Origin: Palaeococcus ferrophilus DSM 13482
GTDB taxonomy: Archaea > Methanobacteriota_B > Thermococci > Thermococcales > Thermococcaceae
Direction of reading: 5' to 3'
Assembly: GCF_000966265.1 (NCBI RefSeq)
Contig: NZ_LANF01000009.1
Span: 62,001-126,000, forward strand
Length of the DNA stretch: 64,000 nucleotides
Positions 1-64,000 of the stretch are shown piece after piece; the stretch's first letter is position 1, and each line of letters opens with the position of its first letter. A model generated the notes under the pieces. It saw nothing but the letters and a program-made list of their open reading frames with translations. It ran no database searches and was not told the origin of the DNA. The translations under genes and the position numbers were made by a program.

Positions 1-517
1 GCAGGAGGTGCCTGTCCTTTAGAATCTTTATCTTGTTGAAGTGCCCCCATTCAACCTCCGCCAGCCACTTTGCAACTTCTCTTATCTCAGGATTTTCGCT
101 CACACTATGGATGTACTCGTAAACCTCCGCCGTCATCTTTTCGTTCTCCATCAGTATGTCAAAGAGCTCCCACAGCCTCCCATGTCTCAAAAACTCCCTG
201 AGCTTATCCTCTCCCAGAACGACCTCAAGAGGGGGCAGATCCACGGGGGCAAGTTCCTCGCCCGGGAACAGCTTTTTGTAAAGTTTTAGCAACTCTTCCG
301 CATGCTGAATGCTGTCTTCACTCAGTCCGTGAAAAACCTTTGGAATCTCTTCACTCCACGTTATTTCCCTGCTCACCTCAGTGAGATGACGGTACATCTC
401 GGCTTCCTCGGCCTCCGCATTTACCAGATAGGAAAGAAGTTCCTTCATGCTCAATTTGGGAAGCTTCTGAAGCAGTTTCTTTATATCGTCCCGGGCAACA
501 TGGGATAGCTCGCTCAT
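1..517 (-). CDS. Ferritin-like diiron-domain protein (C-terminus cut by window edge)
   Basis: The frame opens with ATG at 517 behind a GGGGGTG ribosome site and stays open to base 1, so the C-terminus is missing. The visible 172 residues are almost all helical. The first half carries an acidic helix with EAEEAEMY near residue 35 and a DSIQHAEELLKLY helix near 68. The second half has ENEKMTAEVYEY and an EVEWGH motif, which is the repeated E...ExxH arrangement of rubrerythrin/ferritin-like four-helix bundles. Such proteins usually bind two irons and act in peroxide or iron handling; here that is family inference. A decayed relative lies at 48343-48594. A TATA-like TTTTAAA on the minus strand lies near 548-558. 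Confidence 0.75.
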   Translation of the reverse strand, partial: MSELSHVARDDIKKLLQKLPKLSMKELLSYLVNAEAEEAEMYRHLTEVSREITWSEEIPKVFHGLSEDSIQHAEELLKLYKKLFPGEELAPVDLPPLEVVLGEDKLREFLRHGRLWELFDILMENEKMTAEVYEYIHSVSENPEIREVAKWLAEVEWGHFNKIKILKDRHLL

Positions 518-743
518 AACAACACCCCCTTAATTTTATTTCGAGAGTTTAAAAGAATACCCCCCAATGATCGCTGCGGGCGGCCTTGGAAGAAAAGGGC
601 TGGCCTTCCCCACAACCAGGCAACGGAACTCGTAAATCCCTCCCAGACAGGAAAAGCACATTCTCCATCCAGTCGGCGTTAGACTTTTTGGTGCTTTTTC
701 CATTCTCCATGGTTTCATTGATATTTCGTCAAAAAGCGATGGA

Positions 744-757
744 AAAGGCTTAAAAGG
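744..757 (+). promoter_or_regulatory. TATA/BRE promoter of the 114-residue protein gene
   Basis: An AAAAGGCTTAAAAGG-like box lies about 50 bases before the ATG at 808. GGAGGT at 793 is the ribosome site. The 290 bases between the ferritin-like gene and 808 hold the two divergent promoters and no gene I can support. Confidence 0.55.
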
Positions 758-807
758 GATGAAAGGCCTTTAGTAATTGAGGAACATCTCGGAGGTAGAC
801 TGGGTCT

Positions 808-1152
808 ATGGAGGACGAATCCTCGAGTAGTAGTTATTGGTTAAGTAAACTCTTTAAAAAGAAGAGGAAGGCTGTTTTGACGCAGAAGATAACGCCCGAT
901 GCCTACAACGAGCTCAGGGCGGTTTTGATGCGCGCCAACCCCGAAAGGGATGGAGACAAGATTCGCCTTAAGCTCCCCCGCGGGGAGGTGACCCTTAGCA
1001 GGGATGGTCTTAAAGTGGTTGCCGAAACCCGGGAGGACGCGGAGAAAATCCTCCGCAACCTGCACTACTACTCAATGCCCCCAGGACTCTGGCCCGCCTA
1101 CGGCCTGAGCTATTCAATCAAGAGGGGAACCTTCAGAGCCGGGGAGGGGTGA
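808..1152 (+). CDS. Conserved hypothetical protein, 114 residues
   Basis: I do not recognise this family. The ATG at 808 follows a GGAGGT ribosome site and a TATA-like box at 744-757. The N-terminus is serine-rich and then strongly basic (residues 14-22, LFKKKRKAV). It is followed by an alternating strand/helix region with RDGDKIRLKLPRGEVTLS and a DAEKILRNLHYY helix that looks like a small alpha/beta domain. It has no signal peptide or membrane segment. It lies just upstream of rps8e, separated by a new promoter, so it is not clearly in the same operon. Codon use matches its neighbours, so I think the gene is real but of unknown role. Confidence 0.6.
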   Translation: MEDESSSSSYWLSKLFKKKRKAVLTQKITPDAYNELRAVLMRANPERDGDKIRLKLPRGEVTLSRDGLKVVAETREDAEKILRNLHYYSMPPGLWPAYGLSYSIKRGTFRAGEG

Positions 1153-1168
1153 ACCCCCTCCCAACGGT

Positions 1169-1183
1169 AAAGCTTATAAAAGG
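1169..1183 (+). promoter_or_regulatory. TATA/BRE promoter of rps8e
   Basis: AAAGCTTATAAAAGG is a near-consensus Thermococcales BRE plus TATA element, about 50 bases before the S8e start codon. Confidence 0.7.
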
Positions 1184-1231
1184 ACTTCTTTAATAGTGCT
1201 TGTGATTAAGCTCATCAGGTGAGGTGAGATT

Positions 1232-1621
1232 ATGGCTATCTGGCAAGGAAGATCACTTAGGAAACCTTCAGGCGGAAAAATCGTGCTCGCCAGGAAGAAG
1301 AGGAAGAGGGAGCTCGGAAGAGAGCCCGCCATGACCAGGGTAAGCGACGAGGAAAAGAAGAAGATAATAAGAACCTACGGTGGCAACAGAAAGGTCAGGC
1401 TCGTTAACGCCGCCTACGCCAACGTCTTCGATGGCGGCAAGGGCAAGAAGGTAAAGATACTGAGCGTCGTTGACAACCCCGCCAACAGGCAGTACATCAG
1501 GCGCAACATCATAACCAAGGGCGCCATCATCGAGACCGAGGCGGGCAAGGCCATCGTTACCTCAAGGCCCGGCCAGGATGGCGTGGTTAACGCCGTCCTC
1601 CTCAAGGAAGAGAACGCGTGA
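1232..1621 (+). CDS. rps8e: 30S ribosomal protein S8e
   Basis: The 129-residue product begins [16 protein letters not shown], the conserved opening of archaeal S8e. It continues with the basic [12 protein letters not shown] segment and the [21 protein letters not shown] core typical of the family. The length is normal for archaeal S8e, which is shorter than the eukaryotic protein. S8e binds 16S rRNA in the small subunit. It has its own TATA box at 1169-1183 and a GAGGTGAG ribosome site. It appears to be monocistronic, with the prolidase gene downstream behind its own promoter. Confidence 0.97.
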
Positions 1622-1722
1622 GTTCTCTTTCCGTCCCCTTTTGTTGTACTCACCATCTCTTCTCACCGGGAGTGATAGAAAGGGTTTTATTGTGCCCCCG
1701 TAACTTCATAGCGGGGATGTTC

Positions 1723-2769
1723 ATGAAGTCGAGGATAGATGCCGTTAGAAAGTACATTGGGGAGAACGGTATTGACGGGGCACTCATCACGAGGAAGGAG
1801 AACCTCTTTTACTTCACGGGAAGTGCCCCCGTGCTCGGTGGCTACCTGCTCATAACGGAGGACGATGCACGCTTCTACGTCCCGGAGCTCGAATACGAGG
1901 AGGCCCGAGAAACGGCCAGGGTGGAGGTCGAGAAGTTCAAGAAACTCACGGAACTCTACGACGTCCTCAAGCCCCTGAAGAGCCTCGGCGTCGAAGGCTC
2001 CCTGAGCATGTCCTTCGGCAACAGCCTCAGAGAGAAGGCTGAAATTGAGGAGCTGAAGTTCATAGACGACGTAATAAAGGAGCTCCGCATAATCAAGACC
2101 CCCGAGGAAATCGAGGTCATAGAGGCCGCGTGCAGGATTGCGGATCAGGCCATGATGGTCGCCATAGAGGAGATAAGCGAGGGCAAGACTGAGAGGGAGA
2201 TAGCGGCCAAGATGGAGTACATCATGAAGACCAACGGGGCCGAGAAAGTCGCCTTTGACACGATAATAGCGAGCGGCTGGCGTTCCGCTTTACCACACGG
2301 GATAGCCAGCGACAAGCGCATCGAGAAGGGCGAGCTGGTGGTCGTTGACGAGGGTGCCCTCTACAGACACTACAACTCCGACATGACGAGAACCATAGTG
2401 GTTGGCTCCCCCAACGAGAAGCAGAAGGAGATATACGAGGCCGTTCTTGAGGCCCAGAAGAGGGGCGTCGAGGAGGCAAGGCCCGGGATAACCACCAAGG
2501 AGCTTGACACCATAGTGAGGAACGTCATAGAGGAGTACGGCTACGGCGATTACTTCATCCACTCAACGGGCCACGGCGTGGGACTCGAGATACACGAATG
2601 GCCTCGCGTGAGTCAGTTCGATGAAACGGAGCTCAAACCGGGCATGGTGATAACGGTAGAGCCCGGGATATACATCCCCAAGTTCGGAGGAGTTAGGATA
2701 GAGGACACCGTTCTCATAACAGAGGACGGTGCCAAGAGGCTCACCAAGACGGACAGGGAGCTGATTTAG
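1723..2769 (+). CDS. pepQ: Xaa-Pro dipeptidase (prolidase), M24 metallopeptidase
   Basis: About 348 residues closely follow the Pyrococcus furiosus prolidase layout: an N-terminal creatinase-like domain, then a C-terminal pita-bread domain with FDTIIASGWRSALPHG, the metal aspartates in VVVDEGALY and HYNSDMTRT, the histidine in STGHGVGLEIHEW, and the two metal glutamates in VEPGIYIP and GVRIEDT. It releases C-terminal proline from dipeptides using a dinuclear metal centre in the cytosol. The frame is open upstream to 1618, but MKSRID at 1723 fits the family start and the GGGGATG upstream. One detail: the residue after the first metal Asp is Glu (DEG) rather than the Leu of P. furiosus. Confidence 0.93.
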   Translation: MKSRIDAVRKYIGENGIDGALITRKENLFYFTGSAPVLGGYLLITEDDARFYVPELEYEEARETARVEVEKFKKLTELYDVLKPLKSLGVEGSLSMSFGNSLREKAEIEELKFIDDVIKELRIIKTPEEIEVIEAACRIADQAMMVAIEEISEGKTEREIAAKMEYIMKTNGAEKVAFDTIIASGWRSALPHGIASDKRIEKGELVVVDEGALYRHYNSDMTRTIVVGSPNEKQKEIYEAVLEAQKRGVEEARPGITTKELDTIVRNVIEEYGYGDYFIHSTGHGVGLEIHEWPRVSQFDETELKPGMVITVEPGIYIPKFGGVRIEDTVLITEDGAKRLTKTDRELI

Positions 2770-2825
2770 GGGCACCTTTATAAAGTCCCTTTCCTAGCCA
2801 ACCTTGAAAAATGGGGGTGATCAGA

Positions 2826-3347
2826 ATGCCCGTTTATGAACTCGATGGAAAGAAGCCCGTAATCCACGAGACCGCTTACGTTGATGAGCTTGCCTCCGTG
2901 ATAGGGGACGTAGTAATCGAGGAGAACGCAAGCGTCTGGCCTTCGGCAGTCCTTCGCGGTGATATCGAGCGGATTCACGTTGGCTGCTGCTCCAACGTCC
3001 AGGACAACGTCAGCATACACACATCCCACAACCAGCCGACGGTAATAGGGAAGTACGTGACAATAGGGCACAACGCCGTCGTCCACGGGGCAGTTATAGG
3101 TGACTACACTATCATTGGAATGGGCGCCATAATCCTCGATGGGGCCAAGATAGGCAAGCACGTCATCATTGGAGCGGGAGCGCTCGTTCCGCCCGGAAAG
3201 GAGATTCCCGACTACAGCCTCGTCGTCGGCGTTCCCGGGAAGATAGTCAGGCAGCTCAGCGAGCAGGAAATCGAATGGACTAAGAAGAACGCCGAGATTT
3301 ACATGGAGCTCGCTGAAAAGCACCTCAGCTCAAGGAAGAAGCTTTAA
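2826..3347 (+). CDS. Gamma-carbonic anhydrase family protein
   Basis: The 173-residue left-handed beta-helix protein resembles Pyrococcus horikoshii PH1591. Hexapeptide repeats of the form I-G-x-x-V-x-I-G run from about residue 26 to 140. They contain the three zinc-ligand histidines expected for the family, H65 (SIHTSH), H82 (IGHNA) and H87 (VVHGA). A short helical tail (EQEIEWTKKNAEIY) packs along the helix in this fold. The start at 2826 is chosen because GGTGATC sits just before it; an in-frame ATG at 2811 overlaps that ribosome site. The probable activity is CO2 hydration, but many homologues are catalytically weak. Confidence 0.88.
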   Translation: MPVYELDGKKPVIHETAYVDELASVIGDVVIEENASVWPSAVLRGDIERIHVGCCSNVQDNVSIHTSHNQPTVIGKYVTIGHNAVVHGAVIGDYTIIGMGAIILDGAKIGKHVIIGAGALVPPGKEIPDYSLVVGVPGKIVRQLSEQEIEWTKKNAEIYMELAEKHLSSRKKL

Positions 3348-3413
3348 TTCTTTCCCCTTTTTCATCGGGAAGATTTTTAAAGGCGGAGACCCAGCCTCCC
3401 ATGGTGGCCCGGA

Positions 3414-4217
3414 ATGAGAACACTGTACAGGATGGCATCACACGTCCCCAAGATCCTCCTAAGACCCGTTTACGACTTCTATGAGGACTACCTCCTCGAA
3501 AGGGTCAAGGCCAACGGCAGAATACCGAATCACGTCGCCATAATCATGGACGGCAACAGACGATGGGCGAGGATGCAGAAAAAACCGCCGTGGTACGGGC
3601 ACCTCTTCGGATCGAAGACCCTTGAGAACATCCTCGACTGGTGCAGGGAGCTTGGAATAAGGAACCTTACCGTCTACGCCTTCTCCACCGAGAACTTCAA
3701 GCGCTCTCCGGAGGAGGTAAACGCCCTCATGGAGCTCTTTGAGCAGAAGTTCAAGGAGCTGGTCACGGACGAGAGGGTTCACAGGTACGGCATAAGGGTT
3801 AACGTCCTCGGAAGGAAGGAGGCCCTGCCCGATAACGTGAGGAAAGCCGCTGAGGAAGCCGAGAGGGCCACGAAAAAGTACGACAACTACACCCTCAACA
3901 TAGCCCTCGCATACGGGGGCAGGAGCGAGATAGCGGACGCTGTGAGGGAGATAGTGAGGGACGCCCTCGAGGGGAAGATACGGGTGGAAGAGATAGACGA
4001 GGATACGATAAAGGAGTACCTCTACTACCCCAACATGCCCGACCCCGACATAGTCATAAGGACGGGCGGTGAGTTGAGGATAAGCAACTTCCTCCTCTAC
4101 CAGATAGCCTACAGCGAGCTCTTCTTCGTTGACGTCTACTTCCCCGAGTTCAGGAAGATAGACTTCCTCAGGATAATAAGGGAGTACCAGAAGAGGCAGA
4201 GGCGCTTCGGACGCTGA
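3414..4217 (+). CDS. uppS: cis-Prenyltransferase (polyprenyl diphosphate synthase, UppS family)
   Basis: The product is 267 residues. NHVAIIMDGNRRWAR at 39-53 holds the catalytic Asp46, followed by the YAFSTENFKR motif near 86 and the C-terminal RTGGELRISNFLLYQ and AYSELFF motifs of cis-prenyltransferases. It condenses isopentenyl diphosphate units into long polyprenyl chains, which in archaea become the dolichyl-type carrier for N-glycosylation and surface sugar transfer. A TATA-like ATTTTTAAAGG lies near 3370. The first 35 residues form a basic/hydrophobic extension and could be shorter if the Met at codon 7 is used. Confidence 0.93.
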   Translation: MRTLYRMASHVPKILLRPVYDFYEDYLLERVKANGRIPNHVAIIMDGNRRWARMQKKPPWYGHLFGSKTLENILDWCRELGIRNLTVYAFSTENFKRSPEEVNALMELFEQKFKELVTDERVHRYGIRVNVLGRKEALPDNVRKAAEEAERATKKYDNYTLNIALAYGGRSEIADAVREIVRDALEGKIRVEEIDEDTIKEYLYYPNMPDPDIVIRTGGELRISNFLLYQIAYSELFFVDVYFPEFRKIDFLRIIREYQKRQRRFGR

Positions 4218-4263
4218 GCCCAACTTTTTTAAGAACAACGCCGTAATCACCATCGGTGATACA

Positions 4264-5499
4264 ATGGTATCCAGGCCCCCCGTTATATACGAGGTTTTCC
4301 CGAGGAACCACACGGAGGAGGGAACGTTCAGGGCCCTCATGGACGACTTACCGAGGATAAAGGCCCTTGGAGCGGATTACGTGTGGCTGATGCCCATACA
4401 CCCGATAGGCGAGGAGGGGAGGAAGGGCACGCTCGGTTCCCCCTACGCCATAAGGGACTACCGCTCCGTCAACCCGGAACTGGGAACGATGGATGACTTC
4501 GTTGCCCTCGTGGAGAGAGCCCACAGCCTCGGCCTCAAAGTAATGATTGACGTGGTCTACAACCACACCTCCAGGGACTCGCTTCTCCTGAGGGAACACC
4601 CGGAGTGGTTCCTCACGGAGGATGGGAAGCCCTCGCGCAAAGTCCCCGACTGGAGCGACGTCTACGATCTCGACTACACCAATGAGGAGCTTTGGGACTA
4701 CCAGATAGAGACCCTCAAGTTCTGGGCGCGCTACGTTGACGGCTTCAGGTGTGATGTGGCGCCCCTCGTTCCCCTCGAGTTCTGGAAGCGCGCGAGGGCC
4801 GAGGTGGCGAGGGTAAACCCCAACGTCATCTGGCTCGCCGAGACGGTCCATCCGTCCTTCGTCAGATGGCTCCGCGGGAGGGGTTTTAGGGCCCACTCCG
4901 ACCCGGAGATGCACGAAGCCTTCGATGTAACCTACGACTACGACGGCAGGGAAGTGCTTGAGGCGTACCTCCGCGGCGAAAGGCCCCTCAGAAGCTACAT
5001 TGACTACCTCAACCTCCAGGAGGCCCTATATCCGGCGCACTACGTAAAGCTCCGCTTCCTCGAGAACCACGACACGCTGAGGGCTGCACGGCTCTTCGGG
5101 GACGGGGAGAGGCTGAGGAACTGGACGGCATTCACCTTCATGCTCAAGGGAGCACCGTTAATCTACGCCGGCCAGGAATACGCGATAAAGAGCGCCCCAA
5201 GCCTCTTCAAGAGGGAGCCCGTCCCGTGGGAGGAAGGCGATAGGGAGTTCCTCGAGTTCTTCAAGCGCCTCCTCGATACCGTGAAGTCCGTAAGGTGCGA
5301 AAACCAGCGCGTCCACATGCCCGTCGAGGGGGTGGCCGTGGTGGAGTGCGGGAACGCCGTTGGGGTGTTCAACCTCGAGGGTAAAATAGGGAGCGTCGAG
5401 CTCGACGTCAGGGGAAGGGATGCGCTGAGCGGGAGGAGAGTAGAGAGCAGAAACGGAAGAATGGAGCTCGATTTCGAGCCCGTGATAGTTCTCCGTTGA
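4264..5499 (+). CDS. GH13 alpha-amylase family glycosidase, cytosolic
   Basis: The 411-residue TIM-barrel protein carries the GH13 conserved regions in order: DVVYNHTS near 97-104, DGFRCDVAP with nucleophile Asp164, WLAETVH with acid/base Glu193, and FLENHDT with Asp270. It has no signal peptide, so it should act inside the cell on maltodextrins or related alpha-glucans. A short C-terminal beta domain ends in EPVIVLR. The family includes alpha-amylases and maltogenic enzymes, and exact specificity cannot be read here. The start lies 46 bases after uppS behind GGTGATACA. A TTTTTTAAG box at about 4225 suggests a separate promoter. Confidence 0.88.
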   Translation: MVSRPPVIYEVFPRNHTEEGTFRALMDDLPRIKALGADYVWLMPIHPIGEEGRKGTLGSPYAIRDYRSVNPELGTMDDFVALVERAHSLGLKVMIDVVYNHTSRDSLLLREHPEWFLTEDGKPSRKVPDWSDVYDLDYTNEELWDYQIETLKFWARYVDGFRCDVAPLVPLEFWKRARAEVARVNPNVIWLAETVHPSFVRWLRGRGFRAHSDPEMHEAFDVTYDYDGREVLEAYLRGERPLRSYIDYLNLQEALYPAHYVKLRFLENHDTLRAARLFGDGERLRNWTAFTFMLKGAPLIYAGQEYAIKSAPSLFKREPVPWEEGDREFLEFFKRLLDTVKSVRCENQRVHMPVEGVAVVECGNAVGVFNLEGKIGSVELDVRGRDALSGRRVESRNGRMELDFEPVIVLR

Positions 5500-5505
5500 G
5501 AACCG

Positions 5506-5519
5506 AAACCTTTTTTAAC
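5506..5519 (+). promoter_or_regulatory. TATA box for tRNA-Leu
   Basis: CCTTTTTTAACT lies about 30-40 bases before the mature 5' end of the tRNA, directly after the amylase stop codon. Confidence 0.5.
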
Positions 5520-5548
5520 TCACTTCTTTACCTCTCCTCTGGGAAAGC

Positions 5549-5636
5549 GCGGGGGTGCCCGAGCCTGGCCAAAGGGGCCGGACTTAAGATCCGGTGGCGT
5601 AGGCCTTCGCGGGTTCAAAGCCCGTCCCCCGCACCA
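5549..5636 (+). tRNA. tRNA-Leu (anticodon TAA)
   Basis: The acceptor arm GCGGGGG pairs with CCCCCGC. The D-arm is followed by an anticodon stem GGAC...GTCC-type helix with loop CTTAAGA (anticodon TAA), then a long class II variable arm (GGCGTAGGCCTTC), a T-arm with GGTTCAAAG, and an encoded 3' ACCA. The long variable arm agrees with leucine identity. No intron is present. Confidence 0.95.
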
Positions 5637-5730
5637 CAGAATCACTCATCCTTCTCCTTCAGGTTTCAATGGCATGTGTGTTCCCCATCCTGCCCGCGGG
5701 GAGAACGAGCCGCGCTCCATGAAAGTTCCT

Positions 5731-6735
5731 TCAATCCGTTTTCAGGGCGCACCTTATGACGTCGCTTAAAACCCCGGAGACGGTCTCCTTTACCCCCGCT
5801 CCGGCCCCCCTGAGGGTGAGCTCCCCGAGGAGGTCGCTTTTTATGAGGGCAACGTTGGAGGTGCCGTGGACGGCAAGGGGCGAACCCACGGGCACTTCCA
5901 CCGGTTTGACCTCAACCACACCTTTCTCCACCGTTGAGATGAGCCTTATCACCTTACCCCGCCTCTTTGCCTCCATAACCCCGTCCGGCCCGATTGAGTC
6001 TATTCCCTCCACCATTGCCCTCGAAAAGTCGAACTTCCCAAAGGCAACGTTGTGGAGGATAGCAGCTTTATAGGCCGCATCAAGCCCCTTTGTGTCCCCC
6101 TCGGGATTGGCCTCGGCTATGCCGAGCTCCTGGGCCCTTCTAAGTGCCTCCTCGAAGGAAGTGCCCTTCTCCATCTCGCTGAGGATAAAGGTGGTCGTGC
6201 CGTTCAAAACGCCCTCAATGCCGATAACCTCATCGCCCATGAGGTTTTCCCTGAGGAGGGCTATTATGGGCGTGCCCGCCATGACCGTGGCCTCGAAGCG
6301 GTATTCGAGCCCCCTCCGCTCCGCCTCGTTCGTGAGCTCGCCGTAGTGAAAGACGAGGGGTGGTTTGTTTGACGTTACCACGTGCCTCCCGTGCCTCAGG
6401 GCCTCAAGCTGCCATCTGTATGCCTCGGGGTTGGCGCTCGTCACGTCTATGAACACGTCGCTCTCCACTTCACGCGCAACCTCCGTTGGAGAGAGCTCGT
6501 AAACCTCGTAATCGTCCCCCCAGCGGGAGAGTGCTCCAAAGGTCTCCTTAACGGCGAGGGCCTCAGAAAGGTCTACCCCCTCCCCGCTCCACACAGTGGC
6601 GGAGGAATCGGAGATACTGACAACCCTGAACTCTATGCCATAGAGCTCCCTTATTTTCCTGGATTTCTCAAGAAGGGTGCGGAGGAAGCCCCTCCCCACG
6701 TTGCCAAAACCCAGAAGGGAGAGGGAAACCTCCAT
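5731..6735 (-). CDS. hom: Homoserine dehydrogenase
   Basis: The 334-residue product has an N-terminal Rossmann motif LLGFGNVGRGF. The catalytic domain carries ANPEGDTKGLDAAYKA and GVLNGTTTFILSEM, both diagnostic of homoserine dehydrogenases. It reduces aspartate semialdehyde to homoserine in threonine/methionine synthesis. The length fits the short archaeal form without an ACT domain. Its ATG lies 4 bases after the stop of the CBS-domain gene (6740-7588), so the two are probably cotranscribed. That hints that the CBS protein senses a nucleotide or methionine-pathway compound, although this is only an inference from context. Confidence 0.94.
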   Translation of the reverse strand: MEVSLSLLGFGNVGRGFLRTLLEKSRKIRELYGIEFRVVSISDSSATVWSGEGVDLSEALAVKETFGALSRWGDDYEVYELSPTEVAREVESDVFIDVTSANPEAYRWQLEALRHGRHVVTSNKPPLVFHYGELTNEAERRGLEYRFEATVMAGTPIIALLRENLMGDEVIGIEGVLNGTTTFILSEMEKGTSFEEALRRAQELGIAEANPEGDTKGLDAAYKAAILHNVAFGKFDFSRAMVEGIDSIGPDGVMEAKRRGKVIRLISTVEKGVVEVKPVEVPVGSPLAVHGTSNVALIKSDLLGELTLRGAGAGVKETVSGVLSDVIRCALKTD

Positions 6736-6739
6736 GGAC

Positions 6740-7588
6740 TCACTTCCTGTTCACTATCACCTTTATTATGTCTATGTCTCTGACTATGCCGACAAGGTCG
6801 TCCTTGCCCCTTATCACGGGCAGCTGCTCGATGTGGTACTTCGTCATCTTGCTGGCTACCTCGTAGACGCTCATTCCCTCCGTTGCAACCACGAGCTCGG
6901 TGTTCATTATTGTCTCGACGGGCTTGTCGGGAAGCTTGAGTTCCTTCTTCTCGAGGAGGAGAACGGGGTGGCTCTCGAGTATCCAGTCCTCCTCACTTGA
7001 CGCCACCAGTTCGGAGGATTTGAAGGTCCTGATAACCTCGCTGTCCTTGAGGAGGTCCGTCTCATCAACCATTCCCACGAGCTTGCCCTCATCGTCAATA
7101 ACGGGTATGGCCATGGAGTCCGCGAGCAGGAGGGCCTTAAGGGCGGCGTTTAGCGGAGTTCCCTTCCAGACAACGCTAGTGTACTTGGTGTAGCACGGGG
7201 CTATTGAAATCTCCCTCATCTTCTCATTCTTTGAGAGGTAGCGCCTTATTATGTCGCCAACCGTGAGAACACCGACGACCTCCCCCGTCTCATCTGCCAC
7301 GATGACCCTTCTGTAGTGAGAATCGAGCATCTTCCGGACTGCCTTCTTGAGGTCATCATCTGGGCGCACGATTGGAACATTCCTCTTAACCAGCATGGCC
7401 AGCTGATCCTCGTCGGGATGAAGAAGAACCCTCTTAATACTCACCATCCCGACTATCTCCTTATCGTGCCTTCTAATAACCGGAAACGCCCTGACGTTAT
7501 GCTTCTTGAAAAGCTGGAGAGCATAACTCCTCGTGGCGGGCAGTTCTATAACAACCGGATTGGGGGTCATTAAACTCTTTACTTTCAC
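6740..7588 (-). CDS. Four-CBS-domain protein
   Basis: About 282 residues are made of four consecutive CBS motifs. Each ends in the G-x-V/I-x-x-x-D pattern (IVGMVSIKRV, VVGVLTVGDII, LVGMVDETDLL, LVGIVRDIDII), forming two Bateman modules. CBS pairs bind adenosine compounds such as AMP, ATP or S-adenosylmethionine. No catalytic domain is attached. I choose the GTG start at 7588 (VKVKSLMTPNPV) because GGTGGTGA lies just upstream and homologues begin close to the first MTPNP; the frame is open to 7618. It is the first gene of an operon with hom. Confidence 0.85.
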   Translation of the reverse strand: MKVKSLMTPNPVVIELPATRSYALQLFKKHNVRAFPVIRRHDKEIVGMVSIKRVLLHPDEDQLAMLVKRNVPIVRPDDDLKKAVRKMLDSHYRRVIVADETGEVVGVLTVGDIIRRYLSKNEKMREISIAPCYTKYTSVVWKGTPLNAALKALLLADSMAIPVIDDEGKLVGMVDETDLLKDSEVIRTFKSSELVASSEEDWILESHPVLLLEKKELKLPDKPVETIMNTELVVATEGMSVYEVASKMTKYHIEQLPVIRGKDDLVGIVRDIDIIKVIVNRK

Positions 7589-7744
7589 TGTCACCACCGC
7601 TTTGATGTTAAACGGCACCCAACTATTTAAGGCTTTTTGGCGGGCTATTGGACATCCGGGGTAAACTTTTTAAATGCTCCCCTCAAACCACCAACGACAA
7701 GGGGCGGCTGGCTACGGCTGGCCGTCACCGTGGAGGTGAAAGGA

Positions 7745-8200
7745 ATGGTAAGGTTGCACACGTACAAGAGAGGAAAGTCAGGTTCAAAGAAGCCCCCGAG
7801 GACTGCTCCGCCCACCTGGGTTGAGTACACCGCCGAAGAGGTTGAGGGACTCGTTGTAACCCTCGCCAAGCAGGGTTACTCAAGCGCCATGATAGGTACG
7901 ATACTCAGGGACCAGTACGGAATCCCGAGCGTCAAGCTCATCACGGGCAAGAAGATAACCAAGATTCTCGAGGAGAACAACCTCGCACCCCAGATACCTG
8001 AGGACCTCATGTTCCTCATCAAGAAGGCGGTCAACCTCAGGAAGCACCTCGAGCAGCACCCGAAAGACCTTCACTCAAGGCGCGGTCTCCAGCTCGTGGA
8101 GAGCAAGATAAGGCGTCTCGTCAAGTACTACCGCAGGACGGGTAAGCTCCCGGCCAAGTGGAGGTACGACCCAGAGACCGCCAAGCTGCTGGTTCGCTGA
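7745..8200 (+). CDS. rps15: 30S ribosomal protein S15
   Basis: The 151-residue product has the archaeal/eukaryotic S13-type N-terminal extension ([19 protein letters not shown]). The S15 core follows with [55 protein letters not shown]. It binds 16S rRNA. The ATG at 7745 follows GGAGGTGAAAGG. It starts the informational operon rps15-GAN-pcc1-rps3ae. Confidence 0.97.
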
Positions 8201-8229
8201 ACCCTTTCCCCTTCTTTTAAGGTGATCAA

Positions 8230-9651
8230 ATGGATAGGGCCGCTTTCTTGGAAAAGGTTCGTGAGGGCGCGGAGCTAATCAGGATGCACACCGAGTTAGG
8301 GCACACCATACGCATTGTTTCTCACCGTGACGCCGACGGCATAACCGCGGGAGCGATCCTCGCGAAAGCGGTGGCTCGCGAGGGTGCGAGGTTTCACCTG
8401 AGCATCGTCAAGCAGCTCAGCGAGGACATAATAAAAGAGCTCGCAAAGGAGAAGCAGAAGGTGTACGTCTTCAGCGACCTCGGAAGCGGCTCCATAACGC
8501 TAATAGAGAGGTATTTGGCCGACGCCACAGTGGTTATAGCCGACCACCACCCACCCGAGGACGGGGAGATAGCGAACGACTCCCACGTTCTCGTGAACCC
8601 CACCGTGTTTGGCGCCAACAGCGTTAGAGACCTCAGCGGTTCGGGCGTGGCCTACTTCGTGGCCAGAGCTATGAACGATAGGAACCGCGATTTAAGCCCC
8701 CTCGCCCTCGTTGGTGCGGTGGGGGACATGCAGGAGATAGATGGCCAGTTCCACGGCCTCAACCTCGAGATAATAGAGGATGGAAAGGCCCTCGACTTAA
8801 TCGAGATTAGAAAAGAACTCCGTCTCTTTGGAAGGGAAACGAGAACCCTCGCCCAGATGCTTGCCTATGCCTCCAACCCCGAACTTCCAGAGATTACCGG
8901 CGACCTGAGGAACGCCATCGAGTGGCTGAAAGCCAAAAACTTCGATCCGGACATGAGGTACTGGCAGCTCCGCGAGGAGGAGAAGAGGAGGCTCCACGAC
9001 GCGCTGGTGGTTCACCTCATAAAGCACGACGTCCCCAAGGAGGACATAGACCGCCTTATCGGTGACGTGGTTCTCATAAAGGCCTACCCGGAGGGCGACC
9101 CGAGGCACGAGGCGAGGGAGTTCGCCACCCTTCTGAACGCCACTGGGAGGCTCAACAGGGGCACCCTTGGAGTTGCAATATGCCTCGGAGATGAGGGCGC
9201 CTACAGGGAAGCGGTAAAGCTCGTCGAGGAGTACAAGCGCGAACAGATAGAGATGAGACGGTACATAATCCAGAACTGGGGAAGCATCGTCGAGAAGGAG
9301 CACGCTTACGTTTTCTACGCCGGGAAGGACATAAAGGACACCATGGTGGGCATAGCGGCCAACATGGCAATAAACGCCGGCCTCGCGAATCCTGAGAAGC
9401 CGGTCATAATCGTGGCCGACAGCGAGGAGGACGGTGAGCTCGTCAAGGCATCCGCGAGGACTACGGAGAGGGCGCTCAAGAAGGGATACCACCTTGGGGA
9501 GGCCCTCAGGGAAGTGGCCGAAAAGATAGGCGGAGAGGGCGGCGGACACGCGATAGCGGCGGGAATACGCTTCCCACAGAAGAAGCTCGACGAGTTCATA
9601 GAACTCATTGACAGGGCCCTTGGAAGGCAGGTGAGGGGCGATGAAAATTAG
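8230..9651 (+). CDS. gan: DHH-family single-strand exonuclease, GAN/archaeal RecJ
   Basis: The 473-residue product has the DHH phosphoesterase motifs: [12 protein letters not shown] near residue 36, the FSDLGSGS segment, VIADHHPP near 98, and a C-terminal DHHA1 motif [12 protein letters not shown]. This is the arrangement of the GINS-associated nuclease of Thermococcus kodakarensis. That protein binds the GINS complex in the CMG replicative helicase and is the archaeal counterpart of Cdc45/RecJ. GGTGATCAA precedes the ATG. It sits between rps15 and pcc1, the same order I recall from other Thermococcales, and overlaps pcc1 by 11 bases. Confidence 0.92.
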
Positions 9652-9913
9652 GGCGAGGGCGTACATAGAGTGGGACTACGGGGAGAACGCGAGGGCCATA
9701 GCAGAGGCAGTTGAGGTGGACAACCTCAACCTTCCGGAGAACCTAAACTTTAAAACCCTCTGGGAAGAGGGCAGGGTGATAACAAAAGTTAAATACTCCG
9801 GTGAGATTGAGAGTTTCATAGCGGCAATGGATGATTTGGTGTTTTCGGTCAAAATAGCCGAAGACGTAACCTCTCAAAATAATTTAGTGAAAAGGGAAGG
9901 ATCGGAGGTGTGA
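9641..9913 (+). CDS. pcc1: KEOPS complex subunit Pcc1
   Basis: The 90-residue protein with [12 protein letters not shown] and an [21 protein letters not shown] helix matches the small dimerising Pcc1 subunit of KEOPS. This complex attaches threonylcarbamoyl to A37 of ANN-decoding tRNAs. The start lies inside the 3' end of the GAN gene, and the stop overlaps the ribosome site of rps3ae, indicating translational coupling. The kinase partner Bud32 is encoded elsewhere in this window (59295-59963). Confidence 0.9.
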
Positions 9914-9915
9914 AA

Positions 9916-10518
9916 ATGGCAAAAGCAAGGTCGAAGAGGCAGGTTGCGGCTGCCAAGGATAAGTGGAAGTCAAAAGAGTGGTTCGTGGTTTACGCTCCAG
10001 AATTTTTCGGAAGCAGGGAGATAGGACTCACCCCGGCCGACGACCCCGAGAAGGTCAAGGGAAGGATCATCGAGACGACCCTCAAGGACCTCACTGGAGA
10101 CTTCACCAAGGGCCAGGTCAAGCTCTACTTCCAGATTTACGACGTCAAGGGTCAGAACGCCTACACCAAGTTCAAGGGTCACAAGCTCTCAAGGAGCTAC
10201 ATCCGCTCACTCGTCAGGAGGAGAACCACCCGCGTTGATGGCATATTCAACGTCACCACAAAGGACGGTTACAAGCTCCGCGTCATGGGAATGGTCGTCG
10301 CCTACAGGAGGATCCAGACCAGCCAGGAGAGGGCCATCAGGGCCATAATAAAGGACATAATCTACAAGAAGGCCGAAGAGCTCAACTTCGCCGACTTCGT
10401 CCTCGAGAGCGTTAGCGGAAAGATCGGGGCTGAGATAGCCAAGGAAGCGAGGAAGATATACCCGCTCAAGAGGGCGGAAGTCAGGAAGATAAAGGTTCTC
10501 GCAGAGCCGGAGGCGTGA
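9916..10518 (+). CDS. rps3ae: 30S ribosomal protein S3Ae
   Basis: The 200-residue basic protein contains [44 protein letters not shown] and the ending [18 protein letters not shown], all characteristic of archaeal S3Ae (eukaryotic eS1). The ATG at 9916 is preferred to the GTG at 9910 because GGAGGTG at 9904-9910 is the ribosome site. Confidence 0.97.
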
Positions 10519-10543
10519 AGCCTCTACTTCTCCCATTTCCTCA

Positions 10544-10603
10544 CGGCGGATGAGGAGATGGCGGATTGCTGAGAAGTGATGACGACCTTAGGGTCTGACG
10601 CCA
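10544..10603 (+). ncRNA. C/D box sRNA (2'-O-methylation guide)
   Basis: The gene lies between rps3ae and the convergent gltT gene. In order: stem arm GGCG (10545-10548), box C ATGAGGA (10550-10556, one mismatch to RTGATGA), a 12-base guide, box D' CTGA (10569-10572), a 4-base spacer, box C' TGATGA (10577-10582), a second 12-base guide, box D CTGA (10595-10598), and stem arm CGCC (10599-10602). Both guides have the 12-base spacing typical of archaeal C/D RNPs, and the terminal arms pair perfectly. Targets are not assigned here. Confidence 0.85.
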
Positions 10604-10623
10604 GATTAAAAAGTGAAAAGGGT

Positions 10624-11904
10624 TTACCATTTGCTTTCGTCAAGTTCTCCCTCCGTCTTTGCCACTATAGTTGTTCCGGCGAGATCGCCCGTGACGTTGA
10701 CCATCGTTCTTCCCATGTCCAGTATGGCGTCTATTCCGAGTATCATGGCGTAGGCCAATGCAACGGGACTCCCAGCCGTCAGCTCAAGCCCAACGCTCTG
10801 GAGGACCATCGCGAGCATTATCGCCCCGGCACCAGGAACTCCGGCGGTTCCTATTGAGGCAAGAACTGCCGTAAGCACAATCACAAGCTGCTGGCCGAAT
10901 GTGAGGGGTTGTCCTATCGCGTTTGCCACGAAGAGAACCGTGACTCCCTGGTAGAGCGCCGTTCCGTCCATGTTTATCGTGGCACCGAGGGGCAGGGTGA
11001 AGGAGAATATGCTCTCGTCAATCCCCATGTTCTCCTCGGCAACGCGCATCGTAACTGGCAGCGTTCCGCTTGAGCTCCTTGTCACGAAGGCGGTAATCAT
11101 GGCGTCCTTGGCCTTCGAGAGGAACTTGAGGGGGTCTATGCCGAAGCCCTTGAGAAGGACGAAGTAAACGATGGCTATCTGGAGTATGAGGCCGAGATAA
11201 ACCGCGACCACCACCTTCGCGAGCGGGCCAACGACCTTCGTCCCCTGATCGGCCATGACGTAGGCGATGAGGGCGAACACACCTATGGGCGCGTACTGCA
11301 TGACACCCCTGACTATGAGGTACATTGCCTCGGCGAGACCATCGAAGAACCTCAGGACGGTCTTTCCGGCCGTTTTGATCCTCTCGTCATCGGAGTTGAC
11401 CAGGTAGCTCAGCGCTATTCCGAGCACTATTGCGAAGAATATCGTGGGAAGCACGTCTCCGCTTGAGAGCGCTCCGAAGGGGTTCTTGGGTACTATGTTG
11501 AGCAGCGTGGAGACGATGGACGGGGCGCTCGCCTGTATGGCCTTTCCTTCTCCCGTGCCGAGACTTATTCCCGTGCCGACTCTGAAGAGGTTGCCCATCA
11601 GGAGCCCGAAGAACACGGCGAAGGCCGATGTGAGGAGGTAGTAAACCACTATCTTAATCCCCACCCTTCCGAGCTTCGCGGGGCTTATGCTCGCCGCTCC
11701 GACGACGAGGGAGGCCAGGATTATGGGCATCACTAGCATTTTGAGCAGTCTAACGAAGAGGTCACCGAAGGGCTTGATGTAGGTCTTGACTGCCTCGGTG
11801 TAGCCGGCGTAGCCGAGTATTAAGCCCACCACTGCACCCAAAATCAGCCCCAGCAGTATCTTCTGCAGAATCGGATAGTCGAGATACCTTCTTATAATCC
11901 CCAA
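10624..11904 (-). CDS. gltT: Sodium-coupled aspartate/glutamate symporter (GltPh/GltTk family)
   Basis: The 426-residue membrane protein is highly similar to the structurally known GltPh and GltTk. It has [15 protein letters not shown], the HP1 tip [12 protein letters not shown], the TM7 NMDGTALYQ sodium/substrate site, the HP2 segment [13 protein letters not shown] and TM8 [16 protein letters not shown]. The ending ELDESKW is as in GltTk. It carries out elevator-type uptake of L-aspartate with sodium ions. I choose the TTG at 11904 ([11 protein letters not shown]), since GAGGTG lies six bases upstream and this matches the GltPh N-terminus; the frame runs up to a GTG at 11913. A TATA box is at 11965-11980. 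Confidence 0.95.
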
Positions 11905-11964
11905 TCGCAACACCTCGCCATTGTTGTATATCCGTGTTTATGGCAGCATTTCTTTGTACCTTTA

Positions 11965-11980
11965 CGTATATAAATGCTGT
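11965..11980 (-). promoter_or_regulatory. TATA promoter of gltT
   Basis: On the minus strand ACAGCATTTATATACG lies about 60 bases before the gltT start. Confidence 0.6.
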
Positions 11981-12044
11981 GGCTCCCATGACACGCATTT
12001 CGATAAACTCCAAAGAATAGAAGGAGTGCCGAATCGTCATCTCG

Positions 12045-12767
12045 TCAGTTGAACCTTATGGAAACGTCCCCGTAGAGAATCCTAGTTACTCTCCCCCCAA
12101 CGTCCACAAGGAGGCATCCATCGTCGTCCACATCCAGAGCGACACCCTCAAAGGGCTCATCGCCAAGGACGCGAACCCTTGTCCCGAGTATCGCCCTCGA
12201 GCGCCACTCCTCCAGAACCCTGGCCCTATCCTTCAGGAAGACGGAGTACCATAAATCCAGAGCCTCAACGAGCGTCCTAAAGAACTCCGGAAGCGGAACT
12301 TCCCTGCCCAGAACATCCTTGAGCGAAATCCCCTCCTCGGGAGCAGGGTTGTTCACGTTGATTCCCATGCCGAGGACGACGTGATTGACCTCCTCCAGAA
12401 AGCTGGCCTCCGAGAGTATCCCACACACCTTCTTTCCGTTCACCAGAACATCGTTGGGCCACTTTATCCTGCCCTCCACACCCCATGCTTTCAAAGCGTC
12501 CGTAACGGCCAGGGCCCCAACGAAGACGAGCTTCGGAACTTCGGAGGGGGGAATCCTCGGCTTGAGGATAACGCTCATCCACAGGCCTCCCCTCGATGAG
12601 ACCCACGAACGCCCTTTTCGTCCCCTTCCCCTCGTCTGCACGTCCGCCACCACGACGGTTCCCTCGTCCTCGCGGGCGGCTATCGAGCGGGCGTAATCAT
12701 TGGTGGAGCCAACCTCCCGGAGGTAGATAACCTTCCGACCGATGAGCTTTGATCCAATTCCCAGCAT
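12045..12767 (-). CDS. birA: Biotin--protein ligase (BirA)
   Basis: The 240-residue product has the biotin ligase core: [10 protein letters not shown], then the biotinyl-adenylate loop [11 protein letters not shown], then [21 protein letters not shown]-terminal SH3-like domain ends at residue 240. There is no N-terminal HTH, so it is the catalytic short form common in Thermococcales. It activates biotin and transfers it to the lysine of a carrier protein. A likely substrate is encoded nearby: the biotinyl domain at the end of the 13785-15545 protein. It is divergent from the aldolase gene. Confidence 0.95.
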
Positions 12768-12863
12768 GCTCCCACCGAAACCGTTTTGGGGGAGGAGGTT
12801 AATAGTGTTTCGAGGGCAAAGTTTAAATTATTCCAAACTCATGTATCACCAGGGGTGAATAAC

Positions 12864-13709
12864 ATGGATGCCTACCAGAGCGTTGGGATTAGGAGAAGGC
12901 TTAAGAGGTTCTTCCGCAGGGACGGAAGGGCTTTGATATTCGCCATGGACCACGGCTTCGAGCACGGGCCGACGGACTTTGAAGAGCACTGGGAGCACGT
13001 TAACCCGAAGGTCATTATAAGAAAGGTCGTCAGGGCCGGAATAGACGGCGTCATGATGCTCCCCGGCATTGTCAGAATAGCCGGCGATGAGCTCAAGCCC
13101 GACACGGGGCTTATGATAAAGCTCACGAGCAAGACGAACCTCAGGCCCAAGGATGATCAGCTCCTCCAGAGCCAGCTGGGCTTCGTTGAGGACGCCATAA
13201 AGCTCGGCGCCGATGCGATAGCGGCAACCGTTTACTGGGGCTCACCTCAAGAAGACGTTATGATGCGCCAGTTCGCGGAGATAGCGAGCTACGCCCACGA
13301 TTTGGGCTTCCCGGTGGTCCAGTTCGCCTATCCACGCGGCCCGTACATCAACGAGCGCTACGGTAAAAAGGAAGACTACCGTGTAGTTATGTACGGCGCG
13401 AGGGCGGCGGCGGAGAGCGGCGCGGACATGATAAAGACCTACTGGACCGGCTCAAGGGAGACATTCGCCAAGGTCGTTGATGCCGCCGCTGGAGTGCCAG
13501 TTCTCCTCAGTGGAGGGGCGAAGACCGACAACCCGGTTGACTTCCTCAAGCTCGTGTGGGAGGTCATTGAGGCCGGTGGCTCTGGAGCCGTCGTCGGAAG
13601 GAACATCTTCCAGCGCGAGAACCCAGAACCTTTCATAAAGGCTCTCCTCAAGGTCGTCCACAGGAACGAGGACCCTGAGGAGGCTGCGAAAGCCGAGGGG
13701 CTTCTCTGA
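12864..13709 (+). CDS. fba: Archaeal class I fructose-bisphosphate aldolase (DhnA/FbaB type)
   Basis: The 281-residue TIM barrel contains [26 protein letters not shown], the Schiff-base region [11 protein letters not shown] and the phosphate-binding LLSGGAKT and [10 protein letters not shown]. It catalyses reversible aldol cleavage of fructose 1,6-bisphosphate in the modified Embden-Meyerhof pathway and gluconeogenesis. The ATG at 12864 follows GGGGTGAATAAC. The frame is open further upstream to 12786, but a TATA-like AGTTTAAATTA near 12820 lies in that stretch, so the longer form is unlikely. Confidence 0.95.
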
Positions 13710-13784
13710 CTCCTCATTTCACATTTTTGGCCAGCAAGTTAAATATAGCTCTTCTCCATTAGTCTTAACCGGAGGTGAGGGGGA

Positions 13785-15545
13785 ATGGTGAGGGTAATAG
13801 ACACGACCTTTAGGGACGCTCATCAGTCACTCATAGCAACCCGCCTGCAGACGGAGGACATGCTTGCCATAGCCGAGAAGATGGACAGGATAGGATTCTA
13901 CTCCATGGAGGTCTGGGGAGGGGCAACATTCGACGTCTCCATACGCTACCTCAACGAGGACCCATGGGAGCGCCTAAGGCTCCTGAGGGAACACATAAAG
14001 AGAACAAAGCTCCAGATGCTCCTCCGCGGCCAGAACCTCGTTGGATACAAACACTACCCTGATGATGTTGTTGAAAAGTTCGTAGAGCTGGCCCACAGGA
14101 ACGGGATAGAGGTATTCCGCGTCTTCGATGCCCTCAACGACGTGAGGAACATGGAGGTGGCGATAAGGAAGGCCAAGGAAGTCGGCGCCGAGGTTCAGGG
14201 GGCGATAGCCTACACTACCGGCAAGGTGTTCACACTGGAATACTACATGAAGAAGGTCGAGGAGCTCCTTGCCCTGGAGGTTGACGTCATAACCATCAAG
14301 GACATGGCGGCCCTACTGACGCCCTGGAAGGCCTACGAACTCGTCAGCGAGATAAAGGAGAGATACGGCATCCCGGTCAACGTTCACACCCACTCAACCA
14401 CCGGAATGGCGGTCGCGACCTACCTAAAAGCTATCGAGGCCGGGGCAGACTTCATAGACACCGCCATAAGCCCGCTCGCCTTTGGAACGGCCCAGCCCGG
14501 CATACAGACCATATGGCATGCCATTCCTGAGACTCTCGAAGACCTCGACCGCGAGCTCATTCACGAGGTCTCGCGCTACCTCAAGAAACTCCTAGACGAG
14601 AAGTACTCGGGCCTGCTGCCCAAGGAGGCCCTCATGGTCAACCCCTACGTCCTCAAGTACCAGGTTCCGGGCGGAATGTACTCCAACCTCATAAGCCAGC
14701 TCAAGGAGATGAAGGCCCTCGACAGATTGAATGAAGTCCTCGAGGAGATACCGCGTGTTAGGGAAGACCTCGGCTGGCCGCCGCTTGTCACTCCCACCAG
14801 CCAGATAGTTGGCACCCAGGCGGTCCTCAACGTCCTCTTTGGGAGGTACGAGCGGGTAACCGAGGAGGTCAAGAACTACATCAAGGGACTCTACGGAAGG
14901 CCGCCGGCGGAAATAAATCCAGAGCTCAAGAAGAAGGTGCTCGGAGACGAGGAGCCGATAACGGTAAGGCCCGGCAAGCTTTTGGAGCCGGCCCTCGAGA
15001 AATGCAGGAAAGAACTTGAGAAGCTCGGAATCGAGAGGGAGGAGGACGTCCTCACCTACTGCCTCTTCCCGCAGACAGCGAGGGAGTTCTTTGAGGCGAG
15101 AAGGACCGGGAGGAAAGGGCCGAAGATGCCACCAAGGGTGCAGAGGTTGAAACTCTACGTGAACGGCGTCGAGTTCGAGGTCGGACTCGAGGGGGTTGAC
15201 CTTAGCGCGCTGAAATACATGCCTTCGATGGCGGGCATCATGCCAACCTCAACGCCTCAAACCACGGCAACGGTTCCAACGGCCGCTCCAAGTGCTCCAA
15301 CCACAGCTACAACACCAACTCCCGCCGCAGGCGAGGGCGTTGTCACTGCTCCGATGCCCGGAAAAATCCTTAGAATCCTCGTTAAGGAGGGCGAGGAGGT
15401 CAAGACGGGTCAGGGGCTTCTCGTGCTCGAGGCAATGAAGATGGAGAACGAGATTCCCTCACCGATGGACGGCGTCGTTAAGAGGGTACTCGTGAGGGAG
15501 GGTGAAACCGTGGACACGGGAAGGGCATTGGTGGAGCTGGGCTGA
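13785..15545 (+). CDS. Pyruvate/oxaloacetate carboxyltransferase with C-terminal biotin carrier domain (PycB/OadA-like)
   Basis: The 586-residue product has three parts. An HMGL-like carboxyltransferase barrel starts DTTFRDAHQSL and contains FRVFDALNDVRNM and the metal-binding VNVHTHSTTGMA. A middle conserved PYC/OADA domain follows. After a Thr/Pro/Ala-rich linker (about 485-515) comes a biotinyl domain with LEAMKMENE and biotin-accepting Lys552. It transfers carboxyl between carboxybiotin and pyruvate. Whether it works as oxaloacetate decarboxylase or with a separate biotin carboxylase cannot be told here; no carboxylase or membrane subunit lies nearby. GGAGGTGAGG precedes the ATG. The BirA gene 1 kb upstream is a plausible modifier. 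Confidence 0.9.
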   Translation: MVRVIDTTFRDAHQSLIATRLQTEDMLAIAEKMDRIGFYSMEVWGGATFDVSIRYLNEDPWERLRLLREHIKRTKLQMLLRGQNLVGYKHYPDDVVEKFVELAHRNGIEVFRVFDALNDVRNMEVAIRKAKEVGAEVQGAIAYTTGKVFTLEYYMKKVEELLALEVDVITIKDMAALLTPWKAYELVSEIKERYGIPVNVHTHSTTGMAVATYLKAIEAGADFIDTAISPLAFGTAQPGIQTIWHAIPETLEDLDRELIHEVSRYLKKLLDEKYSGLLPKEALMVNPYVLKYQVPGGMYSNLISQLKEMKALDRLNEVLEEIPRVREDLGWPPLVTPTSQIVGTQAVLNVLFGRYERVTEEVKNYIKGLYGRPPAEINPELKKKVLGDEEPITVRPGKLLEPALEKCRKELEKLGIEREEDVLTYCLFPQTAREFFEARRTGRKGPKMPPRVQRLKLYVNGVEFEVGLEGVDLSALKYMPSMAGIMPTSTPQTTATVPTAAPSAPTTATTPTPAAGEGVVTAPMPGKILRILVKEGEEVKTGQGLLVLEAMKMENEIPSPMDGVVKRVLVREGETVDTGRALVELG

Positions 15546-15707
15546 CCCTTCCCATTTCAGGTTTGAGGTTCACTCCAAAATCGGGTTGAGGTTCCCTCAA
15601 AGAACCTATCAAAGCCGTTTAACTTGAGAGAGTAAAGTGAAATTTGCTTCTTTTTAACAATCCTCCAACAAATTCCGAATTTTGTTAGGTTGAAGCCGCG
15701 AGGCGCC

Positions 15708-15724
15708 GAAAAGCATTTATATGG
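15708..15724 (+). promoter_or_regulatory. TATA/BRE promoter of cstA
   Basis: GAAAAGCATTTATATGG fits the Thermococcales BRE/TATA pattern, 45-60 bases before the cstA ATG. Upstream, TTGAGGTTCACTC (15563-15575) and TTGAGGTTCCCTC (15586-15598) form a short imperfect direct repeat with 23-base period. Confidence 0.6.
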
Positions 15725-15768
15725 ACATAATATTACATTACTGAGAAAATCTTCACGGGGGTGCTGAA

Positions 15769-17502
15769 ATGAACTCCGCTGTGGTAATTTTGGTGGCCGC
15801 GGTCATATACGTGGCCATGTACTTCACGTACGGAAAGAATCTGCAGAATAAGGTAGTTAAGGCCGACCCCAACAAACCAACACCGGCCCACGCACTCTAC
15901 GATGGTGTGGATTACGTCCCAGCCCACCCGCTGGTTCTCTACGGACACCACTTCGCTTCGATTGCAGGAGCCGGACCGATAGTCGGTCCTGCAGTGGCAA
16001 TGGCATGGGGATGGCTGCCAGGACTCATCTGGGTCTGGTTCGGAAACGTCTTCATCGGTGCCGTCCATGACTATCTCGCACTGATGTCCTCCGTCCGCTA
16101 CGATGGTAAGTCCGTCCAGTGGATTGCAGGAAAGCTCATGAGCAAGAGGACGGGAATAGCGTTCGAGGTCTACATATGGTTCGCCCTCCTCCTCGTTGTG
16201 GCCGCGTTCACCTCGGTCATAGCGGGAATATACTCAAAGACCCCTGAGGCTGCCACCGCTTCGCTGCTCTTCCTGGTCTCGGCGGTTATCGTAGGCTACC
16301 TCATGTACAAGACGAGCCTCCACTTCGCCGGGGCGACGGTCATAGGCCTTATCCTCGTAGCAATCTCAGTCTGGCTCGGCTTCAAGTTCCCGATACACGC
16401 CACATACCACCAGTGGGCACTCTTCCTCCTCGTGTACATCGTCGTGGCGGCGTCACTTCCGGTCTGGATACTCCTGCAGCCAAGGGATTACCTCAACGCA
16501 TATCTGCTGTGGTTCGGCCTCATACTCGGTGGCCTTGCCTTCATCGTTATAGGGGGCAAGGGAACCTTCACCGCACCGGCCTTCACCACCTGGAGCGCTC
16601 ACGTCGTCGGTGGAAAGCCCTCACCATTCTGGCCCACGATACCCCTCGTTATCGCCTGTGGTGCCCTCAGCGGATTCCACTCTATAGTCGGTTCCGGAAC
16701 CTCATCAAAGCAGCTTGACAACGAGATACACGGTCTCATGGTCGGCTACGGTGGAATGTTCACCGAGGGCTTCCTCTCAACCATCGTTATAGCCTCGATA
16801 GCGGTCTACGGCTTCCAGGTCTTCTCCGATGCCGGCCTCAGCATAACGGCGGGCGACTGGGCTGCCAAGTACGCACCCCTTGTGGCCAGCAAGGTAGGAA
16901 AGACCGGAATCTTCGCCAAGAGCTACGCCTACGGTCTAACTAACGCCTTTGGCATTGACTATAAGTTCGGTGTGGTCTTCGCGAGCCTCTGGGTTTCAGC
17001 CTTCGCCCTAACCTCGCTCGACACCGCTACGAGGCTTGGCCGCTTTGCCTGGCAGGAAGTCTTTGGGATGGTCGTTGACACCAGCGAGGGCTTCTGGAAG
17101 ACCGTTACCAACAAGTGGGTCGCTTCGGTGATAATAGCCATCCTCGGTGTTCTCCTTGCATGGGGCAACCAGTGGCTCATCCTCTGGCCGGCCTTCAGCG
17201 GTATGAACCAGATGCTCGCGAGCATTGCAATGATGACCGCCGCCCTCTGGGTCGCCAAGATACAGAAGGCAGGGAAGTGGACGTGGGCTGTGCTCATACC
17301 GGCGCTCTTCCTCTGGATCACAGTGACCCTAGCACTTGGCTGGTTCCTCGTGGTAGTGGTGCCGGGAATAGGAGACCCGCTGACGAAGTACAGCGTCGGC
17401 CTCATAACCCTCGTCGGCCTTCTCCTCAACCTGCTCCTCGCCTTTGACTTCTGGGGAGCCTGGCAGAAGCCGACGGAAGAGTACGAGGCTGCAAAGGCCT
17501 GA
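15769..17502 (+). CDS. cstA: CstA-family transporter (carbon starvation protein A)
   Basis: The 577-residue protein is hydrophobic over most of its length, with well over ten membrane segments. It carries family motifs HHFASIAGAGPIVGP near residue 65, VGSGTSSKQLD near 307 and WPAFSGMNQMLASIAM near 475. Bacterial CstA/BtsT homologues carry pyruvate or peptides; substrate here is unknown. It has a TATA box at 15708-15724 and GGGGGTGCTGAA before the ATG. A string of closely spaced genes follows on the same strand (17540-20072), so it may head that operon, with a 37-base gap before the next start. Confidence 0.9.
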   Translation: MNSAVVILVAAVIYVAMYFTYGKNLQNKVVKADPNKPTPAHALYDGVDYVPAHPLVLYGHHFASIAGAGPIVGPAVAMAWGWLPGLIWVWFGNVFIGAVHDYLALMSSVRYDGKSVQWIAGKLMSKRTGIAFEVYIWFALLLVVAAFTSVIAGIYSKTPEAATASLLFLVSAVIVGYLMYKTSLHFAGATVIGLILVAISVWLGFKFPIHATYHQWALFLLVYIVVAASLPVWILLQPRDYLNAYLLWFGLILGGLAFIVIGGKGTFTAPAFTTWSAHVVGGKPSPFWPTIPLVIACGALSGFHSIVGSGTSSKQLDNEIHGLMVGYGGMFTEGFLSTIVIASIAVYGFQVFSDAGLSITAGDWAAKYAPLVASKVGKTGIFAKSYAYGLTNAFGIDYKFGVVFASLWVSAFALTSLDTATRLGRFAWQEVFGMVVDTSEGFWKTVTNKWVASVIIAILGVLLAWGNQWLILWPAFSGMNQMLASIAMMTAALWVAKIQKAGKWTWAVLIPALFLWITVTLALGWFLVVVVPGIGDPLTKYSVGLITLVGLLLNLLLAFDFWGAWQKPTEEYEAAKA

Positions 17503-17539
17503 AGGCTTTTCCTTTTTACTCCTTTTTGGGGGAAGATTC

Positions 17540-17821
17540 ATGAACACGAAAAAGATTCTCTACTGGATTTCAGCCCCTATCCGCGTCCTGTGGGAGTTCC
17601 ACAAGGGATTTGAGCTGTACTACGTTAGGGGAATTGAATGGGAGGAAGAGGAACTCGAAAACATCTTCGCGCTCATACTGTTTGGGGACTACATCGGGCT
17701 CCCCCATCCGCCAACGGAGTTGAGTTTCCGGTTGCTCCCCCACGTAATCAGGGAGCTCTACGTTATGGAAGAGAAGAGCACGAAAGAGTTCTCACTGAAA
17801 ACCGGATGGATCGGTGTGTGA
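17540..17821 (+). CDS. Small conserved protein A, paralogous to the next gene
   Basis: The 93-residue protein has no family I can name. Residues from about 37 on (EEELENIFALILFG, then IGLPHPPTEL, then RLLPHVIRELYVM) are clearly related to the 95-residue product of 17825-18112. This shared core has an acidic helix, a hydrophobic FALIL stretch, a glycine/proline turn and a second amphipathic helix. The N-terminal 35 residues are hydrophobic/basic. The ATG at 17540 follows GGGGGAAGATTC. It lies between cstA and the ArsA/Get3-like gene, which suggests a client, adaptor or regulatory role for the pair (inference only). Confidence 0.75.
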   Translation: MNTKKILYWISAPIRVLWEFHKGFELYYVRGIEWEEEELENIFALILFGDYIGLPHPPTELSFRLLPHVIRELYVMEEKSTKEFSLKTGWIGV

Positions 17822-17824
17822 GGG

Positions 17825-18112
17825 ATGGATATGGTCAAAAAAATCATTGAAGATGTAAAGGCATTCCTTCAGGGGTTTGCGAGCTCATTCAAGGACCAGT
17901 CAACGGAGTACATCGAGTTCGAGGAGAGGGAATTGGAGAACGTTTTTGCCCTTATACTGATGGGTTCCTTCATAGGGATTCCCAGTCCACCGACGACTCT
18001 CGTGGTTCGCCTAATGCCCCACATGCTCCGTGAGATGTACGTCATGCAACAGAGGGCGGCCAGCCTCGATGACATATTCGGGGAGATAGCGGGGATGTTC
18101 GACATTGACTGA
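17825..18112 (+). CDS. Small conserved protein B, paralogue of protein A
   Basis: The 95-residue product starts 3 bases after the previous stop. It has the same core as protein A (RELENVFALILMG, IGIPSPPTTL, RLMPHMLREMYVM) at about residues 37-76. The N-terminal helix differs, and the acidic C-terminus (DDIFGEIAGMFDID) is unlike A. A tandem duplication followed by divergence is the simplest origin. Its stop lies 10 bases before the ATPase start, within the GAGGTGGTC ribosome site. Function unknown. Confidence 0.78.
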   Translation: MDMVKKIIEDVKAFLQGFASSFKDQSTEYIEFEERELENVFALILMGSFIGIPSPPTTLVVRLMPHMLREMYVMQQRAASLDDIFGEIAGMFDID

Positions 18113-18122
18113 GGTGGTCGAA

Positions 18123-19115
18123 ATGAGGGATTACCTGCTTCCAAAAAAGAACTTCAGGGTTCTCTTTTTCATAGGCAAGGGGGGAGTGGGCAAGACTACC
18201 ACATCCGCGGCAGTTTCAGTGGGTCTTGCGGAGCACGGCTACCGGACGCTGATAGTCTCACTCGACCCAGCCCACAACCTCGGTGACGTGTTTATGACGA
18301 AACTCACGGACAAACCCAAGAGACTCACCGAGAACCTCTACGCGATGGAGCTCGACATGGAGAAGCTCATAAGGAACTACCTCAAACACCTGGAGGAGAA
18401 CCTCAAGCACATGTACCGCTACCTGACCGTCATAAACCTCGAGAAATACTTTGAAGTCCTCAGCTTCTCCCCTGGGATAGAGGAGTACGCCACCCTCGAG
18501 GCCATAAGGGACATACTGAAGGAAGGGGACGAGTGGGACATCATAGTCTTCGACACTCCGCCAACGGGGCTAACTCTAAGGGTCCTTGCCCTCCCCAAGG
18601 TCTCCCTTGTCTGGGTGGATAAGCTCACGGAGCTCAGGAAGAAGATACTGGAGCGCAGAAGGATGATAGGCAAAGTCCACGGGGAGAGGAAGTTTGTCGT
18701 TGAGGGCCAGGAGTTCAAGCTCCCGAGCAAAGAGGAGGAAGACCCCGTTATGAACGAGCTAACGGCGTACCGCGAGGAAATAGAGTTCGTGGATGCCATA
18801 CTAACCGACCCCGACAGAACCACCGTCGTGGCCGTCATGAACCCCGAGATGCTCCCGCTCTACGAGACTGAAAGGGCCCACGAATCCCTGAAGAAGTTCC
18901 GGATTCCCATGCGGCTCGTGGTGATAAATAAGGTCATCGAGCTTGAGGAAGAGGTACCAAAGATACGCGTCAAGATGGATGCACAGAAGAACGTCCTGAG
19001 GGAGGTTGAGGAGCGCTTCAGGGGCATGGACGTGGTTAAGGTTCCAATGTTCGAGGAGGAGCCGAGGGGTATGGAGTGGCTGAAGAAAGTGGGAGGCCTC
19101 GTCCTTGGAGAATAA
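18123..19115 (+). CDS. ArsA/Get3-family ATPase
   Basis: The 330-residue protein has a deviant Walker A GKGGVGKTT at 18-26, SLDPAHNLGDVF as switch I at about 46-57, and VFDTPPTGLTLR as switch II near 142-153, compared with DTAPTGHTLR in Get3 and ArsA. NKV in VVINKVIE is the base-recognition motif. The CxxC zinc motif of eukaryotic Get3 is absent. Family members act as dimeric ATP-driven targeting factors for tail-anchored proteins or as ArsB-linked arsenite pump ATPases; no arsB or arsR lies nearby. The context (two small paralogues upstream, DUF59 and a membrane-anchored protein downstream) argues for targeting or assembly rather than arsenic. Confidence 0.85.
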   Translation: MRDYLLPKKNFRVLFFIGKGGVGKTTTSAAVSVGLAEHGYRTLIVSLDPAHNLGDVFMTKLTDKPKRLTENLYAMELDMEKLIRNYLKHLEENLKHMYRYLTVINLEKYFEVLSFSPGIEEYATLEAIRDILKEGDEWDIIVFDTPPTGLTLRVLALPKVSLVWVDKLTELRKKILERRRMIGKVHGERKFVVEGQEFKLPSKEEEDPVMNELTAYREEIEFVDAILTDPDRTTVVAVMNPEMLPLYETERAHESLKKFRIPMRLVVINKVIELEEEVPKIRVKMDAQKNVLREVEERFRGMDVVKVPMFEEEPRGMEWLKKVGGLVLGE

Positions 19116-19407
19116 AATAATCGCCCTCTTAAGGAAGGTTAAGGAGCCCATAGCGGAGATGGACATAGTAAGCCTTGGAATCGTGAGCAAGGTTATGGTT
19201 GACGACGAAACGGGAAAGGTGACGGTATACCTTGACCTGGCCCACAGGACGCCCCACCACCCCTTTGAAATGGCCCTGAACTGGGCGGTCCACGCCAGAA
19301 TTGTGAAGGATGTGGTAAATGTTTTAGGGGAGAAGTTCCCAAACCTTGAAATACTCGACAGCATGACCCTTCAGAGGTATTATCCAATCGAGGAGGATGA
19401 GCTATGA
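19105..19407 (+). CDS. DUF59/MIP18-family protein
   Basis: The 100-residue product begins with a TTG inside the end of the ATPase gene and reads IIALLRKVKEPIAEMDIVSLGIVSKV. This is the DUF59 opening with the conserved acidic D-I-V-x-L-G-I-V segment. The usual later proline/cysteine-type motif is replaced by TPHHPFEMALNWAV. DUF59 proteins (SufT, PaaD, MIP18) help iron-sulfur protein maturation and are often next to P-loop ATPases of the Mrp/ApbC/ArsA class, which fits the neighbour here. It overlaps the next gene by 4 bases (ATGA). Confidence 0.75.
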   Translation: MENKIIALLRKVKEPIAEMDIVSLGIVSKVMVDDETGKVTVYLDLAHRTPHHPFEMALNWAVHARIVKDVVNVLGEKFPNLEILDSMTLQRYYPIEEDEL

Positions 19408-20072
19408 ATCTGAACATCTCCATTACACCCGGCCTGCTGCTTGGGATAATGGCTCTTGCGGGGATTGCCTCCTATCAGTTCTACAAGGGCAGGAAGCTGA
19501 ACCTCTACCTCATGGACTACTACCTCCGCTCCATTGAGGAGGTGGTGAAGCCCAAGGACAAGGACTACGTGTGGCTCGGGGGTTACATAGGCTTCCGCGC
19601 GGAGTACAAGGTGGACGAGGACAACCTGAGAAAGTTTGAGTACACTCTCACGCTCCTGCCGAGGCAGAGCATCCTATACTTCCCGATATCTCTCCTCACG
19701 AGCAGACATGACAAGCTATACTTCGTTGTGAAGCCCTACTCAAAGATAAAGCGCGAGGCCCACCTCATCCAGAAGGGCTACTACCGCTTCAAGCCGAAGA
19801 TAGAGAACGAACCCCTCCTTCAGAGGGACACGGTAGAGGTCAACGGCGTTGAATACGAGGCCCTCTTCGAGAAGAGGCGCGACCTATCACTCCTGCAGGA
19901 GTTTTTGAAGGGTTTCTCCAGACCGTCCAACGTCAAACACATCTCCCTTACCCCCAGCACGAACGTCCTCTACGTCTTCATGAAACCAGAGCCGGAGACC
20001 ATAGGGGAAGACGTCGGTCACATAGTGCGGTTCACCAACGAGAAGCTCAGGGAGGGCCCGTTCTCTTCTTGA
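19404..20072 (+). CDS. Membrane-anchored protein of unknown function
   Basis: The 222-residue product has one N-terminal hydrophobic segment at about residues 9-26 (GLLLGIMALAGIASYQF), followed by a basic RK, so the rest is probably cytoplasmic. The soluble part mixes strands and helices (DYVWLGGYIGFRAEYKV, RQSILYFPISLLTSRHDKLYFVV) and has no motif I recognise. Its start overlaps the DUF59 gene by 4 bases, so it is translationally coupled and is the last gene of the cstA/ArsA-like run. A role as the membrane receptor of the ATPase is conceivable but unproven. Confidence 0.75.
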   Translation: MNLNISITPGLLLGIMALAGIASYQFYKGRKLNLYLMDYYLRSIEEVVKPKDKDYVWLGGYIGFRAEYKVDEDNLRKFEYTLTLLPRQSILYFPISLLTSRHDKLYFVVKPYSKIKREAHLIQKGYYRFKPKIENEPLLQRDTVEVNGVEYEALFEKRRDLSLLQEFLKGFSRPSNVKHISLTPSTNVLYVFMKPEPETIGEDVGHIVRFTNEKLREGPFSS

Positions 20073-20134
20073 ATTTTCCTTTTCAAGCGCAACCTATTTA
20101 TTGGTTAAACTACAGGTTATACATGGTGATACTT

Positions 20135-20410
20135 GTGGTTAGCATCCGTCTGAAGGTCGGCCCGAAGGGCCAGATAGTCATCCCCAAGGTTTTCAGGGAG
20201 GCCTACGGGATTAAGGAGGGCGGGGAAGTTATAGTGGAGCCTACGGAGAGGGGACTGGTGATAATGCCCAAGAAAAGTAAGGAGGAGCTGATAAAAGAAC
20301 TCCTGGAATGGAAGCACAAGAGAGCAAAGGGGAAGCCCGCCAAACTCGGGGATCTCAAAGGGGTGAGCCTCGAAGACGAGTTCGACGAGGCCTGGGGGAT
20401 TGAAGAATGA
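20135..20410 (+). CDS. vapB: AbrB-fold antitoxin (VapB)
   Basis: The 91-residue product has the SpoVT/AbrB swapped-hairpin sequence IRLKVGPKGQIVIPKVFREAYGI...GGEVIVEPTERGLVIMPKK at the N-terminus and a toxin-binding helical tail (KEELIKELLEWKHKRAKGK). The GTG at 20135 is preferred because GGTGAT lies four bases before it; in-frame ATG 20123 overlaps that site. It overlaps the PIN toxin gene by 4 bases. It should bind the operon operator and neutralise VapC. Confidence 0.85.
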   Translation: MVSIRLKVGPKGQIVIPKVFREAYGIKEGGEVIVEPTERGLVIMPKKSKEELIKELLEWKHKRAKGKPAKLGDLKGVSLEDEFDEAWGIEE

Positions 20411-20811
20411 AGCTTTTCATTGACGCGAACCTGCTTGTGTATCTGCTAACAAAAACCCCCGATGAAGCAAAAAGGCTCGTGGAATTCTACGCGGATCTCG
20501 TGGAGAAACATGCCCTCTACACCAACCCTCTGGTGCTCGACGAGACCATCCACGTGTCGAAAAAGAAGTACAAAGTCCCCTATGATACCTCCATCCAGTT
20601 CATAGACGAAAAAGTTCTTCCATACGTCAACGTCCTCCCGCTGACTGTCCTCGATTACCTCACGGCCAAAGAGCTCATCCTCAAGTACAGCCTCCGTCCC
20701 TCGGATGCCCTCCACGCCGCCACGATTCAGAACAACGGCCTTCAGGCGATTGTGAGTGAGGATGAAGATTTTGATAAACTCCCCATTAAAAGGCTCTGGC
20801 TGGAGGTTTGA
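20407..20811 (+). CDS. vapC: PIN-domain ribonuclease toxin (VapC)
   Basis: The 134-residue PIN-domain protein has the acidic residues expected of the active site: Asp6 (FIDANLL), Glu46 (LDETIH), Asp100 (RPSDALHAAT) and Asp119/121 (SEDEDFD). VapC toxins cut specific RNAs with Mg2+ or Mn2+. It forms a toxin-antitoxin pair with the overlapping vapB. The lipase gene starts 3 bases after its stop, so VapBC may drive the downstream genes. Confidence 0.88.
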   Translation: MKLFIDANLLVYLLTKTPDEAKRLVEFYADLVEKHALYTNPLVLDETIHVSKKKYKVPYDTSIQFIDEKVLPYVNVLPLTVLDYLTAKELILKYSLRPSDALHAATIQNNGLQAIVSEDEDFDKLPIKRLWLEV

Positions 20812-20814
20812 GGT

Positions 20815-21642
20815 ATGGAACTCTACAGAGCTAAATTCGGCACTCCAGAGAGGGGGTGGGTGGTTCTCGTCCACGGCCTCGGCGAGCACAGCGGGCGCTA
20901 CGGGAAGCTCATAGAACTCCTCAACGGTGCAGGCTTTGGAGTTTACGCCTTCGACTGGCCCGGACACGGAAAGAGCCCCGGCAAGAGGGGACACACGAGT
21001 GTCGAAGAGGCTATGAAAATAATTGATTCCATAATTGAAGAATTAGGTGAAAAGCCCTTCCTCTTCGGACACAGCCTCGGCGGTCTGACAGTTATCAGGT
21101 ACGCAGAGACTAGGCCGGATAAGATAATGGGCGTCGTCGCTTCATCCCCAGCCCTGGCCAAAAGCCCCAAAACGCCGAGCTTCATGGTGGCCCTCGCCAA
21201 AGTCCTGGGGAGGATAACCCCCGGACTGAGCCTCTCCAACGGCCTCGACCCGAAGCTCCTCTCAAGAAACCCCGACGCCGTGAAGCGCTACATCGAAGAC
21301 CCCCTCGTCCACGACAGAATCTCTGGGAAGCTCGGCATGAGCGTCTTCGACAACATGGAGAGGGCGCACAAAGAGGCAGAGAGAATTAAGGCTCCAGTTC
21401 TCCTTCTCGTGGGCACGGCCGATATTATAACACCACCGGAGGGCTCAAGGAGGCTCTTCGAAGAGCTTAAAGTGAAGGACAAAACGATCATGGAGTTTAA
21501 GGGTGCGTACCACGAAATCTTTGAGGACCCTGAATGGGGCGAGGAGTTCCACAGGGCGATAGTGGAGTGGCTCGTGTCGCATTCCAGGGGAGATTTGGAA
21601 TGGGCGTCAGCAGAAAGGGCATCTTCCATTATGGGGGACTGA
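20815..21642 (+). CDS. Alpha/beta-hydrolase, lysophospholipase/monoacylglycerol lipase type
   Basis: The 275-residue product has WVVLVHGLGEHSGRYG (oxyanion strand), FDWPGHGKSPGKRG, nucleophile elbow FGHSLGG with Ser87, acid Asp203 in VGTADIITPPEGS and His233 in GAYHEIFEDPE. This is the PldB/monoglyceride-lipase lineage. It has no signal peptide. The C-terminus runs past the usual end (RGDLEWASAERASSIMGD) and overlaps the start of the next gene by 43 bases. It probably hydrolyses acyl esters in the cytosol. Confidence 0.88.
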   Translation: MELYRAKFGTPERGWVVLVHGLGEHSGRYGKLIELLNGAGFGVYAFDWPGHGKSPGKRGHTSVEEAMKIIDSIIEELGEKPFLFGHSLGGLTVIRYAETRPDKIMGVVASSPALAKSPKTPSFMVALAKVLGRITPGLSLSNGLDPKLLSRNPDAVKRYIEDPLVHDRISGKLGMSVFDNMERAHKEAERIKAPVLLLVGTADIITPPEGSRRLFEELKVKDKTIMEFKGAYHEIFEDPEWGEEFHRAIVEWLVSHSRGDLEWASAERASSIMGD

Positions 21643-22232
21643 TCCCCCTCCTCACACTCCCGTGGCTCGGGACGACGTGGGTTATCTTCACGGTTCTCGC
21701 GGTGGTGCACCGCTTCCGGGAGAGGGTGTGGAGACTCTATCGGAAATACGGAGGCAATTTTAAAGCGTATCTGCTCGTTGGCATGGCATCCGCCTACCTG
21801 GTGGAAGTGCTTGCCGTAATTGACAACCTCAAACTTCCTCCTGAAGAGAGAATACTCCTCAACCCCGACCCGCTGACAGACCTGTACCTGGCCTTTGCCT
21901 ACTATTTCCCCTTCGCCCTCTACTGGGGGCTGGCAGTGAGGCGGTACGACTACTCCTGGCGGGAGGTTTTCCTGATAGGCGGGGCAATCGGCATCCTAAT
22001 GGAGCAGATGGGGGCGGTCTTTCTCTCGTTCAACCCGGTGGCGTGGCTCTACGTTCTCCTCGTCTACGGCTCCTACAAAGCCATTCCAGTACTCGTGGCG
22101 GAGGACTGCCTGAGGAAAAGGGAGAGGAGACAGATTGGGATGTGGAAGAAGCTCGTCCTCGGTCTCCTGGTTGAGTTCGCGGCATTCGTCTCGGCCGGGG
22201 CGTTGCTGTGGGTTTTTGGAATCGCTCTGTAG
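21600..22232 (+). CDS. Integral membrane protein, unknown function
   Basis: The 210-residue protein has about six hydrophobic segments (for example IPLLTLPWLGTTWVIFTVLAV, YLLVGMASAYLVEVLAVI, LAFAYYFPFALYWGLAV, VFLIGGAIGILMEQMGAVF, VAWLYVLLVYGSYKAIPVLV and LVLGLLVEFAAFVSAGALL). No transporter or enzyme motif is apparent. The ATG at 21600 lies inside the lipase gene behind GGGGAGATTTGG, giving an overlap of 43 bases and suggesting coupled expression. Confidence 0.7.
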   Translation: MGVSRKGIFHYGGLIPLLTLPWLGTTWVIFTVLAVVHRFRERVWRLYRKYGGNFKAYLLVGMASAYLVEVLAVIDNLKLPPEERILLNPDPLTDLYLAFAYYFPFALYWGLAVRRYDYSWREVFLIGGAIGILMEQMGAVFLSFNPVAWLYVLLVYGSYKAIPVLVAEDCLRKRERRQIGMWKKLVLGLLVEFAAFVSAGALLWVFGIAL

Positions 22233-22339
22233 TATGAAAGCCAGCACTTATCACAACCCTTTTATCGAGCGAGGTAGAAGGAATCCATTGGGAGGCTCGA
22301 CTTAGGGCAGATAGCGGCACGCAATCCCGGGTGGCTTCG

Positions 22340-23173
22340 ATGCTCCTCGACACTTTTCCCAGGTTCCTTGAGGAGTGGGACGGAAGCGTAGACAGCTGGC
22401 TTCGGTATATTCGAGAATATCCTAAGCTATTTGAGAAAATAAAGTGGGACTACGAGCGCTACAAAATGGACTGGAGGGAGTTCACACAGGTACCCTCAAA
22501 ACGAAACGTGGAGGAACTCGTCCTTGCCCACGAAAACCTGCTTGAGGTCCTTCCAAGGGTGGAAAACCAGATTGAGGGGATTTTTGGTATCAAACCGGAG
22601 GACTACAACGTGGTTATCTACGTAGGCCTCGAAAACGGTGCCGGCTGGGTGAGCGAATTCCTTGGAAAGCCCTCCGTCCTGTTCGGCCTTGAGGCGATAG
22701 CGGAGCTTGGCTGGTACGAGAGGTTCGAGGGGCTGGTAGCTCACGAGCTCGGCCACGTGGTTCACTGGCTCATAAGGGGGGAGAACATAGAGGAACGTGA
22801 GAACGAACCCGCGATGTGGCTCTACACCGAGGGCTTTGCCCAGCGGGTTGAGGACTCCGTGACCGGAAGGCCCTGGCACCTAGAGGAGGAAGGGTGGTTC
22901 GAGTGGTGTGAGGAGAACGAGGGGCTTCTGAAGAGGGAATTCCTCAGGAGGATTGAGGAGAACGAACCCCTGAACCCGTTTTTCGGCTCATGGTACACGC
23001 TCTTCGGGAGGCAGTTCACCGGCTACTACCTCGGTTACGCCTTCATACGCTGGCTTGAGGGTTTTTACCCCACCGAAAAAATCGCAAAGCTCGAAAGGGG
23101 TGAAATCATGGACGCCATTCTCCGCTTCCTGGGGCAACGGGGAGATGCTGGACATGAGGAAACTCGTCCTTGA
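22340..23173 (+). CDS. Predicted zinc metallopeptidase (HELGH, gluzincin-like)
   Basis: The 277-residue product has a zinc-binding HELGH at 135-139 (FEGLVAHELGHVVHW) and a probable third ligand Glu164 in LYTEGFAQRVED, the HExxH...E pattern of gluzincin peptidases. It has no signal peptide, so it is cytosolic. The closest general description is a DUF2268-like predicted Zn-protease, but I cannot assign the family with certainty. ATG 22340 is chosen over GTG 22331 since GGGTGG overlaps the latter. TATA-like CCTTTTATCG lies near 22258. It overlaps the next gene by 20 bases. Confidence 0.72.
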   Translation: MLLDTFPRFLEEWDGSVDSWLRYIREYPKLFEKIKWDYERYKMDWREFTQVPSKRNVEELVLAHENLLEVLPRVENQIEGIFGIKPEDYNVVIYVGLENGAGWVSEFLGKPSVLFGLEAIAELGWYERFEGLVAHELGHVVHWLIRGENIEERENEPAMWLYTEGFAQRVEDSVTGRPWHLEEEGWFEWCEENEGLLKREFLRRIEENEPLNPFFGSWYTLFGRQFTGYYLGYAFIRWLEGFYPTEKIAKLERGEIMDAILRFLGQRGDAGHEETRP

Positions 23174-24068
23174 GGCCTATGAGCTTAAGTTCATGAGACG
23201 GCTATTCACGGTATTCCTCGTTCTTTTCGTCTCCATGGTCACACTGATGCTCCTTAACCTCGCGAGGGGAGGGGCCCCGAGAGAGGCTTTCACGGGGATT
23301 CTGATATACGTCATCTTCGCGGCCATTGTAACTGCCCTGATGGTCTTCTCGCTTAGGAAGATGGGGGAGGGCCCCAAAAAGGCCGCCCGGCTGGCCGGGG
23401 AGACCATGCTCGAGGGAAACCGCCTCGTGTTTCCGGCGGAACTCGAGTTCGAATACGGAAGGGTCGTCCTCATCGATCATCCAAAACGGCGGCGGCCGGA
23501 CCGGGGATTCAAAGCCCTGGGAATGGCGAAGGCCTCAGTCATCGAGTTCCAGGATCAGGAGTTCAAGATCGTGGCCAGGGGAGAGGAGGGGTTTGCGAGC
23601 CTTCCCGCGATACGGGTGATAACAAAGCCCTACGAAAGGGTTGTCCTCCTATTCCTAACCGACAGGGGGCGTGTGGTCGGCAAAAGGCTCATCGCCGGCA
23701 CGGAGGATGGGCTGGATGTTGAAGTGGAGGGGAGAGGCAGGGAGCTGGTTGGGAAGTTCTACCGCCTCAGGGAGGGGAGAAAGATCAATGTGCTCATTAA
23801 CATCCCGGAGAATCCAAGCGTCAGCGTGAAGGTTGCGGACTCCTCGAGCCCGGAGTTTCGGTATTCAATGCTCCCCTACGAAAAGACCGTGGTGTTCTGC
23901 CCCTCGGGGGGTCTGAGCGTGGGAAACCTAACGAGAAGCCTCGGCTACTCCTTCCTGGTCCTCGGGCACGGGGAGTTCCTCCTGAAGTTCACACTCCCAG
24001 GGCCAAGGGGGAAGGAGCTGGGGGCCTATAAGTTTGAGGTCGTGCTCGGTGAGAAAGAGGGCTGGTAG
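23154..24068 (+). CDS. Two-helix membrane-anchored protein with soluble domain
   Basis: The 304-residue product starts inside the metallopeptidase gene (ATG 23154, behind GGGGAG). It has two hydrophobic helices near residues 16-34 (LFTVFLVLFVSMVTLMLLN) and 45-62 (FTGILIYVIFAAIVTALMV). A soluble beta-rich part of about 230 residues follows and looks like repeated beta sandwiches (VKVADSSSPEFRYSMLPYEKTVV, GHGEFLLKFTLPGP). I do not recognise the family. Coupling to the metallopeptidase gene suggests a substrate or membrane partner. Confidence 0.68.
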   Translation: MRKLVLEAYELKFMRRLFTVFLVLFVSMVTLMLLNLARGGAPREAFTGILIYVIFAAIVTALMVFSLRKMGEGPKKAARLAGETMLEGNRLVFPAELEFEYGRVVLIDHPKRRRPDRGFKALGMAKASVIEFQDQEFKIVARGEEGFASLPAIRVITKPYERVVLLFLTDRGRVVGKRLIAGTEDGLDVEVEGRGRELVGKFYRLREGRKINVLINIPENPSVSVKVADSSSPEFRYSMLPYEKTVVFCPSGGLSVGNLTRSLGYSFLVLGHGEFLLKFTLPGPRGKELGAYKFEVVLGEKEGW

Positions 24069-24077
24069 CTTTGGGGA

Positions 24078-24593
24078 CTAAAACTTCACTCTCTCAACGC
24101 GGTAGTAAACAACGTCGTTGTCCTCGTCAACAACGGCCATCACCATGTTTTTCCTAACGCCGTGGGCGACCCTGACGCGCGCGGTGAGGTCGTTGGGCAC
24201 CATTTTTTTATTCTCCCCCACGACCCACACGAGCCAGTCAGCGTGCTCCTCCATTCCCCTCCGGTAAACGCGGAAGTGCGAGCCGTACTTGAGGGCCGTC
24301 TTCACGATGTAGCCCCTCTTCCTCAAATCCCTGTAAACCAGGAACTTCAGATCAAAGCCCTCGTCCTTCTTCCTCGCGAGGTCGAAGAGCTCCCTCAGCG
24401 AGAGCTCCCTATCGCCGTCGAAAACCCGTATCTTTCCCCACTCCATTAGGTACGCCGCCTCGATGAGCGAGAGGAACAGCTTGCCCTCAATGACCTCTCC
24501 AAAGTAGCGCTTATTGTAGAACTGGTTTATGGCCTTCTCCCTCTCCGAGAAGACCCTCTCACCGCTGAGATAGAACGCTATGGGTTCCTTCAT
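24078..24593 (-). CDS. endA: tRNA-splicing endonuclease EndA
   Basis: The 171-residue product has the EndA nuclease domain: YGSHFRVYRRGMEEHADWLVWVV with probable catalytic Tyr110 and His117, and GVRKNMVMAV with Lys148. The residue spacing from His to Lys matches the archaeal enzyme. It cuts bulge-helix-bulge introns in pre-tRNA and pre-rRNA. The size fits the homotetrameric or homodimeric archaeal type. It overlaps rimI by 4 bases on the same strand. Confidence 0.93.
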   Translation of the reverse strand: MKEPIAFYLSGERVFSEREKAINQFYNKRYFGEVIEGKLFLSLIEAAYLMEWGKIRVFDGDRELSLRELFDLARKKDEGFDLKFLVYRDLRKRGYIVKTALKYGSHFRVYRRGMEEHADWLVWVVGENKKMVPNDLTARVRVAHGVRKNMVMAVVDEDNDVVYYRVERVKF

Positions 24594-25099
24594 GAGTCCT
24601 GCCCCCAGTCGTCCCTCCTTAGCACCATGTAGTAGGCGTCCTCGCCGTCCGAGTAGTATGCCTTCACCCTCTTGAGCACACGGAAGCCAAGCTTCAGGTA
24701 CAGGTTTATAGCCCTTTCGTTGCTCACCCTGACCTCAAGGCCTATGTACTTCGCGCCAAGGCCGAAGAGACGCTCTATCACCTCAACCATGAGGGCCTTG
24801 CCTATGCCATTCCCCCTGTACTCCGGGTCAACCGCTATGCTCATTATGTGGCCCTCAAGGTCGGGCCTCAGGTAGCCCATGACGTAGCCGACCACCTTGC
24901 CAGCATACTCCGCGACGAGGAAGGTCTGGGGGTTGTTCTCGAGAAAGACTATGAAAATCCCGCGGGGGTACTTCTCCCTGAACGAGGAGTGCTCTATCCT
25001 CATTATGTCGGGCAGGTCAAAGAGCTTGGCCGAGCGGATTGCCACGAGGCCAATGGGAACCCTCTTTGGAAGGGGCAAATCCCTGGACGATATGCTCAT
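24590..25099 (-). CDS. rimI: N-terminal acetyltransferase, RimI-type GNAT
   Basis: The 169-residue GNAT protein has the acetyl-CoA loop VDPEYRGNGIGKALM at about 91-105 and the VRVSNERAINLYLKLGF motif typical of RimI/Naa10-like enzymes. It acetylates protein N-termini. A TATA-like TTATAAATT on the minus strand lies near 25120-25128. It is first in an operon with endA. Confidence 0.9.
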   Translation of the reverse strand: MSISSRDLPLPKRVPIGLVAIRSAKLFDLPDIMRIEHSSFREKYPRGIFIVFLENNPQTFLVAEYAGKVVGYVMGYLRPDLEGHIMSIAVDPEYRGNGIGKALMVEVIERLFGLGAKYIGLEVRVSNERAINLYLKLGFRVLKRVKAYYSDGEDAYYMVLRRDDWGQDS

Positions 25100-25164
25100 G
25101 TTTTAGATTTCCGCCGGGAAATTTATAATGTTATTGGCGCCCGCTTTGAGAGGTTACTCAGCAA

Positions 25165-25180
25165 AAAAGTTTTAAAAAAC
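25165..25180 (+). promoter_or_regulatory. TATA box of the LAGLIDADG endonuclease gene
   Basis: AAAGTTTTAAAAAAC lies about 25 bases before ATG 25198, a spacing that predicts a leaderless transcript. Confidence 0.5.
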
Positions 25181-25197
25181 GCATACCAGTGGTTAAC

Positions 25198-26013
25198 ATG
25201 CGCGATCTCCGGGAGCTCTCGCAGGAGGAAATCGAGGGGATCCAGAGGCATGTACTAAGCCTTAGAGACGAAGGGCTTAGCTACTCCCACATTGTTCGGA
25301 AAATTGCCGAAGAGCGCAATGTGAGGATTTCCAAAGCCACTGTTCTGCGCTGGTGCAAAGGGACGCACAACACATTCAACAGAACGAAAAGGGTTAATCT
25401 GAAACCTTCAGCGCCGTTGGCCTACATTATAGGAACCTACCTAGGAGACGCCACCGCCGTGGAGAAAAGCAACTACCGCTACGCGATAAGGCTCAAGGTC
25501 GTTGACAGGGAGTTCGCAGAGGCCTTTGCCGGAGCGTTGAGCGAAATCGGCCTCAGTCCATCACTCGGCTTTGAGAGAAACACCGGAAGAAGTAATAGGT
25601 GGTACGTTGAAGCCTACGGAAAGGGTCTCTTCAACTTCCTGAGAGGGCCTGAGGATAGGCTTTTTGAGGTTGCAAAGGCGTACCCGAGGGAGTTTTTGAG
25701 GGGGTTCTTTGACAGCGAGGGAAGTGCGATTGTTTCTAATGGGAGAGCCCGTGTTGAGGCATGCAACTACGATTTAGAAGTCATAAAACTCTGCAGAGAG
25801 CTGCTTAGTGAATTGGGGATACTTTCGAGGATTTACAGAACAAAACACAAAGGACAATCCGTGATAATACACGGGAAACAATATCACTACACCTCAGACC
25901 TATTCACACTTATGATAAACCAGAAAGACAGTGTGTACAGGTACATGAGAGAAGTAGGATTCACTATTCGCAGAAAACAGAACAAACTGTTAGCTCATTT
26001 TAAGTTGTTGTAA
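25198..26013 (+). CDS. Free-standing LAGLIDADG homing endonuclease with N-terminal HTH
   Basis: The 271-residue product has residues about 5-60 as a helix-turn-helix (LSYSHIVRKIAEERNVRISKATVLRW). Two LAGLIDADG motifs follow: PLAYIIGTYLGDA near 80 and YPREFLRGFFDSEGS near 167, the second with the acidic catalytic residue. It has the size and motif spacing of single-chain two-motif homing endonucleases but is not inside an intein or intron. The TATA box at 25165-25180 places transcription start almost on ATG 25198, which is why I prefer it to GTG 25189. The 3' end lies 42 bases from the 3' end of initiator tRNA-Met, convergent. The last third is richer in A/T than its neighbours, hinting at transfer. 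Confidence 0.82.
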   Translation: MRDLRELSQEEIEGIQRHVLSLRDEGLSYSHIVRKIAEERNVRISKATVLRWCKGTHNTFNRTKRVNLKPSAPLAYIIGTYLGDATAVEKSNYRYAIRLKVVDREFAEAFAGALSEIGLSPSLGFERNTGRSNRWYVEAYGKGLFNFLRGPEDRLFEVAKAYPREFLRGFFDSEGSAIVSNGRARVEACNYDLEVIKLCRELLSELGILSRIYRTKHKGQSVIIHGKQYHYTSDLFTLMINQKDSVYRYMREVGFTIRRKQNKLLAHFKLL

Positions 26014-26055
26014 CAGAGAACGACGATATCATGGGACAATGGAACAAAAGGCTTA

Positions 26056-26130
26056 TAGCGGGGGGAGGATTTGAACCTCCGACCTCCGGGTTATGAGCCC
26101 GGCGGGCACTCCTAGCTGCCCCACCCCGCT
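26056..26130 (-). tRNA. Initiator tRNA-Met (anticodon CAT)
   Basis: The minus-strand sequence folds as acceptor AGCGGGG/CCCCGCT with the A1-T72 pair characteristic of archaeal initiators. The anticodon stem CCGGG/CCCGG has the three G-C pairs of initiator tRNAs around loop CTCATAA. The T-arm is GGAGG-TTCAAAT-CCTCC. CCA is not encoded. A TATA element CTTATAAAGCC lies at 26161-26171 on the minus strand. Confidence 0.93.
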
Positions 26131-26224
26131 GCTCGACCCGATACATACTACCCCACGTCGGCTTTATAAGTGTTGCGGTGGTATGCTTTTATACCTTCCC
26201 TCCCCAGATAGCCACGGTGGTGAC

Positions 26225-27385
26225 ATGTACCTCACGAAGGAAGAGGAACTTATTCTGGTGGGCGAGTACGGCTACGCACTCCAGAAGGCGATGGAGATAC
26301 TGGTCGCGCTTGGCGACATATATGGAGCTGATCGGCTCATACCTATCAAGAGCGCCCAGGTGGCTGGAGTTTCCTACAAGAACATTGGCAAAGCTGGCGT
26401 CGAGTTCCTGAGGGACTTCGTGGATGCCGGGGCGAAGGTGAGCGTTTACACGACATTGAATCCAGCTGGAATCGGGGACGATGACTTCATGGAGAGGCAG
26501 AGGGAAGTGCTCGAACTGTACCGCGCCATGGGCATCGAGGTCACCTCGACCTGCACCCCCTACTACGGCGCCAACCTTCCCAAGTTCGGTGATCACGTAG
26601 CGTGGAGCGAGAGCTCCGCCGTGGTTTTCGCGAACTCCATAATAGGGGCCAGAACCAACAGGGAGGGCGGCCCATCAAGCTTGGCTGCCGCTATAGTGGG
26701 GAAAACACCCAACTACGGCCTCCATCTTGATGAAAACCGGAAGGCCACTGTTATCGTGGACGTTCGAGCGAAGGTGGAGAGCTTCGTGGACTACGCGGCC
26801 CTTGGCTACCACCTTGGAAGGGCCCTTGGAAACGACGTGCCCTACCTAAAAGGGTTGAAGCCGGAGAGCACCGACTTCCTCAAGGAGATGGGAGCTGCTA
26901 TGGCCGCGAGCGGGTCGGTAGCGCTCTACCACGTCGAGGGTGAGACACCTGAGTACAAGGAAGCGATAGCCGGTGAGCTTGAAACGATAACGGTTGAGGA
27001 TTCCGACATAAAGGCGGTGAAGGAGCAGTTCTCAGATGGATGGAGCGAGATAGACATGATCCTAATTGGCTGTCCCCACGCCTCCCTGCCAGAGGTGAAA
27101 GAAATTGCGGAGCTCCTCAAAATGCGCGGAAGGCCGCTCAGGATACCGCTCTTCATAACGGCGAGCAGGGCCGTTAAGGCTTTAGCGGATGCGCTCGGCT
27201 ACACCGAAACCATAGAGCGCTACAACGGGAAGATAATAGCAGATTCCTGCTTCGTGGTTTCACCCATAAAGGGCTGGTACAGAGGGATAGCGACCAACAG
27301 CGGCAAGTCAGCGTTCTACTTCCGCTCGTTCGGCTTCAGCGTGAGGCTCGACGAGGCGGAGAACCTGATAAAGGAGGCCCCGTGA
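26225..27385 (+). CDS. Aconitase X / phosphomevalonate dehydratase large subunit
   Basis: The 386-residue DUF521 protein (MYLTKEEELILVGEYG...) has the conserved VTSTCTPYYGANLPKFGDHVAWSESSAV region with an iron-sulfur cysteine and GARTNREGGPSSLAAAI. In archaea this protein, with the small subunit that follows 9 bases later, dehydrates 5-phosphomevalonate in the modified mevalonate pathway demonstrated in Aeropyrum. It is therefore probably part of archaeal lipid synthesis. GGTGGTGAC precedes ATG 26225. A TTTTATACC TATA box lies near 26186. The frame is open further upstream across the tRNA promoter, which is not coding. Confidence 0.9.
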   Translation: MYLTKEEELILVGEYGYALQKAMEILVALGDIYGADRLIPIKSAQVAGVSYKNIGKAGVEFLRDFVDAGAKVSVYTTLNPAGIGDDDFMERQREVLELYRAMGIEVTSTCTPYYGANLPKFGDHVAWSESSAVVFANSIIGARTNREGGPSSLAAAIVGKTPNYGLHLDENRKATVIVDVRAKVESFVDYAALGYHLGRALGNDVPYLKGLKPESTDFLKEMGAAMAASGSVALYHVEGETPEYKEAIAGELETITVEDSDIKAVKEQFSDGWSEIDMILIGCPHASLPEVKEIAELLKMRGRPLRIPLFITASRAVKALADALGYTETIERYNGKIIADSCFVVSPIKGWYRGIATNSGKSAFYFRSFGFSVRLDEAENLIKEAP

Positions 27386-27394
27386 GGTGAGAGG

Positions 27395-27790
27395 ATGAGG
27401 CTCAAGGGAAGGAAAGTGGTCGGCGGGAGGGTTGATGGCGAGCTCATCGTGTCCCAAAAGCCCCTCTCCTTCCTTGGAGGGGTTGACCCCGATACCGGAA
27501 TCGTTACCGACGCGGAGAGCGACATAAGGGGGCAGAGTGTGGCGGGGAAGATACTCGCCTTCCCCCGCGGCAAAGGATCAACAGTTGGCTCCTACGTCAT
27601 CTACGCCCTCAAAAAGAACGGGAAGGCACCGAAGGCCATAATCGTCGAGGAGGCGGAAACCATAGTGGCAACCGGTGCAATAATCGCGAACATTCCAATG
27701 GTGCAGGGGATAGACGTCTCGAAACTCCGGAGCGGCGCGAGGGTGAAGGTTGATGGAGAAACCGGGGAGGTAGTGGTGGAGGACGAATAA
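27395..27790 (+). CDS. Aconitase X / phosphomevalonate dehydratase small subunit (DUF126)
   Basis: The 131-residue swivel-domain protein has SFLGGVDPDTGIVTD, GKILAFPRGKGSTVGSYVIYAL and NIPMVQGIDV, the conserved core of the DUF126 small subunit. It follows the large subunit by 9 bases (GAGGTGAGAGG ribosome site), so the two form the complete enzyme. Confidence 0.92.
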   Translation: MRLKGRKVVGGRVDGELIVSQKPLSFLGGVDPDTGIVTDAESDIRGQSVAGKILAFPRGKGSTVGSYVIYALKKNGKAPKAIIVEEAETIVATGAIIANIPMVQGIDVSKLRSGARVKVDGETGEVVVEDE

Positions 27791-27829
27791 CCTTTAAACC
27801 CTCCCCACAAATTATTACAAGGTGAAAAA

Positions 27830-29056
27830 ATGCCGAAGGGAATCTATGAGTGCATAAACTGCGGGCATCGAGAGGTTCGCGACTCAAGTGAGGTTCTCAT
27901 AGAGAACGCGTGCCCCGAGTGCGGGGGTGACCTTCTCCTCGTCGGCTTCGAGGTCAAGCCCGTTGAGGAAGCAAAGCCCGTTGACGAACGCCTTGAGGGG
28001 CTTCTCCAGAGCTTCTACACGCTCGGGGAGATGAAACAGGCTGGAGAGGTAACGGCCTTTGAGGTTCTCGATGTTCACGAGCCCAACTTCGAGAGGGTTC
28101 TGGAGGCACTCGAGCCCCTCGGCTACTGGGCGGCCCTCAAGAAGCGCGAGGGAAAGGTGGTTCTCTACGTGTTCTCCGCGCAGGAGAGCAAGGAGAGCAA
28201 CCCCTACGTGGGCATAGCGCTCTTCATCCTCACTCTCCTCAGCACGATAATGGCCGGTTACTACCTGTCCCTCGGCTACATAAGCTTCCTCAATGAGTAC
28301 AGCCTCCCGGGAGTTAGAAACATCTGGATAAACGCGCTCGCCTTTTCTATAAGCGTTCTCGCCATCCTCGGCACCCACGAGATGGGCCACAAGATAGCGG
28401 CCACTCTCCACGGCGTAAAGTCCACTTTCCCGTACTTCATACCCTTCCCGAACATCCTCGGCACGCTGGGAGCTGTAATAAGGGTTAAATCGCCAATCCC
28501 CACGAGGAACGCCGCCATTGACCTCGGGGTCAGCGGGCCCATAGCGGGCTTTATAGTTGCCGTCCCCGTCCTCATAATAGGTCTCCGCCTCTCCGTGGCC
28601 CTGCCTGCGAGCGCGGTAAAACCGGTCGAGGGTGGAATAATCTTCGGCAACAGTCTGATAATGACCCTCATAGAGACATATATCCTGAAAATCCCGGAGG
28701 ACTATGTCATAAACCTCCACCCCGTGGCGATAGCGGGCTGGGTGGGGATACTCGTCACGTTCCTCAACCTAATTCCAGCTGCCCAGCTCGACGGTGGCCA
28801 CGTGGCAAGGGCGTTTCTTGGGGAAAAGGCACACACCTACGCCACAATGGGTGTGGGCTTTCTCCTGATACTCATGAGCTACTTCTGGGTGGGCTGGGCC
28901 CTCTGGGGGTTCATAGTGCTCCTCATGGGCCGCGTCGGCAACCCCGGTGCCCTCGACGAGGTGTCCCCAATATCGGGGAGGAGAATAGTCCTGGCATTAG
29001 CAGTGCTCCTCATATTCCTCCTATCCGCCACCCCTGCACCGCTGAGCACGACGTGA
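27830..29056 (+). CDS. Site-2 protease family (M50) membrane metalloprotease with N-terminal zinc ribbon
   Basis: The 408-residue product opens with a zinc ribbon (C9-C12 pair CINCG, later CPECGG near 29). A soluble region of about 90 residues follows, then several membrane helices with the metal-binding HEMGH at 183-187 and the third-ligand motif LDGGH around Asp321. This is the S2P intramembrane protease arrangement; it cuts transmembrane segments of regulators or other proteins. The substrate is unknown. TATA-like CCTTTAAACC lies at about 27791. It is convergent with the HTH gene 29070-29630. Confidence 0.88.
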   Translation: MPKGIYECINCGHREVRDSSEVLIENACPECGGDLLLVGFEVKPVEEAKPVDERLEGLLQSFYTLGEMKQAGEVTAFEVLDVHEPNFERVLEALEPLGYWAALKKREGKVVLYVFSAQESKESNPYVGIALFILTLLSTIMAGYYLSLGYISFLNEYSLPGVRNIWINALAFSISVLAILGTHEMGHKIAATLHGVKSTFPYFIPFPNILGTLGAVIRVKSPIPTRNAAIDLGVSGPIAGFIVAVPVLIIGLRLSVALPASAVKPVEGGIIFGNSLIMTLIETYILKIPEDYVINLHPVAIAGWVGILVTFLNLIPAAQLDGGHVARAFLGEKAHTYATMGVGFLLILMSYFWVGWALWGFIVLLMGRVGNPGALDEVSPISGRRIVLALAVLLIFLLSATPAPLSTT

Positions 29057-29069
29057 GGGTGGATATTTT

Positions 29070-29630
29070 TCAATCTTTTCTATGCTCCTTTAGAATTTGC
29101 TCAATGTCGTAGTATATGGAGTCCCTGGACACGTTGAACATCCTGGCGATTTCCGAGATGTTGAGAGCCTTTGGATTGTACTGGAAAAGCTTCAGGGCCT
29201 TCGCAAGCAGCTCACGCCTTTCTTTGATTCCGAACTCCCTCAGCTCAACTTTCTCCAGGGGAGCGTTGTATACTACGAGGCCAACGGCGTAAGTTCTCCT
29301 CGTGACGGGCGTCGTGTACGTTCCAAAGGTGAAGTCCACGACTTCGTAATGGGGCTTCATGCGCGAGTTAATGGCCTCTTGGAGCTGTTTTATGGCCTCC
29401 TCCCTGTTTCTGCCCACTGAATAATCCACGATTATGCCCTTGTCCATTGTGATACTTTTATCCAGGAGAAGGGCTACCCTTATCTCCATAAACGCTCCGA
29501 AACTCAGGTCCACCTTCGCCCTGCTGATTTTACCTCCTCTCCTACCGAGTTTTTCCATTGAATTTTTTCTAATTCCCATTACACAATCTTCAACATTCGC
29601 CGATTCCGATTGGATTATCACCAGCTCCAT
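29070..29630 (-). CDS. HTH transcription regulator next to pilin genes
   Basis: The 186-residue product has a C-terminal helix-turn-helix at about 157-182 (LNISEIARMFNVSRDSIYYDIEQIL). The N-terminal two thirds form an alpha/beta domain I cannot name. Its start at 29630 (MELVIIQSESANVEDC) follows GGTGATTCC; the frame is open for 150 codons upstream but that stretch lies over the pilin genes and is noncoding in this frame. It is transcribed divergently from the two pilin genes with TATA boxes on both strands in the 117-base gap, so control of the pilins is the natural guess. Confidence 0.75.
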   Translation of the reverse strand: MELVIIQSESANVEDCVMGIRKNSMEKLGRRGGKISRAKVDLSFGAFMEIRVALLLDKSITMDKGIIVDYSVGRNREEAIKQLQEAINSRMKPHYEVVDFTFGTYTTPVTRRTYAVGLVVYNAPLEKVELREFGIKERRELLAKALKLFQYNPKALNISEIARMFNVSRDSIYYDIEQILKEHRKD

Positions 29631-29659
29631 GGAATCACCCTTGGCAATACCGCATAATG

Positions 29660-29671
29660 GGTATAAATCAC
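29660..29671 (-). promoter_or_regulatory. TATA box of the HTH regulator gene
   Basis: GTGATTTATACC on the minus strand, about 30-40 bases before the start at 29630. Confidence 0.5.
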
Positions 29672-29684
29672 TCAAAATTGAGGA

Positions 29685-29700
29685 GAAAGTTATATATAAC
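29685..29700 (+). promoter_or_regulatory. TATA box of the pilin genes
   Basis: GAAAGTTATATATAAC lies about 50 bases before the first pilin ATG, giving a divergent promoter pair with 29660-29671. Confidence 0.65.
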
Positions 29701-29747
29701 AATTTTGCACTAAAGTAACATGACAATTGCCGTTCGGAGGTGTTAGA

Positions 29748-29942
29748 ATGAAGAGGAAAGCGCAGGGAGCAATTGAGTATCTGTTTATGATTGCGGCCGC
29801 CCTTATTATCGTGGCCGTCGTGATAAGGTACCTTAGGAGTACTGGTAGTGCCGCTGGAGGACAGGCTGAGCAGACCGTAAGCGATATTGGAAGCCAGATC
29901 TCGGGTGCCATAAGCAGCGAAATTGCAAACGCAACAGGCTAA
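29748..29942 (+). CDS. Class III signal peptide pilin-like protein 1
   Basis: The 64-residue protein has a short basic leader MKRKA followed by QGAIEYLFM and a hydrophobic helix IAAALIIVAVVIRYL. This is the class III (EppA-cleaved) type IV pilin signature, with cleavage expected before the Gln. The mature part is tiny and Ser/Gly/Ala-rich, so it may be a minor pilin or filament core subunit. CGGAGGTGTT precedes the ATG. Confidence 0.85.
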   Translation: MKRKAQGAIEYLFMIAAALIIVAVVIRYLRSTGSAAGGQAEQTVSDIGSQISGAISSEIANATG

Positions 29943-29986
29943 ATTCACCTTGGCCATATTTCTTCTTTTATGTAAGGGTGTTTGAA

Positions 29987-30184
29987 ATGAAGCGATTTGC
30001 TCAGGGCAGCGTTGAGTACCTGTTCCTTCTGGGGGCAACGATAGTAATAATCCTCGTGGTTGTTGGTTACATCGCCACATTCTCCCACAACATGGCCAAC
30101 AGTACAGCAGAGACCAACAATCAAAACGTAAAGAACGTTATGGACAAGATTGCCAACATATCAAGTGAAGAAATTAATGGGTGA
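29987..30184 (+). CDS. Class III signal peptide pilin-like protein 2
   Basis: The 65-residue protein has MKRFAQGSVEYLFLLGATIVIILVV, again the QGSxEYLF class III signature. A short polar tail contains Asn-X-Ser/Thr sites (NSTAET, NISSEE) that could be N-glycosylated. ATG 29987 is used with AAGGGTG upstream. It shares the promoter with pilin 1 and is convergent with the giant membrane protein gene, overlapping its 3' end by 11 bases. Confidence 0.85.
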   Translation: MKRFAQGSVEYLFLLGATIVIILVVVGYIATFSHNMANSTAETNNQNVKNVMDKIANISSEEING

Positions 30185-32357
30185 GTTTTAGGATTATCTC
30201 CTTCCCGAATAGCCTCGCTTTTTTATCGTTTACTCTTTTTATTTCCTCAATGCCGGATATGTAAAGGCTGAATTTCGGGTGTAAAATGACCGCCTCCCCG
30301 TTTTCGAGGGTTTGCACCACGATGCCATCATTAAATTCAAGGGTTATGCTCATATCATTTGGGATGACAATCAATATCTCGTCTGGTACCTGCTTTAACT
30401 GATAGGTTGCACTCCCGTTTTCAGACCACTGCCTCACGGTGTAGGAGGAGCCTTCCCAGCTTAGCATGGTTTTCGTGTTAAACTCAGTGGTGTTGTTAAA
30501 GGCATGAATATACGCAACCTCCGTGCTGTCTACGAGCAGTGCTACCTCTCCATGGGAGCTCGTGACGCTGAGGTTGCGAGAATCGTTGCTCATCCAATAT
30601 AGCTCCAAAACGTTCCCATTCTCGTATGACTCCGCAAAAGCGAGGGTGAAGTTCATCCTCGCGGTTCTTATCAGGGAGTCGTAGTTCCTCTTCAGCGTTG
30701 TGTCCCTATCTTTTATGGTGTACATCCACGTGCTGAATACGATGTACGAAACGTTATGTTTGGACAGATAGTGGAGTAATCCCGTGGAGTTCTCCCTGGC
30801 AAGGTAGAAAACTCCAAAGTTGTCCAGCATGTACGGGGGCGTCTTAAGTCCCAGGTAGTACGCGTTCATGGGGTTAACTGAATAATACGTCTCCCCATCC
30901 AATCCCTCACGTTTTATGTAATCCTCAAGGTCATCCCGAAGCTCCCTTGAGTGAACGGCCCACCCCAGCCTCAGCTTGCCGGCGGGGTAGTTCACGGCCA
31001 CGCCGTAGTTTATCATCCCAAGGAACACTATCCCCACGACCACCAGGGATACCGCTTTTTTCACCTCCAGCACACCCCCCCAGATGGCATCGAGGAGGAG
31101 CAGGTACCCTACGAGCACAAGAGGATACAAAAAGCGCATGTTTGGAAGGACCGGAGCCACGAAGAAGTATATCGCAATGTTCATCAGCGCTAGATTCCTT
31201 AAATATGCGTTAAGACGAACTTTTCCCCTCGAGGAGACAAAAAAGTATGCCAGCAGGAGGAATAAGAGGGGGGTATAGGAATACAAAAATTCCGGTTCCC
31301 TATCCTTTAGTGCAGTCAAGAAATTATTTAACAATTCAAAGAGAGTTATTATCGGCAGGTAGCGCCCTCCTTGGGCAATGTACGTCTGGTTAAAGTAGTC
31401 AAAGCCAACAAACAATCCCAAAGGTATCTCTATAACAGCCTTTCCGGCCACCGCCACAAGTCCCAGCTTGACTGCAGTCCTCCACTCCCCAAGAATCATG
31501 GAAATGGCGTGGGCAATTTTCCTGACGTAGCTTGCATTGAACACGTAAACCGTTAGCGTCCCCCAAAGGATGAGCATAAGCGCTACCGCAAACTTCTGAC
31601 CCACTATGGTTATTGATGAAATTCCAGGCACAATAATTAGGAGTCTCGTGAGGTTGGTGGGATAAAACATCACCGCGGATATCGAGACCAGAGTCATCGC
31701 GAGGTATGCCATTAGTACTACCGTGCCCTGCTTTCTGTTGAACACAACGTTTGCCGCATCCGTTAGGTAATCCCACAATTCATCTCTCCTTGAAAACAGT
31801 ATTGTCATGTAGAGGGCCAAGAGGTAGGGAAGTATTGTAAATTTCGATGTACTACCAACGGCGGCGGCGAAAACGGAAATGTAAGCGTGCTTAAACTCCC
31901 CAGTCTTAAAGTACCTAACAAAGTAATACATTGAGAGGAGGGCAAACAGCTCTATTGATGTCTCATGGTAAACCACGGTGTTCATGTGCACCATGAGCGG
32001 GTCGAGGGCAAGCAGAGTGCTGAACGCAACCCCAAGTTTCCAGTCTCTGAGCTCCCTTCCAACCAGATAAGCTACAAAGAGCGCCAGGAGCCCAAGAAAG
32101 AAGGAGAGTGCCCTTCCAACAATGTATGTATCCCCAAAGATTCTCATCCAGAGGGCCAGGAGGTAATAATACAGGGGAGGGTGGACGGCGTAAATGTCGC
32201 GGTACGGAAGGATTCCGTGATTGATGAAACGGGCGATCATAAGATAGGTTCCCTCATCGTAGTCCATGTACTCGTTCATTGGGACAAGTAGGGGCAACCT
32301 CGTAACGATGTAAAGGAGCACCGGGAAAGTAAGTAGAATGAACCTCTTCCTCTTCAT
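30174..32357 (-). CDS. GT-C-type membrane glycosyltransferase (GT39/ArnT-like)
   Basis: About 727 residues, with around a dozen membrane helices in the first 480 and a soluble extracellular C-terminal domain. The first loop reads MDYDEGTYLMIARFI, the DxD/DE-type acidic motif of GT-C glycosyltransferases, and the YAVHPPLYYYLLALWMRIFG segment is typical of PMT/ArnT proteins. It should transfer sugar from a lipid carrier to protein or lipid outside the membrane. ATG 32357 is preferred; a TTG at 32366 overlapping the upstream stop (TTGA) is possible. It follows the 32363-34597 gene with overlap or near overlap, so the two form an operon. Confidence 0.82.
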   Translation of the reverse strand: MKRKRFILLTFPVLLYIVTRLPLLVPMNEYMDYDEGTYLMIARFINHGILPYRDIYAVHPPLYYYLLALWMRIFGDTYIVGRALSFFLGLLALFVAYLVGRELRDWKLGVAFSTLLALDPLMVHMNTVVYHETSIELFALLSMYYFVRYFKTGEFKHAYISVFAAAVGSTSKFTILPYLLALYMTILFSRRDELWDYLTDAANVVFNRKQGTVVLMAYLAMTLVSISAVMFYPTNLTRLLIIVPGISSITIVGQKFAVALMLILWGTLTVYVFNASYVRKIAHAISMILGEWRTAVKLGLVAVAGKAVIEIPLGLFVGFDYFNQTYIAQGGRYLPIITLFELLNNFLTALKDREPEFLYSYTPLLFLLLAYFFVSSRGKVRLNAYLRNLALMNIAIYFFVAPVLPNMRFLYPLVLVGYLLLLDAIWGGVLEVKKAVSLVVVGIVFLGMINYGVAVNYPAGKLRLGWAVHSRELRDDLEDYIKREGLDGETYYSVNPMNAYYLGLKTPPYMLDNFGVFYLARENSTGLLHYLSKHNVSYIVFSTWMYTIKDRDTTLKRNYDSLIRTARMNFTLAFAESYENGNVLELYWMSNDSRNLSVTSSHGEVALLVDSTEVAYIHAFNNTTEFNTKTMLSWEGSSYTVRQWSENGSATYQLKQVPDEILIVIPNDMSITLEFNDGIVVQTLENGEAVILHPKFSLYISGIEEIKRVNDKKARLFGKEIILKLTH

Positions 32358-32362
32358 GTTCC

Positions 32363-34597
32363 TCAACCCGTGATGAGCTTTATGTAGCGTACCCCAAGCG
32401 CTTCGTTCTCCTTGAGTTCAACTTCAATGGTTAAAAAGTTAAGCTCGCCCGGGAGCAGCCTATGGTTCAGTTCAACCCACTGCGGGGTGTACTCCTTACG
32501 GGATAGGAACTCCCCGGCGGGCTCCCCATTAACGTAAAACCTCACCCTTTTCCCCGCGGGCAAAGAAAGCAAAAGTTTGATCCCCGTGTAATTTCCAGTG
32601 GGCACGAATGCAATCGTGGAGTTCCTGGAAATCGTCACAATGTATGGAGTACCTTTGATCCGGGCTTTTCTCGTCGCGTAATTCCTTAAAACCCATCCAT
32701 AGACGAAGTACCTCTCGCTCTCATCCTTGGAACAGTCAATGGTGTCGTTTACCCCAAAGTAATCACGAACGAATTTTATATTCTCCCGTGGGTCGTGGGA
32801 GGATACATCAAAGAGCCACAGCCCGCTGTTGAAATAGACAAGCCTGTACCGTTTGTAAAACTCCTCAACGTTGAGTGGGTAAGGATCTATCTCAGCGGTT
32901 CCCCTCGTATCAACGTATAGATAGCGGGCGAGGTTGCCCTCCAAGAGGCTGCGGTATCTCTCGGGATTGAGTCCACTGTTGCTGGCGAGACAGACAATGG
33001 GAGTGTCCATAAGAATTGGAAGCCATCTCCCCGAGTCAAAGACGCAGGCGGTGGCCACGGGGGTTGTCCCGACATAATTACTAACCGCCTTAAGGGCGGA
33101 GACAACGTTCTCGTCAAGGATGTAAGATGACTCACTCGCCATGTGCTCGATGGAGAGTGGATATACCGCGGGCGCTAGGGATAGTAGCAGGACAACCGCT
33201 ACCACTATACCTGACCCACGGGTGAAAACACCCTTAACGCGGCTTAGGATGAAAGAAACGATGTAGCAAACGCCCACCCCCTCAAATATGGGGATTATAG
33301 GTGTCAAGAGTATAAAAGTTCGCTCAGAGTTCCATATTGCAGAGTAGTAAGGAATAGGGAACCTCCAGTAGATTTTATTCAAGATTAGGAAAAATATGAA
33401 CAACAAGGTTGATGTCAGAGGCAGCAGCCTGTTATGGGTTGCTATTGAGAGAAGAAGGGCCATACCAAACCCAAAGCCCAGCAACAGCTGTCCGTTGTCA
33501 AAAAATGTGAACCGGAGGATGTTCATTAGAAATTCTACATTGTCCTTATTAGCATAAATGGAATTGATTTTTATACCGTTCTGCATGTAAGCTTGGGCGC
33601 GTGGTGTAGAGAGGTAGTAAAACCCCGCACTCACGAGTAGCTGGACCAGAAAAACCCAAAACGCCCTGCGTTCCTTCCTTTTGGAGAGCATGTAAAACCC
33701 CGCAAAAGCCTGAAAGATCATGTACTGGTACGGGTGAACGAGCAACATAACGGTGGACACCACCGTTGCTGTCGAAATGTACTTGACATCCCCCACATCC
33801 ATGGCACGGACGTACAGGAAAAGCGCGAACAGAAAAAACATATAGTTGGTAAACGCGGGTAAAAGGGCATACTGAACAAAATAATAGTAGAGAGCTGAGA
33901 AGGGAGTTATTAACGCGGCATAAAGCGCCGCATCCTTCCCGAGAAGGGCCTTGGCGGCAAGGTACGTGGCTACGGGGAAATAGGCCCACTCAAAGAGGCG
34001 CAGGTAGTTCATCGCGAATATTATATTGCCCGGATTGCCGGCTGAGAGCCAGGCCACCAAAGAGTGGTAACCCGAGGGATAAGTGGTTATGGAGGAACTG
34101 AAATACGGAGGAACACTCTGGAAATACAGCGAACCCGTGTCAAGTATCATCCTGACCTTTGAGGCATGGAACCACGTATCCGGAGCCCTGTAATCGGGGA
34201 GAAGAAAGTAGAACCGCTTCACCGCAAATTCCATCAGAACGACCGTTGCGAGCACAAAGGCAACTTTACGGTCAAAATCAAACTTGAGGGAGTGTTTTTC
34301 AAATAGCACCATGAGAATACCGGATAGGATGGCCAATATGTCCAGATATTTCAGGGGAATCCCAAGAAAACTGAGGAGATATGAGGCGATGATGATGTAG
34401 GAGGCACCAAGGGCCGGAGAAATCAATAGACCCTCCTCAGGTTCCTCAAAGATTCGAGAAGCGAGGACAATGCCCAGTACAAACATTAACCCTAACATCC
34501 CCAGGGGGGTACGAACAAAATACAGAACAAGAAAGAGCCCCGCGAAAAGGGCCTTCCTCTTCGTTAGCTGCGCCCATCCCACCTTTGCAGGAACCAT
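32363..34597 (-). CDS. Large polytopic membrane protein, DUF6541-like, probable GT-C fold
   Basis: The 744-residue product has about a dozen membrane helices. YRAPDTWFHASKVRMILDTG in the first large loop and TTYPSGYHSLVAWLS resemble GT-C-like proteins annotated as DUF6541. A soluble C-terminal beta domain of about 200 residues contains several Asn-X-Thr/Ser sites. It is probably involved in sugar transfer or surface polymer assembly with the downstream GT-C protein. ATG 34597 lies six bases after GGGAGGA. An in-frame TTG directly precedes it. Confidence 0.75.
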   Translation of the reverse strand: MVPAKVGWAQLTKRKALFAGLFLVLYFVRTPLGMLGLMFVLGIVLASRIFEEPEEGLLISPALGASYIIIASYLLSFLGIPLKYLDILAILSGILMVLFEKHSLKFDFDRKVAFVLATVVLMEFAVKRFYFLLPDYRAPDTWFHASKVRMILDTGSLYFQSVPPYFSSSITTYPSGYHSLVAWLSAGNPGNIIFAMNYLRLFEWAYFPVATYLAAKALLGKDAALYAALITPFSALYYYFVQYALLPAFTNYMFFLFALFLYVRAMDVGDVKYISTATVVSTVMLLVHPYQYMIFQAFAGFYMLSKRKERRAFWVFLVQLLVSAGFYYLSTPRAQAYMQNGIKINSIYANKDNVEFLMNILRFTFFDNGQLLLGFGFGMALLLSIATHNRLLPLTSTLLFIFFLILNKIYWRFPIPYYSAIWNSERTFILLTPIIPIFEGVGVCYIVSFILSRVKGVFTRGSGIVVAVVLLLSLAPAVYPLSIEHMASESSYILDENVVSALKAVSNYVGTTPVATACVFDSGRWLPILMDTPIVCLASNSGLNPERYRSLLEGNLARYLYVDTRGTAEIDPYPLNVEEFYKRYRLVYFNSGLWLFDVSSHDPRENIKFVRDYFGVNDTIDCSKDESERYFVYGWVLRNYATRKARIKGTPYIVTISRNSTIAFVPTGNYTGIKLLLSLPAGKRVRFYVNGEPAGEFLSRKEYTPQWVELNHRLLPGELNFLTIEVELKENEALGVRYIKLITG

Positions 34598-34637
34598 CAA
34601 AAGTCCTCCCTCGTGATACTCAAGTTTCGGGAGTTTC

Positions 34638-34693
34638 GAGCTCAGTCCCCACTTCTCTTCACCGGTCAGCGCAATTCGCTCTCATCATCGCCC
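34638..34693 (-). ncRNA. C/D box sRNA
   Basis: In the gap between aRF1 and the 34597 start. On the minus strand: stem arm GGGC (34690-34693), box C ATGATGA (34682-34688, exact consensus), a 12-base guide, box D' CTGA (34666-34669), a 3-base spacer, box C' GTGAAGA (34656-34662, one mismatch), a 10-base guide, box D CTGA (34642-34645), and stem arm GCTC (34638-34641). Arms pair with one G-U. Box order and spacing are those of archaeal methylation guide RNAs. Targets not assigned. Confidence 0.82.
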
Positions 34694-34719
34694 ATAATTC
34701 AAGAATAAAGTTAAGGAGC

Positions 34720-35967
34720 TTAATGGAGCTTGTACCTCAGGAAGGCTCCAAGCCCTCCGAAGGCCTTGTAGAACTGCTGTCCCTCCTCCGTATCAAGGGA
34801 TATTATCTCCACGTTGGCACCGCTCTCCTCGGCCATCTTTATGAGCTCTTCTGCAACCTCCCACTTCTCGAAGCTCAGGTTCTGGCTGCCGCACTTGGGG
34901 CATGCCTGATAGCTCTTCCTGAAGGCATCGAAGTCGCTCTCGTGTATCGTCTTGAGCTCCTCCCAGCCGCAGGCGTTGCAGTGCACTTTCGCCCTTATCA
35001 GGTCGTATCCCTCGCTTATGAGGAGAGTGTCAACGGCCCCGAGCATGAGGGCGTGCCTTATCTCCTTCTCACCGTAGGTTATCATCCCCGTGTCCTTGGC
35101 GAGGTGCCTGAAGAAATCCTGAATGAGCTTCCTCTCCTTAACGGCTTCATGCTCCTTGAGGATGTCACTGGCCTTCTCAACGAGCTCCCTCAGCCCGTAC
35201 TCGCCGCTGTAGCTTATGTCCACGACCCCGAGTATCTTCTTCTTGAGCTCGTGGTGGAGGTAGTCGCCCTCAAGGAAGTCCTCCTTGGTGGGACCGGGCC
35301 CGCCGATGATTATTCCCTTGAGCTCTCCCTTCTCGAGGAGCGGCAGAAAGGCCTCGTTGGCGTGCTCCCCTATGCGCTTCATGAACTCGTGGGTCTCCTG
35401 CTCACGGATGCGCTCGTAACGCCTCGCAGACTGACCACCGGCCCTCGTCTTTCCGGGAACCGTTGAGTGCAGATCATCCACGAGCTCTATCTTCTTGCCC
35501 CGGAGGATGCCTATGGTCGCGTCGTTCTTCTCGACGGTTATGAGACCGTAGGCGTCCTTAACTCGTAGCATCTCCTCGAGGGGCTCCGTAACGAAGGTCT
35601 GGTCACATCGGTAGAGCCTCACGTTGACGGGTTCGGGGGGGATTATGGCGAAAACGCGTATGTCGCTCACTCCCTCCTGCTCGCTCACGTTGCCGACGAA
35701 AAGTGCCAGACCGTTCTCAGGGGTCTGCTTGTAGAGCTTGAGGTGCTGCATTGCCCTCTCCAATGCCCCGAGAACGTTCTTTCGCGTTGACTTGCTTTTG
35801 ATGTTCTGCGCCGTTCCGTATTCCTCGCGGAGCTGCTGCATAACCTTGTTCAGGTCGTAGCCGGCTGGAACGTAGAGGCTCACCAGTTCCGTCGCTCGGC
35901 CCCGAATCTTCTTGAGCTCTTCAACCTTCTTTTTAAGTTCATACATCTCAGTTGAGGTATGAGACAT
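34720..35967 (-). CDS. prf1: Peptide chain release factor aRF1
   Basis: The 415-residue product has the stop-codon recognition motif NIKS at 55-58, the peptidyl-tRNA hydrolysis motif GGQ at 177-179 ([10 protein letters not shown]), and a C-terminal domain with a zinc-type CNACGW...CPKCGS minidomain. It terminates translation at all three stop codons. The start at 35967 ([11 protein letters not shown]) is chosen because GAGGTGAT lies seven bases upstream. A TATA-like TTTTATAAGCC on the minus strand is near 36015-36025. Confidence 0.97.
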
Positions 35968-36034
35968 GAGCATCACCTCAGAACCATTTTTCTCTCTCAA
36001 TCACAATAAAAAATGGGGCTTATAAAAGTTTGGC

Positions 36035-36271
36035 CTAGAAGAGGGACATTAGAATGACGATGAAGACGCCCACAACGCCGCCCACCGCGATTATCAGCAG
36101 GTTGGCCAGGGTCAGATCAATGTGCACAATTCCAAGGAAGTTGAGCAGGCCCACGAGGATGAGGCCCACCACCGTGTTCACCGCCAGCCACTTGAGTACC
36201 ATTAGGGTCAGCTTGGCCACGATGTAGCCAACGAGGATGAGTAGGAGGAGGAAAACAAGCCACTCGAACAC
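36035..36271 (-). CDS. BofA-family small membrane protein
   Basis: The 78-residue protein has two or three hydrophobic helices (WLVFLLLLILVGYIVAKL, LAVNTVVGLILVGLLNFLGI, ANLLIIAVGGVVGVFIVILM) and an N-terminal/loop NTVVGLILVGLLN motif like the pro-sigmaK processing inhibitor BofA family found in both Bacillus and archaea. In Bacillus BofA restrains an intramembrane (site-2) protease. An S2P-type protease is encoded in this window (27830-29056), but whether they meet is unknown. It lies 1 base after the HEAT-repeat gene. Confidence 0.75.
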   Translation of the reverse strand: MFEWLVFLLLLILVGYIVAKLTLMVLKWLAVNTVVGLILVGLLNFLGIVHIDLTLANLLIIAVGGVVGVFIVILMSLF

Positions 36272-36272
36272 C

Positions 36273-36833
36273 TCACTCGCCTCCGAGGGAGTTCATAACG
36301 TCCCTGGCGATTTCACCGAGGGGGACCCACTTGTAGCCCTCAAAGGGCAGTATGACCTTATCCTGAACCTCGATGAGGGGCCTAACGCTCTCAATGGCCT
36401 CCCTACCGTTCACGGCCTTGAGCATGATGAGCCCAAAGGCCTTCTGGTTTTTGTCCCCGCTCTCCACGAGTTCTACCGCTCCCCTGAGCACCGCCTCCTT
36501 GGGAACGCTCATACCGCTCTCCAGGAGGGCCTTGAGGAACACCATGGCGTTTTCACGGACGTAGGGGTTTTTAGAACTGACCAGTGCAAAGAGCTTTGAC
36601 ACGAAAGAGCTGTCAACCTTCCCACGCAGTGTCTTGGAATCCCTGGATATCACCTCGCTAAGCAGGAGAAGGGCGTCCCCCCTTATTCCCATAACGTTAT
36701 CATCGAGTAGCTCAATCAGGGCCTCAACCACCTTCCTATCCTTGAGGGCGCTTTCAATTATCTCCCCCATCCTTTCCTCTTCAATCATTTTTCTTACTTT
36801 ACCCTTCTTCGAGCCAAAGGAAAACAGCCCCAT
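36273..36833 (-). CDS. HEAT/armadillo-type repeat protein
   Basis: The 186-residue helical protein has repeats of about 38 residues such as DNVMGIRGDALLLLSEVI and KNPYVRENAMVFLKALL, the helical-repeat pattern of HEAT proteins. It has no catalytic motif, so it is likely a scaffold. ATG 36833 is preceded by AAGGTGGTG. It forms an operon with the BofA-like gene. The promoter is in the 110-base divergent gap shared with the helical-repeat gene at 36944. Confidence 0.72.
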   Translation of the reverse strand: MGLFSFGSKKGKVRKMIEEERMGEIIESALKDRKVVEALIELLDDNVMGIRGDALLLLSEVISRDSKTLRGKVDSSFVSKLFALVSSKNPYVRENAMVFLKALLESGMSVPKEAVLRGAVELVESGDKNQKAFGLIMLKAVNGREAIESVRPLIEVQDKVILPFEGYKWVPLGEIARDVMNSLGGE

Positions 36834-36943
36834 GACCACACCACCTTGTTAGTATCTGGTTTTGGGTTTCAAGGTTAAATTCTTTTGGGTCAACTCATCC
36901 AAAAGTTTAAGTCATTTTAGCCCGCATTACATACGGTGGGAAA

Positions 36944-37411
36944 ATGCAGGAGTGGTATCAATCCCGGGCCCTCTATGAGACCATAACGAGTCTCCTCAAG
37001 AAGGGACAGTTTGAGATGGCCCTCAAGATGAGCAGGGAAATCCCGGACGACGGCATAAAGGTCACCTCGTACTCGAAGATAGTCATCGAGATGGCTAGGA
37101 TAGGGATAAACTACGAAGAGGCCCTCAAAGAGGCAATAAACGCCACGATGGCACTCGACGAAGAGGCCAGGGAAAAGGCCCTCATGAGCCTCGCCTTTGA
37201 GCTCATGAACCTCGGAAAGTTCGAGGACGCGCTGATGGTCGGGAACATTATACCCGACGTCTCCGGTCAGTCCAAGGTCAAGGCGGAGGTCGCGCTGAAG
37301 CTGGCGGAGAATGGAGATTTGTCCAGGGCCCTTGAGCTTATAAACGACATCCTGGACGAGGACGTGAAGACGTGGGCCATGGCGATGCTGAGCAACAAAA
37401 TGAAAGGCTAA
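36944..37411 (+). CDS. TPR-like helical repeat protein
   Basis: The 155-residue product consists of alternating helices with a [15 protein letters not shown] / [15 protein letters not shown] / [15 protein letters not shown] repeat of about 34-36 residues, a TPR-like or PPR-like pattern. It has no other domain. TATA-like AAAAGTTTAAG at 36901-36912 and GGTGGG precede the ATG. The gene overlaps the convergent PRPP synthetase gene by 4 bases. Confidence 0.75.
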
Positions 37412-38247
37412 AGGGAGATTATCTCATTCACGAGGCTTATCCTTGAAACGGGGGTCGGGATTGAGTTCGTGACGGCGAGTTCGTCCACTGCACCGCTCAC
37501 GCGCTCTATGGCCCCCTCGGCGAAGACACCGTGGGTAGCGGCCACGAAAATCTTCTCCGCCCCCATCTCCCTCAGCAGGTTCGCGGCCCTCACCATTGTT
37601 CCTCCCGTGCTTATTATGTCGTCCACTATGAGGACGTTCTTTCCGTCAACGTCAACGTCCACGGGCCACATCTGAACCTCCGTCGGGGAAACGCGCTTCT
37701 TCTCAAAGTGGCTAAACTCAAGGCCAAGCTCGCGGGCAACGGCCTCAGCCCTTCCAAGGGCGCCCCTGTCGGGGGCAAGAACAAGTCCATCGCCGAGCTT
37801 CTCGCGGAAGTAGTCCGCTATGGCCTTAGCCGGTGAGAGGTTCACCGCCTTTCCAGGGAAGTACCTGAGGGTCTCGGGGTTGTGGAGGTCGAAGACGTAG
37901 AGCTCATCGTAGTAGAGTCCTATTGCCCTCATCACGGCCCTCACGCTTACCGGCTCGCCCTCCTTCGTGACCCTGTCCTGGCGCGAGTAAGCAAGGTAAG
38001 GCACCACCGCCCTGAGCCTCTCAAAGCCCCTCTCCCTGAGGGCGTCACCAAGAAGGAGGAGCTCTATGAGGTGCTCGTTCTGGGGTCTGAACGTGGACTG
38101 GACGACGGTAACTTCCTTCCCCTCCCCCGGAACGCGGACGTAGCGCTCCCCGTCCGGAAAGCTCTTTATCTCCGCCTCCAGGAGCTCGACCCTCCCGGCG
38201 AATTCCTCACGCATATGATAAGCACCGCTACCTACAACGAACTTCAT
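37408..38247 (-). CDS. prs: Ribose-phosphate pyrophosphokinase (PRPP synthetase)
   Basis: The 279-residue product has the [10 protein letters not shown] opening, [27 protein letters not shown] catalytic loop, [11 protein letters not shown] and the PRPP-binding [15 protein letters not shown]. It makes PRPP from ribose 5-phosphate and ATP for nucleotide, histidine and tryptophan synthesis. The short form is usual for archaea. The start at 38247 (MKFVVGSG) follows GGTGGTG; seven further in-frame codons upstream are unlikely to be used. Confidence 0.95.
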
Positions 38248-38292
38248 AGACACCACCGTGTTAAGCATCGCGCGGTGCCTTAAAAGGGTTGC

Positions 38293-39129
38293 TCACTTGA
38301 AGAGCCGTATATCCACCACGATGTGCCAGACACCGGGGGCGTAGCGCTTGATGACCAGCTCGTTGAGCTTCTCCGCCTCGTAGCCGTGCTCCCTCGCTAT
38401 CCTCCGGAATGTCTCGAAGGGCTCCCCTGGCCTTAAACGCTCGGGAACGGTGTTGTGGTAGTGGATAACCGCCCCGTCCTTCGCTATGCTGAGGGCCTTG
38501 GGAATGAACTCGGCCGTTCTGACTACATATCCCATAAGAACCCTGTCTGCGATGTTCTCACCCGGAAAGTCGCGGTTGTCCATGTTGTAGGCCGTCATCC
38601 TGTCCTGCACTTTATTGAGCTCGATGTTCTCCACAAGAAATCTAAATGTATACGGGCTCTTCTCTATCGCTATTACTTTCGCTTTTCCGTGGACGGCCAT
38701 GGGGAGGCTGAGGTGGCCTATCCCCGCGAACATGTCAACTACCAGCTCCCCCGGCTTTGCCACCCTGGCCATTCTCACGCGCTCCTTGACGTTGGCCGGG
38801 GAGAACATGACCTTAGCCACGTCGAGCTTGTACTTTATACCGTTCTCGACGTGAACCGTCACCGTGTCGTTTCCGTAGAGGAGCTCGTAGTTGGTCTCGC
38901 GGAACTCACCTCCAATGCGGCCCTTTCTGAGAACGGACTTGACCTCAAGCACCTCCGCGTAGACCTCCGCAACGCGGTGCTTGTAGGGGTCAAGCTCCGG
39001 CCGGAGCGGTAGAATCAGAACGTCCCCTATCCGGACCCAGTGCTTCGGGAGCTTCTCAATCAGCTCCGGCGGGAGCTCGCGGGAGAGAATTTCCCTTATG
39101 CGCGGCTTTATGACCCTGGTGCTCTTCAT
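38293..39129 (-). CDS. taw2: Wybutosine pathway aminocarboxypropyltransferase Taw2 (TYW2-like)
   Basis: The 278-residue product, the same length as Pyrococcus PH0793, has a Trm5-like fold. It carries the SAM motif VVDMFAGIGHLSLPMAVHG, a MFSPANVKERVRMA loop and IADRVLMGYVVRT in place of the NPP-type motif of methyltransferases, which is the feature separating Taw2 from Trm5. It transfers an aminocarboxypropyl group from SAM to 4-demethylwyosine-37 of tRNA-Phe. It has a TATA box in the divergent gap with the 39240 gene. Confidence 0.88.
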   Translation of the reverse strand: MKSTRVIKPRIREILSRELPPELIEKLPKHWVRIGDVLILPLRPELDPYKHRVAEVYAEVLEVKSVLRKGRIGGEFRETNYELLYGNDTVTVHVENGIKYKLDVAKVMFSPANVKERVRMARVAKPGELVVDMFAGIGHLSLPMAVHGKAKVIAIEKSPYTFRFLVENIELNKVQDRMTAYNMDNRDFPGENIADRVLMGYVVRTAEFIPKALSIAKDGAVIHYHNTVPERLRPGEPFETFRRIAREHGYEAEKLNELVIKRYAPGVWHIVVDIRLFK

Positions 39130-39239
39130 GGTTGAGGCCTCTCGGCGCGGACTTTTAAGGTTTCCCTTTCACTTCAACCTCCTTTGAAGCCGTCGGGCCC
39201 CTTAAATACGATAAAGGAGAGTTAGTATCGGTGATGTTT

Positions 39240-40544
39240 ATGGAGAGAAAGAGGGTTTTCGCGGGCCTCGCGCTCGTGCTCGTGGTTATAGCGGCACTGG
39301 CATTTCAGGGAGGAAAAGCCTCCCAGCCCTCTGGAAGCGTCGTGCTCTACGATTCAGCCAGGATAGCCGTCGTGGAGAAGAACCTCACGCTCGAGCTGAA
39401 GTCGGGCCTCAACGAGGTTCCTCTCGAGGAGGTAGAGGGTCTGGATATCGCGGAGGTAACGCTTATACCCCCGGAAGGGGTCGAGGTTCTCGGGCTCGTG
39501 AGCAGGGGAGACAAAAAGGATGCCTTTGAAGCCAGCGTTGGCCAGAGGGTGGAACTCAAGCTGAAGAACGGGGATGTTATAGCGGGCACCCTCATGGGCT
39601 ACTCGGACGGAAAGCTCGTCATAGAGGGCGAAAGCTACTACCTCGTTGACCCCTCTGAGATAGCATACCTCAAGGTGCCCTCCGCCGGTTCGGACGGGAG
39701 AAAGAGCTACGCGGTGGTGAGGGCGAAGGAGGACGGCACCTACACCTTCCGCATTATATACCGCGTCGAGAACATCGGCTGGAGCTCACGCTACAAGCTC
39801 TACCTGAGCGATGATGCAATCCTCCAGGGCTACGTTGTGATAGACAACCCCACGAACAAGAGCTTCGAGGATGTGGATGTGCTCCTCGTCTCGGGGGATG
39901 TGACCTTCTACAGATCACCCAGATATTACCTCGATATGGCTGTAAAAAGCGCTGGAATGCCCGAGGCTGCCCCTGTGGAGCCCCAGAAGCTTGAGGCTTT
40001 CTACCTCTACTCCCTCGGAACGGCGGACATCAACGCCTTCGAGCGGAAGCTCATACCCTACGTCTCCGTGAGGGCACCTGTGGATAGGAGCTATCTCTAC
40101 GAGAGCTACACGTACTCCGGAAGCGGGGACGTCTACGAGGTCGTCTCCCTCAAGACGGACAGGGTTCTCCCTGCCGGAATCGTGGAGATCTACCGCGAAA
40201 ACGAGGGTAAAGCTCTCCTCATAGGCGAGCAGTGGATAGATCACACCCCCAAGGGCGACACCCTGAGACTCAGGCTCGGGCGCGACGTTGACCTAAAGGG
40301 CACGACGAAGGTGCTCGATGAGAGGCACTACGACAGGGGGGCCTACTACAAGGTGGAGGTCACCGTGGAAAACTTTGGAAGCGAGAGCAGGGATGTCGTT
40401 GTAAGGCACTACAAGGGGCGCGGAAAGCTTCTTGAGTCGAGCGTAAGTCCAAGCGAAGAGACCGCTAGCTATGTGGAGTTCATCCTCACGGTGGGGCCGG
40501 GGGAGAAGAGGAGCGTCACCTTCGACTACGAGGTGAGCTACTGA
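39240..40544 (+). CDS. DUF4139-type secreted or membrane-anchored protein
   Basis: The 434-residue product has an N-terminal hydrophobic signal/anchor (FAGLALVLVVIAALAF, about 6-21). A beta-rich exported part then shows the DUF4139 hallmarks: VRAKEDGTYTFRIIYRVENIGWSSRYKLYL, GYVVIDNPTNKSFEDVDVLLVSG, DTLRLRLGRDVDLKGTTKVL and the terminal FDYEVSY. The function of the family is unknown; it is often surface-associated. GGTGAT at 39230-39235 fixes the start at 39240. TATA-like CCCCTTAAATACG lies at 39198-39210. Confidence 0.8.
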   Translation: MERKRVFAGLALVLVVIAALAFQGGKASQPSGSVVLYDSARIAVVEKNLTLELKSGLNEVPLEEVEGLDIAEVTLIPPEGVEVLGLVSRGDKKDAFEASVGQRVELKLKNGDVIAGTLMGYSDGKLVIEGESYYLVDPSEIAYLKVPSAGSDGRKSYAVVRAKEDGTYTFRIIYRVENIGWSSRYKLYLSDDAILQGYVVIDNPTNKSFEDVDVLLVSGDVTFYRSPRYYLDMAVKSAGMPEAAPVEPQKLEAFYLYSLGTADINAFERKLIPYVSVRAPVDRSYLYESYTYSGSGDVYEVVSLKTDRVLPAGIVEIYRENEGKALLIGEQWIDHTPKGDTLRLRLGRDVDLKGTTKVLDERHYDRGAYYKVEVTVENFGSESRDVVVRHYKGRGKLLESSVSPSEETASYVEFILTVGPGEKRSVTFDYEVSY

Positions 40545-40561
40545 GCCTTTACATTTCTATC

Positions 40562-40625
40562 GGCGGCCTCAGCGAGAAGTCGGTCGTCATCCCTCAGCTC
40601 ACTCTTGTTCCAATCATCGGCCGCC
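40562..40625 (-). ncRNA. C/D box sRNA with 7-bp terminal stem
   Basis: In the 140-base gap between the DUF4139 and HypE-like genes. On the minus strand: arm GGCGGCC (40619-40625), degenerate box C around ATGATTG (40611-40617), guide of 13 bases, box D' CTGA (40594-40597), 3-base spacer, box C' ATGACGA (40584-40590, one mismatch), guide of 11 bases, box D CTGA (40569-40572), arm GGCCGCC (40562-40568). The seven-base arms pair perfectly. The poor box C is the weak point; box D', C' and D and their spacing are good. Confidence 0.68.
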
Positions 40626-40684
40626 GTTCTTAGTTTCTCCGACAGGCTTTTAATCGTTCCCCCGAACACGTGATGGGATGAAAG

Positions 40685-41671
40685 ATGCTGCCTGGAAAGG
40701 TTCCGCCGGAGAAGCTCAGGGAGATAGTTTTCAACCACCTTGGAGTGGAGGACGAGAGGGTTTTGATAGGGCCGAGCGTTGGGATTGACGCCGCCGCCAT
40801 AGATTTCGGGGGGAGGGTTTTGATAGCGACGAGCGACCCGATAACGGGTGCCGAAAAGGGCATAGGTTACTACGCGGTGAACGTCAACGCCAACGACGTG
40901 GCGACGATGGGAGCCCGACCGAGGTGGTTTCTCGTGACGATTCTCCTGCCCGAGACCGCCGGCGAGGCGCTTTTGAGGGAGATAATGGACGACATACACC
41001 GGAGCGCGAGGGAGATTGGCGTGGCCGTGATAGGTGGCCACACGGAGGTAACCGTCGGACTCGAGAGGCCCATCGTCCTTGGAACGATGCTCGGGGAGGT
41101 GGAGAAGGGTAGGCTCGTTCACGCCGGAAACGCAAAGCCCGGGGATGCCGTAATACTCACGAAGGGCCTCGCGATAGAGGGGACGGCTATAATAGCCGCC
41201 GAGAGGGAGGAAGAGCTCAGGGCGGCATACGGGGACGACTTCGTCGAGAGGGCAAAGTCATTCCTGCGAAAAATAAGCGTCGTGAAGGATGCGATGGTGG
41301 CGATGGAGGTTGGTGTTAACGCGATGCACGACCCCACGGAGGGAGGAGTGGCCAACGGCCTCCATGAGATGGCAGAGGCTTCGAACCTCGGCTTTAGGGT
41401 GTACGGAGAGAGGTTCCCCATAGCCGAGGAAACGAGGGTTATATGCGAGCACTTCAACCTCGACCCGCTGGCGCTCATAAGCTCGGGGGCCCTCCTGATA
41501 GCGGCGCCGCCGGAGAGAGCTAAAAAGGTGGTTGATGCACTCAGGGCGGAGGGCATCACCGCGGAGGTCATAGGCGAGTTCCTAGAGGAGAAAAAGAGGG
41601 TTATCGTGGTGGACGGGGAGGAGAGGCCCCTTCCCCAGCCAAAAACTGACGAACTGTGGAAGGTTGTCTGA
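40685..41671 (+). CDS. AIR-synthase-fold protein, HypE-like
   Basis: The 328-residue product has N-terminal LIGPSVGIDAAAID, SDPITGAEKGIGYYAVNVNANDVATMGARPRWFLVTILLP and GGHTEVTVGLERPIVLGTMLG, all typical of the HypE/ThiL/SelD/PurM superfamily that binds ATP. True HypE ends in PRIC with a cysteine that carries the carbamoyl/cyano group; this protein ends TDELWKVV and lacks it. It is therefore a HypE paralogue of unknown substrate. TATA-like AGGCTTTTAATCG precedes it. It abuts the AI-2E gene tail to tail without a gap. Confidence 0.8.
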   Translation: MLPGKVPPEKLREIVFNHLGVEDERVLIGPSVGIDAAAIDFGGRVLIATSDPITGAEKGIGYYAVNVNANDVATMGARPRWFLVTILLPETAGEALLREIMDDIHRSAREIGVAVIGGHTEVTVGLERPIVLGTMLGEVEKGRLVHAGNAKPGDAVILTKGLAIEGTAIIAAEREEELRAAYGDDFVERAKSFLRKISVVKDAMVAMEVGVNAMHDPTEGGVANGLHEMAEASNLGFRVYGERFPIAEETRVICEHFNLDPLALISSGALLIAAPPERAKKVVDALRAEGITAEVIGEFLEEKKRVIVVDGEERPLPQPKTDELWKVV

Positions 41672-42676
41672 CTACTCTGCCACCGGAAGTGCCTCCCTTT
41701 CCCTCTCCTTCCATTCCTCCATGAGCGTCTGGAGGAGCGCGAGGCTCACGGGCCCTATTATCAACCCCTTGAAGCCAAAGGCTATGAGACCCCCGAATAT
41801 CCCTATGAGGGCCACCACGCCGTTTATTCTAGCGCCCTCACCCACCAGGCGGGGCCTTATGGTTACGTCAGGGATCGGAGATATGAAGACCGCACCGTAG
41901 AGCGCGAAGAGGAGCGCGCTGGCGAGGCCAGTGCTGTGATATAGGTAGATCGCACCCGCCAGCCAGAGCACCCACCCACCTATGACCGGGAGCAGCTCGA
42001 GTATCACGCAGAGCACTCCAGCGGCTATCGCGGCCGCGGTGTCACCTATCCCAAAGAGCATGAACCCCGCTACGAGGAATATCCCCTTAAGCGTGCTCAG
42101 GAGAAACCATGTCCTTAGAAGGGCGCTCAACGTTGATTCGGCCCTCTTTATGAGCGCTTCTCCAAGCTCCCTGTTCTCCGCAGGGATGAGGCGATTGAGC
42201 TCGAGGTAGAGGAAGCGGGCGTTCTGGAGTGAGACGAAGAAAACCCCGAGAAACACTATAATCTGGAGAACGAAGAGTGGAACGGAGAGGGAGTAGTTGA
42301 GGAGGGAGCTTTGAATTCTCGCGGGGAGGTTCTCCCCCAGGGTAGCCACAACGCTCTGAACCGGACCCGGAAGGTCGGGGCGGTTGATGAAGTCCATGGC
42401 GTAAACGATGTAAGTGTAGATGTAGTTGAGCGTGCCCCTCAGCCAGAGCACAACACCCATGAGCAGGAGAATCGAGATAACACCCATCAAGGCGGTTATT
42501 AATATCGCGGACTCCCTCTCGCCAGTCTTAAGGGCGAGCCTGTGGTGGACGGGGAGCACTATGTAGGCCACGGCCAGCCCGAAGATGATGGGAGTGAGGA
42601 ATGGTTCGACGGTTTTCCACACCAAAAAGAGTATAAAAACGGAGAGGGCTATCCAGACGAGTCTCTCACCCTCCAT
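41672..42676 (-). CDS. AI-2E family transporter
   Basis: The 334-residue protein has about eight membrane helices and the family pattern TVEPFLTPIIFGLAVAYIVLP at the N-terminus, RTWFLLSTLKGIFLVAGFMLFGI in the middle and IPDVTIRPRLVGEGARINGVVALIGIFGGLIAFGFKGLIIGPV at the C-terminus. Members export autoinducers or act as Na+/H+ antiporters; archaeal substrates are not known. It begins 1 base after the 42678 stop, third gene of the sppA operon. Confidence 0.88.
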   Translation of the reverse strand: MEGERLVWIALSVFILFLVWKTVEPFLTPIIFGLAVAYIVLPVHHRLALKTGERESAILITALMGVISILLLMGVVLWLRGTLNYIYTYIVYAMDFINRPDLPGPVQSVVATLGENLPARIQSSLLNYSLSVPLFVLQIIVFLGVFFVSLQNARFLYLELNRLIPAENRELGEALIKRAESTLSALLRTWFLLSTLKGIFLVAGFMLFGIGDTAAAIAAGVLCVILELLPVIGGWVLWLAGAIYLYHSTGLASALLFALYGAVFISPIPDVTIRPRLVGEGARINGVVALIGIFGGLIAFGFKGLIIGPVSLALLQTLMEEWKEREREALPVAE

Positions 42677-42677
42677 T

Positions 42678-43157
42678 CTACCACTTCCGGAGATAGGGAG
42701 TTATGAGTTCCCTAACGGAGGGCTTGTTGAAGAGGAAGAGTCTCCCCCTCCCCTCGTCGAGTACGAAGTCCCTGCCGAAGGCTATGAGCCCGTCCTTGAG
42801 CTTGTATATCTCGCTCCCCTCGAGGGCCTTTTTGACGTGCTCTCTAACCTCCGGAGGGGCCTCTATGTCCTCCAGGGCACCCTCAAGCCTGTTGAGGAGG
42901 GAGCGGTTCACGAACTTCGTGCCCCTGAGGGGAAGCTCCTCCCCCTCCACCTCGGAGGCGTCCATGTATATTCCCCAGAACTCCTTGGCGCACTCGAAGG
43001 GGTAAACATATTCCGTTCCGTAGTCGGCCCTGTAGAGGTCGAAGATTGCCGCGAGGAGAACCTTCCTTGCGTCGCTCCCGTAGTACTCAATCCTGACGTG
43101 AAACCTCCCGTCCTCAAAGCCGTTCTCAAACACCTCAAGCTTCTCCTCGCAGAGCAT
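42678..43157 (-). CDS. Conserved hypothetical protein, 159 residues
   Basis: I cannot name the family. The protein is acidic and soluble, with a strand-helix pattern (RFHVRIEYYGSDARKVLLAAIFDLYRADY), ARGTKFVNRSLLNRLEGALEDI-like helices and a C-terminal GLIAFGRDFVLDEGRGRLFLF hairpin. It has no signal or membrane segment. It lies 4 bases downstream of sppA and 1 base upstream of the AI-2E gene, so it is expressed with membrane proteins. Codon use is like the core genes. Confidence 0.65.
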   Translation of the reverse strand: MLCEEKLEVFENGFEDGRFHVRIEYYGSDARKVLLAAIFDLYRADYGTEYVYPFECAKEFWGIYMDASEVEGEELPLRGTKFVNRSLLNRLEGALEDIEAPPEVREHVKKALEGSEIYKLKDGLIAFGRDFVLDEGRGRLFLFNKPSVRELITPYLRKW

Positions 43158-43161
43158 CCCC

Positions 43162-44172
43162 TCACCTCCTCAGGTAGGCATCGAGGTAGCGCGGGTCGAG
43201 CATGAGGGAGGAGCTCTGGTATATCCCGAAGTCCACCTTTTCCGAATCGTAGAAGATAACCCTCGCGCTCGAAACGTTCATCAGCTCCTCGAGAGCTCTA
43301 ACGGCATCCTCAAAATCTCCGGTCTCATCAACGAGGACTCCCTCAACGTCCCTGGCGAACCAGCTCCTACCCGTTGCGTACTCCTTCGTGGTGTTCATGT
43401 CGAGGTTTCTGCCCTCGCTCACCACGGAGAGGAACTCGTTGTAGTAGGTGTTTATCATGTCCGTTATGATCTTCCTCTCATCAGGCGTCAGGTCCCTCCA
43501 CTCCGCTCCCATGTCCTTGTAGGGCCCGGTTTTGAAGACGTTCACCTTAATGCCGTTCTGGGCGTAGTTCTGCTCGAGGTCGTAGTGGACGTAGAGGACC
43601 CCTATACTCCCCACATCAGCCAGGGGGTCCGCCACTATCTTGTCAGCGGCACAGGAGATGTAATAACCCCCCGAATCGGCCATGGAGGAGGTGTAGGCCA
43701 CTATGGGGATTCTGTAGGAGAGCTTCTTGAGCTCGGCGTAAATGAGGCGGACGGGCCCGACGTAGCCTCCCGGGCTCTCAACCCAGAGGATAACGCCTCC
43801 AACGCTCTCGTTCCGCTCTATCTCCCTTATCTTCGCCACCATGTCCATGGCCGTGTACTCATCAATAGGGCCCACTACGGGGAGAACCACTATCGTCGCG
43901 TTGGCCTTCTCCGCCCTTTTCTCCCTTAACTGCTCCTGAAGGTATTCGATTTGCTTCCTGAGCTCCTCGATTTTAAGCTCCAGCTCCGTGTTGTTGGTAA
44001 CCACGGTAACGTTGGGAATCTGCACCTCGAAGGTCGCATTCCTGGTCTGGTTCAGCATCGCCCTCTGGAGTTCCCCGTTCTGCATGTAGAGAAGCGTGCT
44101 TGAAACCACGGAGAGCGCGAGGAGAAGGGTGAGAATAAATGTGAGATACTTCCATACCTCCGACTTATCCAC
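43162..44172 (-). CDS. sppA: Signal peptide peptidase SppA (S49)
   Basis: The 336-residue product has an N-terminal membrane anchor (about 9-29), then a coiled-coil-like acidic/basic stretch (63-90), then the S49 core with LWVESPGGYVGP, Ser167 in SSMADSGGYY and Lys219 in FKTGPYKDMG. The 52-residue Ser-Lys distance equals that of the T. kodakarensis enzyme (Ser162/Lys214). It degrades cleaved signal peptides in or at the membrane. First gene of an operon with the 159-residue protein and the AI-2E transporter. Confidence 0.94.
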   Translation of the reverse strand: MDKSEVWKYLTFILTLLLALSVVSSTLLYMQNGELQRAMLNQTRNATFEVQIPNVTVVTNNTELELKIEELRKQIEYLQEQLREKRAEKANATIVVLPVVGPIDEYTAMDMVAKIREIERNESVGGVILWVESPGGYVGPVRLIYAELKKLSYRIPIVAYTSSMADSGGYYISCAADKIVADPLADVGSIGVLYVHYDLEQNYAQNGIKVNVFKTGPYKDMGAEWRDLTPDERKIITDMINTYYNEFLSVVSEGRNLDMNTTKEYATGRSWFARDVEGVLVDETGDFEDAVRALEELMNVSSARVIFYDSEKVDFGIYQSSSLMLDPRYLDAYLRR

Positions 44173-44231
44173 TTACACCACCGTATGAACTAACCCCACA
44201 TCCTTTTAAAGTTTGGCGAGTAGGTGCGACC

Positions 44232-45077
44232 ATGGGGTACATGGCGAAGGTTGAAGACGTCAGCTTCAGGTACGCTGGGGCCAGGGATTACGCCCTCAAA
44301 GATGTCTCCCTTGAGGTCAGGGAGGGCGAGTTTCTGGGAATCCTCGGGGCGAGCGGGAGCGGCAAATCAACGCTGTGCCTCCTCTTCAACGGCATAATCC
44401 CCCACTCCATAGGAGGCGAGTTCGAGGGCAACGTCTACGTTAAGGGGAAGAATACGAGGGAGGCGAGCGTGGCGGAGCTCTCCACGATTGTCGGTCTCGT
44501 CCTCCAGAACCCCGATGCGCAGCTCTTCAACATGACGGTGGAGGAGGAGGTGGCCTTCGCTCTCGAGAACTTCGGTCTGGACAGGGAGGAGATGAGGAAG
44601 CGCATATCGTGGGCCCTCAAACTGGCGGGCCTCGAGGGACTTGAAAAGGAGTTTCCCCCCAACCTCAGCGGCGGTCAGAAACAGCGGCTCGCCATAGCGA
44701 GCGTCATAGCAATGAAACCGGAGATGCTCGTTCTCGATGAGCCGACGTCTCAACTCGACCCACTCGGCAGGGAGCAGGTTCTCAGCCTCGTAACGCTCCT
44801 CAACAAGGAGAAGGGGCTCACCGTCGTCATGGTGGAGCACAACACCGATTACCTCCTGAACTTCGCGGACAGGGTGGTTGTGGTTGATAAAGGCGAGATT
44901 ATCCTTGAGGGAAGGCCGAGGGAGGTGTTTGAGGAGGTGGAGCTCCTCGAGAGGCTCGGGGTGAAGCTGCCCGCGAGCGTGAAGATAGGGAGCACCCTTA
45001 AGGAGTGGAGGCTTTCCAAGAAGGCCGCGCTTAACGAGAAGGAACTCCTGGCCCTCCTCAACGAGCTGATGGGATAA
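44232..45077 (+). CDS. Energy-coupling factor ABC transporter ATPase (EcfA/CbiO type)
   Basis: The 281-residue ATPase has Walker A GASGSGKST, Q-loop LVLQNPDAQLFNMTVEEEVAFALENFGL (the LQNPDxQLF motif diagnostic of ECF ATPases), signature LSGGQKQRLAIAS, Walker B MLVLDEP and H-loop MVEHNTD. It energises vitamin or metal uptake with an EcfT and an S component. Neither lies next to it, so its partners are elsewhere in the genome. AGGTGCGACC precedes the ATG. Confidence 0.92.
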   Translation: MGYMAKVEDVSFRYAGARDYALKDVSLEVREGEFLGILGASGSGKSTLCLLFNGIIPHSIGGEFEGNVYVKGKNTREASVAELSTIVGLVLQNPDAQLFNMTVEEEVAFALENFGLDREEMRKRISWALKLAGLEGLEKEFPPNLSGGQKQRLAIASVIAMKPEMLVLDEPTSQLDPLGREQVLSLVTLLNKEKGLTVVMVEHNTDYLLNFADRVVVVDKGEIILEGRPREVFEEVELLERLGVKLPASVKIGSTLKEWRLSKKAALNEKELLALLNELMG

Positions 45078-45204
45078 ATGGACCGGATTGGAAAGAGCCG
45101 GCCTTCCGCGAGAGCGTCCCGTGCTCCATACGAAAGAGTTATAAAGCCTCCTCCCCGTTATGATTGTGAACTGTCTGTCTTTGATTGTTTAGGAGGGAAG
45201 AAAA

Positions 45205-45441
45205 ATGGCGGAAAGACCACTCGATGTCATCCACAAGTCACTTGAGAAGGACGTGCTCGTTGTCCTCAAGAGGGGACTCGAAGTGAGGGGCACGCTCAAG
45301 GGTTATGACATTCACCTTAACCTCGTGCTGGCGAACGCCCAGGTACTCGACAACGGCGAGGTCGTCAAGAGCTACGGGCGTGTCGTTATAAGGGGAGACA
45401 ACGTCCTCGCGATATCCCCCGTCGAATACGACCTCGAGTGA
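45205..45441 (+). CDS. lsm: Sm-like archaeal protein (LSm)
   Basis: The 78-residue product has the Sm1 motif (VLVVLKRGLEVRGTLKGYDIHLNLVLANAQVL) and Sm2 motif (GRVVIRGDNVLAISP) of the heptameric RNA-binding Sm fold. It precedes rpl37e by 11 bases, a pairing conserved in Thermococcales. GGAGGGAAGAAA precedes the ATG, and a TATA-like GAGTTATAAAGCC is at about 45134-45146. Confidence 0.96.
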   Translation: MAERPLDVIHKSLEKDVLVVLKRGLEVRGTLKGYDIHLNLVLANAQVLDNGEVVKSYGRVVIRGDNVLAISPVEYDLE

Positions 45442-45452
45442 GGTGAAGGCTC

Positions 45453-45626
45453 ATGGGAAGCGGAACGGCACCGATGGGACAGAGAAACAAGAAGGAGACT
45501 CACATAAGGTGCAGGCGCTGCGGTAGGAAAGCTTTCAACAGGAGAAAGGGCTACTGTGCTGCCTGCGGCTTCGGAAGGAGCAGCAGGATGAGGAAGTACA
45601 GCTGGTCGAGAAAGCACCGCAAGTGA
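45453..45626 (+). CDS. rpl37e: 50S ribosomal protein L37e
   Basis: The 57-residue basic protein [14 protein letters not shown]...[12 protein letters not shown]...[13 protein letters not shown] has the CxxC...CxxC zinc ribbon and lysine-rich tail (SWSRKHRK) of archaeal L37e. AGGTGAAGGCTC precedes the ATG; it is the second gene of the lsm operon. Confidence 0.95.
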
Positions 45627-45699
45627 TTCCTTTTTGTTTCTCCTTTTCTAAACTCCCTTTAGGACATTCTTATCGGCCCACCGTAAACTTTGCTAACCA

Positions 45700-45760
45700 C
45701 TAAAACTTAACGGTAGGTCACTTATCGTTAACTTCACGGACTTTACGGTACTTAACGGTA
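45700..45760. repeat. Direct repeat copy 1 (3' end of AlbA_2-type gene), iterated 11-bp motif
   Basis: This 61-bp copy matches 47071-47132 with about four substitutions and one indel; the last 35 bases are identical. It contains ACTTAACGGTA at 45705-45715, an inverted AGTTAACGATA at 45723-45733, ACTTTACGGTA at 45740-45750 and ACTTAACGGTA at 45750-45760. The stop codon of the AlbA_2-type gene lies inside it. Confidence 0.85.
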
Positions 45761-47046
45761 GATGGCAACGTATCTCCTCTGGGCTCCCCTCCCGATTGGA
45801 CGTACAAGCCCCATTGCTTCGAGCTTTTCGAGCCGTTTTAAGACCGCGGGTTTTGAAAGCTTCACGTAGCTTGAGATTTCACTGCTCCTCCTGGGATTGA
45901 TCAGATACTCGAGAATCTTTCTGTCCGTATCATCGAGGAGCTCCTCCACCTTCCTTTTGAATATGACCTCGAACCTGTTGGCCGAGCTCTTAAACTCCAC
46001 ATCCACAAGCCCGTGTTTCCGGCATTCTTCCCGTATCATCCTAAGACCGTAGCCGTATTTCTCGATATATCCTGAATCGTAGAGGAGAGAGCACAGGGCA
46101 GGGTTTCTCGGTACGTGCTCCGGATCCTCCAGATCAACACCTGGCATTAGTCCTCCTGGATTTCTTATCACGAGCATGTGGGGATGGATGAACACCCTGA
46201 CGTCCGATGGGATGGTGTAGTTGCGGTGCGCGAATGCATTTATGAGGGCTTCACGAACCGCTCGCGGTGGATACTCCATTATCTCTACCCGTTTCGTCCC
46301 CACAATCACCTCAAATGCACGGAATTCCCGTACAAGTTCGCCGAACATGTCATCTATAACCTTCCAGACGGGCCCATAAAACTCCCGGCTCTTAACCGGC
46401 TCGCCATCACGTATCCATATAATCCTCCCGCCGGAGTGGGGAATAATGGCTTGGGCATCCGAAAAAAACAGCACCCCTGCGTTTGTAAGCCTGCCCTCTT
46501 TTACAGCTTTTCTGCTCCTAAGATAACGCATCCACTCGTCTTTGGGGATATTCCTGCCTCTGGAGGTTTTTATTGCAGAAAAAAACCATTCCACATACTC
46601 GTTTTTTAAAGCATCCATTCCCGCCACAGGGAACTCATCCCATGTAACGGTCCCAAGTTCCGAGGACAGCATGAGTATCTCCTGGATTGAGAGGGGCCTG
46701 ATGCCGAGCCTATGCGAATATAAGCGACTCCCCCTATGGAGCATAACGTCCTGGATTTGGGAACCTTGATTACTAGAATCTCCTTTTCTCCCAACTCAAC
46801 CACGTGCATTGAAACCGCTATGGGGGGTGTTATGCCCTGGAGGCTGGAAGTCACAACTTCCTTTGAGCGCTTAACATCACATCCTACAATCTCGCCACTA
46901 TCCGCAACCCCCACGAGGATGTAGCCGCCCTCTGCGTTTGCTAAGCCGCATATCTCCCTTGCGATATCCCGATTGACGCTCTTCTTGAATTCTATCCTCT
47001 CGTTTTCCCCAGCTTTTATGAGGGCTACAACTTCACTCGCGTCCAT
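45752..47046 (-). pseudogene. AlbA_2/Schlafen-type ATP-binding and winged-helix protein, frameshifted
   Basis: Two overlapping frames together encode one protein. The first (47046 down to about 46702) gives an N-terminal AlbA_2 domain: ENERIEFKKSVNRDIAREICGLANAEGGYILVGVADSGEIVG, ending GGVAYIRIGSA. The second (from about 46702 to 45752) continues IRPLSIQEILMLSSELGTVTWDEFPV with an ATPase-like C-terminal domain (PPRAVREALINAFAHRNY, NPGGLMPGV, KYGYGLRMI) and a winged helix (RSSEISSYVKLSKPAVLKRLEKLEAMGLV). The total span of 1295 bases is one short of a multiple of three, so a single-base deletion near 46700-46710 explains it. Alternatives are a sequencing error or -1 frameshifting; no slippery heptamer is seen. 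The start has no ribosome site, so the transcript is probably leaderless. Confidence 0.82.
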
Positions 47047-47049
47047 GTT

Positions 47050-47132
47050 TATCGTTAAGTACTGTTAACCCTAAAAACTTAACGGTGAGTCACATACCGT
47101 TAACTTCACGGACTTTACGGTACTTAACGGTA
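47050..47132. promoter_or_regulatory. Operator array over the AlbA_2-type gene promoter; contains direct repeat copy 2
   Basis: Seven copies of a motif close to ACTTAACGGTA lie in 83 bases: inverted at 47050-47060, 47060-47070 and 47095-47105, direct at 47077-47087, 47103-47113 (weak), 47112-47122 and 47122-47132. Several are spaced by about one helical turn. They cover the CTAAAAAC TATA-like region and the probable transcription start of the minus-strand gene starting at 47046. The 47071-47132 part is the second copy of the repeat at 45700-45760. Binding by the gene's own winged helix is the natural guess. Confidence 0.75.
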
Positions 47133-47147
47133 AATAGAGAAGAGGCA

Positions 47148-48221
47148 TTAGAGTTCGTTTCTGAACTTCCCGAGTTCCTTCTCCATCCTGTTTCTGGCGT
47201 ACTCTTCCATGAGGGGTTTTACGAGCTCCACAACGCGCTCCTTCAGCTTATCGAGGCCATCGCCGTTGAGTGCGGAAATCCTGATGGGTTCGAGGCCCTT
47301 CTCCCTCACGAACGCCTCCACCTTCTTCATTTTCTCCTCTTCTGCTATGTCCGCCTTGTTGAGCACCACTATGAAGGGAAACTCGCCGAACTCGCGGTGA
47401 ATCTCCTCAAAGAGGTGGGTCTGCTCCTCTATGGGGTAGCCGCAGTACTCGCTCGGGTCGAAGATGTATATGATGAGCCTCCCGAGGTGCTTTAAAGCGA
47501 GAATCGCCTGCCTTTCTATCTCGTTGCGTTCGCTCAGGGGCCTGTCGAGGAGGCCGGGCGTGTCTATCACCTGGTACTTAAGCCAGTGTTCCTCGAACTG
47601 GCCGACGTTTATACCCCTCGTCGTGAAGGGATAGCTCGCGACCTCGGGCTTGGCGTTCGTGAGGGCCTTGAGGAGGGTGGATTTGCCAACGTTCGGGTGC
47701 CCCGCTATGACCACCGTGGGCAGCTCAAGGTCTATAACGGGTATCTCCTTGAGCACGTCCCTCGCGCGGTTGAGGTACTCAAGCCTGTCCCCGATGTCCT
47801 TGACGACGCTCGAGGCTCTCCCGTAGAACTCGCGTCTCAGGCGGGCTATCTCATCCGGATCGCGGGAGTAGCGTAGCCTTTCAACGTAGCGCTCTTCAAG
47901 TCGCCTTATCGTCCTTATGGCCCAGTCAAGGCCGGCGAGGGCCTTGTGGAACTGATCCCTGTCCACGAGCGTATCGAGGAGCTCCCTGTAGAATGGGGGA
48001 AGCGTTGAAACACCGGGGGTCCTGTCGAGGACCTTCCGGAGGTTGTCCCGCACAACGTTGGAGAAAGTTCTTATCCTCACTTCCTCACGCTCTCTCGCCT
48101 TGTGAACGGGCTTTCCCCTGGGTGTGATTGACGATGCCGCCCTCTCGGCCCTCCTGAAGGCCTTGTCAAGTATCTCATCGGGTAAGAGTATAGTGGGCAT
48201 TTTTTCAAATGGATTCTTCAT
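47148..48221 (-). CDS. nog1: Nog1-like GTPase
   Basis: The 357-residue product has an N-terminal helical NOG1 domain and then a G domain with G1 AGHPNVGKSTLL, G2/G3 YPFTTRGINVGQF and DTPGLLDRPLSERNEIERQAI, and G4 NKAD. Archaeal Nog1 is linked to assembly of the large ribosomal subunit. The start at 48221 (MKNPFEKMPT) follows GAGGTGAGTGAG; the open frame continues upstream but over a divergent promoter. Confidence 0.92.
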   Translation of the reverse strand: MKNPFEKMPTILLPDEILDKAFRRAERAASSITPRGKPVHKAREREEVRIRTFSNVVRDNLRKVLDRTPGVSTLPPFYRELLDTLVDRDQFHKALAGLDWAIRTIRRLEERYVERLRYSRDPDEIARLRREFYGRASSVVKDIGDRLEYLNRARDVLKEIPVIDLELPTVVIAGHPNVGKSTLLKALTNAKPEVASYPFTTRGINVGQFEEHWLKYQVIDTPGLLDRPLSERNEIERQAILALKHLGRLIIYIFDPSEYCGYPIEEQTHLFEEIHREFGEFPFIVVLNKADIAEEEKMKKVEAFVREKGLEPIRISALNGDGLDKLKERVVELVKPLMEEYARNRMEKELGKFRNEL

Positions 48222-48342
48222 CTCACTCACCTCGCGATTTCTCTCGCCGGTGTGAGTTCCCCAGAGGGTTTTTAAAGGTGTTGGGCCTAGACATTGGGGG
48301 ACAACCGTATCCACGAACCGCGAGATTAGTTAGTACTTCTCA

Positions 48343-48594
48343 ATCGTCATTGGGAGGCTGAAGGAGTCCTCCCCCAAGGAAACCCTGAGCTACGCCATAT
48401 TCAACGAGGAAGAGGATGTTGAATATTACACTAAGCTCGCCGGACTCGCCAGGAAGACGAGCATAAAGGTTCTCTTCATCCAGATGGCGGAGGAAAGTGA
48501 AGACCATAAACGGGGTCTTCCAGAAGCTCTACCCGGAAGAGGAGCCTGTTAATGTTGAGACTCCCCGTAGTCTCGAAGAGGAATGGGAATACTG
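48343..48594 (+). pseudogene. Decayed ferritin-like/rubrerythrin-family gene
   Basis: From 48343 the frame reads IVIGRLKESSPKETLSYAIFNEEEDVEYYTKL...LFIQMAEESEDH, the first helical pair with its EExxH-type motif. The frame then shifts at about 48510. In another frame the sequence continues INGVFQKLYPEEEPVNVETPRSLEEEWEY to a TGA at 48592. No start codon remains (TAG at 48331 in frame). A TATA box GGGTTTTTAAAGG lies at about 48269-48281. This is a relic of a relative of the intact protein at 1-517. Confidence 0.75.
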
Positions 48595-48617
48595 AGTTCG
48601 GAATTTAAGCCCCTCGA

Positions 48618-48860
48618 TTAGTGCCTCCTCTTCCACACAACCCTTCCATCTTTTCTCACAACCCTGAGAATCCGGTGGTAGGGTATCTGGGCATCCTCAA
48701 CGAAGAAGTAGCCGTGGCCGAGCTCTATGTACTTGACCGGAATTTTCTTCACGTTCCCGTAGGCACCCCTGTGCTCGATGACGATGTAGTAATCCTCCTC
48801 GCTCTCCCTGGGGTCGTACTTTATCTTTGATAGAACCTCCTTGACGAAGCCCTTCCTCAA
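48618..48860 (-). CDS. DUF504 protein (UPF0248)
   Basis: The 80-residue protein reads VLSKIKYDPRESEEDYYIVIEHRG...IPYHRILRVVRKDGRVVWKRR, the DUF504 pattern with the terminal IPxHRI and VWxR motifs. The domain is found alone in archaea and fused to RNA-processing enzymes elsewhere, so an RNA-related role is suspected. It overlaps the MBL-fold gene by 4 bases. Confidence 0.88.
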   Translation of the reverse strand: MRKGFVKEVLSKIKYDPRESEEDYYIVIEHRGAYGNVKKIPVKYIELGHGYFFVEDAQIPYHRILRVVRKDGRVVWKRRH

Positions 48861-49540
48861 AGGAGACCCTCCGTCAGCTTTAGAACCTTCCTCAGGTTCT
48901 CGTCCCAGTTCAGGATAACCTTCCCGTGGCCGGGCAGTCCCAGGTCAACGTCGAGATCAAGGAGCCTGTTTAGCGTGCCGAGCATCTCTCCAAGGCTCCC
49001 CGTTGGGAAATCAACGCGCCCTATGGTGCCCTCAAATATGGTATCCCCTGTGAAGAGGAGCTTTTCCTCCCGGTCATAGAGCATTATGCTCCCCCTCGTG
49101 TGGCCCGGGGTGTGGAGCACCTCGAAGGAGAGCGAACCTACCCTGAGTCCCTCACCCCCTGTGAACTTCACCTCAACGGCGTGGGGCTCAAAGGAGCGGC
49201 CGTAGTGAAAGGCGAGGATGATCCTATCGTTGGCCTTCTCTATCGCTTCCGCCGTGAGCTCGTGGGCCGCGAATCTAACGGTGATCCCCCTCTTCTCGAG
49301 GGCGGCCTTCATCCGGAGGTTTCCGCCGGTGTGGTCGTAGTGCTCGTGGGTGTTGAGGATTGTGAGCCGCTCCACCCCACTCAGGCGCTCCATTAGAAAG
49401 GGGAGGTACTGCCCAATGAACATGCCCGTTCCAGTGTCTATCAAAAGGGCCTCATCCTCGCTCCTGACGAGGTAAATGTTTGAGTCCTGCCATATTCCGG
49501 GGAGAAGGAGAACGTAGGGGGGAATCTCAACGGGTACCAT
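48857..49540 (-). CDS. Metallo-beta-lactamase-fold hydrolase (glyoxalase II-like)
   Basis: The 227-residue product has the MBL zinc motif THEHYDHTGG, HTPGHTRGSIMLY, FTGDTIFEG and a terminal GLPGHGKV, typical of the glyoxalase II-type subfamily. It is cytosolic; substrate unknown. ATG 49540 follows GGTGGTGAAA; the longer GTG at 49549 lies over the ribosome site. The candidate sRNA (49554-49610) lies in its leader. Confidence 0.87.
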   Translation of the reverse strand: MVPVEIPPYVLLLPGIWQDSNIYLVRSEDEALLIDTGTGMFIGQYLPFLMERLSGVERLTILNTHEHYDHTGGNLRMKAALEKRGITVRFAAHELTAEAIEKANDRIILAFHYGRSFEPHAVEVKFTGGEGLRVGSLSFEVLHTPGHTRGSIMLYDREEKLLFTGDTIFEGTIGRVDFPTGSLGEMLGTLNRLLDLDVDLGLPGHGKVILNWDENLRKVLKLTEGLL

Positions 49541-49553
49541 TTTCACCACCGGG

Positions 49554-49610
49554 CTCCAGGGAGGACCGCGTCATCACGACTCAGGAGGGATGAACCTCTT
49601 CATCGCCCCA
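49554..49610 (-). ncRNA. Candidate C/D box sRNA at the left island boundary
   Basis: On the minus strand: arm GGGC, box C ATGAAGA (49597-49603, one mismatch), a 12-base guide (49585-49596), box D' CTGA (49581-49584), a 3-base spacer, box C' GTGATGA (49571-49577, exact), an 11-base guide, box D as CTGG (49556-49559, one mismatch), then arm GCCC after one base. The spacing is that of archaeal C/D guides; box D is the weak point. The box C end (49590-49607) is the 18-bp sequence repeated at 54495-54512. Confidence 0.5.
49590..49607. repeat. Left 18-bp direct repeat of the AT-rich island
   Basis: ATGAACCTCTTCATCGCC, identical to 54495-54512. The two copies enclose 4,887 bases. Confidence 0.9.
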
Positions 49611-49895
49611 CGCTCCAAAACACGGCGGAAATCGCCCTATTTGCCAAACAAAGCCACTAGAGGGGAGACGGATTCATCGCCCATACACCCTAGTTCATCG
49701 CCTCAAATTTCAACAACTTCTTTGAACCACTGCTTAAAAGGATTTGCCCGGCAAATTTGAAGTATCCACAACTATTCATCGCCCAGCATAATACGCCCCA
49801 ATCTTTTTCTCCCCAAATAAAGTCTCGAGTTCTCATTGATATCAATTCGAACCTTCTTTTCACAAAGCTACAATATTTTGACCCATCAAATACCG
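49608..49895. other. Noncoding left arm of the island with iterated motif and palindromes
   Basis: No gene is visible here. TTCATCGCC (minus strand GGCGATGAA) recurs at 49673-49681, 49694-49702 and 49775-49783, besides the copy in the terminal repeat. ATTTGCC-C-GGCAAAT (49742-49756) and ATTGATATCAAT (49835-49846) are perfect palindromic elements, the latter about 55 bases upstream of the helicase TATA box. These look like protein-binding sites. Confidence 0.6.
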
Positions 49896-49911
49896 ATACC
49901 TTTTTAAATTA
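49896..49911 (+). promoter_or_regulatory. TATA box of the island helicase gene
   Basis: GATACCTTTTTAAATT lies about 55-65 bases before the ATG; GGTGGGGTT at 49951-49959 is the ribosome site. Confidence 0.6.
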
Positions 49912-49963
49912 GTAACCTCAAGAACTATTACTCGTTAATTCACTTCATAATGGTGGGGTTACT

Positions 49964-52900
49964 ATGCACGTGACAGTTCGAGTTGCGTGGCATGATAACA
50001 AATGGAATGGAAAAATATGTAAAAAACCTAAAGAAAACATCTATTGTATTGATAACTACTCTCTTCTGGCTTCTAGAATCCAAAGACGTAGGAAGGTGGA
50101 CATAGAGCAAGAAACTGCAGGAAAGGATATCTGTGAAGTTTGGAAAAATATTAGTTATGCACCTCCATGTTACTGGTGCATAAACTTAAATGGGGACGCT
50201 AATTGTACTGTTAAGGACTCACACCCATTTTCCGACAGAAACCCTAAATTCAGAGAAAAAGTTCCGCCGATAGATGCAGTATTACACCCCAATTCTGTTT
50301 ACACTTGGAATTTTAAACTGTCATTCGACGAAAAAAAGGACAAATACAGATACCCTCCAGATCTAGAAGAAAGAGTAAGAGAATACATAAATAAAACCAA
50401 ACCTGGAAGTTCTATCGTATTTTTCTATGCTAACCATGGGAACCCCGTTAATGGTGACGAAAGAAAGTACTTACTAGTAGGAGCAGCACTAGTAAAGAAC
50501 ATTGAGTATCCCTCGGAATACGAAATGCCACCTGAGCTCATTGAAGAGAAAAACAAAAAGTGGCAGACTAGATACTTCCCAAAAATTGCCTGGCAGTTCA
50601 GGATTGATATTGACCCAGAAACAATAGTCTTATTGCCATACCATGAATACTTGGATCTCGGAATCCCGGAAGAAGAAAAAGAAAATCTCCTAAAAGAGAT
50701 CACTGTAAGTATTAAAGATCCCACATTAATTCCCCATTTTAAATATGTATCGATGCACATCCCTTCTGATAAGACTATTTATCTACTTTACGAGATTAAG
50801 CGTAAACTTGATATTGTGGAGCAACATGGCATCATTGATTTCGAGGAAGTACAAGTATTAAAGAAACGAATAATTCGTCTTCTTAAAATAGCTTGGGACT
50901 CTCGCGGGAAGTATCCAGGTTTCCGGAATCTTATGGAAGTGCTCATCAGTGATGAATTAAAGAATGCCTCTGAAACAGTCGACGAGTTCTATTCTTTAAT
51001 ACTTCAGAAATTTGGTAGTGTTGAAGAGTTCCTGGCGAACCCTGATAACATAAAGGTGTTGGAGTCAGAAAATCTGAGCCCGGGCCTTAAGAGAATAATC
51101 CCATATTTACGAGATGAATATTCGACTATCGAGTTTCTATCCAGATTTGACTTATCAAAACCCCAATTTCAGAAGATTCTAGGAAGAGTAAATCGGTATC
51201 GCGAGAATCCTTACACGATTCTTGAGGAGTATCTGTACGAACTTCAGGACAACAACTGGCGCATTGAAGATAATGATTACGGAATTTCCCTTTACCAGAT
51301 AGACATACCCATGTTCCCAGACCCGGAATTTGTCAGCTGGGAACCGCCTATGATAATTCGTGCTACCTCGATAGAGCGTGTTTCGGCATTAATAACGACA
51401 ATACTAAAGGAAAGCGCTACGATCGAGGGCAATTCAGCTCTCCCAAGAGAGACGGTCATGGAAAGGATCAAGAGTTATCCCCTTTACTACATAGACAAGG
51501 AGTTGAACATAAATGAGAATCTACTTGATGAGTATGAGAACAGACCTGAATTTAGAAGCAGATTCATATTCTACACAATAAACGGCAGAAAGCTGTATCA
51601 ACTAATGGACTTAAGAAAAATTGAGGAGCATATTGAGAAATTCGTTAACACATTGATCTCAAAGACGTATTCAGTTCCCGATGCTATCGTAGAAGAGTTA
51701 GTCGAACGGGATATTCAAAAGTTTGACGATCGGCTAAATTATTATTCTCAAATTACATTCTCTAAGGAGAGACAGAAACTCTACAACTCAGTGCTTAAAA
51801 ATGGATTTTCAGTAATTCTCGGTAGTGCTGGAAGTGGGAAAACTGCTGCTGTTGTTAACTTGGTAAAGTATTTCACTGACAAGCGAAAACCGATACTGAT
51901 AGTAACTCCTACCGGAAAAGCTAGCCTAGTAATCAGAGACCGGCTTAAAAAAGAGGGGATAAACCCTGAAAGTTCTCGCATTTTGGTTTCAACAATACAC
52001 AGGTACCTCTATCAGTTCCCACGTGATCTTTCGAGCTACATACCCAAGATTCTCGACGGAAATTACAATCTTTTCCACGTGTTTATTAGCGGTGTTCAAA
52101 GTACACGCTCCAAGCCAATAACTCCAAAAATCATAATAATCGATGAGGCCTCAATGGTCGATGAAGTACTTCTTGCGTTATTGTTTGCAACCATAAACCC
52201 GCAGGTAGTGGAACGTGTTATTCTTGTTGGAGATGATAAGCAATTGCCCCCAATTGGAGTTGGTAGACCCCTAGTGGATATCGTGAACTACTTAAAGGCA
52301 AAAAATTTGGAGGAAAATTATGTTGAACTTCAGACTAACTTGAGATTCTCAACTGCAAATCAAGGTTCCTCCAGGATTGAAAAGTTAGCTGCATTGTTCA
52401 GAGAAGACAAAATGATATCCTTTGAGGATTTAGATGATGTCTTCCAGACCGGGGATGAAACATTAGAAATCGTCTACTTCGACTCCTATGAGGACTTAAT
52501 AAGAAAGCTAAAAGAAATATTGACCAAGCTCACATCTGTTGATGTTACAGAAGAAACAAGTGTTAGTGAATTGTTTGTTGAGCTATTTGAACCGGGGGGA
52601 ACTTTTGACTACTCTTACTTAGACCGACTTCAGATATTGGCTCCTCGTAGGGTAGGTAGATTTGGAACATTGGGCATCAACTACCAGATTGCCGGAGATG
52701 TTCTAAGTACCGGGGCATTTAAACCTGGAACAAAAATAATCTGTGAGGAAAACCAATATTGGAACATTGGTGATCTGAGGGTTCTAGCATTAGCTAATGG
52801 GTCAATAGGGTACATTCCAAAAAAAGACCACAGGCAAATGAAAAATGGCCAGCCAAATCCAAAGTTTTATGACATTGACGAGCTCTACAAACTTGTCACA

Positions 52901-53680
52901 ATCATTACAAACAAAACACAATCTCCCAAAAAGAGAAAATGGTACGGGGACAGTTACTGGCGGGGTGTGAGGTCTCTTAAGAGAAGGTTGGTGATCCCAG
53001 GGTTTAGGGATAGCATAGAGGGATTCTCGCCCGCATATGCCATTACAGTCCACAAAGCCCAGGGAAGCGATTTTGATAATGTAATCTTGGTACTCTCAGA
53101 ACGTTCCAATTACATTACAAAGGAGCTTATCTACACTGGACTCACTAGAGCAAAGAAAAAGCTCTATCTATTTATCCACGAGAGCCTCAAGGATAATTTT
53201 TATGAGTTCTTAATCTCGGCTCACAAGAACTCCGCGATAGATAACATAACAACCCTCCTATTTGAGTACAGGCCCTCAGCTTCAAAGCCCTACAAGGTGA
53301 CACGTAAAGATGGCAAAACTTTGTATGTCAGGTCAAAAATTGAAATGATAATAGCAAAAACGTTGGACAATCTTGGCGTAGAATTTGAATATGAACCTAA
53401 AGATTTTAGCAGACAGTATTTGCTGCCCGACTTTAAGATAATCTACAATGAACAGGAATATTACTGGGAGCACCTAGGAATGATAGATAACATGGAATAT
53501 CGGAGTAGATGGTTTAGAAAATTCAAGAAATACAAGGAGATGGGAGTAGCAGATCACTTAATAACGACAGAGGAGTCTGAGCATGATATTGAAAACAACG
53601 TGAGAAAGATTATTGAGGACATAAAAGGAGGTAGACTCAAAGGGCGTCAAAGTTACTCATACCATCATTACTTCCTCTGA
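49964..53680 (+). CDS. RecD2-like SF1B helicase with Cys-rich N-terminus and C-terminal PD-(D/E)XK-like nuclease
   Basis: The 1238-residue product has three regions. Residues 1-90 hold six cysteines (19, 28, 57, 69, 72, 81; the last three in PPCYWC and NC), a possible zinc or iron-sulfur site. Residues 90-600 show no motif I recognise. The helicase has Walker A GSAGSGKTA at 620-627, IIIIDEASMVD with Asp727, VGDDKQLPPIGVGRP, VHKAQGSDFDNVILVL around 1030 and YTGLTRAKKKLYLF around 1058; this is the RecD/RecD2 pattern. The C-terminus (about 1115-1210) has RSKIEMIIAKTL (Glu1127), LPDFKI (Asp1156) and YYWEHLG (Glu1169), resembling a PD-(D/E)XK nuclease. One hand-counted line (50461-50520) has 23 G+C of 60, against 40 of 60 at 55321-55380. 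It is a likely acquired anti-invader or DNA-processing enzyme; family unnamed. Confidence 0.85.
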   Translation: MHVTVRVAWHDNKWNGKICKKPKENIYCIDNYSLLASRIQRRRKVDIEQETAGKDICEVWKNISYAPPCYWCINLNGDANCTVKDSHPFSDRNPKFREKVPPIDAVLHPNSVYTWNFKLSFDEKKDKYRYPPDLEERVREYINKTKPGSSIVFFYANHGNPVNGDERKYLLVGAALVKNIEYPSEYEMPPELIEEKNKKWQTRYFPKIAWQFRIDIDPETIVLLPYHEYLDLGIPEEEKENLLKEITVSIKDPTLIPHFKYVSMHIPSDKTIYLLYEIKRKLDIVEQHGIIDFEEVQVLKKRIIRLLKIAWDSRGKYPGFRNLMEVLISDELKNASETVDEFYSLILQKFGSVEEFLANPDNIKVLESENLSPGLKRIIPYLRDEYSTIEFLSRFDLSKPQFQKILGRVNRYRENPYTILEEYLYELQDNNWRIEDNDYGISLYQIDIPMFPDPEFVSWEPPMIIRATSIERVSALITTILKESATIEGNSALPRETVMERIKSYPLYYIDKELNINENLLDEYENRPEFRSRFIFYTINGRKLYQLMDLRKIEEHIEKFVNTLISKTYSVPDAIVEELVERDIQKFDDRLNYYSQITFSKERQKLYNSVLKNGFSVILGSAGSGKTAAVVNLVKYFTDKRKPILIVTPTGKASLVIRDRLKKEGINPESSRILVSTIHRYLYQFPRDLSSYIPKILDGNYNLFHVFISGVQSTRSKPITPKIIIIDEASMVDEVLLALLFATINPQVVERVILVGDDKQLPPIGVGRPLVDIVNYLKAKNLEENYVELQTNLRFSTANQGSSRIEKLAALFREDKMISFEDLDDVFQTGDETLEIVYFDSYEDLIRKLKEILTKLTSVDVTEETSVSELFVELFEPGGTFDYSYLDRLQILAPRRVGRFGTLGINYQIAGDVLSTGAFKPGTKIICEENQYWNIGDLRVLALANGSIGYIPKKDHRQMKNGQPNPKFYDIDELYKLVTIITNKTQSPKKRKWYGDSYWRGVRSLKRRLVIPGFRDSIEGFSPAYAITVHKAQGSDFDNVILVLSERSNYITKELIYTGLTRAKKKLYLFIHESLKDNFYEFLISAHKNSAIDNITTLLFEYRPSASKPYKVTRKDGKTLYVRSKIEMIIAKTLDNLGVEFEYEPKDFSRQYLLPDFKIIYNEQEYYWEHLGMIDNMEYRSRWFRKFKKYKEMGVADHLITTEESEHDIENNVRKIIEDIKGGRLKGRQSYSYHHYFL

Positions 53681-54201
53681 AAAGCTTAAAATTTCAAAAT
53701 TATTTTGATATCCAACATTCATTAAGAAATTTAGTTTATTTAGGAGAGAATTGCAAACACAACTAGAGCCACTCTTGAATCAACTACTGCACGAGTTATC
53801 AATTAACATTAACCCAACTGCATATTCACTCTAATATACTGACAATAACTTTTCTATCTAACGTGACAGGCAACTAAACTGGGTTTAGCTGATTATTAAC
53901 TAGCTTTATTCGCCTCCAAAAGCCAAAAGCGGTATTCTACACGAAGTTTGAGTGTCCACCTTTGTTCACTTCTAAGCTTAGTGTTACTTCTCAATGACGT
54001 CATGCCCCCAGTGGGACACTTTCTGGAGTTGTAGAAGGGATTAGTAAATTAAGACATTTTAGCCTCACCACATGTGATCCCACTAAACTTAACCCTGTTC
54101 GAGTTATCATCCATGTTAACCCAAAATAAATAGCAAGACAATGTCTATTAGGCAGATTCATAGCTGTCCTTTAGAGCTATGTTTATTTAATTTGCCCAAC
54201 A
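53681..54201. other. Noncoding AT-rich segment with several palindromes
   Basis: No supportable gene in about 520 bases. TCAAAAT-T-ATTTTGA (53694-53708) directly after the helicase stop may be a terminator or binding site. CTAAAC-TGG-GTTTAG (53874-53888) and ATGACGTCAT (53994-54003) are further palindromes. CATAGCT...AGCTATG (54159-54165 and 54175-54181) sits just before the TATA-like box (54182-54190) of the ribbon-helix-helix gene and could be its operator. Confidence 0.55.
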
Positions 54202-54405
54202 ATGAGGGGGTTTCCCATTGAACCGATCAACAATCAAGACCAACAGGCGAGTCCCGGCAGACCCCCAACAAGAGACACAAAAAACATCACTCTGAACCTC
54301 GATAGGACAGCATTCAAGTACCTGGTGCAGCTTTCAGCCGAATACGGCCTCTCCAGGAACCAAGTCCTCGAGCAATTGATATTCACTGCAATATCACTGC
54401 AATAA
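54202..54405 (+). CDS. Small ribbon-helix-helix (CopG-like) protein
   Basis: The 67-residue product has a proline/glutamine-rich N-terminus (1-25), then KNITLNLDRTAFKYLVQLSAEYGLSRNQVLEQLI. This is one beta strand with alternating residues followed by two helices with the G-x-S-R-N turn, matching the ribbon-helix-helix DNA-binding fold. It is the only other gene in the AT-rich island. A TATA-like TTTATTTAA at 54182-54190 and an inverted repeat at 54159-54181 lie upstream. The first ATG is rather close to the TATA box, so the real start may lie a few codons downstream. Probably a regulator of the island. Confidence 0.6.
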   Translation: MRGFPIEPINNQDQQASPGRPPTRDTKNITLNLDRTAFKYLVQLSAEYGLSRNQVLEQLIFTAISLQ

Positions 54406-54494
54406 AGGATGATTAGCCCCTTCAGGTATCTAAGAGGAATTATGAGCTGGAACAGAGGATAAGCTTGATAAAAGTGGGTAAAAAATTGTCAATA

Positions 54495-54512
54495 ATGAAC
54501 CTCTTCATCGCC
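54495..54512. repeat. Right 18-bp direct repeat of the AT-rich island
   Basis: ATGAACCTCTTCATCGCC, identical to 49590-49607. The flanking bases differ on both sides (TAA before, ACGG after here; GGG before and CCAC after at the left). Confidence 0.9.
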
Positions 54513-54616
54513 ACGGTCAGAAGCTCTCGAAGTTTTAATCCTTTAATCATTAAGCTTATATGCGAATCCTATAAAAAGCTTTTTCTTTTGAGGCGAAAGA
54601 TTTATAAAGGTTAATC

Positions 54617-54632
54617 GAAAAGCTTAAAAAGG
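54617..54632 (+). promoter_or_regulatory. TATA/BRE promoter of gar1-tfb
   Basis: GAAAAGCTTAAAAAGG lies 17-32 bases before the gar1 ATG. Further TATA-like boxes (CCTATAAAAAGC, AGATTTATAAAGG) lie 20-60 bases upstream, suggesting alternative promoters. Confidence 0.65.
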
Positions 54633-54648
54633 TATTCGGGGTGGGGCC

Positions 54649-54963
54649 ATGAAGCGTTTGGGTAAAGTTTCTCACTATGCTAAGCAGGGCCTTCTGATAG
54701 TCCGCTCGAAGTGGGCGCCTGCTCTAAACGATGTCATCGTTGACAAGGATTTAAAGGTAGTGGGTATTGTGAAGGATGTCTTCGGTCCCGTGGGGATGCC
54801 CTACGTGGCTGTTAAGCCAAAGGTCAAGGCGCCCGAAGGCTACATCGGTCAGGTTCTCTACGTTGATGAGCGCAAGAAGCCCAAGAAGAAGGGCCGCAGG
54901 GGCGAGAAGGGCAAGGCAAAAGGTGCGAGAAAGAAGCGCCCCAACCCCAAAAAGAGGGGGTGA
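54649..54963 (+). CDS. gar1: H/ACA RNA-protein complex component Gar1
   Basis: The 104-residue product has the Gar1 barrel (GKVSHYAKQGLLIVRSKWAPALNDVIVDKDLKVVGIVKDVFGPVGMPYVAVKP) followed by a lysine/arginine-rich tail from about residue 75 to 104. It binds Cbf5 in H/ACA RNPs that make pseudouridine in rRNA. Its stop lies 3 bases before the TFB start; the gar1-tfb pair is common in Thermococcales. Confidence 0.94.
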   Translation: MKRLGKVSHYAKQGLLIVRSKWAPALNDVIVDKDLKVVGIVKDVFGPVGMPYVAVKPKVKAPEGYIGQVLYVDERKKPKKKGRRGEKGKAKGARKKRPNPKKRG

Positions 54964-54966
54964 TAT

Positions 54967-55890
54967 TTGTTGACTTCCGCCGAAGATTTTAAGAAGTGCC
55001 CTATTTGCGGGAGTGATAAGCTTATTTACGACCCCGAGAGGGGTGAGATAGTCTGCGCCAAGTGCGGCTACGTTGTGGCCCAGAACATAGTGGACAGCGG
55101 CCCTGAGTGGAGGGCGTTTGATGCGGACCAGAGGGCGAGGAGAGGTAGGGTGGGTGCGCCCGTTACGTACACCATCCACGATAAAGGTCTCTCCACCATG
55201 ATAGACTGGAGGAACAAGGACATCCACGGTCACGACATCTCCTCCACGACGAGAGCCCAGATGTACCGTTTGAGAAAGTGGCAGCGCCGCATAAGGGTCT
55301 CGGACGCTGCCGAGCGTAACCTCGCCTTCGCGTTGAGCGAGCTCGACAGGATGGCCTCCCAGCTCCAGCTCCCGAGGAACATAAAGGAGATGGCGGCCGT
55401 TCTCTACCGTAAGGCCGTTATGGAGCACCTCATAAGGGGACGCTCCATCGAGGGGGTAACCGCAGCCTGCCTCTACGCGGCCTGCAGAATGGCCAAGATC
55501 CCGAGGACGCTGGACGAGATTGAGGAGGTCGCTCGCGTTGACAAGAAGGAGATTGGAAGGAGCTACCGCTTCATAGCGAGAGAGCTCAACCTCAAGCTTC
55601 CGCCTACAAATCCAATAGACTACGTGAGCCGCTTTGCCGACCAGCTCGGCCTCAGCGAGAAAACCAAGAGAAGGGCCATAGAGCTCCTCAAGGAGGCCAT
55701 AAAGAAGGGTCTCACGAGCGGAAGGGGGCCCATGGGAGTTGCAGCGGCGGCACTCTACATAGCCAGCGTCCTTGAGGGCGAAAAGAGGACGCAGAGGGAA
55801 GTGGCTGAAGTGGCCCACGTCACGGAGGTCACTGTCAGAAACCGCTACAAGGAGCTCGTGGACAGGCTCGGCATAAAGCTAAACATTTAA
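54967..55890 (+). CDS. tfb: Transcription initiation factor B (TFB)
   Basis: The 307-residue product has an N-terminal zinc ribbon (CPICGS at about 11, CAKCGY at about 31), the B-reader/linker ([31 protein letters not shown]), two cyclin folds (from about 105 and 200) and a C-terminal HTH ([23 protein letters not shown]) that contacts BRE. It recruits RNA polymerase to TATA/BRE promoters such as those listed here. The start is a TTG at 54967 or the next codon, TTG 54970; GGGGGTGATA overlaps the gar1 stop. Confidence 0.96.
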
Positions 55891-55906
55891 CGCCTATCTT
55901 CTCTTT

Positions 55907-56260
55907 TCACCTGTATTTCAGAAAAGCCACGTAGTAGAAGAAGCCTCCCACCATAACCGCGCCCAGGGCGAAGAGATAAAGCGCTGTTTCCGGCTTTCTC
56001 GTTACCTGTAACGTATAGCAGCCGTCGGAGTGGTTGTAATCCAGCGGGACCTTTTCGAGAAGGACTTCGCTTTTTCTCGCCACGAAGAGTTCCTCGCCAG
56101 AGACGACGCGGAGGAAGCCGTTGCTAACGCTAACGGTGTAATCGCCGAGCCTCCCGCTTTCTCCCTCGCAGAACGTCCCCATCAGGTGCTGTGGGGGATA
56201 CGCCAGGGCGGCCAGTATGAGAAGAAGCCCGAGGACGAAGGCGTATTCCTCACGTTCCAT
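55907..56260 (-). CDS. Small membrane protein with extracellular loop, unknown
   Basis: The 117-residue product has a hydrophobic helix near 7-21 (FVLGLLLILAALAYP), a loop of about 60 residues with two cysteines (FCEGES and DGCYTL), and a second helix near 90-110 (ALYLFALGAVMVGGFFYYVAFL). The arrangement suggests two membrane spans with the middle outside and possibly a disulfide. No family is recognised. The ATG at 56260 (MEREEYAF) is chosen because the longer frame to 56347 has no ribosome site and reads over a promoter. It lies just downstream of the GAPDH gene on the same strand only 38 bases away. Confidence 0.6.
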   Translation of the reverse strand: MEREEYAFVLGLLLILAALAYPPQHLMGTFCEGESGRLGDYTVSVSNGFLRVVSGEELFVARKSEVLLEKVPLDYNHSDGCYTLQVTRKPETALYLFALGAVMVGGFFYYVAFLKYR

Positions 56261-56298
56261 CGTACCACAAAAGGAAATTGGAAGGGAGGTTAAAAGGG

Positions 56299-57303
56299 TT
56301 ACTTCAAAATCCCAAGGCTCCTGTTCGTCTTCCTTATGCTCTCCCACTTATCTGCCAGCTCGAACATGGCCCTTATGGCATCAACGTTCTCCGGAACGAC
56401 GTCGCTCTCCTGGTGGACGGCCTGGATATAGAAGAGCCTCCCGTTCCTAACGCTTATGCTCTCCTTCCAGACGGCTATCTCGTAGAGGTTGTTCCACTCG
56501 CGGTGGAGGTCCCTTGCGAACTCTATGAGCTGGGCCGTGCTCTCATAGCCCTTCTCCTTCTCGAAGAGGAGAACCCTCGTCGTGTTCTCGAAGACGTCCA
56601 CGACGTCCTTCGCTTCGAGCGGCTTCTTGAGCTCGATCATAATCGAGTGAACGTGCATGAGCGTCGTCGGCACTACGAAGGCGCTCGTCTCGATGTTTAT
56701 CGGGATCACCGTCTGCACATCCGGCCCGTGGTGGGAGGGAACCGTCACGCTCGGGATTATCGCGTTGACGGGGCCTCTCTTCGAGTCGTTCGGGTCGGCC
56801 GCCCTTCTTATCATAACGGCGTAGACGTAGTCGATGTACTCCTGAAGGGCCGAGAGCGTTCTGGTCAATCCAGTCGTGTTGCAGGAGACCACCCTCACGT
56901 AGTCCTTTCCGAGGGCCTTCTCGTAGTTGGCCTGGGCCACGAAGGAGACTTCCGCCGTTGAAGCCTTCTCACCGCCCTGGAAGATCGCCTTGACGCCGGC
57001 CTTCTCGTAGAGCGCTTTATTTTTCGCCCCCATTCCTCCCGGTGTGGCGTCAACGATCACGTCGACCTTCTGGAGGAGGTCGTTGAGCGTTCCGGCCACT
57101 TCAAAGCCGGCCTTCTCAAACCTGGGGAGGAACTCCTCGCTCGCGGCATAAACCGGAATCCCGAGCTCCTTGGCGCGGTAGGCCTCGAAGTCCGGCTTCG
57201 TCTTTGTAACACCCAGGAGCTCCATGTCGTCCTGTCTCGTAACGGCGTAAGCAACGCGCTTTCCGATGGTTCCGTAACCGTTAACACCCACCTTTACCTT
57301 CAT
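56299..57303 (-). CDS. gap: Archaeal type II glyceraldehyde-3-phosphate dehydrogenase
   Basis: The 334-residue product has Rossmann motif [29 protein letters not shown] and catalytic Cys141 in [11 protein letters not shown], followed by the archaeal [14 protein letters not shown] and HVHSIMIEL motifs. It interconverts glyceraldehyde 3-phosphate and 1,3-bisphosphoglycerate with NAD(P); in Thermococcales it serves gluconeogenesis, with GAPOR and GAPN in glycolysis. The start at 57303 ([11 protein letters not shown]) is fixed by homology. A TATA-like AAGTATTTTATGC on the minus strand lies at about 57328-57340. Confidence 0.95.
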
Positions 57304-57431
57304 GACACCACCAGCAGGTTTTACAAGCATAAAATACTTAAGCGTTGCTTTCACCGGGAGTGATAGCACCGTGAGAGTGAAAAAAGCTTCAGAAAACGTC
57401 GTTTTTTAACATAAAAATGTAGGGAAGGGCA

Positions 57432-59093
57432 TCACATGCCCATGTCCATTCCGCCCATACCGCCCATTCCACCGGGCATTCCGCCCTGACCGCCCTCGGG
57501 CTTGCTGACCTTCGCGGCTATGACGTCGTCAATGCGGAGTATCATCATGGCTGCTTCGCTGGCGCTCTTGATGGCCTGCTTCTTAACGCGGAGCGGCTCG
57601 ATTATGCCCCTCTCGAGCATGTCGACGGGCTCGCCATCGAAGACGTCAATACCGATGGCCCTGCCCTTGGTCTTGTGCTCGCTGACGACCTTGACGAGGA
57701 CGTCAATGGTGTCGAGACCGGCGTTTTCAGCGAGAGTCTTCGGGATTATCTTGAGGGCATCCGCAAAGGCCTCGATGGCGAGGGCCTCCTTACCGCCAAC
57801 CTCCTTGGCGTACTCGTCGAGCTTGATGGTGAGCTCTATCTCCGAGGCACCGCCGGCCGGGAGAACCGCGCCGTCTTCCATGACGTCCTTGACGACCTTG
57901 ATAGCATCTTCGAGGGCCCTCTCAACCTCGTCAATGACGTGCTCGGTTCCACCGCGGATGAGGATGGTCACTGCCTTCGGGTTCTTGCAGCCCTCGACGA
58001 ATATCATGCTCTCGCCGGCTATCTTGCGCTCCTCAACAACCTCCGCAAATCCGAGGTCCTCGCTCGTGAGGTCCTTGACGTTGGTGACTATCTTAGCGCC
58101 GGTGGCTTTCGCGAGCTTCTCCATGTCGCTCTTCTTGACTCTCCTGACGGCGAGAATTCCCGCCTTGGCGAGGTAGTGCTGCGCTAAATCATCAATGCCC
58201 TTCTGCACGAAGAGAACGTTCGCACCGGTTGCCGCGATCTGGTCAACCATCTCTTTCAGCATGCGCTCCTCCTGCTCGAGGAAGCTCATGAGCTGGTCGG
58301 GGGCGGTTATGTTGATCTTGGCGTCGGTCTCGGTCTTCTTGACCTCGAGGGCCTCGTTGATGAGGGCGATCTTGGCGCCTTCAATGCGCTTCGGCATCCT
58401 CGGGTGGACGCGCTCCTTGTCGATGACAACGCCCTTGACGAGCTCGCTGTCCTCAACGCTCTCGCCTATCTTCTTCTCTATCTTGATGTTGTCAATGTCA
58501 ACCTCAAAGGTGCCGTTCTTCTTCTCAGCCACCTGGGTGACCGCGCCGACAGCAAGCTCGGCCATCTTCTCCTTGTGGGCCTCGGCGCTCTTGCCGGTGA
58601 TCGAGGTCATGGCTATCTTCATGAGGGTCTCCCTGTCGGCTGGGTCAACCCTTATGGCTATGCTCTCGAGTATCTCCTGGGCCTTCTCGGCCGCCATAGT
58701 GTAACCCTTAACTATGATACTCGGGTGAATGTTCTGATCAAGAAGCTCCTCAGCCTTCCTGAGAAGCTCACCGGCGATGACAACGGCCGTGGTGGTTCCG
58801 TCTCCAGCTTCCTTATCCTGCGTCTTCGCAACCTCAACCATCATCTTGGCGGCCGGGTGCTGGAGGTCGATCTTGTCAAGGATGGTCGCACCATCGTTGG
58901 TTATGACAATGTCACCGAGGCTGTCAACGAGCATCTTGTCCATACCCCTCGGACCGAGGGTGGTCCTGACGGTCTCGGCTATAATTCTTGCGGCCAGGAT
59001 GTTGAGCCTCTGGGCGTCCCTTCCAATGTACCTCTGGGTCCCCTCCGGGAGTATGACGACGGGCTGTCCACCCTGTCCAACTAACTGTGCCAT
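57432..59093 (-). CDS. Thermosome subunit (group II chaperonin)
   Basis: The 553-residue product has [27 protein letters not shown] and [16 protein letters not shown] (ATPase motifs), DDALVDNVAVIAG-type helical lid region, and a C-terminal GGM-rich tail ([17 protein letters not shown]). It forms the eight- or nine-membered double ring that folds proteins with ATP. Thermococcus usually has two paralogues with different temperature optima; which this is cannot be told by eye. GGAGGAATGTGAA precedes the ATG. The promoter is at 59141-59156. Confidence 0.97.
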
Positions 59094-59140
59094 TTCACAT
59101 TCCTCCTTAAATTTTGTGTCGTTTCCCCTTCGTTAGTCTT

Positions 59141-59156
59141 CCATAAAAGCTTTTCG
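59141..59156 (-). promoter_or_regulatory. TATA/BRE promoter of the thermosome gene
   Basis: CGAAAAGCTTTTATGG on the minus strand, about 50-60 bases before the ATG. Confidence 0.6.
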
Positions 59157-59294
59157 TCCAATATGACAATTTATAGTGGATTTTTAGACAATTCAAGAAA
59201 ACTAACCCAATTAAATTGACGTTACATCCACACCGCCAGAGGGAGCGAAGGGAGAGTTTTTAAATGATCCCCCCTACTATCCGGTGGTGGGAGA

Positions 59295-59963
59295 ATGGAG
59301 CTGATAAAGCAGGGCGCGGAGGCAAAGATTTACCTTGGGGACTTTGAAGAGTACTTCGAGGCGAACCTCCTCCCGGGCGAGAGGGTCGTGGTGAAACACC
59401 GCATTCCAAAGCGCTACCGCATAGGGGAGATAGATTTGAAGCTCAGAAAGGAGAGGACTGTGAGGGAGGCGAGGGTTCTCCACAGGGCGAAGGCCTTTGG
59501 GGTCAACTGCCCCCACGTCTACGAGGTCAATGTTAAGGATATGATAATAGTGATGGAGTTCATCGAGGGGAACCGCCTCAAGGAGCACCTCGAGAGCGTC
59601 CCAATGGGGGAGCGTGTGGAACTCTGCAGGGAGATAGGTAGACAGGTTGCCAAACTCCATAACGCGGGCATAGTCCACGGCGATTTGACGACCTCCAACA
59701 TGATTCTGAGAGAGGGGAAGGTTTACCTCATAGACTTTGGTTTGGCGGACTTCGACCCGACGCTGGAAGCGAGGGGCGTTGACCTGCACCTCCTCCGGAG
59801 GGCCATGGAGAGCACCCACTACAGGTGGTTCGAGAAGGGCTTTGAGGCGGTTCTGGAGGGCTACGCCGAAGTTCTGGGTGAAGATGCTAGAAGGGAAATT
59901 GAGGAAAAGCTCGAGGAGATAGAGAGCCGCGGAAGGTACAGGGAGAGGAGCTGGGTCGGCTGA
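59295..59963 (+). CDS. bud32: Kae1-associated kinase Bud32 (KEOPS)
   Basis: The 222-residue small atypical kinase has KQGAEAKIYLGDF, the VVVKHRIPKRYR lysine strand, RKERTVREARVLHRA, catalytic loop HGDLTTSNMIL and metal-binding LIDFGLADF (DFG). It is the ATPase/kinase subunit of KEOPS needed for threonylcarbamoylation of tRNA A37; Pcc1 of the same complex is at 9641-9913. It stands alone here, not fused to Kae1. TATA-like GAGAGTTTTTAAATG lies at about 59251-59264. Confidence 0.95.
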   Translation: MELIKQGAEAKIYLGDFEEYFEANLLPGERVVVKHRIPKRYRIGEIDLKLRKERTVREARVLHRAKAFGVNCPHVYEVNVKDMIIVMEFIEGNRLKEHLESVPMGERVELCREIGRQVAKLHNAGIVHGDLTTSNMILREGKVYLIDFGLADFDPTLEARGVDLHLLRRAMESTHYRWFEKGFEAVLEGYAEVLGEDARREIEEKLEEIESRGRYRERSWVG

Positions 59964-59966
59964 GGA

Positions 59967-59980
59967 TAGGTTTTTAAAAT
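59967..59980 (+). promoter_or_regulatory. TATA box of the isochorismatase-like operon
   Basis: ATAGGTTTTTAAAAT lies about 25 bases before ATG 60001, predicting a leaderless transcript. Confidence 0.6.
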
Positions 59981-60000
59981 TTTCACGTCCCTTTAGAACC

Positions 60001-60633
60001 ATGAAGGAAGACTACTTCACCGGGGAATTCATCGCCGAGATGAGGGAGCGCTACTTCAGGGAGAGGAAGTGGGAGAGGGTCAAGCCCTTCCGGAAGGCTG
60101 CCGTTCTGGCCATAGACCTCCAAAAGTACTTCCTAAGCCCCGAGAGCAGGGCCTTCTTGCCCTCGGCGGGGAGGTTCGTTCCGAGGTTGAGGGAGTTCTA
60201 TTCCAGCGTTCTGGAGCTCCAGGTTCCGATAATCTTCACCAGGCACTACCACGGGTCCGACCACATGGCCCGATGGTGGGGCGGTGACATGCCGAGGGAC
60301 GACCCTCTCAACGAGCTCCTCGACGATTTCAGGCCCTTCGCCAATGTGGTTGTGGAGAAAAACACCTACGACGCCTTCTATGACACGGAGCTTGAGGGGC
60401 TCCTCCAGAAACTGGGCGTCGAGACCGTAATCGTTACCGGCGTCATGACACACCTCTGCTGTGAGACCACCGCCCGGGGGGCCTTTGTGAGGGGCTTCAA
60501 CGTGGTCTTCCCGGTGGACGGGACGCTGACCCAGAACAGATTCTTCCATGAGGGCACCCTCAGGAACCTCTCGCACGGCTTCGCCGTGACCCCCTTTCTC
60601 CAGGAGGTGCTTGAATGGCTCTCGTCGGAATAA
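60001..60633 (+). CDS. Isochorismatase/nicotinamidase-family cysteine hydrolase
   Basis: The 210-residue product has the family triad Asp39 (AVLAIDLQKYFL), Lys120 (VVEKNTYDAFYDT) and Cys153 in TGVMTHLCCETTARGA, with the cis-peptide VMT segment. Members hydrolyse isochorismate, nicotinamide or other amides. HYHGSDHMARWWGGDMPRDDP is an unusual loop, so substrate is not assigned. It has a TATA box 26 bases upstream, hence leaderless, and overlaps the next gene by 19 bases. Confidence 0.88.
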   Translation: MKEDYFTGEFIAEMRERYFRERKWERVKPFRKAAVLAIDLQKYFLSPESRAFLPSAGRFVPRLREFYSSVLELQVPIIFTRHYHGSDHMARWWGGDMPRDDPLNELLDDFRPFANVVVEKNTYDAFYDTELEGLLQKLGVETVIVTGVMTHLCCETTARGAFVRGFNVVFPVDGTLTQNRFFHEGTLRNLSHGFAVTPFLQEVLEWLSSE

Positions 60634-61439
60634 TCGGGGCGGGGATAGGCGGAATAGCGACTGCCGTCCAGCTCGCCCGCTATGGGATAGAGAGCGTGGT
60701 GTTCGAGAAAGAGCGCATCGGCGGCCTGATAAGGAACGCCTACTCCGTCGAGAACACGATGTTCTTCCCCGACGGGATAAAGGGCAAGGAGGTCGTTGAG
60801 ATACTGGAGGAGTACGTGAGGAAGTACGGCCTGAGGATCATTTACGAGGAGGTCAAGGGGGTCAGGAAGAGGGATGAGCTTTTCGAGGTCGAGACACCCA
60901 GGGGGACGTACCGCTTCAAGTACCTTGTCATAGCCACAGGAACCAGGCCGAAAAAGCTTCCCTTTGAAGGAGTGGTTTATCACGTGGCCGAGGTTCCAAG
61001 GCGGCACTACGGGAGGGTTCTGATAATAGGCGGCGGCGACGTGGCCTTCGACTACGCCCTGACAATGAGCGAGATGGCCGATGAGGTGATAGTCCTCATG
61101 AGGAGCGAGCCGAAGGCGCTCCCCTACCTTCAGGAATTCGTGAAGAGGCGTTCAAACATCAAAACCCTGATGGGACAGGTCTGGGAAATTCGGCCCAAAA
61201 ACGGGGAGGAAAAGCTTTTAGCCGTGACCAGTGCCGGTAACTTTGAGGTCAACCTTGTGCTCGGGGCCATAGGAAGAACCCCGAACATCGAACTCGTAGA
61301 AGGACTGAAGGACGAGAACCTTTTCCTCGTGGGGGACGTTAAGAACGGAATCTACCGCCAGACGGCCCTCGCGATAGCCGATGGAATAAGAACCGCGATG
61401 ACGATCTGGAGGAGGGAGAAGTATGGAGATACTGAGTGA
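60615..61439 (+). CDS. FAD/NAD(P)-dependent oxidoreductase, thioredoxin-reductase-like, without CxxC
   Basis: The 274-residue product has an FAD-binding GAGIGG at 8-13, the ATGTRPKKLPFEG strand and a second GGGDVAFDYAL nucleotide motif near 137. It ends with LVLGAIGRTPN and the FAD-contacting LFLVGDVKNGIYRQTALAIADG. Thioredoxin reductases have CxxC before the second Rossmann motif; here the region reads YHVAEVPRRHYG with no cysteine pair. It may be a ferredoxin/NADP-type reductase or serve the radical SAM enzyme of the next gene. It overlaps both neighbours. Confidence 0.82.
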   Translation: MALVGIIGAGIGGIATAVQLARYGIESVVFEKERIGGLIRNAYSVENTMFFPDGIKGKEVVEILEEYVRKYGLRIIYEEVKGVRKRDELFEVETPRGTYRFKYLVIATGTRPKKLPFEGVVYHVAEVPRRHYGRVLIIGGGDVAFDYALTMSEMADEVIVLMRSEPKALPYLQEFVKRRSNIKTLMGQVWEIRPKNGEEKLLAVTSAGNFEVNLVLGAIGRTPNIELVEGLKDENLFLVGDVKNGIYRQTALAIADGIRTAMTIWRREKYGDTE

Positions 61440-62370
61440 GGTTGGAGACCCCAGAGTGGCGGTCGTTTACATCGGAAAGACCTCTAAGGGCAACATCGTG
61501 GAGTTCGTCGAATCAATCCCGACCTACGACCCGGCGGAGAAGTGGGTGCTCATAGTCTCATCCCTCAACGGCTGCCCCGTTGGGTGCAAGATGTGCGACG
61601 CTGGCTTCTTCTACAAGGGGAGGCTCGATCTGGACGAGCTGATGGAGCAGATAGAGTACCCGATAGCCAAGCGCTGGGGAGGGAAGCCGAAGACAAGGAA
61701 GTTCAAGGTGCAGTTCGCCAGGATGGGCGAGCCGAGCTTCAACATGGCCGTGTTAGAGGCTATGCGCCTCCTCGGCGAGCGCTACGAGAACTTCCACCCA
61801 TCGCTCTCGACGATAGCCCCGATAGGGACGGAGGGGTTCTTTGAGAGACTCCTCGAGCTGAAGAAGGAGCTCTTTAGGAATAACTTCCAGCTCCAGTTCT
61901 CGATACACTCGACGAACCCGGAGCAGAGGGACGAGATAATCCCGGTCAGGAAGTGGGACTTCGAGAGGATAGCCGAGTACGGAATGGCCTTCTACGACGA
62001 GGGCGGCAAGAAGATAACCCTGAACTTCGCCCTCGCGAGGGAGAATGAGGCGGACGCTTCCGTGATAGCGGAGCACTTCCCGAGGGAGTACTTCCTCATC
62101 AAGATAACGCCGCTCAACCCGACGGTCAGCACCCTCAAAAACAGGCTCACGAACGACGTTGACCTCGAGACGGGGCTGCCGAGGAGACACAGAAGGTTCG
62201 TTGATGAGCTTAGGAGGCTCGGCTACGACGTCATAATCTCAGTCGGGGACACGAGGGAGAACCTCATCGGCTCGAACTGCGGCCAGTACATCCTGAGGTT
62301 TTTGAAGGAGAGGCCCGAGCTAAGAGAAGCTTACACGTTCGCGAGGGGCTTTGAGTTCAGGGTGAGCTGA
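61423..62370 (+). CDS. Radical SAM protein, RlmN/Cfr-like
   Basis: The 315-residue product has the iron-sulfur CPVGCKMC (Cys51, 55, 58), then RMGEPSFN at 100-107 like the GMGEP of RlmN, and Cys286 in GSNCGQY, matching the methyl-carrying cysteine of RlmN/Cfr (CGQ). The N-terminal helix-hairpin domain of RlmN is missing, so the protein is shorter. It is a likely methyltransferase acting on RNA or another substrate. Its start overlaps the FAD reductase gene by 17 bases, so the reductase may supply electrons (inference). Confidence 0.82.
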   Translation: MEILSEVGDPRVAVVYIGKTSKGNIVEFVESIPTYDPAEKWVLIVSSLNGCPVGCKMCDAGFFYKGRLDLDELMEQIEYPIAKRWGGKPKTRKFKVQFARMGEPSFNMAVLEAMRLLGERYENFHPSLSTIAPIGTEGFFERLLELKKELFRNNFQLQFSIHSTNPEQRDEIIPVRKWDFERIAEYGMAFYDEGGKKITLNFALARENEADASVIAEHFPREYFLIKITPLNPTVSTLKNRLTNDVDLETGLPRRHRRFVDELRRLGYDVIISVGDTRENLIGSNCGQYILRFLKERPELREAYTFARGFEFRVS

Positions 62371-62398
62371 GGGGGGTGCCCCCTTTCGATTTATCGCC

Positions 62399-64000
62399 CT
62401 AGTCTGGACCCGAGTCCCTAAACGCCCCCAGGACCCTCTCGAAAATCTCCCTTTCCTTTCCGCGCTTCTTCCTCGCGAGCCTCTCCACGATGAGCTCCGG
62501 GGTGCTCCTTCCGAGCCTCCCGAACTTCGGCTGCCTGTCAACTATGAGGTTGAGCTTTTCATCCAGTCCCTTCGCCTCTACACCATCAACCCTCGCGAAG
62601 GGGAGCTCCTTCTTGAGGTCTTCGCCCAGATGGGACACTATGACGACGTAGAAGCCCTTCTCGTGGGCTACTTTAAGCAGCTCGCCGATTATCTTGACGG
62701 CGGCACCGGGTTCCGTTATCGCCTCGAACTCGTCTATGAGTATGAGTTTTCTCCCCTCGCCCTTGAGGGCACGAACGAACGAGCGTAGGGCAGTTTCAAA
62801 CGCCCCCGCCCCGTAGGCACTCCTCTTTCTCCTGAAGAAGAAAATCTCATCCAGGGGCTCCACCACCGCTTTCTCCGCCGGCACGGGAAGCCCCATGTGC
62901 GCGAGCACACTCACCTGCGTTATCAGCTCGAGCAGGGACGTCTTTCCACCGCTGTTCGCCCCCGTGAGTATGACAACCCTCTCGCCGGCGGTGCCCTCAA
63001 GCTCAAGGGCCCTCCCAACGGTATAGCTAACCGGCTGGGGGTTCCCTATGAAGAGGTGCCTTCCGTTAACGAACCCCACACCCTCGCCGAACTCGGGAAA
63101 AACAAACCCCTCCGTGAAGCGTCTGACCGCAAGGAGGAAGTCAAGCTCGTGAACCCTCGAGAGCTCCTTTCTGAGGGCGGGTATGTAGTTCCTGACCCTC
63201 TCAAGGATTTCCCTGCTCCTCATGTAGAGCTCAACCTTGAGCTGCCTCTCAAGCTCAGCCCTAAGCGCCTCCACCCTTTCGGGGGGGACGGCAAGGGGGT
63301 ATATCTCCTCCCGGGAGAAGAGCTCCACGCTCAATCCAAGCCTCTCGCTCAGCTCGTCCTCGGCCCTGTTTATCAGGTTCAATATCTCGTCCTCCATCCT
63401 GCCGAAGTGGGAGAAGATGGCCTCGTAGTTGCCCTCCTTGAGCTCGTTTAGGAACTCGAGCAGCTCCTTCCCGCTGAGCGTGAGGGAAAACCTCTCAAGC
63501 TTCTCCGAAATTTTCTCGTTGAGCTCGCGCTCCTTCTCCGCTACAAGTTCCTCAAGTCCGTCCAGAGCCGCTCTCTTCTCCATGACCTCCCTCAGGGGCT
63601 CCAGCTCGCGGAGGATTCTAACGGCAACGCTCTCCCTCCCCGTGAGCTTCCCTATGATAGCCAAAGCCCTTAGGGTTTCCCTGTTCTCCCAGAGGGGCAT
63701 TATGTAGAGCTCCGGGGCAACCTCGGCGGGGCTGAGCTCAACATCGAAGCCGTAGCCGACGGTGCTCAGCACGAGGGGATAGCCCTCCACCTCCTCAGGA
63801 TTCGTTGAAACGTCGCAGAGAGCCAGCTTTTCAGCGGCCTCAAGCTCTTCCCCGTCAACGAGAAGAACCCTGTCGTGGAGGTAGTCCCTGCGGAAGCGGA
63901 TCGGCCTGACCCTGGAGAGGTACTCCCCTATCTCCGGGCTTATCGTGGGGAGGTGCTCCCTGAGGTAGTTCCGCCTGCGGAGGAGCTCGCCAACATCGCC
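62399..64000 (-). CDS. MutS-family ATPase, MutS2-like (N-terminus cut by window edge)
   Basis: At least 533 residues are visible and the frame is open at base 64000. It has a MutS-type lever/core region with long helices (about 63300-63600), then the ATPase with Walker A TGANSGGKTSLLELI, LILIDEFEAITEPGAA as Walker B and FYVVIVSHLG. The C-terminus ends shortly after (RVLGAFRDSGPD), without the Smr nuclease domain of bacterial MutS2. It resembles the archaeal MutS-related proteins of the MutS2/MutS5 group; role probably recombination control or DNA processing rather than classical mismatch repair. Confidence 0.85.
   Translation of the reverse strand, partial: GDVGELLRRRNYLREHLPTISPEIGEYLSRVRPIRFRRDYLHDRVLLVDGEELEAAEKLALCDVSTNPEEVEGYPLVLSTVGYGFDVELSPAEVAPELYIMPLWENRETLRALAIIGKLTGRESVAVRILRELEPLREVMEKRAALDGLEELVAEKERELNEKISEKLERFSLTLSGKELLEFLNELKEGNYEAIFSHFGRMEDEILNLINRAEDELSERLGLSVELFSREEIYPLAVPPERVEALRAELERQLKVELYMRSREILERVRNYIPALRKELSRVHELDFLLAVRRFTEGFVFPEFGEGVGFVNGRHLFIGNPQPVSYTVGRALELEGTAGERVVILTGANSGGKTSLLELITQVSVLAHMGLPVPAEKAVVEPLDEIFFFRRKRSAYGAGAFETALRSFVRALKGEGRKLILIDEFEAITEPGAAVKIIGELLKVAHEKGFYVVIVSHLGEDLKKELPFARVDGVEAKGLDEKLNLIVDRQPKFGRLGRSTPELIVERLARKKRGKEREIFERVLGAFRDSGPD

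Follow-up and report, generated by a model that had tools for sequence, protein, structure and literature searches.

The AlbA_2-type gene in a 64,000-nt stretch of the Palaeococcus ferrophilus DSM 13482 genome (contig NZ_LANF01000009.1, positions 62,001 to 126,000; hereafter the window) lies between two same-direction copies of a dyad-symmetric array of half-sites, one directly upstream of its start codon and the other over its stop codon. On balance, and by a narrow measure, we consider it probable that this is a self-targeted, autoregulated AlbA_2–GHKL–winged-helix gene, forming a bracketed cassette that is spread horizontally and lost by recombination between its arms. The original prediction that the gene is framed at both ends by its own probable sites is a conserved picture, seen in 13 of 13 orthologues at the same chromosomal site; the sites themselves are predicted.

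According to the preferred reading, the AlbA_2/GHKL-like/winged-helix protein would most likely bind the six-half-site array as a dimer or tetramer. Since the 5′ array probably covers the whole core promoter, binding there would repress or tune the gene's own transcription, and the second array, over the stop codon, would bracket the gene. The two arms of the units are 73–97% alike and have the same orientation, so recombination between them would delete the gene cleanly and leave one array; recombination through arms and flanks could also restore the unit or swap it, so that gene and species histories would no longer match. The sequences themselves show the arrays and where they lie, the solo sites, the exchange of alleles, the purifying selection and the near-confinement of the dyads to the arrays; binding by the protein, repression of its own gene, the route of recombination and the direction in which the units changed are what we infer. 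Autoregulation through the 5′ array, together with passive arm recombination, is the best-supported mechanism, and ordinary recombination, whether between arms or flanks, accounts for clean loss as well as horizontal exchange.

Organisation of the Arrays

The direct repeats that bracket the gene, located at 45691–45763 and 47063–47135, are 73 nt long, 88% identical and spaced by 1372 nt; a BLAST search with the 73-nt sequence found no further copy in the 2.2 Mb genome. They had been described as repeats of about 61 bp sharing a run of 35 identical bases, and the longer repeats contain that run. A profile of the array built from 35 relatives (model R1) places both window arrays on the minus strand, which is the gene's strand, with conserved limits (47049–47130 for the 5′ array, whose outer end is otherwise put at 47131, and 45679–45758 for the 3′ array) slightly beyond the ends of the original description. 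The same profile search detected a third, weaker array in this genome, outside the window (G000:C11:52558–52626).

The array is 72–84 bp long and has six CGTWAA half-sites, arranged F F R F R R. This order is identical when read from either strand, and R1 matches most arrays on both strands. The half-site spacing is 10-16-10-16-10 in the 74-nt form, 9-16-10-16-9 in type C arrays (the types are given below) and about 10-16-19-16-10, with a central 19, in the longer form of the window and of G029, G031 and G041; array length varies at the centre by ~9 nt, near one helical turn. The two inner half-site pairs constitute 22-bp dyads, CGTWAA-N10-TTWACG. An iterated 11-bp motif had been proposed as the unit, but the unit is a 6-bp half-site, six per array, and the spacings of 10 and 16 rule out a uniform 11-bp iteration. 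The proposed phasing near one helical turn holds for neighbouring half-sites only and does not extend uniformly along the array. With up to two mismatches allowed, ACTTAACGGTA has 20 matches in the window versus 9.07 expected, a number reached by 1 of 100 shuffles; ten of them fall inside the two repeat copies.

The 5′ array possesses all six half-sites (47124–47129, 47114–47119, 47098–47103, 47079–47084, 47063–47068 and 47053–47058, minus strand). It ends 2 nt before the ATG and includes a TATA-like stretch, TTTTTAGGG, at 47071–47079 (minus strand), with a putative promoter role, in keeping with the predicted location of this copy over the promoter. No obvious ribosome-binding site precedes the gene's ATG. 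The proximity to the ATG, this lack and the TATA-like stretch are why the 5′ array is read as an operator/promoter array that would cover the core promoter of a leaderless transcript. The 3′ array retains five half-sites (45752–45757, 45742–45747, 45726–45731, 45707–45712 and 45682–45687), the fifth of the six being degraded. The stop codon (45752–45754) is inside its first half-site, so this copy does lie over the 3′ end of the gene, as had been noticed. No known RNA family was found in the region at gathering thresholds.

The AlbA_2 Gene and Its Neighbours

The gene is encoded on the minus strand, immediately 3′ of a NOG1-type GTPase gene (47148–48221, minus strand; PF17835/PF06858), which is the upstream neighbour of the unit in 13 genomes. 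The convergent downstream neighbour is an open reading frame recognised as an rpL37e-like gene (45453–45626, plus strand); in Thermococcus-type genomes its place is held by what we take, from its look, to be an rpL35ae-like gene. Elsewhere in the window, a large helicase-like protein (49964–53680) has a full-length match to the candidate defence family PDC-S68 (1311 bits).

The N-terminal part of the gene (46606–47046, minus strand) encodes a Schlafen AlbA_2 domain containing the sequence ENERIEFK (PF04326, E = 6e-22; 78.8 bits, above the curated cut-off of 25.3). The C-terminal part, in a second frame (45752–46744, minus strand), encodes a GHKL-like HATPase_c_4 domain (PF13749, E = 2e-16; 60.3 bits) and a winged helix (PF13412; HTH_24, 28.9 bits). 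The window gene is frameshifted between these parts. Among its relatives, G055 is also frameshifted and G022 is without the usual ATG, the remaining ones being open over their full length; the frameshifts in the window and in G055, both in multi-contig assemblies, could be sequencing errors. Values of dN/dS of 0.04–0.20 in the 12 close pairs with a usable estimate indicate that the protein is under purifying selection. The same domain order, Schlafen AlbA_2 (PF04326), HATPase_c_4 (PF13749) and HTH, is found in COG2865-type predicted regulators. The protein has sequence and fold matches to a solved relative of this type, 3LMM (DIP2311), and to SLFN N-domains; the AlphaFold model is weak (pLDDT 65, pTM 0.42), and the fold matches therefore support domains only.

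Distribution in Thermococcales

The search with R1 covered 94 Thermococcales genomes, one per species, and detected the array in 42 of them, none of which has it at more than three places. Its occurrence follows that of the gene family: it is present directly upstream of the start codon in all 22 close orthologues found in the 94 genomes. A second array of the same direction, with the stop codon in its first half-site, accompanies every one of the 13 orthologues located 3′ of NOG1. The other nine, at other loci, have the upstream array and no full 3′ array (G039 has a downstream fragment), so the gene can persist unbracketed.

The dyad CGTWAA-N10-TTWACG occurs three times in the genome of the window, always inside arrays, and only four times in G033, all within its two arrays; the core dyad is rare elsewhere in the family. 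This genome-wide count rules out a global regulator with many operators. Carriage of close relatives by plasmids or viruses was also considered and dropped, the best plasmid matches having only about 28–34% identity and the viral-contig matches 22–28%.

Exchange between Species

The alleles of the gene at the NOG1 site are deeply split into types A, B, C and that of G000, in conflict with the markers. G022 and G047 are 90% identical in markers and 70% in the gene; the opposite is seen for G047 and G050 (gene 85%, markers 80%) and for G029 and G031 (gene 95.7%, markers 87.8%). The discordant block comprises array, gene and array, whereas the sequences on either side of it, a NOG1 tail and a ribosomal-protein gene, are mutually concordant, and both arrays of a unit share type-specific features such as the long centre. 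Such blocks indicate that units move between species, at least by recombination through the flanks.

Solo Arrays and Probable Loss of the Gene

Strains with a single repeat and no gene had been envisaged, and 13 genomes have one array without the gene at the NOG1 site; in a fourteenth, G066, the site runs off the contig. The repeat occurring without the gene had also been put forward as evidence against their association. Solo arrays do occur, but at the gene's own site and often nested among gene-bearing relatives, and they are thus taken for scars or empty sites and not for counter-evidence. The close orthologue is absent from the solo-array genomes except G039, which has a divergent copy elsewhere. 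The array of G053 is truncated and adjoins an ATPase gene. The solo array of G054 is bordered on its left by sequence matching that beside the 5′ array in its relative G013, and on its right by sequence matching that beside the 3′ array there, which is the arrangement that recombination of the arms should give. No gene remnant was detected at the NOG1 solo sites at E ≤ 0.01, whereas the single-array loci of G075 and G082 do retain remnants, and in G084 the locus is present twice, once lacking most of the gene.

On a marker tree of the rpL35ae-like gene and the NOG1 tail (about 570 nt, with some weak branches), several solo genomes are nested among bracketed ones, and the three presence states need 18 changes, not far from the 22 averaged over shuffles. 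Loss of the gene and its gain into a pre-existing solo array look alike at single-array sites. At a tRNA-adjacent locus (L174:5909–5987, L183:5073–5155), G003 has the array and the gene, and in G007 ~816 bp of other sequence stands in place of the gene after the array. A clean empty site for the off-NOG1 copy of G039 was discarded: the difference between its sister genomes extends over a larger block, ~3.4 kb close to tRNA genes, which blurs the boundaries.

An active mobile element would account for several of these observations. In such an element, the protein would recognise the arrays as ends, a Schlafen-type nuclease centre would start excision or insertion and the solo arrays would be targets. 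Solo arrays at several loci, the near-random phylogenetic distribution, an insertion point beside NOG1 that is the same in two genera and the direct repeats that likewise flank some distant paralogues are consistent with it. Against it, AlbA_2 domains commonly carry the ExxxxExK motif (here ENERIEFK). In its favour, this is the catalytic motif of SLFN nucleases (PMC12215978) and is invariant across five aligned homologues; a nearby aspartate varies. Mobility of this kind is nevertheless considered unlikely: the domain libraries searched revealed AlbA_2, HATPase_c_4 and HTH and no transposase or recombinase domain, no target-site duplication beyond the array itself was seen at single-array sites, and the exchanged blocks are explicable by recombination through the conserved NOG1 and ribosomal-protein flanks. 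A broader proposal, which seems to us decidedly improbable, is that the Thermococcales AlbA_2 genes are a new transposase-free selfish cassette, whose winged helix reads the end arrays and whose nuclease centre provokes recombination. The gene would then home into single arrays and leave single arrays when lost, and the distant paralogues with 3′ arrays and flanking repeats would follow the same principle with different sites.

What Each Copy of the Array Retains

A pattern test found the TATA-like stretch in 20 of the 22 upstream arrays but in 2 of the 13 downstream ones; among solo arrays, 4 of 12 have it. Half-sites in downstream arrays changed less than spacers, both in type A (1.9% versus 6.8%, p = 0.023) and in type C (3.7% versus 17.8%, p = 0.0015), the p-values being somewhat flattering because the half-sites had been chosen as the conserved part. 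This points to a 3′ array that would still be bound by the protein but no longer serves as a promoter. In types B and C, the 3′ copies are mostly as similar to each other as to their own 5′ copies, or more so, and a general, ongoing homogenisation of arms is unsupported given this likeness; the arms of G013 have a 70-nt identical pair.

All NOG1-site units have one common 3′ junction at the stop codon, so the 3′ copy probably formed once. This would suit a 3′ copy that is a functionless, neutral by-product of one ancient duplication or insertion; with half-sites conserved above spacers in the 3′ copies, a functionless copy of this kind appears very unlikely. The conserved half-sites beside a decaying promoter stretch would fit looping autoregulation: protein at both arrays would tie the promoter and terminator regions into a loop of ~1.37 kb, and the 3′ array would be kept for that. 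Also, where the central spacing of a unit differs, it does so in both copies, by 9 bp or close to a helical turn. As nine orthologues manage without a full 3′ array, looping is regarded as improbable.

In type C solo arrays, 6% of half-site positions are changed versus 30% in spacers, although these changes may predate gene loss and the half-sites were pre-chosen as conserved. Well-kept solo arrays in several gene-lacking genomes may reflect another user or recent losses. One such user could be the neighbouring genes: the array might act, independently of the AlbA_2 protein, as a roadblock or terminator between the convergent NOG1 and ribosomal-protein genes. Besides the persistence of solo arrays, this would be in line with solo arrays that lie over the 3′ end of an archaeal ATPase-like gene and include its stop codon (G000:C11:52558–52626, listed as L170:6059–6127, and in G031 and G068; the listed loci include L171:5934–6005 and L173:5226–5303). 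However, the array is missing from many relatives that have this convergent pair of genes, and it always adjoins the start of the gene, at varied loci; service to neighbours is therefore judged highly doubtful, and the self-targeted regulator remains the preferred reading.

Distant Relatives

Distant paralogues of about 30–35% identity are often located just upstream of a flippase-like gene. Among these AlbA_2 genes, a different iterated motif of ~10–11 bp covers the stop codon (L028, L029, L030, L031, L032, L178:3491–4870), and direct repeats that take in the start of the flippase gene lie on both sides of several of them. Upstream of some flippase genes the motif occurs with no intact paralogue near. 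Upstream of a Thermoplasmata homologue (42%; L056:2280–2385), iterated ATCGTAAC/AACGATA-like sites were identified by eye, along with a TTTATAA stretch. Judging by these site patterns, arrays at the end of the gene may be more widespread among such genes.

Relation to Known Systems and Significance

In the literature found, neither a DNA site nor a bracketing array is described for COG2865-type regulators, and the search found no mention of COG2865 together with Thermococcales. To our knowledge, the targets of prokaryotic AlbA_2/COG2865 proteins are largely unknown. Solo-LTR-like scars and MITE-like units are examples of transposase-free, repeat-flanked units. As in these, the present unit has direct repeats at both ends and a solo repeat left after apparent loss; in contrast, neither a recombinase domain, in the libraries searched, nor a target duplication beyond the array was seen, and its repeats are site arrays at a promoter. 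The AbiEi antitoxin (PMC7319586) resembles the present gene in having several inverted repeats or dyads over its own promoter; unlike AbiEi-type systems, the present gene is single, with no partner, and has a second array at the stop codon.

The array offers a precise candidate DNA site for one AlbA_2 subfamily, and this site is nearly private to its own gene. Natural before-and-after pairs, comprising the bracketed gene, a single array or nothing, are available across dozens of species. Should the protein drive this turnover, a part in gene mobility could be assigned to Schlafen-type nucleases.
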